Source: Deltaproteobacteria bacterium
GTDB taxonomy: Bacteria > Desulfobacterota > BSN033 > UBA1163
DNA: 32,509 nt
NCBI GenBank assembly: GCA_018333535.1
Contig: JAGXTA010000005.1
Location: 1-32,509, forward strand
Direction: 5' to 3'
Shown here: piece after piece, positions 1-32,509 of the stretch
Layout of the letters: each line of letters starts with the position of its first letter
Numbering within the stretch: the first letter of the stretch is position 1
Made by a program: the position numbers and the translations under genes
The notes under the pieces: generated by a model
Seen by the model: only the letters and a program-made list of their open reading frames with translations
The model's database searches: none
Told to the model about the DNA's origin: nothing

Positions 1-222
1 CCCCCAGACCATCCACCGACACTTCGAGAAGCGATGCGGATGGTCGCCACTCTTGGAGGCTTTCTTGGCCGCAAACGGGATGGTGAACCCGGAACCAAGA
101 GCCTCTGGTTGGGGCTACAACGACTTGACGATCTGTCGTCGATGTGGAAACTGTTGACCACAACACCTATCTCCCATCCCTCTTCTTTCCCCCTTGTGTC
201 CAGCAACCCAGGTTATGGGTAA
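1..222 (+). CDS. IS4-family transposase, C-terminal fragment (5' end outside window)
   Basis: The frame is open from the first base and ends at TAA 220-222. The visible residues include LGGFLGRKRDGEPG followed by LWLGLQRLDDL, the typical C-terminal tail of IS4-type DDE transposases (usual form LGGFLGRKGDGEPG...W.G.QRL.D). Catalytic residues would lie upstream of the window, so activity cannot be judged. The last 20 or so residues, rich in Pro, Ser and Thr, look unlike the family and may be read-through into flanking DNA. It converges on apbE. No terminal inverted repeat of the insertion sequence was identified between its stop and 305. Confidence 0.7.
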   Translation, partial: PPDHPPTLREAMRMVATLGGFLGRKRDGEPGTKSLWLGLQRLDDLSSMWKLLTTTPISHPSSFPLVSSNPGYG

Positions 223-235
223 GGATCAGTTTTAC

Positions 236-291
236 AAAGGGGGAAGTGTTTCTCCTCCCTTTGGCAAAGGGAGGTGGGGAGGGATTTAAAG
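236..291 (-). repeat. Short palindromic intergenic repeat (copy 1)
   Basis: The stretch contains a hairpin CCTCCCTTT-GGC-AAAGGGAGG next to GGTGGGGAGGGATTT. Its reverse complement matches 28405-28465 over most of its length (AAATCCCTCCCCACCTCCCTTT, a short loop, then AAAGGGAGGAGAAA), so it is one family present twice in opposite orientations. It lies between the transposase remnant and the end of apbE. Confidence 0.65.
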
Positions 292-305
292 AAGTCATTT
301 ATTAC

Positions 306-1322
306 CTAAGGATTGAAGGAAATTCTCTCTTTCAATCCAGGTGTCATCACAGTCCTTCCCTCCCTGTCCACAATAAGACATTCCACCCCCTCGAGCCTCT
401 GACACAAAGTGTATCCCTTTTCAGTCCCCAATACAAAAACCGCGGTGGCTAACCCATCTGCCATCATGCTATCTTTTGAGAGGATTGTAACACTCTGGCA
501 TCCATCTGCGGGGAAACCCTTTTTCGGGTTGAGGATGTGGTGATACCGTTTGTCCTGATGGAGAAAGAATTTTTCATAATCTCCCGAAGTGGCGATGGCT
601 GAATCAGACACGGAGACCGTTGCCATGACCTTCTCGGCCGATCTCGGGTGCTGGATTCCGATTGACCAGGGTTGATTATTTTTAAAACCTTTGGTTCTCA
701 AATCTCCGCCGGCATTGATGATAAGGTTCTTATATCCCAGAGAGGCTAAGATTCCGAAAGCCCTGTCAACGGCGTAACCTTTGGCAATTCCTCCGAGATC
801 GATGGCCATTCCTTTCTTTTTCAAAAAGACTTTCCCATCGGATCGGGTTAAAAGATTCCTGAAATTGACCAGGTTTAAAATCTTCTTTACTTCTTTGGAA
901 GAAGGAGGAGCTCCTCTTTCTCTGGCCTTCCTCCAGATCTGTATGAGGGGGGCGATGGTGATGTCAAATGCACCTTCGGAAAGTCCGGAAATCTTCTGTG
1001 ACCTCTGAATCACCTCGAATGTCTCCGGAGAAACCTTTGCCCATTCCTTTCCGGCAGAGCGGTTAAGACGGGAGACATCGCTCGTCTCAATCCACGGGCT
1101 CATCAATTGCTCAATCCCCCTGATCTCTTGAAAAGCCTGGAGGCTGGCCTTTTGGGCTGCCTCTCCGTCTTCGCTGACAAGGGTAATTTCGATCACGGTC
1201 CCCATGGAGACCTGATGATACTTATGTAAATTTGTAGAATGGGAGGGAAGGGGATTAACGAGCAGGAGGAAGACAATGGGGAAAGTTAGATAAAAAAAAT
1301 TTTTTCTCACAAAATTACACAA
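306..1322 (-). CDS. apbE: FAD:protein FMN transferase (ApbE)
   Basis: ApbE proteins transfer FMN from FAD to a Ser/Thr of exported flavoproteins, acting outside the cytoplasmic membrane. At 338 residues it has the family length. An N-terminal hydrophobic segment (about residues 9-24) looks like a signal peptide or anchor; no lipobox Cys is evident. Family motifs visible: FDITIAPL (119-126), DLGGIAKGYAVD (175-186), GGD (205-207), SGDYE (246-250), HHILNPKKG (261-269) and ADGLAT (288-293, metal-binding Asp). The start is uncertain: TTG at 1322 is the longest choice and GTG at 1310 is an alternative. It lies downstream of, and in the same direction as, the thioredoxin/FMN-binding gene, which carries the ApbE acceptor motif and is its probable substrate. 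The 340-bp gap between them is filled by nested repeats. Confidence 0.93.
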   Translation of the reverse strand: MCNFVRKNFFYLTFPIVFLLLVNPLPSHSTNLHKYHQVSMGTVIEITLVSEDGEAAQKASLQAFQEIRGIEQLMSPWIETSDVSRLNRSAGKEWAKVSPETFEVIQRSQKISGLSEGAFDITIAPLIQIWRKARERGAPPSSKEVKKILNLVNFRNLLTRSDGKVFLKKKGMAIDLGGIAKGYAVDRAFGILASLGYKNLIINAGGDLRTKGFKNNQPWSIGIQHPRSAEKVMATVSVSDSAIATSGDYEKFFLHQDKRYHHILNPKKGFPADGCQSVTILSKDSMMADGLATAVFVLGTEKGYTLCQRLEGVECLIVDREGRTVMTPGLKERISFNP

Positions 1323-1350
1323 GGGATGTTCCCAATCATCTCCCTTTCCT

Positions 1351-1624
1351 CTGGAGGCTGTGTTGTAATTAGAGTCTGTTTATAAATGCACTTTTCTCGT
1401 CATGCCGGACTTGATCCGGCATCCAGAAAGTCTTGAAAGAACTGGATTCCGGCTTTCGCCGGGATGACGGCCTTTTTGGGAACCGTTAGTTTATAAACAG
1501 ACTCTAATTAGCCATTCATCCTTCGACATGCTCAGGACGAGCGGCTAAGCGATAGATTTTTAACATGTCATAGTCCGTTCGTGGTGAGGCTCTCGAACCA
1601 TGAACGGAATTGTGACACAGTCTC
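1351..1624. repeat. Inverted-repeat element (family A), interrupted by a second element
   Basis: The ends form an imperfect inverted repeat: GGAGGCTGTGTTGTAATT at 1351 onward against AATTGTGACACAGTCTCC ending at 1624. Once the inner insertion (about 1366-1510) is removed, the remaining sequence aligns along its whole length with the reverse complement of 31312-31460, including shared blocks such as CCTTCGACATGCTCAGG, CCGTTCGTGGTGA and CGAACCATGAACGGAATT. No coding capacity was seen. It fills the apbE/thioredoxin intergenic space. Confidence 0.75.
1366..1510. mobile_element. 145-bp MITE-like insertion inside repeat family A
   Basis: The ends are a perfect 21-bp inverted repeat (1366-1386 and 1490-1510). 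The outermost 6 bp, TAATTA, are themselves palindromic, so they may be a target duplication flanking 15-bp terminal repeats GAGTCTGTTTATAAA/TTTATAAACAGACTC. The interior has the common palindrome CGTCATGCCGGACTTGATC with its partner GCCGGGATGACG. No ORF is present. The uninterrupted relative at 31312-31460 marks it as a later insertion. Confidence 0.7.
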
Positions 1625-1663
1625 CTGGTGATAGAGGGCAGGGGGAACAGGCGATGGCCACCT

Positions 1664-2764
1664 CTACCTGACATAGCCTTCTTTCTTCAGTTTTTCAAAA
1701 ATCTCTTTTGCCTTATCGAGGCTATCAAAAACCAAAGCCGCTGTGATGGTTGCTCCTGAGACAGAATCGACTTTGGCGTCGAAGGAGAAGGGTTTGAGGA
1801 TCGATTTTCCGACGGTCCGGCTCTTCAATCTCTTGATGTCCTCATCTGTCCAATGGAGATTATCGATTTTAGTCAATTGGACAGGGACAATATCAATCAC
1901 CTTTCCCGTTGAATCGAAGGTATAGATGAAAAAGGTGTCATGGCAGATATCACAGACGGCCCGGCGGCTTGCCAATTTTGAAAAGAAGTTTTCCTGCCGG
2001 CCTCCCAGATCGACCTTTCCGGCATAGATCGGGTCGCCATCCTTGAGCGCGATCTTTTCGATATGAAGGACTTTTCCGCCGGATGCCTCCATTCCCTTTC
2101 TTGCCCCTTTTAATATCTCTTCTTCTGTAAGGGGAGGTTTCAAGGCATCGCCTTCATAGATGGCGCCCTTCTTTGGTTTCAGAAGGGCGAGGTTATACTG
2201 GAGGACGACTCTTGTTTCAGCAAGGACATTTTCCGCCGATTCGGTCAGACCCAGATGGGTGCTTACCACCACTCCGTTTCCCCGTGCATCCTTTCTCACC
2301 CAGATGGTGAAAGGCGTTCGAGGGCCTCCGAGAGCCATATGGGCATCGAATTTTGGATCGCTGAAAATGGGATAGGGGATATGATACTCCTTTCTGAAGG
2401 TTTCCACTTCTTTAGGGGTATTGCCAGCTGCGATTCCGATCATCTTCACCTTCCCCTTTAATTTGGGATCCTTCTCGATGGATGAATATAATTCAGTGAA
2501 GATCGGGGCCTGCCTCTGGCAATTGACGCAGTAGGTGCTGAGCAATTCTACGAGGATCAACTCTCCTTTGATCTCCCGAAAAGTAAACTTCGCCTTTTTG
2601 GGTATCCCGAGGTAAGTTTGCTCCTCCCTGGTAAGAGGCTGGGTGAAGGTAACATTAGGGAAGGGGATGGCAAAACCAATCTGCTTGGTTTCTGCCACGG
2701 CAGATGGAGGGAGGTAAAAAGCAAGTAGAGAAACAATCCAAAGGGTGCGAAGTGGTTTTCTCAT
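1664..2764 (-). CDS. Secreted TlpA-like thioredoxin fused to an FMN-binding domain
   Basis: Three redox-type motifs appear in one chain. From the ATG at 2764 the protein begins MRKPLRTLW..., a signal peptide ending near AVA-ET. A TlpA/AlkyI-hydroperoxide-reductase-like thioredoxin fold follows, with YCVNC (Cys79/Cys82). The C-terminal part ends with DSVSGATIT, the DxxSGAT acceptor motif to which ApbE attaches FMN (Thr about 339). Between them CDICH (271-275) matches the CxxCH heme-c motif. I chose 2764 because GGGGAG lies 11 nt upstream and a signal peptide follows directly; the frame also extends to 2857. ApbE lies downstream on the same strand. Likely role: extracytoplasmic thiol/electron transfer; the partner is unknown. 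Confidence 0.82.
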   Translation of the reverse strand: MRKPLRTLWIVSLLAFYLPPSAVAETKQIGFAIPFPNVTFTQPLTREEQTYLGIPKKAKFTFREIKGELILVELLSTYCVNCQRQAPIFTELYSSIEKDPKLKGKVKMIGIAAGNTPKEVETFRKEYHIPYPIFSDPKFDAHMALGGPRTPFTIWVRKDARGNGVVVSTHLGLTESAENVLAETRVVLQYNLALLKPKKGAIYEGDALKPPLTEEEILKGARKGMEASGGKVLHIEKIALKDGDPIYAGKVDLGGRQENFFSKLASRRAVCDICHDTFFIYTFDSTGKVIDIVPVQLTKIDNLHWTDEDIKRLKSRTVGKSILKPFSFDAKVDSVSGATITAALVFDSLDKAKEIFEKLKKEGYVR

Positions 2765-2814
2765 GGCGGTTTTGACTCCCCAAATCATTAATAAAAAGCA
2801 GTAATGATAAAAAG

Positions 2815-2832
2815 GTACACTAAAAGGTGTAC
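2815..2832. promoter_or_regulatory. Inverted repeat in the divergent thioredoxin/thyX region
   Basis: GTACAC and GTGTAC arms are separated by 6 bp, about 50 bp upstream of the thioredoxin-like gene start. A second inverted pair, ATCATTA/TAATGAT, sits closer to that start (2785-2808). These may be operators or mRNA hairpins; no regulator can be assigned. Confidence 0.3.
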
Positions 2833-2940
2833 GAATGCAAAGACAAAAATTGTTCATCGAACAGGAGGGGAAGAAGGCAGAAATAACAAATTACCAACGC
2901 CTATCGCCAATTGACTACCCAATGAAGAAAATAGTTGGTA

Positions 2941-2970
2941 TTGGCAATAGAACGACAAGGCTGGTATAAT
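2941..2970 (+). promoter_or_regulatory. Putative sigma-70 promoter for thyX
   Basis: TTGGCA (2941-2946), an 18-bp spacer and a perfect TATAAT (2965-2970), preceded by TGG so that it also resembles an extended -10 box. It lies 44 bp before the thyX ATG at 3014. Confidence 0.55.
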
Positions 2971-3013
2971 AACCCCGAGGCGGATGAGGAAATCATCAAA
3001 CCGAGAAGGGAAT

Positions 3014-3802
3014 ATGGCAGGAAAAGTCAGCGAGTCGACATTGAAAGTCATTCTACTCCATTATACCTCCCATCCGGAAGAGGTTGTGGCGATGGCAGCA
3101 AAGCTCTGCTACAGTCCTTCAGACCTCAAATCATTGAAGAAGAGGATTAAGACCAAAGACCAGAAGAGTTTTGTTGAAAAACTGATGAAGATGGGCCACA
3201 TGAGTTCCATCGAACATGCCTCCTTCACCTTTGCCATCGAGGGAATATCAAGAGCCTGCAGTCACCAACTGGTGAGGCACCGGCTTGCCTCCTACTCCCA
3301 GCAATCGCAGAGATATGTCAGTGAAGCGATGGGTTTTAATTATATCATCCCTCCAACGATTAAGGCGGATAGGGAACTGAAGAAATATTTTAAAGACTTC
3401 ATGGTCCAAGCCCAAAGAGCATACAATAAGATCACCACAAGGCTCCATGAAAGAGGGATCCAGGGGGAACTGGCCAATCAGGATGCACGGTTTGTCCTTC
3501 CCAATGCCGTGGAGACAAAGATCATGGTGACGATGAACGCCAGGGAGTTGTTACATTTTTTCAGGATGCGCTGCTGCCGCCGATCCCAATGGGAGATCCG
3601 ACAGGTGGCGGAGGAGATGTTAAAAATAGGCAGGAAGGTGGCTCCCAAGATATTTGAGAGAGGAGGCCCAGCCTGTCTTTTCGGCCCATGTCCCGAGGGT
3701 GAGTATAGCTGTGGAAAAATGAAAGAGGTGAGAGAACAATACCTAAAAAGGAGGGTTAAATATGGAGCAGTGGCAGCAGTGGTTTCACGAGAAGCAGGTT
3801 GA
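3014..3802 (+). CDS. thyX: Flavin-dependent thymidylate synthase ThyX
   Basis: ThyX methylates dUMP to dTMP with methylenetetrahydrofolate, using FAD and NAD(P)H, and is common in anaerobes that lack ThyA. The signature RHRLASYSQQSQRY (RHRxxSxxxxSxRY, about residues 88-101) is intact, as is the upstream SSIEHASFTF block. About 262 residues from ATG 3014 is near the family length; an ATG at 2984 would add ten poorly conserved residues. The last 41 bases overlap the next gene, whose Shine-Dalgarno lies inside thyX, so the two are probably translationally coupled. The C-terminal residues after YLKRR are Ala/Val-rich and look dispensable. No thyA was seen in the window. Confidence 0.93.
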   Translation: MAGKVSESTLKVILLHYTSHPEEVVAMAAKLCYSPSDLKSLKKRIKTKDQKSFVEKLMKMGHMSSIEHASFTFAIEGISRACSHQLVRHRLASYSQQSQRYVSEAMGFNYIIPPTIKADRELKKYFKDFMVQAQRAYNKITTRLHERGIQGELANQDARFVLPNAVETKIMVTMNARELLHFFRMRCCRRSQWEIRQVAEEMLKIGRKVAPKIFERGGPACLFGPCPEGEYSCGKMKEVREQYLKRRVKYGAVAAVVSREAG

Positions 3803-4403
3803 AAGGACGATTAACGCATTGAAGAAAAATAACTTCGAGGCTGTCTTTGTCCCGGATTCCAAATCCGCCTGCGAAGAAGTGATGAAGCAGATACCGGATG
3901 GAGCCACTGTCGGAGTGGGAGGATCGGTCACCCTCGGGCAGATTGGATTACTGGAGGCTCTTGGCAACCGAAAAATCCGCTTCATCTGGCCCATGCGTCA
4001 GGGAAAGACGCCGGAGGAAGTCCTTGATCTGGTGAGGCAGTCCTTTTCAGCCGACCTCTTTCTCTCAGGCACGAATGCCGTGACCGAGGATGGAAGGCTT
4101 TTCAATGTCGATGCTTCTGGCAATCGGGTCGGGGCGATGCTCATGGGGCCTAAAAAGGTGATCATCGTCTGCGGGGTCAATAAGATCGTAAAGGATATTG
4201 AAGCGGCGGAGAAGAAGCTGAAAGCATGGATTGCTCCCCAGAATGCCAAACGGCTCGGCAGGAAGACCCCCTGCGCAGAGACAGGGGTGTGCGCGGATTG
4301 CAAATCTCCTGATCGAATCTGCAATATCTATGTCACCCTGGCAAAAAAACCGAGCCGAAATGAAATGACAATCATTTTGGTGGGAGAAAGTCTGGGAATC
4401 TGA
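3762..4403 (+). CDS. LUD-domain protein (LutC/YkgG-like, DUF162)
   Basis: A 213-residue LUD-domain protein, the family that includes LutC of lactate-oxidation complexes, though many stand-alone members have no assigned reaction. Visible features are GGSVTLGQIGLLEAL, FLSGTNAVTEDGRLFNVDASGNR (a family core, positions about 100-122) and VIIVCGVNKIVKDIEAA. A Cys-rich C-terminal tail follows (CAETGVCADCKSPDRICN), usual in this subgroup and possibly metal binding. The start is supported by AAAAAGGAGG a few bases upstream. It overlaps thyX by 41 bp. No lutA or lutB is nearby, so a lactate role is not supported by context. Confidence 0.85.
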   Translation: MEQWQQWFHEKQVERTINALKKNNFEAVFVPDSKSACEEVMKQIPDGATVGVGGSVTLGQIGLLEALGNRKIRFIWPMRQGKTPEEVLDLVRQSFSADLFLSGTNAVTEDGRLFNVDASGNRVGAMLMGPKKVIIVCGVNKIVKDIEAAEKKLKAWIAPQNAKRLGRKTPCAETGVCADCKSPDRICNIYVTLAKKPSRNEMTIILVGESLGI

Positions 4404-4409
4404 TCCAGA

Positions 4410-4505
4410 ATTGCGGATTTCGCCTGCCCGCCGAACCTGCCTTCGCCGAAACGCTCCGTGCAGGCAGGCAAGTTCTTTGGCAGGCGGGGAATGCGGATTG
4501 CGGAA
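4410..4505. repeat. GC-rich palindromic intergenic repeat
   Basis: Inverted blocks CGCCTGCCCGCC and GGCAGGCGGG, with nearby repeats of GGATT and TGCGG at the two ends, form a large imperfect hairpin downstream of the LUD gene. It could act as a weak transcription barrier. No coding potential was seen. Confidence 0.5.
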
Positions 4506-4585
4506 TCCTAAAACACATAGCGCTGAGAGCAGAGTGCATAGCGTAAATGATTTTGGCTTTAGGTAACCTCTAATAATTCCCAATT

Positions 4586-4679
4586 TGTCACTCCCGCCCC
4601 ATAACAAGTACGGGATAAACTCCGGCGGGAGTCCAGTAATGTCAAAAACTTATGGATTCCTGCTTTCGCAGGAATGACA
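4586..4679. repeat. REP-like palindrome (TGTCATTCCTGCGAAAGC type)
   Basis: TGTCACTCCCGCC at the left is answered by GCAGGAATGACA at the right. The core TTTCGCAGGAATGACA resembles the interior of the element at 1366-1510, indicating related palindromic repeats. It lies between two convergent genes. Flanking sequence also has a looser inverted pair, AGAGCAGAGTGCATAGCG (about 4523-4540) against CGCTATGCTCTCTGCTCT (about 4705-4722). Confidence 0.55.
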
Positions 4680-4708
4680 TTTTTAGAGATAACTTTTACT
4701 CGTATGCG

Positions 4709-6790
4709 CTATGCTCTCTGCTCTTTGCTTAAAACGATGCGGGCATCCACGGCTATTGCCCCTTTCTCCAATGCCATCAACGGATTGAGATCGATCCCTT
4801 CGATTTGTGGAAAATCGATCATCAATTGTGAAAGCCTAAGCAGGTTTTCAATCAGCGCCTCGATGTCCAGAGGTCGTTCTCCCCGGACTCCTTTGAGGAT
4901 GGCGGAGGATTTTAACTCCGAAACCATCTCTTCTGCTTCGGAGCGATTGATGGGAGCCACCCGAAGGGAGGTCTCCTTCAGAACCTCGACATAGATTCCA
5001 CCCAGGCCAAAGAGGATGACCGGACCAAAGGAGGGATCCCGTTTGGCCCCCAGGATGACTTCTTTTCCCACGGAGATCATCTTTTGAAGTAGCACACCGG
5101 CCCTATTCCCCGGATTCAGGCTCATCACCCTGTCATAGGCCTCTTCCGCCTTTTTCAGAGAATCGATATGGAGAATCACTCCGCCCACATCCGATTTGTG
5201 TGAGATTTCCGGAGAGATGACCTTCATGGCTGCTGGAAATCCGATCTTTTCAATGGCCTGCCCCAAATCTTCCTTTCGATGGACCATCTGATAGTCGGCC
5301 ACGGAAATGCCACAGGCCTGGAGGACTTCAATGGCCTCGGGAAGGAGAAGGTCCCTTTTCTCTCCCATTGCTTGTTGAAGAATTGAAGCGACGCGGCTCT
5401 GATTGATGGGATAGGAAGGAGGATGCTCCTTTGAAGTCGTCAATCTACGGTAATGATCCCTTGAGATGGCCAGAGCCGTTAAGGCATCCTCCGGTTCTGT
5501 AAAGATCGGGTAATCGAGGGCTCTCTTGATATAAGCCAGCTCTTCCTCATCGGTATTGTATTGAAGGGCAACCGGTTTCTGATAACGGGAAGAGAGCTCC
5601 TTGACAGCCTGGACAAATTTTCTGGAAGGCTCTTTCTCCTCAGCCGTTGCCCCATGCTGGAAAAGGATTCCGTGGACCACCGGGAATCTAAGAGCCTGTT
5701 CGAGGATGCTCGTGTAGAGGTCGAAGTTGAAGAGGTCTCCGAGATCGAGAGGATTGGTAGGCTGGATCACCTTTGCCCGAAAGAGACTATGGAACTGCTC
5801 CTGGAGTTTTGGGTCAGGGGGAAGAAGTCGAAATCCGTGCCGTTCTGCTGAGTCCGCGGCCACCACACCGATCCCTCCGGAGCGGGAGATGATTACGAGG
5901 TTTTTCCCTTTGCAGGGTGGCAGAGAAAGGATCTTCACGGCATTCACAAAGGACCGGAAATCCTTTGTGCGGATGATGCCAGCCTGTTTCAATGCGGCTT
6001 CCACGACCCTGTCGTCGTTGGCTAAGGCCGCGGTATGAAACTTTGCAATCTGGCGGCTTCCCTCTCCGGTGTTGGCCTTGTGGATGATAATGGGTTTGGA
6101 GGTGGAGTGGGCAATCTCCATCAATTCCCTTCCCCGCTCAAGGCTCTCAAGGTAGAGCCCGATGATCTCTGTCTGAGGATCCTCGATCAGATACTTAAGA
6201 TAATCAATCTCACTGAGGTCCAGCTTATTTCCCATGCTCACCATTTTTGACAAGCCCACATTAGCGCTGATCATGTGGTTTGCATAGGAGAGAAGGACTC
6301 CTCCGCTCTGGGCCAGAATGGAGAGTTTGCCTTTGCTCACCGGTCCCCTCTTCAGTTTGACAAAGGGGACGACAAAGCCATTATCAACATTGGTAACTCC
6401 GATTCCGTTCGGTCCCACGACTCGGATTCCCCATTTTCGGGCAGTCTGAAGAACGGTTTGCTCAAGCTGGCCTCCTTCTTCTGAATATTCTCTGAATCCT
6501 CCGGTTTCAATAATGGCCCAGGGAATCTTTTTACGCCCGCAGGCTTCTACGAGATCCGGCACGGTTTGAGCAGGCGTGAGGATGACGGCCACATCGATGC
6601 CATCGGGAAGTTGATCAACGGAGGTGAGGATCCGACGTCCAAAGAGGATGCCTTCTTTTCTTCCGACCAGATGGATTTCCCCATTGAACTTAAATTCAAA
6701 GAGATTTTCTACAATGTTTCTCGCCAGATTGTCCGGTCTTTCTGAGACACCGATCACCACCACTGATTTGGGATAGAAGAGTTTGTCCAC
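4709..6790 (-). CDS. NDP-forming acyl-CoA synthetase, alpha-beta single chain
   Basis: These enzymes interconvert acyl-CoA plus ADP and Pi with acid plus ATP, often giving energy by substrate-level phosphorylation in anaerobes. Order visible: CoA-binding domain (KSVVVIGVSERPDN near the N-terminus), succinyl-CoA-synthetase-like ligase domain with the presumed phospho-His in KFHTAALANDD, then an ATP-grasp beta domain (LLPEAIEVLQACGI, FPAAMKVISPEISHKSDVGGV). It ends DLNPLMALEKGAIAVDARIVL. I take the GTG at 6790 as start: AAAGGAG lies 8 nt upstream and the first residues VDKLFYPKSVVVIG match the family; an ATG-led extension to 6892 adds an atypical hydrophobic tail. About 693 residues, normal for the fused form. 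Substrate cannot be read from sequence. Confidence 0.9.
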   Translation of the reverse strand: MDKLFYPKSVVVIGVSERPDNLARNIVENLFEFKFNGEIHLVGRKEGILFGRRILTSVDQLPDGIDVAVILTPAQTVPDLVEACGRKKIPWAIIETGGFREYSEEGGQLEQTVLQTARKWGIRVVGPNGIGVTNVDNGFVVPFVKLKRGPVSKGKLSILAQSGGVLLSYANHMISANVGLSKMVSMGNKLDLSEIDYLKYLIEDPQTEIIGLYLESLERGRELMEIAHSTSKPIIIHKANTGEGSRQIAKFHTAALANDDRVVEAALKQAGIIRTKDFRSFVNAVKILSLPPCKGKNLVIISRSGGIGVVAADSAERHGFRLLPPDPKLQEQFHSLFRAKVIQPTNPLDLGDLFNFDLYTSILEQALRFPVVHGILFQHGATAEEKEPSRKFVQAVKELSSRYQKPVALQYNTDEEELAYIKRALDYPIFTEPEDALTALAISRDHYRRLTTSKEHPPSYPINQSRVASILQQAMGEKRDLLLPEAIEVLQACGISVADYQMVHRKEDLGQAIEKIGFPAAMKVISPEISHKSDVGGVILHIDSLKKAEEAYDRVMSLNPGNRAGVLLQKMISVGKEVILGAKRDPSFGPVILFGLGGIYVEVLKETSLRVAPINRSEAEEMVSELKSSAILKGVRGERPLDIEALIENLLRLSQLMIDFPQIEGIDLNPLMALEKGAIAVDARIVLSKEQRA

Positions 6791-6976
6791 TTTTGTATCT
6801 CCTTTGGAGAAAATCATATCCTCAAACGGGGTGGTTTTCAATAAGCAAGAGATGAAAATTTGTAAAATTTTATAGACAAAAGAGGCCAACACTGGTAAAA
6901 ATTAACTTTAGGAGACCCGATCCCAATCAAATACGGATTTCGTCTATTTAATGTTAGGGCATAGAGAGAGTAAAGA

Positions 6977-7624
6977 ATGTTCAAGGCGTTCACATTTTTT
7001 ATACTTTTCTTTTTGGCTGGCTATCCCAATGTCATTCATTCTGCGGAGTTTTCCTCAGATGCGCCGGAATATTTTCGAGATTCAACCAGGCCGTTCAAAG
7101 CCGCAGACTCGTACGAGCACGCTTTACACATTTGGAAAACTCCGGAAGACATTAATGCATGGATCGCTGCCAATTTCTCATACGACACGGCGCGAGCAAT
7201 GCGACTTTCTGAATCCCAAAGAACAAAGAATGAGCAGTTCTCAATTTACCACCCCGTTGAATTCTTCAAAACGAAGACCGGTGTGTGCGTCGATTTATCA
7301 CGGTTTAGCGTTGAAACGCTCAGATATATCGATCCGCAGAGCGATCCGAAGTATTTGATGATCGAGTTCAATCCGATTCAAATTAAAGGGAATACGCTTC
7401 GTTTGCATTGGCTGGTTCGTTTCAAGCGCGATGGCAAAACCTATTTTTTTGCTGACTCGAAACGCCCTGGTCATATTGCCGGTCCATACAATGACACGCA
7501 AGCATTTATTAATGAATATGAGCAATATAGGGGGCGAAAGATCATTGCTTTTAGGGAATTGGTGTCGTATCAAAAGCAGCGGCGAACTCAAGCACTGCAG
7601 CTGCCAGCAACAAAAAAGCCCTAA
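6977..7624 (+). CDS. Secreted transglutaminase-like protein
   Basis: 215 residues with an N-terminal signal peptide (about 1-22, ending near IHSAEF). The fold resembles the transglutaminase/cysteine-protease superfamily. A catalytic triad can be proposed: Cys104 in TGVCVDLS, His144 in RLHWLVRF and Asp160 in FFADSKRPG. Such proteins often act as peptidases or ligases in the envelope; substrate unknown. The ATG at 6977 lies shortly after AGAGAGTAAAG, a weak ribosome site. It is divergent from the acyl-CoA synthetase and followed by an imperfect inverted repeat. Together with the hicB and relBE-like genes it may belong to imported DNA. Confidence 0.72.
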   Translation: MFKAFTFFILFFLAGYPNVIHSAEFSSDAPEYFRDSTRPFKAADSYEHALHIWKTPEDINAWIAANFSYDTARAMRLSESQRTKNEQFSIYHPVEFFKTKTGVCVDLSRFSVETLRYIDPQSDPKYLMIEFNPIQIKGNTLRLHWLVRFKRDGKTYFFADSKRPGHIAGPYNDTQAFINEYEQYRGRKIIAFRELVSYQKQRRTQALQLPATKKP

Positions 7625-7770
7625 CAACCGCAATAACCTGACGCGGATTAACCGGGTTAGGTTTTGGGATTTGTTATTCCCCGCGCAGGTGATGCAAATC
7701 GTTCGGCGAATAAAAATATGGGGTTGCCTACCACTCTTGAAGTGAGATATCATCTTGGTAGGGTGATCGC

Positions 7771-7971
7771 ATGAAGATCGAAATTGAGAGAGAAGAGGAT
7801 GGGCGCTGGATTGCTGAAATCCCAGACCTTCCTGGAGTCATGGTCTACGGCGATAGTCGGAACGAAGCTATCTCAAAGGCGGAAGCATTAGCCTTGCGAG
7901 TCCTGGCTGACCGGCTTGAACACGGGGAAGAAATTCCAGAGCTTAAGGAAGTGTTCGCGGTTTCAGCATGA
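7771..7971 (+). CDS. hicB: HicB-type antitoxin
   Basis: A 66-residue protein with the compact HicB beta-strand/helix fold: EREEDGRWIAEIPDLPGVMVYG, then a helix with ALALRVLADRLEHGEEIPEL. HicB proteins neutralise HicA mRNA interferases. GGTAGGGTG lies a few bases upstream of the ATG. Its TGA overlaps the ATG of the hicA remnant (ATGA), the usual hicBA coupling in this subgroup. Because the toxin is truncated, this antitoxin may be an orphan. Confidence 0.8.
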   Translation: MKIEIEREEDGRWIAEIPDLPGVMVYGDSRNEAISKAEALALRVLADRLEHGEEIPELKEVFAVSA

Positions 7972-8075
7972 ACCGATGGCCATCTACCAAATCCCATACA
8001 GTCCTCGCTGCCTTGCTTCGCATTAGTCGTTGTTGGGGACGGGTTCCTATTTCCTACCGACTCGTTAAATTTTAA
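7968..8075 (+). pseudogene. hicA: Truncated hicA toxin remnant
   Basis: Translation from the ATG overlapping the hicB stop begins MNRWPSTKSHTVLAALLRI, the characteristic HicA N-terminus. The next residues (SRCWGRVPIS...) diverge and the frame stops after 35 codons, against about 60-80 for a full HicA. The Gly-Ser-His active site block is absent in frame; another frame reads GSY at about 8040. A frameshift and deletion are the simplest reading. The toxin is therefore probably dead. Confidence 0.7.
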
Positions 8076-8100
8076 CTTTCAACGTCTAATTTTGCCCCTA

Positions 8101-8140
8101 TTGACTTTTCGTATGCTCACGTGCATAATTGTAATACAAT
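8101..8140 (+). promoter_or_regulatory. Promoter and probable operator of the RelBE-like pair
   Basis: TTGACT (8101-8106), a 17-bp spacer and CATAAT (8124-8129). Overlapping the -10 downstream side is an inverted repeat ATTGT-AAT-ACAAT (8128-8140), a good candidate for autoregulation by the ribbon-helix-helix antitoxin. A strong ribosome site AGGAGGTG follows at 8147-8154. Confidence 0.65.
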
Positions 8141-8158
8141 AGCATCAGGAGGTGCTCC

Positions 8159-8377
8159 ATGACTACAGCAATATCAATTAGACTTCCCCAACCCCTTGCG
8201 GATCAATTAGAAAACATAGCCAAAGAAACTGAAAGACCACGGTCGTTCATCATCCAAAAAGCTCTGGAGTCCTATATAGAAGACTACGCGGATCTCCAGG
8301 TGGCATTGGACCGACTCCATGATAAAACAGACCCGGTTATTTCAGGCAAAGATTTGAGGAAGTCCCTTGGCTTATAA
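8159..8377 (+). CDS. Ribbon-helix-helix antitoxin (CopG/RelB-like)
   Basis: 72 residues. The first half ISIRLPQPLADQLENIAKET followed by RPRSFIIQKALESYIEDY is a ribbon-helix-helix DNA-binding domain. The second half (ADLQVALDRLHDKTDPVISG) would wrap the toxin. The start follows AGGAGGTG by 4 nt. It overlaps the RelE-like toxin by 11 bp. Expected to repress its own promoter as a complex with the toxin. Confidence 0.85.
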   Translation: MTTAISIRLPQPLADQLENIAKETERPRSFIIQKALESYIEDYADLQVALDRLHDKTDPVISGKDLRKSLGL

Positions 8378-8627
8378 TATCGTTTACAAGAAGTCAGTCC
8401 GGCGAGATCTGAAGAAGCTTTCCAAGGCCGAATCTCAACGCGTTCTAAACCAAATTGAGGAAGAACTTTCAGAAAATGCTGATACCTATCCAGTTCTCAA
8501 GGGGCCGTTTGCAGGTTTGCGAAAATATCGTATCGGAGACTACAGGGTAATCTATGCCATTTTAGGAGATGATGTCCTTGTGCTCAGAATCGGTCACAGG
8601 AAAGAAGTCTATAAGAAAAAAATTTAA
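8367..8627 (+). CDS. RelE/ParE-family toxin
   Basis: 86 residues beginning at TTG 8367 inside the antitoxin gene, with GAGGAAG just upstream. Typical family features: KKSVRRDLKKLSKAES, LKGPFAGLRKYRIGDYRVIYAI and the end VLRIGHRKEVYKK. The conserved C-terminal His-Arg...Tyr fits a RelE-type mRNA interferase better than a gyrase-poisoning ParE, but I cannot exclude the latter. It looks intact. Confidence 0.87.
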   Translation: MAYNIVYKKSVRRDLKKLSKAESQRVLNQIEEELSENADTYPVLKGPFAGLRKYRIGDYRVIYAILGDDVLVLRIGHRKEVYKKKI

Positions 8628-8677
8628 CAAGTTGCTCAAGGGAAGCGCGGCATAAAACCACCTCACCCTTTTTCGGT

Positions 8678-9772
8678 TCAAAATCTTCTTTCCCTTAAAA
8701 TCTGCTGGTGCAATTCTTCGAAATCCTTTGGAGGGATTGCATCCGACTTTCTCACCAGTTTGACGGCTGAGGTGGGGCAGGGGACAGCACAGACCCCGCA
8801 GCCGATACACCATTCTTTATCCACAACCGGAAAATCGCCTTCCATTCGGATTACCTTGACGGGACAGATGTCAACGCATGCTCCGCATCCTGTGCACAGG
8901 TCCTGATCCGTCTCCCTGAGAAAGTAGGTGGCCATCAGAACATCCCTCGGAATCTTCTTTCTCCGGATCGTCCCCACGGACCAGCAACAACAGCCGCAGC
9001 AGTTGCAGGTATGTTTGATCCCTTCACGAGCATTGTCAACCATATGGACCAGGCCGGCTTCTTCGGATTTCCGGATAATATCAAGGGCCTCCTGTTTTGT
9101 GATCTCTTTTCCTATCCCTTGCTCAATCAGATATTCTGCGAGCTCGTCATACTTGATGCAGTTCTCAAGAGAGTGGTTACATTGCCTCTTCCCTAACAAC
9201 TGGGCGGTTGCCCGGCAGGGGCAGTTGACCAGAGCGATCTTGCGGACTTTCTTAATCAGTTCTTCCATCATCTCGAATGGGAATACGGCATGGCTTTCGG
9301 GTTCAAACGATGGAGTTGCAGGGACATAACGGAATGCCTTTGTCTCAGTCTCTCCGTAAGCTTTCCGGAGTTCCTCATTCTTGGCATATTTACTGATCAG
9401 TTCCGCCATCTTTTTTGCATTTGGAGTATCGACTCCCTGCCAGAAGAAGGTCTGGGGAAAGCCGTATCCAAATTGCTGAAGGGCATATCCCATCTCCCGG
9501 TTCTTCAACCGTTTCGAATAGAGGAGACCCCGCTGAGCCAGATTGGATAGGATCTGCTCCACTTGATCCTGCGGGATGCTCAGATGGGGTGTGATCTTTG
9601 ACACTGGGGCTGGCTCAAAAGGGATCGTTTTTGTGGGAATGGCCAAAGCCACCTCCGCCTCCTGAGGAGTGAAGTTTTCCCTGAGGATTTCAAGAAGCTC
9701 TTCCTTCTCGGGATAACCCATACCCAGGGAGGCAAGATGTTTTGCAAGTTTATGATAAATGGTTTCTCTCAT
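8678..9772 (-). CDS. Cysteine-rich 4Fe-4S ferredoxin-domain protein
   Basis: 364 residues. Residues about 60-105 look like a winged-helix segment. A cysteine cluster sits at 184-205 (NCPCRA...QCNHSLENC), then HTCNCCGCCCW (255-264) with six Cys in eight positions. Two classical 4Fe-4S motifs follow: CTGCGACVDICP (293-304) and CIGCGVCAVPCP (322-333). Likely an electron carrier or a subunit of a soluble oxidoreductase. The ATG follows GGGAGTG. No obvious catalytic partner is adjacent, although two small membrane protein genes lie upstream on the same strand beyond a terminator. Function not assigned. Confidence 0.75.
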   Translation of the reverse strand: MRETIYHKLAKHLASLGMGYPEKEELLEILRENFTPQEAEVALAIPTKTIPFEPAPVSKITPHLSIPQDQVEQILSNLAQRGLLYSKRLKNREMGYALQQFGYGFPQTFFWQGVDTPNAKKMAELISKYAKNEELRKAYGETETKAFRYVPATPSFEPESHAVFPFEMMEELIKKVRKIALVNCPCRATAQLLGKRQCNHSLENCIKYDELAEYLIEQGIGKEITKQEALDIIRKSEEAGLVHMVDNAREGIKHTCNCCGCCCWSVGTIRRKKIPRDVLMATYFLRETDQDLCTGCGACVDICPVKVIRMEGDFPVVDKEWCIGCGVCAVPCPTSAVKLVRKSDAIPPKDFEELHQQILRERRF

Positions 9773-9805
9773 AGAATCACTCCCTTATGATAAAGATCTA
9801 TTTGC

Positions 9806-9848
9806 AAAAAAAAGAGCAGGGACGTTATTATCCTGCTCTTTTTTTATA
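9806..9848 (-). terminator. Rho-independent terminator (bidirectional form)
   Basis: AGAGCAGG (9813-9820) and CCTGCTCT (9832-9839) form a stem with an 11-nt loop. An A-tract before and T-tract after allow termination in both directions. It lies just after the 73-residue membrane protein gene on the minus strand, and 30 bp upstream of the ferredoxin-domain gene. Confidence 0.85.
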
Positions 9849-9889
9849 TCGGGAGGAATAGTAAATTGTCAACCAGGATTCAAGACATT

Positions 9890-10111
9890 TCAATCTTGGC
9901 TGTATTTCTTTAAATGTTTAACGAGGATGATGAGCATTAAAGGGATGATTGCACCGACTACGGCAACCGCTCCTCCAACAACATAAATGCTTGGGCCTAT
10001 GTCTTCGACCGTCCGTACGACCTGCATCACGGCAATGGAAACCATGGCTGCCAGGATGCACATCAGGATAATGATACTTACGATGTTAGCGGCGCTTAAT
10101 TTGATATTCAT
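9890..10111 (-). CDS. Small two-helix membrane protein, unknown function
   Basis: 73 residues with two hydrophobic segments (about 8-31 and 39-63), joined by VVRTVEDIGPS, and a basic tail KHLKKYSQD. AAAGGAGGG lies before the ATG. I do not recognise a family. It follows the 93-residue protein gene by 99 bp and the pair ends at the terminator near 9830, suggesting a two-gene unit of small envelope proteins. Confidence 0.6.
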   Translation of the reverse strand: MNIKLSAANIVSIIILMCILAAMVSIAVMQVVRTVEDIGPSIYVVGGAVAVVGAIIPLMLIILVKHLKKYSQD

Positions 10112-10210
10112 GGCTCCCTCCTTTTATCGGATGATGACAGAAATGAAAGATTCATTTGTGTCTAATCTCATGGTCAGCCAGTCAACCAAAACTTAGAATT
10201 TCCCTTAGCC

Positions 10211-10492
10211 TTATTTCTTCACAACCACAGGCTCAAGCCCTGGAACCGTGACCTCTTCTTGGGTTGCTTTTTCCTTCTTTAAGGCCATGGTGACCGTGGT
10301 TCCGATGAAGCTGAAGAAGAGGATTGCAGCTGGAACCAGCTGGAGAAGAATGATCACCGCACCAATGGCCACAAAGACCCAGAGGGTGGCCCCCGCCTCT
10401 TTCAGCTCAACAGACCGGGCAAACGCTGGAGTGGCAAGAAGCGCCATCACTGCTCCCATCATCCCTGCTTTTAACATTTCTCTTTTTCTCAT
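10211..10492 (-). CDS. Small exported or membrane protein, unknown function
   Basis: 93 residues. An N-terminal signal-like segment (MLKAGMMGAVMALLATPAFA) ends with a plausible signal peptidase site. A second hydrophobic stretch (TLWVFVAIGAVIILLQLVPAAILFFSFIG) precedes a Lys/Glu/Val tail ending PVVVKK. GGGAGG lies upstream of the ATG. No family recognised. Probably cotranscribed with the following 73-residue gene. Confidence 0.6.
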   Translation of the reverse strand: MRKREMLKAGMMGAVMALLATPAFARSVELKEAGATLWVFVAIGAVIILLQLVPAAILFFSFIGTTVTMALKKEKATQEEVTVPGLEPVVVKK

Positions 10493-10853
10493 GATTTGTT
10501 CCTCCCTTTTTTTGATTTTATTAACTTCAACCTCTTATACTGCATTCTAAATGCCAACGTTAACATTTTTGACTTATATTTTTTAACAAATTGATTTTAT
10601 TAAGTTTTTTACTAAAGAAATGAAAGACAAAAAATTGGCCCCACCCATATCTGTATTTTTTAACTATACATAAAGCAGGGTTGGCTGCGGGATATTTTAT
10701 ATAACCAATTGAAACATAAATGAATTTAATGAATAAAATTAATATTCGCCTTTATTCTTTTTATATTCATTTGATATTTCTTCCCGGTATGAGACTTTAA
10801 GGTTAGCTTGAAAGGAGTTGCCAAAAGAGTCTGATTTAAATTTCTGAAAAGGG

Positions 10854-10883
10854 TTGACGGTTTGAAAGGATTGAATTTATAAT
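10854..10883 (+). promoter_or_regulatory. Putative promoter of nifU-nifS
   Basis: TTGACG (10854-10859), 18-bp spacer, TATAAT (10878-10883). It would give a leader of roughly 170 nt before the nifU ATG at 11062, containing the repeats and palindrome listed separately. Confidence 0.5.
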
Positions 10884-10917
10884 TAAAGAAATTTATGAAA
10901 GGTCGCTTCAATTTCTG

Positions 10918-11010
10918 ATTACACCGATTAGGATCTAATTACACAGATTAGAGTCCATTGAAATTAAATAAAAACCCGTGTAATCGGGTTTTGAAATCTG
11001 CGTAATCAGG
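10918..11010. repeat. Cluster of ATTACACAGATTAG-type repeats with a hairpin
   Basis: ATTACACCGATTAG (10918-10931) and ATTACACAGATTAG (10938-10951) are direct copies 20 bp apart. GTGTAATCGGG and CTGCGTAATCAGG follow in inverse orientation. The middle forms a hairpin AAAACCCG-TGTAAT-CGGGTTTT (10971-10992). Another copy of ATTACACAGATT is at 25220-25231. It looks like a short dispersed repeat family rather than a CRISPR. Confidence 0.5.
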
Positions 11011-11023
11011 GAGCGAAAATTAG

Positions 11024-11045
11024 TTTTTTAGAGCTCTCTAAAAAA
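11024..11045. promoter_or_regulatory. 22-bp palindrome next to the nifU ribosome site
   Basis: TTTTTTAGAG (11024-11033) and CTCTAAAAAA (11036-11045) are perfect inverted arms around a 2-bp centre. They end 16 bp before the nifU ATG, next to its ribosome site GGGGGA. It may be an operator or an mRNA structure affecting translation. No regulator gene is nearby. Confidence 0.4.
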
Positions 11046-11061
11046 ATCTTGGGGGATTTCT

Positions 11062-11904
11062 ATGTGGGACTATACGGAGAAGGTTAAAGATCACTTCTTG
11101 AATCCAAGAAATGTAGGAGAAATTGAGAATCCGGATGGAGCGGGTGAAGTGGGTTCGCTTGCCTGCGGGGATGCCCTGAGGCTCAGTTTCAAACTGGACG
11201 AACAGAAGAGAATCAAGGAGGCAAAGTTTAAGACCTTTGGTTGCGCCAGCGCCATTGCCTCATCCTCTGCCCTGACGGAGATGATCAAGGGAATGAGCCT
11301 TGAAGAAGCGGAGAAGGTGACCAATCAGGATATTGCCAATTTTCTTGGAGGACTTCCTGAAGAAAAGATGCACTGTTCGGTCATGGGAAGGGAGGCCCTT
11401 GAATCCGCCATAGCCAACTATCGCGGCCAGAAGGTAGTCAAAGAGGATTTTGAGATCGTCTGCAAATGTTTCGGCGTGACGGATCGGGAGATTATCAAGG
11501 CGATTCGGGAGAACGACCTCAAAACCGTGGAGCAGGTGACCTATTATACGAAGGCGGGCGGGGGATGTGCTCAATGCCATCCGAAGATTGAAGCCATCAT
11601 CGAAAAAGTGAGAAAGGAGATGGAGAAAGAAGGGCTGACCCCGAAGCCTGAGAAGAGGAAGCTGACGAACATTCAGAAGATCAAACTGATCGAGGAGACG
11701 CTGGGAAGGGAGATCGTTCCAGCGTTGAAAGCGGACGGGGGAGATATCGATCTGATCGATGTGGATGGGAGCAAGGTCTATGTCGCGCTGAGGGGGAAAT
11801 GCTCTTTCTGCCCCAGTTCGGAATTTACATTGAAACAGTATGTCGAATCGAAATTGAAGGAGTTCGTGAGCGATGATATCGTCGTGGAGGAGGTCAAACC
11901 GTGA
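11062..11904 (+). CDS. nifU: Three-domain Fe-S scaffold protein NifU
   Basis: NifU assembles iron-sulfur clusters from sulfur delivered by NifS and passes them to apoproteins. All three domains are present in 280 residues: IscU-like scaffold with Cys35, Cys61 and Cys105; a central BFD-like [2Fe-2S] domain with CKC (134-136) and CAQC (169-172); and a C-terminal Nfu domain with CSFC (247-250). The ATG follows GGGGGA by five bases. Its TGA overlaps the GTG start of nifS. In nitrogen fixers this form serves nitrogenase, but many anaerobes use it as the housekeeping system. No nitrogenase gene is in the window, so the general role is more likely. Confidence 0.95.
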   Translation: MWDYTEKVKDHFLNPRNVGEIENPDGAGEVGSLACGDALRLSFKLDEQKRIKEAKFKTFGCASAIASSSALTEMIKGMSLEEAEKVTNQDIANFLGGLPEEKMHCSVMGREALESAIANYRGQKVVKEDFEIVCKCFGVTDREIIKAIRENDLKTVEQVTYYTKAGGGCAQCHPKIEAIIEKVRKEMEKEGLTPKPEKRKLTNIQKIKLIEETLGREIVPALKADGGDIDLIDVDGSKVYVALRGKCSFCPSSEFTLKQYVESKLKEFVSDDIVVEEVKP

Positions 11905-13082
11905 GGACTGTTTATGTGGATAATAATGCGACAACCCGGGTAGCTCCAGAAGTGGTGGAGGCGATGCTGCCTTACTTCTCGGAGTTTTATGGAAACCCCT
12001 CCAGCATGCATTTCTTCGGAGGACAGGTTCAAAAGCAGGTGAATGAGGCGAGGGAGAAGGTCGCTGATTTTTTAGGAGCGGAGCCTTCGGAAATCGTCTT
12101 CACGAGCTGCGGAACCGAAAGCGATAATGCGGCCATCTTCGGGACTCTCGATTCTTATCCCGAAAAACGCCATTTCATCACCTCTCGCGTAGAACACCCT
12201 GCGGTGATGAATGTATCCTCCTATTTGAGCCGGAAGGGATACCGGACCACAGAGATCTCGGTGGATCGCGAGGGGCGGTTGGATCTCGATGAATTGAAGG
12301 AATCGATTACGGATCATACGGCGATTGTCTCCATCATGTATGCCAACAACGAGACCGGAGTGATTTTTCCCATCGAAGAGATCGGCCAGGTCGTGAAGTC
12401 AAGTGGAATCCCTTTTCATACCGATGCGGTCCAGGCTGCCGGGAAGATTCCCCTCAATATGAAGAAGGCGACGGTGGATCTGCTTTCCATCTCCGGCCAT
12501 AAACTCCATGCACCCAAAGGGGTCGGAGTCCTTTATGTGCGGAAAGGAACCAAATTTTCTCCTTTCATGATCGGCGGCCATCAGGAAAAAGGCAGAAGGG
12601 GAGGGACAGAGAACGTCCCCTATATCATCGGCCTTGGGAAAGCATGTGAGCTGGCGAAGAAACATCTCGAAGATGAAAATACGCGGGTCAGGGCATTGAG
12701 GGATTATCTCGAGGTAAAAATTTTAGAGAAGATACCGAATACATTGGTCAATGGAGACCGGAACAATCGCCTGCCCAATACCCTGAGCGTCAGTTTTGAA
12801 TATGTGGAGGGGGAATCGATCCTTCTGTTGCTTTCCGATTTGGGGATCTGCGCTTCATCAGGGTCCGCCTGCACCTCCGGTTCACTCGAACCTTCACATG
12901 TTCTCAGGGCGATGGGCGTCCCCTTTACAGCGGCCCACGGTTCCATCCGTTTCAGCCTTTCGATTTATAATACCAAAGAAGAGATGGACTATATCGTCGA
13001 ACATCTCCCGCCCATCATTCAGAGGTTGAGGGACATCTCCCCCTTCTGGAAAGACTATTTAAAAAGCCAGGGGAAGGGATAG
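11901..13082 (+). CDS. nifS: Cysteine desulfurase NifS
   Basis: A PLP enzyme that removes sulfur from cysteine as a persulfide for cluster assembly on NifU. It has 393 residues, normal length. The PLP lysine is Lys201 in SISGHKLH, His99 lies in SRVEHPAV, and the catalytic cysteine loop is SSGSACTSG (Cys324). The GTG start overlaps the nifU stop (GTGA), so expression is coupled. No terminator is visible in the first 200 bp after the stop. Confidence 0.95.
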   Translation: MRTVYVDNNATTRVAPEVVEAMLPYFSEFYGNPSSMHFFGGQVQKQVNEAREKVADFLGAEPSEIVFTSCGTESDNAAIFGTLDSYPEKRHFITSRVEHPAVMNVSSYLSRKGYRTTEISVDREGRLDLDELKESITDHTAIVSIMYANNETGVIFPIEEIGQVVKSSGIPFHTDAVQAAGKIPLNMKKATVDLLSISGHKLHAPKGVGVLYVRKGTKFSPFMIGGHQEKGRRGGTENVPYIIGLGKACELAKKHLEDENTRVRALRDYLEVKILEKIPNTLVNGDRNNRLPNTLSVSFEYVEGESILLLLSDLGICASSGSACTSGSLEPSHVLRAMGVPFTAAHGSIRFSLSIYNTKEEMDYIVEHLPPIIQRLRDISPFWKDYLKSQGKG

Positions 13083-13196
13083 GAATTCAGGGCAGGTACG
13101 ATTAGAAAACCTCCCAACTATTTCAATTGGAAGATCTCTTCAGGTCATTACCCCCGAACTTCAAAAGATAGTTTTTCAATCTTTCTTTGGTTTTCA

Positions 13197-13225
13197 TTGA
13201 CAAAAAGTAGTTGAATGTGTAGGAT
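13197..13225 (+). promoter_or_regulatory. Putative promoter of the DUF4160/DUF2442 pair
   Basis: TTGACA (13197-13202), 17-bp spacer, TAGGAT (13220-13225). It lies about 75 bp upstream of the first codons homologous to DUF4160. Confidence 0.5.
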
Positions 13226-13300
13226 TTTTTTTTATAAATCACCCCTTGCAGTTCAATAATCGTTAGGCTGAGAAAATATGTCATTTAGGTTAAGATACAT

Positions 13301-13537
13301 AGGCCAACTATCTTAAGAGTCGGGCCATATCGTTTTTTCTTTTATGCAGGGGATAAGGATGAACCTCTCCATATTCATGTTGAACGTGATGATAAGGTTG
13401 CCAAGTTTTGGCTTGACCCTGTCAGGCTGCAAAGGAGCGGAGGATTTGGCAGGACAGAGATCGCCAAAATCCACAAGATCATTGAACAAAATCGGACTAA
13501 ATTAATGGAGACATGGGATGAGTATTTCACCGATTGA
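13301..13537 (+). pseudogene. DUF4160 protein gene, start codon apparently lost
   Basis: The frame encodes RPTILRVGPYRFFFYAGDKD, then EPLHIHVERDD, KFWLDPVRLQRSGGF and ends WDEYFTD, a complete DUF4160 domain of 78 residues. The family usually begins MPT-[IV]-LR; here the first codon is AGG (13301), one base from ATG. The upstream frame is closed by TAG at 13286 and has no ATG, GTG or TTG. It overlaps the DUF2442 gene by 20 bp. It may be silent, or start at a rare codon such as ATA 13295 or ATC 13310. DUF4160/DUF2442 pairs recur in genomes and look like toxin-antitoxin pairs, but this role is inference. Confidence 0.6.
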
Positions 13538-13865
13538 AATTGAACTTCCAAGAGCTGAACACGCAAGGGTAACCAATGATACTTTAATTGTCGATCTAAG
13601 TGATGGGAGAACAATCTCGGTTCCTTTGGAATGGTTCCCACGCTTATTACATGCAACTCATGAGGAGCGAAGTCATTGGAGGCTAATAGGTAGAGGGCAT
13701 GGAATTCATTGGGAAGAGATTGATGAAGATATAAGCGTAGAAGGATTGTTGGCTGGTAGACCATCGGGGGAAAGCCAGCGTTCTTTCAAAAAATGGATAG
13801 AGCAACGGCAATCTTGCTTAAGGCGCTCAACTGGACGCGCAAAAACAGCGCGCCAGTCAGTTTAG
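13518..13865 (+). CDS. DUF2442 protein
   Basis: 115 residues. The DUF2442 core is clear: TLIVDLSDGRTISVPLEWFP, RLLHATHEERSHWRLIG and IHWEEIDEDISVEGLLAG. The normal family ends near this last motif; here about 35 more residues follow (SQRSFKKWIEQRQ then a basic tail). It overlaps the DUF4160 frame by 20 bp. DUF2442 proteins are small and often sit beside DUF4160 or other toxin-antitoxin genes. The molecular function is not known to me. Confidence 0.75.
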   Translation: MSISPIEIELPRAEHARVTNDTLIVDLSDGRTISVPLEWFPRLLHATHEERSHWRLIGRGHGIHWEEIDEDISVEGLLAGRPSGESQRSFKKWIEQRQSCLRRSTGRAKTARQSV

Positions 13866-14442
13866 TCATTAAACTTGATTTCAATTGTAAATCTCCAGAT
13901 CGTATAAAATGCCTTTTCTCATCTTTAGAGGTGAAAGTCACCGAGGAGGTTCATCAAATCCTAGTTTTAAACCTAGAGTTTTTGCTTCCATGCCATACAG
14001 TTAAGGAGCTCCTGACATAACCCGCCCCCACCTCTTCCGATAATAGCCGCCCAAGACAATTCAGCAGTGTCTCTTTTTCTTCCTGAAGTTTTTACTTCCC
14101 AAAAACCAAGGAAACGTGTATATTACACCCGTAAATCAAAGCATTCCTGAAGTTCTCAAATTTTTGAATTTTTAGGTTCCCTATTTGGTTCCGGCTATGC
14201 CGGGTTAGGAATTGGAGCAAGTAAGTACAAGTTGCCAGGGGATTCATAAAATCCCAGTAGTAAAACCTTGGGGTTCTTCCCTCTTTGCCCTACAATTAAC
14301 GTGGTGATCTAAGGTCTCTTATTTTCATGACACTTATTCTCATGAAAATGGGGAACGGGAATATTGATTAAAACCCTGGATTCCCCTGCATCAGGTGCGG
14401 GGCAGGCTAAACCAAGTCTGGAATGATAAAAGAGAGGGTGAG
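13866..14442. other. 577-bp intergenic region with one inverted repeat
   Basis: No supported gene was seen. A perfect 10-bp inverted repeat, ATTTTCATGA/TCATGAAAAT with a 9-bp loop, occupies 14321-14349, about 95 bp before the SDR gene start. A small hairpin CCGG-CTATG-CCGG lies near 14193. The remainder is mid-to-low GC with stops in all frames. Confidence 0.5.
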
Positions 14443-15477
14443 ATGGAGATTCGTGGACTCACTGCGCTGGTGACGGGTGGCTCTGGTTTTATCGGAGGGC
14501 GTCTGGCGGAGCGGCTGGCTACTGAAGAGGGAGTGTGTGTCCGCGCCATGGTTCGAAATCTGAAAAAAGCGGAGCAACTGCGGAAATTTCCGCTGGAGAT
14601 TGTTCAAGCAGATCTGCTTGATTTGGATTCGTTACGTGATGCGGTCAATGGATGCGATCTTGTATTTCATTGTGCCGCTCTGGTCCGGGAGACCGGAGAC
14701 CGGAATGCATTCTTTCGAACCAATGTTGAGGGCACGGAAAACATTCTCAAAGCCTCGAGCGAAGCCGGAGTCAAAAAATTCATCCACTTCAGCAGTGTGG
14801 CCGTGTATGGAATGAATCCGCCAGAGCGAACGGATGAAACCACAGCCTCCCAACCGTGCGGGAATCTCTATTGCGACACAAAAATTGCCGCGGAGAAGGC
14901 CGTGTGGGCCGCTCATCAGGAGGGAAGGCTTCCCGCTGTCGTGATTCAACCTGCCAATGTGTATGGGCCGCATTCCAACCCGTGGACCATTCGTCCCATC
15001 AAGCTGATCAATTCAGGCCAGATGATCCTCATCAATGGGGGGACGGGCCTCTGCAACTATGTCTATATCGATAATCTCATTGATGCGACACTGGTCGCAA
15101 CCAAACGCGATCCATCCGTAGGACAGGCCTATTTGGTCAGCGATGGGAATGTCGTGATGTGGAAGGAATTCTTCGGATGCTACGCTCGGATGGCTGGAAA
15201 GCCGAACCTCCGATCTGTTCCTGAGTGGCTTGGGAGAACCATTGCCCTCGGGATGGAGATCGGTTCGAAATTTTCTAGCAAACCTCCCAAAATCTCACGC
15301 GAAGCCATCCGATACCTGACCCGGCAATCGCGCTTCAGCATCGAAAAAGCGAAGCGCGAACTGGGTTATCAACCACGTTTTTCTCTCGAAGAGGGAATGA
15401 GACTGACCGAACAGTGGTTAAGAGAGGCGGGGTATCTTCCTAAACCAGACCAAAGAAACCAACCTTATGGATTCTAA
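14443..15477 (+). CDS. NAD-dependent epimerase/dehydratase (extended SDR)
   Basis: An extended short-chain dehydrogenase of about 344 residues. The nucleotide-binding motif is TGGSGFIGGRL near the N-terminus, with FHCAALV as the NAG/CAA region, FSSVAVYG before the active site, and YCDTK as the catalytic YxxxK. PANVYGPHSNPW and FSIEKAKRELGYQPRFSLEEGM are typical of sterol/nucleoside-sugar type epimerases. I chose the ATG at 14443 because AGAGAGGGTGAG precedes it and the Rossmann fold follows directly; the frame extends to 14395. The substrate may be a nucleotide sugar or a sterol/hopanoid-like compound; it cannot be read from context. Confidence 0.85.
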   Translation: MEIRGLTALVTGGSGFIGGRLAERLATEEGVCVRAMVRNLKKAEQLRKFPLEIVQADLLDLDSLRDAVNGCDLVFHCAALVRETGDRNAFFRTNVEGTENILKASSEAGVKKFIHFSSVAVYGMNPPERTDETTASQPCGNLYCDTKIAAEKAVWAAHQEGRLPAVVIQPANVYGPHSNPWTIRPIKLINSGQMILINGGTGLCNYVYIDNLIDATLVATKRDPSVGQAYLVSDGNVVMWKEFFGCYARMAGKPNLRSVPEWLGRTIALGMEIGSKFSSKPPKISREAIRYLTRQSRFSIEKAKRELGYQPRFSLEEGMRLTEQWLREAGYLPKPDQRNQPYGF

Positions 15478-15620
15478 AGCCAGTCATTTTTCGTATTCTT
15501 GAATTTATTTCTTCTTCGGTTGGCTACGGTGAGAGAGGCACAAGGTTTGCAGGTCGGCCTCCATGCCACCCTGATCTTCGAGATCGAACGGATTTCGGTC
15601 CAGGAGAAGAAGCGAGTTTC

Positions 15621-15794
15621 CATTCTTGATGGTCTCGTAAAAAGTCGAAAACCAAAGAAAATGTCATGCTGAACTCGGTTTCGAGTCGTACCGACTTGGT
15701 TCAGCATCTAACAAAATCAAGAACTTACGAGACCCTGAAACAAGTTCAGAAGAAGGGTGACAAATTGGGACTTTTTATGAGACCATCATTCTTG
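15621..15794. mobile_element. MITE-like element with 8-bp target duplication
   Basis: The direct repeat CATTCTTG occurs at 15621-15628 and 15787-15794. Between them the element of 158 bp begins ATGGTCTCGTAAAAAGTC (15629-15646) and ends with its inverted copy, one mismatch in 18 (15769-15786). The interior has a second palindrome ATGCTGAAC...GTTCAGCAT (about 15665-15706) and no ORF. It looks like a non-autonomous transposon. Its right target copy supplies part of the -35 box of vapBC. Confidence 0.8.
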
Positions 15795-15829
15795 ACATAC
15801 ACTTTTTTTTTGATAAAATATGTATCAAA
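15792..15829 (+). promoter_or_regulatory. vapBC promoter with overlapping operator
   Basis: TTGACA (15792-15797), 16-bp spacer, TAAAAT (15814-15819). The inverted repeat TTTGATA (15809-15815)/TATCAAA (15823-15829) overlaps the -10 box, as expected for repression by a VapBC complex. The first three bases of the -35 are within the element's target duplication. Confidence 0.65.
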
Positions 15830-15849
15830 GAATGAGAGGGAGGAGAGAC

Positions 15850-16056
15850 ATGAAACGGACCAATATTGTCATTGACGAGCAGCTCATAGCCGCTGGATTG
15901 AAAGCGACTGGGATTAAAACCCGCAAAGCGCTGGTGGATTACGCCTTGCGTGACCTGCTTCGTCGTGAATCTCAGAAAAGGATTCTGGCATTGAAGGGAA
16001 AGGTCAAATGGGAGGGTGATTTGTCATCGATGCGTAAAGGAAGAGTTCGGTCATGA
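15850..16056 (+). CDS. vapB: VapB-type antitoxin
   Basis: 68 residues from the ATG at 15850, which follows GGGAGGAGAG. MKRTNIVIDEQLIAAGLKATGIKT and KALVDYALRDLLRRE form a ribbon-helix-helix domain of the VapB (DUF2191-like) type; the tail would bind the PIN toxin. Its stop overlaps the vapC ATG (ATGA). Confidence 0.88.
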   Translation: MKRTNIVIDEQLIAAGLKATGIKTRKALVDYALRDLLRRESQKRILALKGKVKWEGDLSSMRKGRVRS

Positions 16057-16454
16057 TATTAATTGATACGACCGTCTGGATTGACCTTTTCTCAGGACAG
16101 GGTACTCCTCATGTGGCCGCCCTTGAATCGCTCATTGCTCGTAGAGAAGATATCTGTTTATGTGGGGTCATTCTTACAGAGGTTTTACAGGGAATACGAG
16201 ATGATCAAGAGTATGCTAAGACACAAACCATCTTTTCCGACCTTTTGTACCTGCCGATGACTCGTGAGACATTTCTGCTGTCAGCTCATATCTATCGGTC
16301 TCTCCGGATACAGGGCATCACCATAAGAAATTCGATTGATTGTATGATCACCGCCGTGGGCATTGAGAACAAGGCAGCCTTGCTCCATCATGACAGAGAT
16401 TTTGACCTTATTGCAAAACATTTTGATTTGAAAATCATGAACTTATCAATCTGA
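16053..16454 (+). CDS. vapC: VapC-type PIN-domain ribonuclease toxin
   Basis: 133 residues, a normal VapC. Acidic metal-binding residues are visible: Asp5 in LIDTTVWIDLF, Glu in LTEVLQGI, Asp in SIDCMITAV and Asp in HHDRDFD. VapC toxins cleave tRNA or rRNA when the antitoxin is lost. It overlaps vapB by 4 bp. It appears intact. The primase-helicase gene starts 78 bp further on in the same direction. Confidence 0.9.
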   Translation: MILIDTTVWIDLFSGQGTPHVAALESLIARREDICLCGVILTEVLQGIRDDQEYAKTQTIFSDLLYLPMTRETFLLSAHIYRSLRIQGITIRNSIDCMITAVGIENKAALLHHDRDFDLIAKHFDLKIMNLSI

Positions 16455-16531
16455 TTGAGGTAGTTAAATATGCAGCTTAAATTATCCAATTATTAAACTT
16501 ACTCGCCTAACCCTGAAAAGACTTCTAAAAT

Positions 16532-19018
16532 ATGATTTCGTCAGAAGACCTTCAAATCCAACTTCAAAAAGCATTAGCAGAATGTGCCTCATTAAGGGAG
16601 GAAAATAGAAAATTAAAGAAACTTCTTGGTCTGTCTTCTGGTAAAATTGTTCCACCTCCCAAATTTATCATTTCAGAACCACCAAGCCCATATACTGCCA
16701 CAAGCCGTACAATCACCCATAACTCCTCGATAGAGGATCAGATAAATCTTTTCCGTTCTTTGTTCCGCGGGCGGGAAGATGTCTATCCCGTCAGGTGGGA
16801 AGGCAAATATGGAAATTCCGGATACTCTCCTGCGTGTGCAAACGAATGGAAGCGTCCCTTATGTGGTAAGCCCAAAACAAAATGTGCAGATTGCGAAAGC
16901 CGGGATCTCTTGCCAGTAACAGATGAAGTCATTAGAGGCCATCTCATCGGGAAACATATTATCGGGGTCTACCCACTTTTATTGGATGAAACTTGTTGGT
17001 TTCTTGCCATAGATTTCGATAAAAAGACCTGGCAGGAGGATGTAACCGCTTTTCTTGAAGTTTGCAGAGAGATGGGTATATCTGTGTCGCTTGAGCGGTC
17101 TCGGTCAGGGCAGGGTGGTCATGTTTGGATGTTCTTTGACCGGCCGGTTCAGGCTTCCATGGCCCGGAAATTTGGCTGCACAATCCTGACCCGTGCCATG
17201 GAGCAGAGGCATCAAATTGGTTTGGATTCCTATGATCGGTTCTTCCCAAGCCAGGATACTCTCCCCAAAGGTGGGTTTGGGAATCTCATCGCACTTCCCC
17301 TGCAATTTGCTCCTCAAAAGAAAGGCAACAGTGTTTTTATAGATGAAGGTTTCGAAACCTACCCTGATCAGTGGCGATTCCTTTCGACAATCAAGAGAAC
17401 CCAATGGGACAACGTAGAATCTATTGTCCGGGAAGCATCGAGAAATGGAGCCATCATTAATGTTCGCATAAGTCTGACCGATGGGGAAACTTCTGAAGAC
17501 CCCTGGACTTTACCGCCCTCAAAGAAGAGAATTGAAAAACCCATTCAAGGCCCCTTTCCTCAATCCGTTCGGTTGGTCCAGGGCAACCTGGTCTATATTG
17601 AGAAAAAAGGGTTACCCCAGGCCATGCTAAACAAATTGATTCGTCTTGCCGCTTTCCAGAACCCTGATTTTTACAGGGCTCAGGCCATGCGGCTCTCCAC
17701 ATTTGGCAAGCCACGAGTCATTGGTTGTGCAGAAGATTTTACCGATCATATCGGCCTTCCGAGAGGGTGTCTCGACGAAGCCCTATCAATGTTTAAAGCC
17801 CATAACATCAAAACCGAAGTTGAAAACAAATGTTTTGATGGTTCCTTAATAGACGCAACCTTTTGTGGTGAACTCCATCCTTCTCAGCAAGAGGCAGGCG
17901 AGAAGATGTTAGCTTACGACAGTGGCATTTTGTCTGCCCCCACTGCTTTTGGTAAGACAGTGGTAGCGGCATGGCTTATTGCTCAAAGAAAGGTGAATAC
18001 CCTGATCTTAGTGCATCGCAGACAACTTATGGACCAGTGGAGAGAGCGGTTAGCGCTGTTTCTTGACAAACCTATAGAAGATCTCGGTCAGATAGGCGGT
18101 GGGAAGACAAAGATTACCGGTTGTATAGACGTTGGTCTGATACAAAGTCTCATTCGGAAGGGTGAGGTCAAAGATGTGGTGGCTGAATACGGTCAGATCA
18201 TCGTAGATGAATGCCACCATATTCCCGCTTTTACCTTTGAGCAAGTCCTAAAACAGGTGAAGGCGAGGTATATCGTCGGCCTTACTGCAACCCCTGTTCG
18301 TAAGGATGGTCATCACCCGATCATCATGATGCAGTGTGGCCCGATTCGTTACAGGGAAAGCGCGAAGAAACAGTCAGCCACAAGCCCTTTTGAACACGCA
18401 GTCTTATCAAGGTTCACGGATTTCAGGCTGCCTGCTGGATTTACCGATCCCAAAATACAGGATATCTATTCAGCCCTTGTGGCGGATCGGCATCGCAATG
18501 AATTAATCTTTGACGATCTATTAAAGGCGTTAGAAATGGGAAGATCGCCCCTGCTGCTTACCGAGCGGACGGAGCATTTAGAATGGTTTGCAGAACATCT
18601 TAATGGCTTTGCCCAGAATATCATTATTCTGAGGGGCGGCATGGGCTCAAAACAACGCAAGGCATTAGCCGAACAGATTAAAGCAGTACCAGATTCAAAG
18701 GAAAGGGTAATCATTGCTACGGGGCGCTATATCGGCGAGGGTTTTGACGATGCCAGGCTGGACACGTTATTTTTAGCGATGCCTATCTCTTGGCGGGGCA
18801 CGCTCCAGCAATATGTAGGACGTCTGCATCGGCTTCATGATAATAAGCAGGTGGTACAGGTTTACGATTACGTGGATATCCATGTGCCAACCCTAATGCG
18901 CATGTATAAGAAACGGCTTAAGGGTTATGAGGCAATAGGTTATACGGTTCAAAAAGAAAAAGGGGATTTAACCCAGCAGCAAATCGAATATGAATATATC
19001 CAAAGTGAGAGCATTTAA
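16532..19018 (+). CDS. AEP-primase/SF2-helicase fusion (TOTE-type conflict protein)
   Basis: 828 residues. N-terminal coiled coil (about 5-32); Cys cluster C102, C111, C118, C121, perhaps a zinc knuckle; then a primase-polymerase-like core with FLAIDFD (Asp161, Asp163) and SGQGGHVWMFF (His197), the DxD and sxH motifs of archaeo-eukaryotic primases. An SF2 helicase follows: SAPTAFGKT (Walker A, 468-476), IIVDECHH (558-563), GLTATPVR (583-590), IATGRYIGEGFDD and QYVGRLHR (760-767). This architecture is the one I know as the TOTE conflict-system primase, thought to act against foreign DNA. The ATG at 16532 has only a weak ribosome site. It is codirectional with vapBC. A type I or III restriction translocase is the main alternative but would lack the primase motifs. 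Confidence 0.8.
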   Translation: MISSEDLQIQLQKALAECASLREENRKLKKLLGLSSGKIVPPPKFIISEPPSPYTATSRTITHNSSIEDQINLFRSLFRGREDVYPVRWEGKYGNSGYSPACANEWKRPLCGKPKTKCADCESRDLLPVTDEVIRGHLIGKHIIGVYPLLLDETCWFLAIDFDKKTWQEDVTAFLEVCREMGISVSLERSRSGQGGHVWMFFDRPVQASMARKFGCTILTRAMEQRHQIGLDSYDRFFPSQDTLPKGGFGNLIALPLQFAPQKKGNSVFIDEGFETYPDQWRFLSTIKRTQWDNVESIVREASRNGAIINVRISLTDGETSEDPWTLPPSKKRIEKPIQGPFPQSVRLVQGNLVYIEKKGLPQAMLNKLIRLAAFQNPDFYRAQAMRLSTFGKPRVIGCAEDFTDHIGLPRGCLDEALSMFKAHNIKTEVENKCFDGSLIDATFCGELHPSQQEAGEKMLAYDSGILSAPTAFGKTVVAAWLIAQRKVNTLILVHRRQLMDQWRERLALFLDKPIEDLGQIGGGKTKITGCIDVGLIQSLIRKGEVKDVVAEYGQIIVDECHHIPAFTFEQVLKQVKARYIVGLTATPVRKDGHHPIIMMQCGPIRYRESAKKQSATSPFEHAVLSRFTDFRLPAGFTDPKIQDIYSALVADRHRNELIFDDLLKALEMGRSPLLLTERTEHLEWFAEHLNGFAQNIIILRGGMGSKQRKALAEQIKAVPDSKERVIIATGRYIGEGFDDARLDTLFLAMPISWRGTLQQYVGRLHRLHDNKQVVQVYDYVDIHVPTLMRMYKKRLKGYEAIGYTVQKEKGDLTQQQIEYEYIQSESI

Positions 19019-19198
19019 GAAATAACCCATCATCCCGGATATTTCCTTATATTATCCTCTTGTACCCAATATGTCGGGTGATAGTTTGGTTGGTTACGCC
19101 CTAAATAAGATGCGTGGTAAAAAGGACAAGTTTGACCTGGCGGGCACAATAATCGGATAATTGTCGGATGTTCTGGGCCAATTCAAACCTCAGATTTT

Positions 19199-21856
19199 CT
19201 AAGATTTCCAGCCGGAGGAGCCGAGAATCTGGGCCAGGGATTTGGCGAAGTTGTTCAGGACGGATTCATCCGGCAGGGAAACGGTCATTTTCAGGCGGCC
19301 ATTTTCATCCTTTTCCAGGCAGTCAGCAAGACGGTTTTTGAGGCTTTCTGTGAGAAGAAGGGTTTCTTCCGTCTCTTCTTTTTTCGGAAACATCTCCCCT
19401 ATGAAAGCAAAGGCCGCGCCCAGTAACTGGCCTCCTGCGGTTGCGATCTTTTCTTTCCGAGCCAGCCGCTCTACCTCCCTTTCGACCTCAGCTCTCTGAC
19501 TCTCATCGATTGCGCCATCCGGTTTTGTTCCAAGAAGGATTTCCAACCTTCTTTTCAGCTCCTCCATGCCGCTGGCGAGATCGACCGTCGTTACCCTGGA
19601 ATCCGGGTCGAGCGCGGCCAGGGCCAATTCATGTTTGGCCGAAAGGGTTCCCAGAAGTTTCTCTTCCAGGGTTTCTTCCGTTACGAGAAGAAATGCTTGA
19701 ACAGGCCGTTTCTGTCCCATCCGGTGAACACGGGAGATTCTCTGTTCAAGGACCGCGGGATTCCACGGGAGGTCCACGTTGACGACGGTGTTGGCTGCCT
19801 GGAGATTGAGGCCGATGGCTCCGGCATTGGTGGTGATAAAGAGCTTACAATCAGGGTCTCTTTGAAACTCGTGGATCAACCCCTGCCTCTTTTTCTGCGG
19901 GATGGAGCCGTCCAACCTCACATACCCGGCCTTCCGTTTTATCAGGAGCGGTTCAATCAGGCCGAGCATGGTCGTCCATTCCGAAAAAAGAACGATCTTC
20001 CGATCTTCCTCTGCGATCAATTGATCGATCAGATTCTCAAACTCCACCAGTTTGCTGGAATACCCGGGCGGCACCTTATCCACCAGGAAAGTGCTGTTTG
20101 CCGCCATCCTGCAGATCAACAGGGCTTTTTGCAGTCGCAGAAGGTCCATCTCAGAAATATATTTCTTGCAGATAATTCTCTGAACAACTCGCATCTGTTG
20201 GTCATGGAGCGTAAGCTGTTCGTCGGTGGGCGGAATTCTCCTGATCTCCGTCGTCCTTTGAGGCAATTCCGACATGACCGTTTTCCTCGTCCGGCGGAGG
20301 AGGATGGGTTTCAGCCTCTCTCTCAACTCATCCAGATTCTTATATCCGAGCACTTTTCCTCTTTCATCGACCATTCTATACCGATTATAAAAACGGAATG
20401 CCGGCCCGAGGCGCCGGTCGTCAATAAACTCAACAACCGAATAAAGTTCATCAAGGCGGTTTTCCAGAGGCGTTCCGGAAAGAACCAGGGCAAACGGGGA
20501 TTTAAGGGCTTTGATCACCCGGCTCGTCTTGGCCTCCCAGTTTTTAATCCTTTGCCCTTCATCAAGGATGATGAAATCCCATTTCACTCTTTCGATGGCA
20601 AGAAAATCCCGCAGAACCTGCTCGTAATTGCAGATCGTAAAGAAACACAGACGGTCGTATTGAGCCGCCCTTTCCTTGGCCGATCCCAGGACAACCTGAT
20701 GGCTTCGATCTGAGAACCGCATCATTTCGAGTCGCCACTGGGATTTTACAGAAGCCGGACAGACCACAAGAACTTTTGAAATCCCCGCCTCCCGGGCAAG
20801 CAACTCGGCAACCCCTATGCCCTGGATCGTCTTGCCGAGCCCCATGTCATCCGCAAGAACAGCCCTTGCGGTCCCTACAGCAAAGGCAATTCCATCAAGC
20901 TGATAAGGAAGAAGCTCCACCTTGAGAAGCGTCTTTCGAAGAGGATGGTTCTTCGGATCTTTTCGTATTTTATCGACCTGGCTCTTAATCCGCTCCAGGT
21001 AGAGTTTTTTGTTAAGATATTCTCCGGCATCAGGGTAAACGACAACCTCATGCCCCAGGTTTTCTATCTTCTTAATACACTCTAAGAGATCTCCTGCGTT
21101 TTGAACTGGGTGGTTTAAAAAGGGACGGATAAGGGGCATAAGATGACGATCGAGATTATCGGGAGCCAGGACCCGCAACTCAGTATCATTTCCGTATCGA
21201 AGATAAACTGCCAGGTTATTAACCTTGTAAGGTGTATTTCTTAGTTTTTGGCTGAATCGTTTTTTGACCTCTTCAATCACATAGAGAATATGCTTGCATG
21301 TCCCGAGGGTATTCTTCTTAAAATCAGGGCAGGAACAGTATGATTCCCCTTCTTTCCAGCCCCTCAGGGCAACACGGTAACTTTTTCCCGAGGCGTGATT
21401 GGTTACGGTGTAGTCGGTCCACAATTCATTCCTGTTCATGGGAGTCAGTTTCATCTTTTCAATTCGAGCTCTTTCCAGCCTTTCCTCAATGGCCAGTTTT
21501 ATAAGCTCATGGTCCTTCAGGCTTTCAACCGGCCTTCGCTCCGGCGGCGGGGCAGACAGGCCTAATGCCAGTTTTTCCTCGAGGATGAGAGAGAATGCAG
21601 CCCCGAGATGCACACATACGGTTGCACACCCGCTGCAACCAAAACGCAGAGATTTTGGCTTTTCAGGGGTTAGAGAAAAAGTGACGTTGGCATCGCCTAA
21701 ATCAACCCTGAACAGGTCTTCCCCCCAGGTCACCTGCCCATCGATGTCAACATCGTATTTTCCTCCTTCCCTGATCAAACGTCCTCCTTCAGGCCCAAGG
21801 AGTTTACAGGCTTCGCGAAAAGTGAGATGTGAAAGTTTGTCTTTCAGATTGATCAT
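19199..21856 (-). CDS. SNF2-family helicase with SWIM zinc finger
   Basis: About 885 residues. N-terminal block with a degenerate SWIM-like cluster CSGCATVCVH (about 74-83), then a full SWIM finger YCSCPDF...GTCKH (about 173-189). The SNF2 ATPase begins LLPYQLDGIAFAV; Walker A DDMGLGKT (about 336-343), LDEGQRIKN (DEGQ in place of DEAH), LSGTPLENRLDEL, and C-terminal NLQAANTVVNVDLPWNP and RISRVHRMGQ. Such proteins remodel nucleic-acid/protein complexes, perhaps aiding transcription or repair. ATG 21856 is preferred because GAGGGA precedes it by six bases; the ATG at 21862 abuts that site. It is convergent with the primase-helicase and lies 29 bp after carB. Confidence 0.88.
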   Translation of the reverse strand: MINLKDKLSHLTFREACKLLGPEGGRLIREGGKYDVDIDGQVTWGEDLFRVDLGDANVTFSLTPEKPKSLRFGCSGCATVCVHLGAAFSLILEEKLALGLSAPPPERRPVESLKDHELIKLAIEERLERARIEKMKLTPMNRNELWTDYTVTNHASGKSYRVALRGWKEGESYCSCPDFKKNTLGTCKHILYVIEEVKKRFSQKLRNTPYKVNNLAVYLRYGNDTELRVLAPDNLDRHLMPLIRPFLNHPVQNAGDLLECIKKIENLGHEVVVYPDAGEYLNKKLYLERIKSQVDKIRKDPKNHPLRKTLLKVELLPYQLDGIAFAVGTARAVLADDMGLGKTIQGIGVAELLAREAGISKVLVVCPASVKSQWRLEMMRFSDRSHQVVLGSAKERAAQYDRLCFFTICNYEQVLRDFLAIERVKWDFIILDEGQRIKNWEAKTSRVIKALKSPFALVLSGTPLENRLDELYSVVEFIDDRRLGPAFRFYNRYRMVDERGKVLGYKNLDELRERLKPILLRRTRKTVMSELPQRTTEIRRIPPTDEQLTLHDQQMRVVQRIICKKYISEMDLLRLQKALLICRMAANSTFLVDKVPPGYSSKLVEFENLIDQLIAEEDRKIVLFSEWTTMLGLIEPLLIKRKAGYVRLDGSIPQKKRQGLIHEFQRDPDCKLFITTNAGAIGLNLQAANTVVNVDLPWNPAVLEQRISRVHRMGQKRPVQAFLLVTEETLEEKLLGTLSAKHELALAALDPDSRVTTVDLASGMEELKRRLEILLGTKPDGAIDESQRAEVEREVERLARKEKIATAGGQLLGAAFAFIGEMFPKKEETEETLLLTESLKNRLADCLEKDENGRLKMTVSLPDESVLNNFAKSLAQILGSSGWKS

Positions 21857-21885
21857 GGTCATTCCCTCATTTTGTTCCTGAACAT

Positions 21886-24800
21886 CTAATGGATATCCCC
21901 ATGGTAGCTCTGGAGGGAGCGGACGCCGCCCTTTCCCTGTAGGGATGCGGCAATGCCTTTGGCAGCCGCGATGGCTGCGGCCAAGGTGGTGATATAAGGT
22001 AATTTGTATCTGATCGCTGTTTTGCGTATGTAGGAGTCATCCTCCTTGCTGAGCTTATCGCTGGGCGTATTGATGACGAGGTGAATCTCTTTGTTTTTAA
22101 TCGCATCGGCAATATTGGGACGCCCCTCGTGCATCTTGAGAATTCTTTCGGACTCAATCCCGTGTTCCGCCAGAAATCGGTGAGTCCCATTGGTCGCTTT
22201 TATTTTAAAACCGAGCCTGTAAAATTCCTGCGCGACTTCAAGAACCGCCGGCCTATCCTTAGTCGAAACCGTAATGAGAACCGTCCCTTCGGAGGGAAGA
22301 AATTGCTGGGCCGCCTCCTCAGCTTTAAAAAAAGCAAGCCCGAATGATCCAGCCATTCCTAATACTTCTCCTGTGGAGCGCATCTCCGGCCCCAGAAGGG
22401 GGTCTACCTCCGGGAACATATTGAAAGGGAAGACTGACTCTTTGACGCCAAAGTGTCTGATGAATCTCGGTTTGAGATTGAGGGAACTCAATTTTTTACC
22501 AACCATCATCTGGGTGGCCAGACGTGCCATCGGAATGTTACAGACCTTCGAAACGATGGGGACCGTACGGGAGGCACGGGGGTTCGCTTCCAGGACGTAA
22601 ACTCGATCGTTGACAATGGCATACTGAATATTCATCAAACCGACCACCTTGAGCTCTATGGCGATCTTTTTAGTATATTCGTAAATAGTATCCAGATGCT
22701 TCGGAGGGATGCTGATCGGTGGGATGACACAGGCAGAGTCTCCGGAATGGATGCCGGCCAGTTCAATATGTTCCATCACTGCCGGCACAAAAGCATCGCT
22801 TCCATCGGAAATGGCATCCGCCTCGGTTTCGATGGCGTTTTCTAAAAATTTGTCGATCAGGATTGGCCGTTCCGGCGTCACACCCACAGCAGCCGCTACA
22901 TATTGTGTGAGCATTTCCTCGTCGAGAACAATTTCCATGCCACGCCCGCCAAGAACATAGGAGGGTCTGACCATCAAGGGATAGCCAATTTTCTTAGCCA
23001 CCCCGAGGGCTTCCTTTAAGTTGCTGGCCATTCCGGATTCAGGCATTGGGATATTGAGTTTAGCCATCATCTTGCGGAAGCGGTCCCGGTCTTCTGCGAG
23101 GTCAATCGTTTCCGGTGATGTCCCGATAATCTTTACTCCGGCCTGGGCTAATTCATTTGCAATATTGAGCGGGGTCTGACCTCCGAATTGGACAATGACC
23201 CCTTCGGGTTTCTCTTTCTCATAGATGCTCAAGACATCTTCCACTGTAAGAGGTTCGAAATAGAGTTTGTCCGATGTGTCATAATCGGTTGAAACCGTCT
23301 CGGGATTGCAGTTGACCATAATGGTTTCATATCCCTCATCGCGCAGGGCAAAGGCGGCATGGACACAGCAATAATCGAATTCAATCCCCTGCCCAATTCG
23401 GTTTGGACCTCCACCCAAGACCATGATCTTTGGCTTTGCGCTGACCTTCACCTGATCCGGCGCATTGTAGGTGGAGAAATAGTAAGCGGCGTTCTTGACA
23501 CCGCTCACAGGAACAGGCTCCCAGCCTTGAACCACTCCCAAGGAAACACGCCTTTCCCTGATTTTCTTCTCAGCGATGCCGAGGAGTTGAGAAAGGTAGC
23601 GGTCCGAAAAGCCATCTTTTTTGGCCCTCATCAATAAATCATCGGGCAAAGCCTTCCCCTTATATTTGAGTATCTTCTCCTCTAATTCCACCAGTTCTCT
23701 CATCTGTTCGATAAACCAGGGTTTGATGTAGGTTTTTCTAAAAAGTTCCTCTACTCCTGCGCCTTTACGGAGAGCTTCATACATAATGAAGTGGCGCTCA
23801 CTGGAGGGTTCGGTCAGAAGATCCATCAGCTCGCTGAGGGATCTTTGATGAAAATCCTTGGCAAAACCAAGTCCGTAGCGGCCATTTTCAAGGGATCGGA
23901 TTGCTTTCTGCAAAGCCTCTTTATAGTTTTTGCCGATGCTCATCACCTCGCCCACGGCGCGCATCTGGGTGCCAAGTTTATCCTGGGCGTTCTTGAATTT
24001 TTCAAAAGCCCATCGGGCAAACTTAACCACCACATACTCTCCTGACGGGGTATATTTTTCAAGCGTCCCTTCCCTCCAGTAAGGAATTTCATCCAGGGTC
24101 ATGCCGGCGGCTAACTTTGCCGAAATCAAGGCGATGGGGAAACCGGTGGCCTTGGATGCAAGCGCAGAAGACCGTGAAGTTCTGGGGTTAATCTCAATCA
24201 CGACGACCCGGCCGGTTTCAGGATCATGAGCGAACTGTATGTTGGTGCCTCCGATGACCTGAATGGCTTCCACGATATCGTAGGAATGTTTCTGAAGGCG
24301 TTTTTGTAATTCAGGAGAGATGGTGAGCATGGGAGCCGTACAATAGGAATCTCCCGTATGAACGCCCATGGCATCGACATTTTCGATAAAACAGACCGTG
24401 ATCATCTGGTTTTTGGAATCGCGAACCACCTCCAGTTCCAATTCCTCCCATCCAAGAACCGATTCTTCCACCAGGATCTGGCCGACCAGGCTCGCTGAGA
24501 TTCCCCGGCTTGCCACCGTGCGCAATTCCTCTATGTTATAAACCAAACCTCCTCCTGTTCCTCCCATCGTGTAGGCAGGACGAATGACGACCGGGTAGCC
24601 GAGATCAGCAGCAATTATTTCTGCTTCTTCTACACTGACAGCAATTTGGCTTCTTGGCGTATCGATACCGAGTCCTTTCATTGTTTCCTTAAAAATTAGG
24701 CGGTCCTCGCCACGTTCAATGGCATCGATATCGACCCCGATGATCTTCACGCCGTATTGGTCCAGAATGCCTGCACGTTTTAATTCTGACGAAAGATTTA

Positions 24801-25086
24801 ACCCTGTCTGGCCGCCGAGATTGGGAAGGAGAGCGTCCGGCCGCTCCTTTTCGATGATTTCTTTCATCCTCTGAAGATTAAGCGGTTCAATATAAGTGAC
24901 ATCCGCCATTCCCGGATCGGTCATAATCGTGGCGGGATTTGAATTGGCCAGAACGATCTCATAGCCTAACTCTCGAAGGGCCTTACAGGCCTGGGTGCCG
25001 GAATAGTCAAATTCACAAGCCTGACCTATGACAATGGGTCCTGAACCGATGATCATCACCTTCTTGATGTCGTCACGTCTTGGCAT
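21886..25086 (-). CDS. carB: Carbamoyl-phosphate synthase large subunit
   Basis: Makes carbamoyl phosphate from bicarbonate, ammonia (from the CarA glutaminase) and two ATP, for pyrimidine and arginine synthesis. 1066 residues, full length. Both ATP-grasp halves are visible: the first begins [20 protein letters not shown], the second [21 protein letters not shown] (about 552 onward). The C-terminal allosteric MGS-like domain contains [12 protein letters not shown] and LVINTP. GAGGAG lies 7 nt before the ATG. carA is not in the window. A strong promoter lies at 25150-25178. The SNF2 gene follows by 29 bp and may be cotranscribed. Confidence 0.97.
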   Translation of the reverse strand: [1066 protein letters not shown]

Positions 25087-25149
25087 AAAGGTTCTCCTCT
25101 GGATAATGGGTATCGGGTTGACCGATGGCGGGTCTTGAAGACGAATGAA

Positions 25150-25178
25150 AGTATAGTGTGGCTAAAGAAGAGTGTCAA
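25150..25178 (-). promoter_or_regulatory. sigma-70 promoter of carB
   Basis: On the minus strand TTGACA (25178-25173), exactly 17 bp, TATACT (25155-25150). It lies 64 bp upstream of the carB ATG and directly after the terminator of the thiazole operon. Confidence 0.75.
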
Positions 25179-25181
25179 GAC

Positions 25182-25216
25182 AAAAAGAGGAGATTTCTGG
25201 AGAAGTCCAGAAATCT
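25182..25216 (-). terminator. Rho-independent terminator of the thiazole/ECF operon
   Basis: A perfect 11-bp stem AGATTTCTGGA/TCCAGAAATCT with the tetraloop CTTC (minus strand), followed by CCTCTTTTTG. It lies 36 bp after the ecfT stop, between that operon and the carB promoter. Confidence 0.85.
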
Positions 25217-25251
25217 CTGATTACACAGATTCGAAGAGAGCGGAAGATAGT

Positions 25252-25932
25252 TTACAGAGTTCTCATAAATTTAATCGAAAGGGCCGAGATTAGGACGATA
25301 AAACTTCCCACAACCACCATCCAATCCATCCATGTGAAGCGCGGTTCGCGGTGAAAACTGCGTCCGGATATTCCAAACCCACGGGCCTCCATGGCTTCTG
25401 CAAGCTCATCCGCAAATTTGAACGCCTGAATCAACAGGGGGCCTGCAAATGCGGGCAGGTAAAAGATACTCCTTATACCTCCTTCAATGGGGATCCCTCT
25501 TGCGCGCTGGGCATCACGGATGTTTCGGGCGTGGCGGATAAGGACCGGAATAAATTGCATCGATGCGCTTAGCACAAAGGTGAAAGGATAAGGGAATCCC
25601 ATCTTAAGCAGTCCATTGGACAGGAGTTCAGTCGGGGTAGTCTGGAAAAAGAGAAAGAAGACTGTTCCGATGTTGAGCAAGCGGAGTCCTGAGACAATTC
25701 CTGTCTGCAGGTCAAAAGCCAGCCAGGCGATGAGGAAGAAGGTGAGGACAGCAAAGCCTAAACCCTTTAAGAAATTGAACCAGAGCAGGCTGAGGCGAAG
25801 AAAGAGAACGAGGATGATCAATATTCCCAGTGAGGCGACCAGAAAGATCGAATGGCTGAAAGCCATCAATAAAATCATAGCCACGAATGAGAGGACCAGT
25901 TTGGAACGGGGATCGAGGGTCGATCGTTTCAA
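25252..25932 (-). CDS. ecfT: ECF transporter transmembrane protein EcfT (CbiQ family)
   Basis: 226 residues with at least four to five hydrophobic segments (LVLSFVAMILLMAFSHSIFL, GLGFAVLTFFLIAWLAF and others) and a C-terminal helix. The two Ala-Arg-Gly coupling motifs are present: AQRARGIP and AMEARGFG. EcfT couples ATP hydrolysis by the paired ATPases to the substrate-binding S component, here most likely ThiW. It overlaps the ATPase gene by 4 bp. The C-terminal end at about 25252 is followed by a terminator. Confidence 0.92.
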   Translation of the reverse strand: MKRSTLDPRSKLVLSFVAMILLMAFSHSIFLVASLGILIILVLFLRLSLLWFNFLKGLGFAVLTFFLIAWLAFDLQTGIVSGLRLLNIGTVFFLFFQTTPTELLSNGLLKMGFPYPFTFVLSASMQFIPVLIRHARNIRDAQRARGIPIEGGIRSIFYLPAFAGPLLIQAFKFADELAEAMEARGFGISGRSFHREPRFTWMDWMVVVGSFIVLISALSIKFMRTL

Positions 25933-27572
25933 GTCTTATTCTCCCTTAAGCGTTTGATGGCCTGGATCAGTTGAAATCGGTGGGTGGGCCGGAGCCCTGC
26001 TTTTGCCATAGCCGTTGATTCAGCCATCACAACATCAGAAGGCCCGTCCGCAATAATCTTTCCGTCTGAGAGGATGAGCCAGCGGCTGCCGTGCTCGGCG
26101 GCAAATTCGAGGTCATGGGTCACAAAGAGAATGGTTTGTCCTTCCTCCCTGAGCCTGCCGAGAATGGAGGTTAATTGACGACGGGAAGGTTCGTCCTGCC
26201 CAGCCGTAGGTTCATCCAGGACGATGAGGTCGGGCTTGACGGATAATGCGGCGGCAAAAGAGACCCTTTTCTTCTGCCCCTCGCTCAGCGAAAAGGGAGA
26301 ACGATCGAGCAATGGAAGTAGGCCAAAGCGGTCAAAGAGCTGGTCGCACCAGAACGGATCATAAGCATCAAATATCTTTGGACCTGTCAGGACTTCCTCC
26401 CGCACCGTGGGCCGGAAAATCTGGTCATTGGGATTCTGCCAGACCAGGCTGACATGCCTGGAGAGTTCTGAAACGGGTTTTTTGCGGGTGTCGCTACCAA
26501 AGATTCTTACGAGACCCCTCTGGGGTTTGAGCAAACCATTGAGATATTTTATCAGCGTGGTTTTTCCAGCCCCGTTTCGACCCAAGAGGGCAACACATTC
26601 TCCCTTACGGAGTGTGAGGTCAATTCCCTTAAGTACGGAATTGCCATCATAGTTAAACCAGAGATCCTCCAACTCAACCACTGGATGCATCAATGGCGCA
26701 AGAACATTGGAGGGATTGTTCGACTGTCCTATGAGACGATCATAGAATGGAGTTAAGAGGTTCTGAGCCTTTAGTTCCACGATTGCTTCGTCCACATCGA
26801 ACACCGGGTTTTTGACGCCAAAATCCCTGAAGAGCCTTAACAGGGGTGGAAGGTTGAGGCCATAGTCAGAGATCTCTCCGGCAAGCACTTGATGGGGAGG
26901 ACCTTCTGCAGCGGTTCTTCCCCGGTGAAAGACGATGATCCGATCCACATCCTGGATGATCTCGTGGAGCCTGTGTTCAACGATGATGGTTGTGATCCCC
27001 TCGGACTTCATCGATCGGAGGATCTTCCTGAGCGCTTCTGTTGCTTCGGGGTCAAGATGTGTGAAGGGTTCGTCCAGGAGAAGGAGTCTGGGCCGAAGGG
27101 TGAGGATGGCTCCCAGAGCAACCCTCTGTTTTTCACCTCCGGAGAGCGTATGGGGTGAGCGGCTCATGACGGAATCGAGTTCTGTCAGTCTGCTTGCCCA
27201 GGCCAGTCTTTTTTCGATTTCAGATGGCCCCATCCCCAGGCTCTCCAAACCGTAAACCAATTCTGCCTCAACGGTCTGATTGAAGAGCTGGGCATCGGGA
27301 TTTTGAAAGACCAATCCAGCGTGGCGAAATAATTCATGGACAGAATGCTGGCGTGTATCCAGTCCGTCCACAAAGACGTTTCCAATCAACTCCCCATGGT
27401 GAAAATGGGGGATCAATCCGATGCAGGCGCGGCAAAAGGTTGATTTCCCACTTCCACTGGAACCCGCAACGAGCACGTTCTCTCCCGGATGAACGGTCAG
27501 GTCAAGGCCATCGAGAGCTGGAGTAACTATACCAGGGTAATTGTAAGAGACTCCTTCAAATCGGAGGATCAT
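25929..27572 (-). CDS. ECF transporter double ATPase (fused EcfA1-EcfA2)
   Basis: 547 residues with two complete ABC ATPase domains in one chain. First: GSSGSGKST (37-45), LSGGEKQR (143-150), LLLLDEP (163-169), H-loop His200. Second: GRNGAGKTT (331-339), LSEGQKKR (429-436), VLDEP (451-455), His486. The fused pair substitutes for the usual separate EcfA and EcfA'. It powers import through EcfT and an S component. It is in one operon with thiW and thiM. A 291-bp gap with a repeat separates it from thiW. Confidence 0.93.
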   Translation of the reverse strand: MILRFEGVSYNYPGIVTPALDGLDLTVHPGENVLVAGSSGSGKSTFCRACIGLIPHFHHGELIGNVFVDGLDTRQHSVHELFRHAGLVFQNPDAQLFNQTVEAELVYGLESLGMGPSEIEKRLAWASRLTELDSVMSRSPHTLSGGEKQRVALGAILTLRPRLLLLDEPFTHLDPEATEALRKILRSMKSEGITTIIVEHRLHEIIQDVDRIIVFHRGRTAAEGPPHQVLAGEISDYGLNLPPLLRLFRDFGVKNPVFDVDEAIVELKAQNLLTPFYDRLIGQSNNPSNVLAPLMHPVVELEDLWFNYDGNSVLKGIDLTLRKGECVALLGRNGAGKTTLIKYLNGLLKPQRGLVRIFGSDTRKKPVSELSRHVSLVWQNPNDQIFRPTVREEVLTGPKIFDAYDPFWCDQLFDRFGLLPLLDRSPFSLSEGQKKRVSFAAALSVKPDLIVLDEPTAGQDEPSRRQLTSILGRLREEGQTILFVTHDLEFAAEHGSRWLILSDGKIIADGPSDVVMAESTAMAKAGLRPTHRFQLIQAIKRLRENKT

Positions 27573-27658
27573 TTGATGGACAACCTCTTCAGTTCTATAT
27601 CTCTATAAATGAGGTGGTGTGTAAATTGGGAATAAGACTTTATCAATTGAGTACGTTT

Positions 27659-27811
27659 AAATCCGAAGCACGAAATCCGGGCGAAGCGTCCAGCAGGACC
27701 AATTCGAAACAATCCCTAATGACCAAATTTTAAATGTTCAAAACAAATAAAAGTTTGAGACATTTGGATTTTGAAAATTCGGATTTGTTTCGTGCTTCGA
27801 TATTCGGATTT
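27659..27811. repeat. Long inverted repeat between thiW and the ECF ATPase gene
   Basis: AAATCCGAAGCACGAAATCCG (27659 onward) is mirrored by CGTGCTTCGATATTCGGATTT ending at 27811. Between them are inner inverted blocks based on CAAATTTTAAATGTTCAAAAC and AAACATTTGG-like sequence. No ORF was seen. It lies in the transcribed region of the thi operon and would fold into a long hairpin. Confidence 0.6.
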
Positions 27812-27863
27812 CGAATTTCTTAAACTCCTAAACCTCCTTGGTTCCATCAACATTAGATTAGGG

Positions 27864-28349
27864 TTACAATTTCGCGAGGCCAGCCCTTTCAAGGAGTTTG
27901 AGACCGAAGATACCGATGATCGCTCCCACGATGGTGCTTCCGGAGAAGGCAATGATCAGGGCTCCGAGGGCCATGGTCTTTCCCATAAAGGCAGGGGCGA
28001 CGACCAGGGCGCTTACTGTGGCTCCGAGAAGCCCTGTACCGATGACTTCTCCAAGGGCTCCGACATAGATGTTCCGGCTATAACGATAGGCAATGCCTGC
28101 GAGGAAGGCACCGATCATCCCGCCTGGAAAGGCAAGCAGTGTGCCCGTGCCCAGTGCATTGCGAAGGATGCCAATGATTAGGGCGATACCGGTTGCCCAC
28201 CACGGACCGAGGAGGATGGCGGCTATGACATTGACGAAATGCTGGGCCGGATTGATTTTTGCGATGCCAATCGGAATGCTGGTGAAGGGCGAGATAGCAA
28301 CGCCAATGGCAACAAGGATCATCGCCCTGGCAATCGTTCGGGTCTCCAT
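27864..28349 (-). CDS. thiW: ThiW, thiazole S component of an ECF transporter
   Basis: 161 residues, highly hydrophobic with about six membrane segments. The N-terminal ISPFTSIPIGIAKINPAQHFVNVIAA and LLAFPGGMIGAFLAGIAYR are typical of ThiW, the substrate-binding component for hydroxyethylthiazole. AAAGGAGGG precedes the ATG. It follows thiM in a TPP-riboswitch operon and precedes the ECF ATPase and EcfT genes, so the complete transporter is encoded in one unit. The substrate is inferred from family and regulation. Confidence 0.92.
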   Translation of the reverse strand: METRTIARAMILVAIGVAISPFTSIPIGIAKINPAQHFVNVIAAILLGPWWATGIALIIGILRNALGTGTLLAFPGGMIGAFLAGIAYRYSRNIYVGALGEVIGTGLLGATVSALVVAPAFMGKTMALGALIIAFSGSTIVGAIIGIFGLKLLERAGLAKL

Positions 28350-28404
28350 AGTGTCCCTCCTTTTTTATATTGTATCAATTTAGCGGTTTGAAATAAGCCT
28401 TTTA

Positions 28405-28480
28405 AAATCCCTCCCCACCTCCCTTTTTCAAAGGGAGGAGAAATTTTTCCCCCTTTTGACAAAGGGGGATGAAGGGGGAT
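28405..28480. repeat. Short palindromic repeat (copy 2, opposite orientation)
   Basis: Contains CCTCCCTTT-TTC-AAAGGGAGG and CCCCCTTTTGAC-AAAGGGGG hairpins. Its first 60 bp match the reverse complement of 236-291. It lies in the thiM-thiW gap and may reduce downstream transcription. Confidence 0.6.
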
Positions 28481-28514
28481 TAGATACCCTTTTTCAAAAA
28501 ACTTAAGTGTTACA

Positions 28515-29318
28515 TTAAGCCTTTACTTTAATTCCCTTTCTCATCTGGTCGGCTGTAAGTGAGAAGAGTGCGTCGAGAAAAGCGGACTTAAATGTCCCTG
28601 GTCCCTTCGCACAAAGTGCGGCCTGCTCTCCGGCCAGACCGAAGAAAGCCACCGCACTTATTGTGGCAACCATGGGATCGCTCTCCACAGCATTGAAGGC
28701 TCCGGTGACTGCGGTGAGCATACATCCCATGCCCGTGACCTGACGCATCATCGGGTGCCCGTTCTCCACCATTACTTTTCTTGCAGAAGAGACAATCAGA
28801 TCCTGAGGCCCACTGGCCACCACCACAGCACCTATCTTTTCGGATAGGTGTTCAGCTGCCTGATCCAGATCCTCCGGTCCTGCAACGGAATCCACTCCAG
28901 CCAAACGGCCCCCTTTTCCTGCAAGGGTTCCGATTTCAGACCGATTTCCTCTGATGACCGTAATCCGAAGCTCGGATAGAATCCTCCTTGAGGAGTCAAT
29001 CCGAAATTTAGATGCGCCCACTCCGACCGGATCAAAAAGGACAGGATGGCCATCCCTGTTTGCCTGACGACCTGATAAAAGCATGGCTTTAATACGAACC
29101 GGAGAAGGGGTTCCCAAATTGAGGACCAATGCATCTGCCCTGGAGGTGATCTCCTCCACCTCTTCAGGTGAAATAGCCATGATGGGTCGAGCGCCAATGG
29201 CCTGGATCACATTTGCCACATCATTGGCAGTGACCCAGTTGGTGATGGCGTGGATAACAGGTTTTTTTTCTCGAACCGTTGAAAGAACTTGCAGAAGGCG
29301 CTCGATTTCAAAGAACAT
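28515..29318 (-). CDS. thiM: Hydroxyethylthiazole kinase ThiM
   Basis: ThiM phosphorylates 5-(2-hydroxyethyl)-4-methylthiazole in thiamin salvage. Family motifs: VIHAITNWVTANDVANVIQAIGARPIM near the N-terminus, DPVGVGAS, ITVIRGNRSEI, VVVASGPQDLIV and VTGMGCMLTAVTG (substrate/catalytic Cys region). About 267 residues from ATG 29318, chosen because GGAGG lies 5 nt upstream; the frame extends to 29342. Regulated by the TPP riboswitch 240 nt upstream. First gene of the operon thiM-thiW-ecfAA-ecfT. Confidence 0.95.
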   Translation of the reverse strand: MFFEIERLLQVLSTVREKKPVIHAITNWVTANDVANVIQAIGARPIMAISPEEVEEITSRADALVLNLGTPSPVRIKAMLLSGRQANRDGHPVLFDPVGVGASKFRIDSSRRILSELRITVIRGNRSEIGTLAGKGGRLAGVDSVAGPEDLDQAAEHLSEKIGAVVVASGPQDLIVSSARKVMVENGHPMMRQVTGMGCMLTAVTGAFNAVESDPMVATISAVAFFGLAGEQAALCAKGPGTFKSAFLDALFSLTADQMRKGIKVKA

Positions 29319-29363
29319 TTTTGCCTCCACTGAGTATGCCAATCCAACGCATCTTCACATTCT

Positions 29364-29451
29364 CCGTTCGCCCTGAGCCTGTCGAAGGGCCGAATGGTAT
29401 ACGATATCGCGAGGGATTCCCTCCATCCTTCGAGTGCCTCAGGATGAACGG
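29364..29451. repeat. Palindromic repeat in the thiM leader
   Basis: CCGTTCGCCCTGAGCCTGTC-GAAGG (29364-29388) mirrors CCTTCGAGTGCCTCAGGATG-AACGG (29427-29451). Related blocks occur in the repeat family A copies near 1520 and 31410. It lies between the riboswitch terminator and thiM. Confidence 0.6.
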
Positions 29452-29512
29452 TGAGTCAAAGGATTCACCATGAACAAGTTACAAATTGAATCACAACGTA
29501 CACCACTAAAAA

Positions 29513-29538
29513 TAAAAAAACCGGCCCCGGAGGGTCGG
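29513..29538 (-). terminator. Intrinsic terminator of the TPP riboswitch
   Basis: On the minus strand a GC-rich hairpin CCGACCC-TCCG-GGGCCGG is followed by a run of T (29520-29513). It lies about 20 bp after the aptamer and before thiM, as expected for control by premature termination. Confidence 0.8.
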
Positions 29539-29556
29539 CATCTTTTATAAAGTTAT

Positions 29557-29657
29557 CTGTCGATCCCTCCGCTGGTATTATCCAGGTCAGGTTCAGCGGG
29601 TCGGTGACTGTGCGGTCACCCTCTCAGCCAGGTCCATCCCAACTCCCCGCGACAATT
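29557..29657 (-). promoter_or_regulatory. TPP riboswitch (THI element)
   Basis: The minus strand shows the conserved THI blocks in order: GGGGAGTTGGG, CTGAGAGGGT, ACCTGACCTGG and TGGATAATACCAGCG, then GGAGGGATCGAC. Terminal stem TTGTCG/CGACAG closes it. Followed by an intrinsic terminator, so TPP binding should stop transcription of thiM-thiW-ecf. The middle stem GGGTGACCGCACAGTCACC is slightly long but normal. Confidence 0.97.
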
Positions 29658-29677
29658 TGTTGTCTTCTGATAAAGCC

Positions 29678-29706
29678 AGTATAGGATAGCTTCGAGGTGA
29701 AGTCAA
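29678..29706 (-). promoter_or_regulatory. sigma-70 promoter of the thi operon
   Basis: Minus strand TTGACT (29706-29701), 17-bp spacer, TATACT (29683-29678). Transcription would begin about 15 nt before the riboswitch. Confidence 0.75.
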
Positions 29707-29746
29707 GTTGAAAAGGGATGAAGAACGGGGAGAAATGGAGATAATG

Positions 29747-29777
29747 AAAAAGGCTCCGGTAAAGATACGCGGAGCCT
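29747..29777 (-). terminator. Rho-independent terminator of the cold-shock gene
   Basis: On the minus strand AGGCTCCG and CGGAGCCT arms with an 11-nt loop, followed by TTTTTC. It lies 27 bp after the csp stop codon. Confidence 0.85.
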
Positions 29778-29803
29778 CTTTCAAAGTTTAAGGAATTTTT
29801 GTT

Positions 29804-30007
29804 TTAGCTTACCACGACAACATTTGTTGCCTGAAGCCCTTTCGGACCCTGGGAAACCTCGAACTCGACCTCATCGCCTTCGTAAAGGGATTTGAAACCA
29901 TCCCTCTTAATGGCGGAGAAGTGAACGAAGACATCATTTCCATCGTCTCTGGAAATGAACCCGAAGCCCTTCTTCTCATTAAACCATTTTACTTTACCTT
30001 TGGCCAC
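29804..30007 (-). CDS. Cold-shock domain protein (CspA family)
   Basis: 67 residues, a single cold-shock domain, an RNA chaperone. RNP1 KGFGFI and RNP2 VFVHFSAI are intact. The start is GTG 30007, supported by AAAGGAGGTGA six bases upstream. Its 5' leader and the terminator of the preceding gene occupy 30008-30105. It ends in a strong terminator. Temperature regulation cannot be read. Confidence 0.96.
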
Positions 30008-30069
30008 TACAACTCACCTCCTTTCTTCTTTTAAACTTAAGTAAGTTGTAATAGCCTTTTGTCCCTAAA

Positions 30070-30105
30070 AAAAAAGCCACAAAAGTTTTCAGAAGCACTT
30101 TTGTG
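30070..30105 (-). terminator. Rho-independent terminator of the phosphoesterase gene
   Basis: Minus strand CACAAAAGT/ACTTTTGTG (9-bp stem, 10-nt loop) followed by GGCTTTTTTTTTAG. It lies 80 bp after the metallophosphoesterase stop and about 65 bp before the csp start. Confidence 0.8.
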
Positions 30106-30186
30106 ACCTTTCCCTGATCCAAAACTGATACTTCTTACAACCTACAAAACCATTATGGCACATTCATTCTTAAAAGTCAACGTTTT

Positions 30187-31080
30187 TTATAAACGGAAAT
30201 CATCTGGAATATCATGGAGATACGTGTGTTTTAACGTCTTTTTTGCCCTCTCCATCTCAAAGGTGACGGCATCGAGTTTTTTTGAGATGAACTGTCCCGG
30301 GTTGATAGAGAGCGTTTTTCCAATCCAATCAAAATAGGAACCTGAAAGCTGTGGTGCCTCATGGATATGGCCATGGAGGGTCAAGAGGGGTTGATGAGAT
30401 TCGATGAAGGCTTTAATTGGACGGCTTCCTGCTGATTTTCCTCCCTGAACGAGATCCAGCCGTGTCCCAAAAGGGGGGGAATGCATCATATAGATAGCTC
30501 TCTCCGGGAAGAGAGGTTTTGGAAGTCGATCCAAATCCTCTTGAATCGTTTCCCGACTCCTTAAGTAGAGATAGGGGTCGATGGCGGTCAGCTCGTCGCT
30601 CTGGTCAGTGGTTCTGATGTAAGATGGATTCTTCTGGGGAGGCCAGGGCGATTCATGATCATCCATCTTCTCATAATCCTTTGGCCGAAAGGGAGTGGGG
30701 GGGACAAAAGGATAACCGACGATTTCGTATCCATTCCTAAGCCGGTAGATTTTCTGGTTGAGATCGATCAACCCTTCTACCGGTTCTTTAAAGAGATAAT
30801 GATAACCGAGGTCCCAATTTCCTGGAATGAGAAAGAAGTGCCTGACATCGGTTGCTTCTATCACTCTTTTGAAGAAAGGCAGGAGATACTGGCCGACGAA
30901 GGTCTTCTGATTTGGGATCATGTCCTCATAACGTTTCGTCAGAGGAAAGGATGGGAGGAGATCACCCCCCAAGGCGATGATCTCTGCGGAGGAGGATAAA
31001 GCCAGTTCCAAGAGTTCCTGGTAGAGATAGATCTCACCATGGAGGTCAGAAGCATAGAGCACTTTCACTCTACACCTCAT
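30187..31080 (-). CDS. Calcineurin-like metallophosphoesterase
   Basis: 297 residues from the ATG at 31080 (a TTG at 31089 and GTG at 31068 are alternatives). Two-metal phosphoesterase motifs: SDLHG (Asp12, His14), GGDLL (38-42), GNWDLG (Asn88), MHSPP (His200) and HGHIH (236-240). Members cleave nucleotides, phospholipids or other phosphodiesters; the substrate here is not clear. It overlaps the small zinc-ribbon gene, whose end covers its start, so they are probably translationally coupled. Confidence 0.85.
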   Translation of the reverse strand: MRCRVKVLYASDLHGEIYLYQELLELALSSSAEIIALGGDLLPSFPLTKRYEDMIPNQKTFVGQYLLPFFKRVIEATDVRHFFLIPGNWDLGYHYLFKEPVEGLIDLNQKIYRLRNGYEIVGYPFVPPTPFRPKDYEKMDDHESPWPPQKNPSYIRTTDQSDELTAIDPYLYLRSRETIQEDLDRLPKPLFPERAIYMMHSPPFGTRLDLVQGGKSAGSRPIKAFIESHQPLLTLHGHIHEAPQLSGSYFDWIGKTLSINPGQFISKKLDAVTFEMERAKKTLKHTYLHDIPDDFRL

Positions 31081-31228
31081 AGTCCTCAACGAGGACCCAT
31101 TTATCTTTCTTTCTGACCAGTTTAAAAGTTACTTTGCAGAAGGAACAGAGAACAAAGTCGCCTGTCCTCTCATCGCCGTCCAGAGGAATATCGGCATCGC
31201 AGATGGGGCATTCCAGCTCTATTGACAT
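31070..31228 (-). CDS. Small zinc-ribbon protein, LysW-like
   Basis: 52 residues: MSIELECPICDADIPLDGDE, then GDFVLCSFCKVTFKLV, ending VLVEDYEV. Two CxxC pairs (Cys7/10 and Cys28/31) form a zinc ribbon resembling LysW amino-group carriers, whose tail is EDWGE; here the C-terminus is Val, so it could not carry an amino acid on a terminal Glu. GGAG lies 7 nt upstream of the ATG. It overlaps the metallophosphoesterase start by 11 bp. Too short for many gene callers. Function unassigned. Confidence 0.72.
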   Translation of the reverse strand: MSIELECPICDADIPLDGDERTGDFVLCSFCKVTFKLVRKKDKWVLVEDYEV

Positions 31229-31311
31229 TGGTCATCTCCTTCATATTAAAAATATTTGAAACATCAAAAAAAATCAAGCCATAATCCTTCCTCATCTCTA
31301 TCCTCTCCCCC

Positions 31312-31460
31312 CGGAAGACCGTGTTGTAATTCCGTTCATGGTTCGATCCCGCGCTTCGCGGGATCACCACGAACGGAGAACGGCAAGTTGAAAATAAACT
31401 ACTTAACCGTTCGCCCTGAGCATGTCGAAGGGTGAACGGTGAATTGTGAAACAGCCTCCG
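31312..31460. repeat. Inverted-repeat element, family A, uninterrupted copy
   Basis: CGGAAGACCGTGTTGTAATT and AATTGTGAAACAGCCTCCG form the imperfect ends; flanking CCTCTCCCC/GGGGAGAGG (31302-31310 and 31462-31470) extends the hairpin. It is the reverse complement of the copy at 1351-1624 with its insert removed. It holds an inner palindrome GATCCCGC-GCTTC-GCGGGATC. Confidence 0.7.
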
Positions 31461-31551
31461 TGGGGAGAGGCAGGGTGAGGGTGAATTGAATTTTTTTCTT
31501 GCATCGGAGTCTAATATTGTATAAATATAAAATATATAAGGAGGGATTCCC

Positions 31552-31860
31552 ATGGGCAGGAGATTAATCATCCTCTTTTTATTGGTCATCATCTGTGGGG
31601 TGGCTATCTTCTTATGGGGTTGCCCGCCTCGCGCGGTCCATGTCAGGCCACCCGAACCCCGTATAGAAGTTTATGGCCCCCCTCCCCATTCTAACGTTGT
31701 CTGGCGGCCTGGATACTGGGAACATCGGAGAGGAGAATGGGTCTGGATTTCGGGTCATTGGCATAAACGTCCGAAGCCTCACGCCATCTGGGTTCCAGGA
31801 CGCTGGGAGCCAAGGGGAAGAGGCTGGGTCTGGGTTCCGGGGCATTGGGAGTATCGCTGA
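31552..31860 (+). CDS. YXWGXW-repeat exported protein
   Basis: 102 residues. A hydrophobic N-terminal segment (LIILFLLVIICGVAIFLWGC) resembles a lipoprotein signal, although Trp before Gly-Cys is unusual for a lipobox. Trp-rich repeats follow: WRPGYWEHRRGEWVWISGHW, IWVPGRWEPRGRGWVWVPGHW. These YXWGXW repeats occur in small envelope proteins of unknown role. AAGGAGGG precedes the ATG. Confidence 0.85.
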   Translation: MGRRLIILFLLVIICGVAIFLWGCPPRAVHVRPPEPRIEVYGPPPHSNVVWRPGYWEHRRGEWVWISGHWHKRPKPHAIWVPGRWEPRGRGWVWVPGHWEYR

Positions 31861-31867
31861 TTAGTAA

Positions 31868-31951
31868 TGAGTTCGTAGTTCGGAGTAAAAAAAAGAAAAT
31901 TTGTTTCATTATTTTAATCTCCGAACTCCGAACTAAAAACTCCGAACTGGG
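31868..31951. repeat. TCCGAACT-type short repeat before tatA
   Basis: GTTCGTAGTTCGGAGT at the left mirrors CTCCGAACTCCGAACT at the right with a third copy CTCCGAACT nearer tatA. It fills the space between the two genes and would fold as a hairpin. Confidence 0.5.
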
Positions 31952-31961
31952 GGTTTGTAGA

Positions 31962-32252
31962 ATGTTCGGTCTGGGATTGCCTGAAATTCTGATTATTCTG
32001 GTCATCATCTTTCTACTTTTCGGGGCGAAGAGGCTTCCTGAAATAGGGGAAGGTCTCGGGAAGACGATCAGGGAACTGAGAAAGATCAAGGAGGACAAGA
32101 AGGGGGAGAAGAATCAGAGTGATCAGAAAGGAGGTTTGATCTCAGATATCAAAAAAGAAGTGGAAGATATCCCGGGGTTGAAAGAGGCTAAAGAGATCAA
32201 AGCGGCTGCGGATAAGGTAAAGAACATTACCAGTATCACTTTAGCTCTTTGA
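31962..32252 (+). CDS. tatA: Sec-independent translocase protein TatA
   Basis: 96 residues. MFGLGLPEILIILVIIFLLF is the short transmembrane helix, followed by the conserved FGAKRLPEIGEGLGKTIRELRK amphipathic helix and a charged tail. TatA multimers form the pore that exports folded, cofactor-bearing proteins. The ATG at 31962 follows GGGGG by about 10 nt; no tatB or tatC is in the window. It converges on the IS66 transposase remnant with a 12-bp overlap of the 3' ends, so the IS insertion may have trimmed or reshaped the TatA tail. Confidence 0.93.
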   Translation: MFGLGLPEILIILVIIFLLFGAKRLPEIGEGLGKTIRELRKIKEDKKGEKNQSDQKGGLISDIKKEVEDIPGLKEAKEIKAAADKVKNITSITLAL

Positions 32253-32509
32253 AAAAAGAATAAGCTGGCAATTTAAGATCTCGTCCGTTGACCGAGCTTT
32301 CAATGCCTCTTTTGCGGTAGAGAGGATGATTTCTACCGGGTTGTGACCTTGGAGTTGGGCGGATCGGAACAGGGTCATCAGGATCGACTGGGTTTGGGCA
32401 CCCTGGTCGGACCGATTTTGTTGGGATACCTTTCGGGTGAGGACGGGAGATCTCATCTGTTGCTCCGCATGATTATTATAAGGGCTCACCCCTTCATACT
32501 CCAGAAAGG
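32241..32509 (-). CDS. IS66-family transposase, C-terminal fragment (5' end outside window)
   Basis: The frame is open to the right edge: FLEYEGVSPYNNHAEQQMR, then KVSQQNRSDQGAQTQSILMT and FRSAQLQGHNPVEIIL. This is the C-terminal part of IS66 DDE transposases, including the catalytic Glu of NNHAE. Window truncation prevents judging activity. It overlaps the end of tatA. Confidence 0.88.
   Translation of the reverse strand, partial: FLEYEGVSPYNNHAEQQMRSPVLTRKVSQQNRSDQGAQTQSILMTLFRSAQLQGHNPVEIILSTAKEALKARSTDEILNCQLILFSKS

Follow-up and report, generated by a model that had tools for sequence, protein, structure and literature searches.

An exported thioredoxin–FMN_bind protein of Thermodesulfobacteriota, its predicted flavinylation by ApbE and a proposed thiol–flavin relay

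The window, by which we mean the whole stretch of 32,509 nucleotides that was analysed, carries a gene for a predicted exported protein in which a thioredoxin domain is joined to an RnfG/NqrC-like flavin domain. We propose that this protein probably acts as a relay between thiols and a covalently attached FMN, running in one direction or the other. ApbE would attach FMN to Thr339 of the RnfG/NqrC-like domain, Cys271 and Cys274 of a CDICH loop would form a redox-active dithiol against the isoalloxazine ring, and this dithiol would exchange electrons with Cys79 and Cys82 on the same chain. Cys79 and Cys82 would exchange disulfides with client proteins or with a membrane thiol donor, and Cys271 and Cys274 would pass electrons to or from the covalent FMN, which would hand them onward to a partner, or the path would be reversed. 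The anatomy of the chain suggests the order thioredoxin dithiol, flavin-proximal dithiol, FMN. Sequence comparison and modelling support the two domains, the attachment motif, the pairing with ApbE and the linked retention and loss of both cysteine pairs.

Flavins attached by ApbE are known to carry electrons in respiration and in the reduction of iron, and to our knowledge no ApbE-made flavin has previously been shown to take part in disulfide chemistry. Among open-licence full texts, judged by title and the start of the abstract, we found no paper on a thioredoxin–FMN_bind chain. We call the protein a variant of the ApbE-flavinylated carriers, fused in a single chain to thioredoxin. If the proposal is true, flavinylation would be tied to disulfide chemistry within one chain, and bacteria would have a convergent answer to a problem solved by QSOX in eukaryotes.

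Domain layout of the exported protein

The initial annotation had described an exported chain combining a CxxC thioredoxin centre, a CDICH motif and an ApbE target motif. Its open reading frame was confirmed and lies on the minus strand, which had gone unstated, with the start ATG at 2764 and the end of the stop codon at 1664 (Table 1); an alternative in-frame ATG at 2857 would give a protein of 397 aa. The numbering of Thr339 was also correct, SGAT falling at residues 336–339. By eye, the N-terminus has a basic start, a hydrophobic run and PPSAVA (AVA) followed by ETK, and it reads as a Sec signal peptide, which is in keeping with the claim of export.

Table 1. Coordinates of the features discussed in the text, counted from the first nucleotide of the window.
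Feature	Position	Strand	Basis
Gene for exported thioredoxin–FMN_bind protein, 366 aa	1664..2764	-	ORF, motifs, relatives with intact frames
Predicted Sec signal peptide, residues 1–24	2693..2764	-	Reading by eye
ResA/TlpA/CcmG-like thioredoxin domain, about residues 28–193	2186..2683	-	Pfam, sequence and fold matches
Thioredoxin CxxC (CVNC), residues 79–82	2519..2530	-	C79 74/74, C82 71/74
RnfG/NqrC-like flavin domain, residues 199–366	1667..2170	-	Model, structural and profile matches
CDICH, residues 271–275, proposed flavin-proximal dithiol loop	1940..1954	-	Conservation, loop register
DSVSGAT, residues 333–339, with Thr339 as proposed FMN attachment site	1748..1768	-	Conservation, RnfG alignment
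apbE, FAD:protein FMN transferase, 338 aa	306..1322	-	PF02424, 311 bits, E 7e-93
Repeat element with perfect 21-bp inverted ends	1366..1510	.	Ends 1366–1386/1490–1510, in 341-bp gap

Searches of the window protein against Pfam returned AhpC-TSA above its cut-off (E 1.3e-7) and FMN_bind at E 0.0037 and 18.3 bits, under the 22-bit cut-off; no NCBIfam family was above its cut-off. Since only generic redoxin cut-offs were passed in Pfam and none in NCBIfam, the flavin half would be missed by standard annotation. Conservation was read from an alignment of 74 relatives of at least 300 aa, from which duplicates and rows with runs of X had been dropped; 72 rows reach residue 339 and two are cut by contig ends. 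The motifs named in the initial annotation recur throughout this alignment (C271 in 74/74 rows, C274 in 71/74 and D333 in 70/74), showing that they are not a chance assembly.

The thioredoxin half has ResA as its best sequence match (E 8.4e-10), and in the full-length model (pLDDT 89.3) it matches ResA and SdbA at Z about 17. Export, a CxxC, the fold and Pro151, which is invariant in the alignment and which we take to be the cis-Pro position of the thioredoxin fold, are shared with ResA, TlpA and CcmG; the window protein differs in its added flavin domain and in the middle residues of the CxxC, which vary among relatives (VN, TS, VS, YH and others). Taken together, the CVNC, the AhpC-TSA match and the ResA-like fold bear out the claimed thioredoxin centre, and with an exported thioredoxin fold, the CxxC and the cis-Pro all present, sequence and model identify the N-terminal half as a probable ResA/TlpA-like thioredoxin. 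ResA, TlpA and CcmG are reductants, and ResA and CcmG serve cytochrome c maturation. ResA-type proteins carry a glutamate after the CxxC; the family has Gln85 at that place in 70 of the 74 rows.

The first fold search matched the thioredoxin half only, so the C-terminal half was modelled separately, from 63 of the 74 rows after exclusion of the truncated, long-form and cysteine-free ones (pLDDT 91.2). On structural realignment of this half, rows 1–14 were all RnfG/NqrC proteins (Z 12.1–8.8), with 9eri_G the best match to the predicted model (Z 12.1, 3.0 Å over 139 residues), and unrelated folds followed at Z 6.3 and below. With the flavin domain as query, Foldseek's own search returned no match at E 0.001 or better, so it is the structural realignment that carries the fold assignment. 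Thr339 falls on the RnfG attachment threonine in a profile–profile match to RnfG (probability 91.6, E 8e-7), and at least four relatives exceed the FMN_bind cut-off themselves (G019, G055, G067 and G091). We conclude that the C-terminal half, as modelled, has the RnfG/NqrC fold.

The likeness to RnfG and NqrC extends over the fold of the whole C-terminal domain, the strand–loop–strand order and a D-x-x-S-G-A-T attachment motif ahead of the same helix. D333 is present in 70/74 rows and T or S occupies position 339 in 70/74, while the Gly of the motif is not maintained in the wider family. The alignment of DSVSGAT with the RnfG attachment motif and the RnfG/NqrC fold both speak for the ApbE target that had been proposed. 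Unlike RnfG/NqrC proper, the window protein is fused to thioredoxin and lacks the GYGG and ETPGLG loops: CDICH, a CxxCH loop, stands where RnfG has GYGG and NqrC a Leu-Trp loop, and TKxxN stands in place of ETPGLG, so the flavin contacts must differ.

Co-occurrence and co-decay with ApbE

The apbE gene lies 341 bp downstream of the thioredoxin–FMN_bind gene on the same strand. It encodes the only ApbE of the window genome (G000, 97% complete), in which searches for FMN_bind, DUF2271 and DUF3570 found nothing above threshold; the window protein, itself below the FMN_bind threshold, is thus the only detectable substrate candidate. With one ApbE and one detectable substrate, this genome would be a clean test bed.

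We sampled 17 genomes of the window's bacterial family (G000–G016). The gene is intact in seven of them (G000, G003, G007, G009, G010, G013 and G014), all of which have a full ApbE and none another FMN_bind match, and full-length ApbE is present in 0/10 of the rest. Among the latter, G006 retains an interrupted fragment of the gene and no ApbE, the G004 copy is cut by the end of its contig and gives no information, and the only ApbE-like match in G008 is weak (1e-5). In G016 the last 24 residues of the gene survive together with the first part of ApbE; by eye, these remnants flank genes for a PerR/Fur-type regulator and for SOD-, rubrerythrin- and flavodiiron-like proteins (L145:5205-8840, G016:C203).

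The family was surveyed by profile in 395 sampled genomes of the window's phylum; a further scan, of genome contigs, detects close relatives only. The full-length form was present in 49 of these, holders being picked by hand at E about 1e-75 or better with both halves spanned (one is cut at profile residue 308), which makes the family widespread within a single phylum, Thermodesulfobacteriota. An ApbE at E < 1e-10 was found in 48 of the 49 holders and in 132/346 other genomes (Fisher p 2.5e-17, uncorrected for kinship and with 14 weak matches scored as absent); G112 is the one holder lacking it. Set against this phylum-wide presence, apbE adjoins the gene in only 9/60 loci, a set that includes loci truncated at the end of a contig; adjacency is therefore a local feature and co-occurrence a general one. 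An overlap of 4–11 bp joins the two genes in the closest relatives, and two members of another family have a different apbE just upstream, with an overlap of 8 bp. The overlap typical of close relatives is interrupted in the window by the repeat element, one of two abutting repeats (1366-1640) between the genes that together have 43 matches in the genome. As a separate observation, the start of apbE (TTG 1322) and its first residues are unlike those of close relatives, as if rewritten by the insertion.

Based on the fold, the co-occurrence and the co-decay, we find the pairing of substrate and adjacent enzyme in the initial annotation well supported, and the sequences suggest that the protein is an ApbE substrate with FMN on Thr339.

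The CDICH loop and competing readings of its cysteines

C271 is present in all 74 rows, C274 in 71/74 and H275 in 66/74. Position 273 is I, V, L or M in 72/74 rows, and the two exceptions also lack the flavin attachment site. The initial annotation had asked whether CxxCH is conserved among homologues: the CxxC is, the His only in part, and absence of the motif was not what we found. In six rows, from two lineages, both cysteines are retained and His275 is replaced by E, D, S or T. Of the 72 rows extending to residue 339, 63 have C82, C274, H275 and T/S339 together and six lack His275 alone, while C82 and C274 are absent from exactly the same three: the G296 row, and G063 and G098, which are also without His275 and the attachment residue. 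Loss counts were taken from a quick tree, whose well-supported branches force two changes for the His loss and two for the co-loss of the resolving cysteines. That the cysteines outlast His275 is unexpected were it an essential heme ligand, and if the two CxxC pairs exchange disulfides they are expected to be kept or lost together. The co-loss represents two events only, which is few.

In the model, CDICH forms a short loop between two strands and is followed by two strands and the TKxxN segment, which is the RnfG order of GYGG, strand, strand and ETPGLG. A low-threshold hhalign alignment puts C274 on RnfG Gly3; the default-threshold alignment begins after the loop. NqrC residue 151 is the counterpart of RnfG position 8, so that by gapless count Gly3 corresponds to Trp146 and Tyr2 to Leu145. 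One account of NqrC describes Leu145 and Leu176 as sandwiching the isoalloxazine ring and Trp146 as probably stabilising N5 (PMC9325719), and another has the same two loops squeezing the flavin ring (PMC4348036). The CDICH loop may therefore replace the flavin-clasping loop of NqrC, with Ile273 and Cys274 on Leu145 and Trp146 in a register good to about one residue. Since residue 273 is aliphatic in every row with an intact flavin site, Ile273 would occupy the place of Leu145, with Cys274 placed at the flavin. Cysteine occurs in the first 12 residues of the domain in 0/18 RnfG rows. We infer from this register that Cys271 and Cys274 contact the FMN; that the relay runs is a further inference.

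Other readings of the motifs were weighed against this one. That DSVSGAT resembles a flavinylation motif by chance, and that ApbE does not act on the protein, is highly improbable: the FMN_bind score of the window protein, 18.3 against 22 bits, would allow this reading, which is opposed by the RnfG/NqrC fold, by the relatives, at least four, that pass the FMN_bind cut-off, by the conserved D and T/S and by the co-occurrence and co-decay with ApbE. Heme binding at CDICH, which the initial annotation had raised as speculative, we do not favour and consider distinctly improbable. It would make the protein a thiol–heme–flavin carrier whose ResA-like domain may hold its CxxC reduced for attachment. 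An exact CxxCH in 66/74 rows by column and a thioredoxin half most like ResA and CcmG would suit such a carrier, in which the heme motif and the ResA-like domain that serves it could likewise be lost together. Cytochrome c assembly proteins are likewise present in 47/49 holder genomes, the two misses being incomplete or contaminated genomes; maturation being this general among holders, the genome test of heme is uninformative. Against heme stand the replacement of His275 in the six rows that keep both cysteines, with at least two origins, the lack of any other His or Met conserved at 85% or more of the 74-row alignment, the position of the motif as a short loop between strands of the flavin domain where the flavin is clasped, and the aliphatic residue held at position 273, which is no requirement of heme attachment. 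A two-cysteine loop can also stiffen a cofactor pocket, and a CxxC with a nearby His can bind metal. Cys271 and Cys274 might then be a structural disulfide or metal site only, with the thioredoxin and flavin domains separate in action; the near-invariance of both cysteines would fit, but a local structural role does not predict that C274 is lost together with C82 in two lineages, and we regard this reading as quite unlikely.

The thiol–flavin relay itself could run either way. We lean slightly towards electrons passing from thiol to FMN to an acceptor, as a covalent-FMN counterpart of QSOX, over an FMN-to-thioredoxin reductase. The reverse route, as a version of the same relay, would lead from a membrane donor through FMN and the loop dithiol to thioredoxin and make the protein a CcdA-independent periplasmic reductase. 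The resemblance of the thioredoxin domain to ResA, TlpA and CcmG speaks for it, yet no conserved membrane partner gene lies beside the family, and DsbD/CcdA-type proteins (DsbD_TM), which could reduce the thioredoxin centre directly, occur in 29/30 genomes and do not separate holders from non-holders; on balance we hold it unlikely. VKOR, found in 0/30 genomes tested, does not separate them either. The phylum is best known for anaerobes. As a tentative extension, the protein may be an independently evolved second "QSOX", in which thioredoxin, a flavin-loop dithiol and covalent FMN would achieve a flavin-based and oxygen-independent coupling of periplasmic disulfides to electron transfer in Thermodesulfobacteriota. 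One point counts against the relay in either direction: the covalent FMN of NqrC is described as a one-electron carrier (PMC4348036), whereas dithiol exchange involves two electrons.

Known systems, gene neighbourhood and variant relatives

In QSOX, electrons pass from the thioredoxin CxxC to the Erv CxxC to FAD, with His and Phe following the flavin-side CxxC (PMC3616962). The window protein likewise has a thioredoxin CxxC and a second, proposed flavin-side CxxC in one chain, here followed by His275 and Phe279. QSOX differs in its Erv helical bundle, non-covalent FAD and use of O2, where the window protein has a strand-rich RnfG fold and a predicted covalent FMN; we suggest by analogy that it may work like QSOX and is not kin to it. 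Thiol and ApbE-flavin carriers are also combined outside the cytosol in DsbD clusters, which contain separate thioredoxin-like and flavinylated DUF3570 proteins together with DUF4266 (Méheust et al. 2021, PMC8238504). Those are separate proteins with another flavin domain, whereas here one chain carries both functions in a genome without DUF3570.

Neighbour clustering over the 60 loci returned apbE (nine loci) as the only recurring gene resembling a partner, and no conserved membrane partner. The other recurring neighbours, named by eye, include a dehydrogenase/transferase-like gene and a phosphoribosyltransferase-like gene on the opposite strand. No rnf or nqr genes were seen by eye beside the gene within the window, where an 86-aa ORF at 8367-8627 looks like a RelE/ParE-type toxin.

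Several relatives depart from the common form. Long forms of 561–591 aa (L032:6975-8684, L034:5433-7133, L079:1103-2788, L107:2738-4423 and L117:431-2206) have about 120–190 added residues separating the thioredoxin domain from the flavin domain; L032 and L034, whose alignments were read, also have a cysteine-containing C-terminal extension. Two distant relatives of 535–541 aa (L031:4546-6171 and L035:4685-6292) have a flavin domain with CEVC followed by Ser/Thr, and DxISGATK; the first has two AhpC-TSA stretches and adjoins a gene for a family-5 solute-binding protein. Small FMN_bind lipoprotein-like proteins of G341, which have no CDICH, were set aside as another type.

The gene is present as three tandem copies in G070 (L030:2659-6391) and G105 (L104:3795-7564). 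A tandem pair in G296 (L095:3787-6057, G296:C43) comprises one normal copy and a second in which CxxS and CxxG replace both CxxC motifs and the flavin motif is intact. At L150:1508-2655 (G305:C150) one open frame encodes the thioredoxin half and a neighbouring one the flavin half, through a frameshift or a true split. The window genome also encodes a stand-alone relative of the thioredoxin half, of 191 aa and with no flavin domain (L049:3830-6650, G000:C94), in a cluster with the order FUR family, rubrerythrin, redoxin, 191-aa relative and AhpC-TSA, suggesting an oxidative-stress setting. In several distant thioredoxin-like relatives (G000:C139:6288-6593 and others) the match contains one in-frame TGA, possibly encoding selenocysteine.

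Follow-up and report, generated by a model that had tools for sequence, protein, structure and literature searches.

An IS1182-like MITE with a core of REP-like hairpins at the upstream edge of a vapBC promoter in a deltaproteobacterial genome

What is the short, repeat-bounded sequence that lies directly before the vapBC promoter in this genome, how did it arrive there, and what has it done to the genes behind it? Our material is the 32,509-nucleotide stretch of contig presented above (the window), together with the rest of its genome and the genomes of relatives. A sequence-only reading of the window had described a 158-bp MITE with 18-bp terminal inverted repeats, one mismatch between them, and a perfect 8-bp target duplication. 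We favor an account that keeps the MITE and alters the duplication, and we place its probability at roughly 0.88: a non-autonomous MITE of an IS1182-like group, moved in trans, landed by a 6-bp duplication at the edge of the vapBC promoter. What began as one suspicious insertion is now a MITE family for which boundaries, duplication length, target consensus, and host range have been measured and a candidate helper named. The features of the locus are collected in Table 1.

Table 1. Features of the element and its surroundings (positions in the window).
Feature	Position	Strand	Remarks
Decayed C-terminus of FKBP-type peptidyl-prolyl isomerase (...LHATLIFEIERISVQEKK)	15538-15612	+
Left target-site duplication, ATTCTT	15622-15627		6 bp; 6-bp rule from 46 own copies, 230 in all
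MITE, GATGG...CCATC	15628-15787	none	160 bp; ends set by family copies
Left terminal inverted repeat, GATGGTCTCGTAAAAAGTC	15628-15646	+	19 bp
Core palindrome 1, TGTC-tagged REP-like unit (ATGCTGAAC ... GTTCAGCAT)	15662-15709	+	likewise in L002 and the second inverted-repeat family
24-bp palindrome inserted into the loop of core palindrome 1	15674-15697		identical 24-mer on contigs C157, C31, and C99
Core palindrome 2, inverted TGTC-tagged REP-like unit (TGTCACCCT...AGGGTC)	15731-15762	-
Right terminal inverted repeat, GATGGTCTCATAAAAAGTC	15769-15787	-	one mismatch
Right target-site duplication, ATTCTT	15788-15793		6 bp
Native vapBC -35 hexamer, TTGACA	15792-15797	+	begins with the final two bases of the target-site duplication
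Conserved VapB operator arm ATACA (ATACAC in most homologues), predicted	15797-15801	+	alignment of 7 promoters
vapBC -10 hexamer, TAAAAT	15814-15819	+	16-bp spacing
Conserved VapB operator arm TGTAT, predicted	15821-15825	+	alignment of 7 promoters
vapB antitoxin	15850-16056	+	PF09957; most likely start, from homology and upstream GGAGG
vapC PIN-domain toxin	16053-16454	+	PF01850

The element, its boundaries, and its copies

The inverted repeats lie where the sequence-only reading put them. ATGGTCTCGTAAAAAGTC stands at 15629-15646 and recurs, inverted and with a single mismatch, at 15769-15786, and two such matches to this terminal sequence, found twice in the window, arose in 0 of 100 shuffles. 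The element is real and far from chance, and it folds strongly both as a DNA hairpin (z = -5.8) and as RNA (z = -5.6). Its outer border is a subtler matter. The direct repeat around the element, first read as CATTCTTG at 15621-15628 and 15787-15794, is actually 9 bp long (CATTCTTGA), and because the inverted repeat extends into it, the window copy alone cannot fix the border between element and target.

We drew that border from the family. The window's own genome (G000; 4.39 Mb in 192 contigs, 97% complete) was examined as stretches around matches, and the 12-bp core of the ends, TCGTAAAAAGTC, occurs 70 times in it, as against once for the reversed control. About 46 intact end pairs enclose elements of 131 to 185 bp. 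When the element is taken as GATGG...CCATC, the flanking 6 bp are duplicated perfectly in 19 of these 46 copies (0.5 expected after re-pairing the flanks), and at every other length the flanks disagree. A stricter set of 230 copies, 42 from the own genome and 188 foreign, has perfect 6-mers in 18 and 100, respectively (118 total), and perfect 8-mers in 0 and 1. Flank identity in the own genome, with the element taken as GAT...ATC, is 0.82 at 6 bp and 0.26 to 0.40 at 4, 5, 7, 8, and 9 bp. Because the family flanks agree at exactly 6 bp, the window copy is 160 bp long, with 19-bp terminal repeats and the target duplication ATTCTT. The further copies with flanking repeats that the MITE reading called for are thus at hand, at 6 bp and not at 8 bp, in own and foreign genomes alike.

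The window copy, with 8 and even 9 identical bases on each side, does by itself invite a true 8-bp duplication of CATTCTTG and with it an IS group such as IS1595, ISL3, or IS66. We judge this very improbable, given the single perfect 8-mer in the stricter set and the 6-bp duplications that full-length partner ISs also carry (see below). An 8-bp rule predicts, moreover, a near-universal C before and G after the hexamer, and both are present in only 4 of 18 own and 12 of 100 foreign copies with perfect 6-mers. The extra C and G of the window copy are instead part element ends, part chance and target preference. The duplicated hexamer has the consensus A-N4-T, in which about 90% or more of the copies agree at positions 1 and 6; TC before it and GA after it are weaker preferences. 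Because this target is often flanked by C and G, the extra pair is expected in 12 to 22% of copies.

The defining features of a MITE are therefore present together: a short element (160 bp) with no plausible gene, terminal inverted repeats, 46 intact dispersed copies, 6-bp target-site duplications, and autonomous partners of the same end class in other genomes (L374, L370, and L366). Geobacter uraniireducens, formerly placed among the Deltaproteobacteria as well, has a MITE, Chunjie, that is comparable as described in the work that cites it (PMC10969869): its copies vary in size, have conserved terminal repeats, and are mostly intergenic, but differ in length at 178 to 235 bp. Some tandem MITEs in our set (L345, L339, L208, L221, and L187) share a single 6-bp duplication between them and look as though a second insertion had struck the target duplicated by the first; the GAT/ATC ends resemble the preferred target flanks.

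Host range and a candidate helper

The ends were found in 25 of the 59 genomes searched, other families of the phylum included, and were absent from several members of the own genus among those 59. A scan of public genomes returned at least 112 stretches, mostly labelled Deltaproteobacteria, Desulfobacterales, or Syntrophaceae, and the matches listed also included Nitrospirae (Nitrospirota), Schekmanbacteria, and Aminicenantes. The ends occur, then, in many Thermodesulfobacteriota and in some members of the latter three groups. The exact end sequence was not found in the literature searched.

The own genome yielded no autonomous copy in a search for ends 0.4 to 6 kb apart with matching duplications, and no copy there encloses a transposase. 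Full transposons with ends of the same class do exist, as IS1182-like elements of about 1.9 kb in other families of the phylum, outside the window's genome. The intact ones came from a protein search over 395 genomes. One (L374, in G391) is 1,924 bp long, has ends GATGAACTCGTCAAAAGTC and GATGCCCTCGTCAAAAGTC, is flanked by ATTGTT on both sides, and encodes an intact 591-aa transposase; another (L370, in G178) is 1,916 bp long, has ends GATGCACTCGTAAAAAGTT and GATGGTCCCGTAAAAACCC, is flanked by AATCTT on both sides, and encodes an intact transposase of 585 aa. A third (L366, in G054; 1,581 bp) has a broken gene between perfect end repeats. The ends of all three belong to the class of the MITE ends and differ from them at several of 19 bases.

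Two weak matches to ISNCY_1 (NF033593) in other genomes lay between ends of this class and led to IS1182-like elements. ISNCY_1 itself was, by name, the wrong family. The best family match of the transposases is NF033551 (IS1182; 155 to 164 bits, E values of 1e-45 to 1e-48). At about 160 bits they score below the NCBIfam IS1182 equivalog cut-off of 270 bits, which makes "IS1182-like" a safer name than "IS1182." Their domain architecture, PF13751 (DDE_Tnp_1_6), PF01609, and PF05598 (DUF772), is found above the Pfam cut-offs. D152, D361, and E487 are invariant in five transposase proteins and are the putative DDE triad, assigned from sequence only. Other candidates fell away: large end pairs in other genomes enclosed host genes between neighboring MITEs (such as those for a metallo-hydrolase and for a translation factor), the open reading frames adjoining unpaired ends were host genes only, and the IS1182-family copies of the own genus have different ends.

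Homology of the transposase (NF033551, PF13751, and PF05598), a length of 1.6 to 1.9 kb, and short terminal repeats all ally the partners with the IS1182 family. The duplication, like the score, sets them apart: IS1272 replaces inverted-repeat targets and makes no target-site duplication (PMC5678879), and ISPse1 has a 4-bp direct repeat (PMC3281130), in contrast to the 6 bp seen here. IS1182-derived MITEs as such are already known from Methanosarcina. Those of Methanosarcina acetivorans, whose partners are ISMac2 (PMC3852290), are likewise 160 to 169 bp long, with terminal repeats and an IS1182-family partner, in up to 14 copies; they have inverted repeats of 25 to 26 bp and direct repeats of 4 or 0 bp, however, where the present family has 19-bp terminal repeats and 6-bp A-N4-T duplications.

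We propose that a DDE transposase from a full-length relative with GATGNNCTCGTMAAAAGTC-type ends and a length of about 1.9 kb would recognize the 19-bp ends, catalyze transposition, and mobilize the MITE in trans. The element goes into A-N4-T hexamers of AT-rich intergenic DNA and leaves a 6-bp duplication; here it hit ATTCTT, at the upstream margin of a vapBC promoter that was already in place. The window copy is probably immobile today, because the search of this 97%-complete genome brought to light no helper whose ends match.

The vapBC promoter

The pair behind the element carries PF09957 and PF01850, and its predicted operator arms are conserved; its promoter may be autoregulated. Six vapBC homologues in other genomes (G014, G017, G023, G054, G060, and G091) all lack the MITE and conserve TTGACATACAC...TAWAAT...TGTAT, within a promoter block TTG..ATACAC...TAWAAT..TGTAT. 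The promoter of G014 reads TTCTTGACATACACA directly and is 77% identical. Judged by these homologues, the vapBC core promoter is native and predates the insertion, which lies at the upstream edge of the conserved block. No empty site at the exact locus was found, and in G014 vapBC adjoins another gene.

Part of what the sequence-only reading said of this promoter stands. The right target copy does supply the TTG of TTGACA, with TAAAAT 16 bp further on, and an insertion at the promoter that kept the -35 box agrees with the MITE-free promoter of G014. The statement that everything upstream was replaced holds for the sequence beyond about -38, which was displaced, and not for the conserved promoter and operator block, which is untouched. 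An operator TTTGATA...TATCAAA overlapping the -10 box finds no support; it is not conserved in the homologues, in which ATACA(C)...TGTAT is. The left flank was likewise read on the wrong strand: a short minus-strand match pointed to FKBP-type isomerases that members of the genus encode on the plus strand, and the remnant is the C-terminus of such a protein. The own genome has a paralogue with FKBP_N and FKBP_C on contig C4.

The right-hand duplication regenerated the -35 box, because the last TT of the target is the start of TTGACA, so that the core promoter and the predicted VapB operator survive, as the MITE-free homologues support. A 6-bp duplication can, in other words, restore a -35 box, and an insertion at a promoter then leaves the core promoter sequence intact. 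The effect is likely limited to displacement of the DNA upstream of about -38 and to a stable hairpin that now separates vapBC from the epimerase gene and the isomerase remnant upstream. For vapBC itself, the insertion was likely neutral.

Could the MITE have been recruited as a regulator of vapBC, as an outward promoter, a terminator, or a protein site, rather than having landed there by chance? The element ends 4 bp before the -35 box and forms a strong hairpin, and promoters and protein sites are known in MITEs of other families (PMC10969869), among them the Correia elements of Neisseria, likewise short MITEs near gene starts, which carry outward promoters and an IHF site. We nevertheless consider recruitment unlikely. 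A simple scan found no promoter- or terminator-like site inside the window MITE, the core promoter is conserved in homologues that lack the element, and no other genome checked has a MITE at vapBC. By crude calling of open reading frames, 36 of 40 copies are intergenic and many lie 20 to 100 bp upstream of an open reading frame, which makes the promoter-side position typical rather than exceptional.

Directly downstream of vapBC, at 16532-19018, lies a TOTE-type primase-helicase gene (AEP-TOTE, ResIII), possibly a defense gene. At 19199-21862 there is a helicase of the SNF2 type, perhaps with a SWIM zinc finger, that resembles the helicases of defense systems.

The core of REP-like hairpins

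The unusual feature of an otherwise mostly ordinary case is its core, a pair of REP-like hairpins of the CGTC type. In 37 of the 46 own copies a mechanical scan found palindromes with a CGTC/TGTC tag and a CCAG tail, one or two per copy, in agreement with the definition of CGTC REPs (CGTC/TGTC tag, stem of 8 to 9 bp, short loop, CCA tail). One unit usually abuts a terminal repeat, with its tag at position 19, and position 36, counted from the opposite end, is the usual start of the other. The scan missed the window copy, whose TGTC version is divergent and carries a long insert in a loop; this copy we read by eye. Pairing within the REP units is 0.84, against 0.65 after re-pairing, with only 11 distinct units behind these values.

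Such self-complementary units, which keep pairing while their sequence changes, and the strong folding of the whole would suit a conserved structured RNA or regulatory repeat that is not mobile DNA at all. The discrete ends, the 6-bp duplications of unrelated targets, the varied interiors, and the full-size ISs with ends of the same class speak for a mobile element, and we give the RNA or repeat explanation very little credence.

CGTC REPs, among them dRS3 of Neisseria, have been described mostly as inverted dimers, with no transposase dedicated to them (PMC3733652). The units picked up by the scan share their tag, their 8- to 9-bp stem, their CCA(G) tail, and their arrangement as inverted dimers; here, however, MITE ends enclose the dimer at a fixed spacing. 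This core, and a spread over several phyla, also distinguish the family from the Methanosarcina acetivorans MITEs. Another MITE family, whose ends AGACTGTGTCGTAAT...ATTACGACACAGTCT are unrelated to those of the present one, has a REP-dimer core of the window copy's type (L003 to L010 and L017; own-genome contigs C124, C25, C181, C169, C123, C72, and C189). Its elements are often lodged in the loops of CCCTCTCCC...GGGAGAGGG palindromes and, read by eye, seem to be flanked by duplications of 4 bp (TCAG, TGCG, and TAAA). Because the AGACTGTGTCGTAAT family carries the core type of the window copy, cores appear to have been exchanged between end families. It is conceivable, at somewhat less than even odds in our estimation, that CGTC REP dimers spread in Thermodesulfobacteriota and Nitrospirota as the cores of IS1182-type MITEs, exchanged between the GATGGTCTCGTAAAAAGTC family (6-bp duplication) and the AGACTGTGTCGTAAT family (about 4 bp), the REPs being either passengers or required transposition structures of DDE elements. 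For repeats reported without a transposase, the REP-dimer core offers a concrete route by which their dispersal can be tested.

The REP loops are themselves interrupted by smaller palindromes. The 24-bp micro-palindrome CTCGGTTTCGAGTCGTACCGACTT in the loop of the window copy stands alone elsewhere (L014, L016, and L052), and other small palindromes, CCTGCGGCAGG and TCCCGCTCTTAGCGGGA, likewise interrupt the REP loops of sibling copies.
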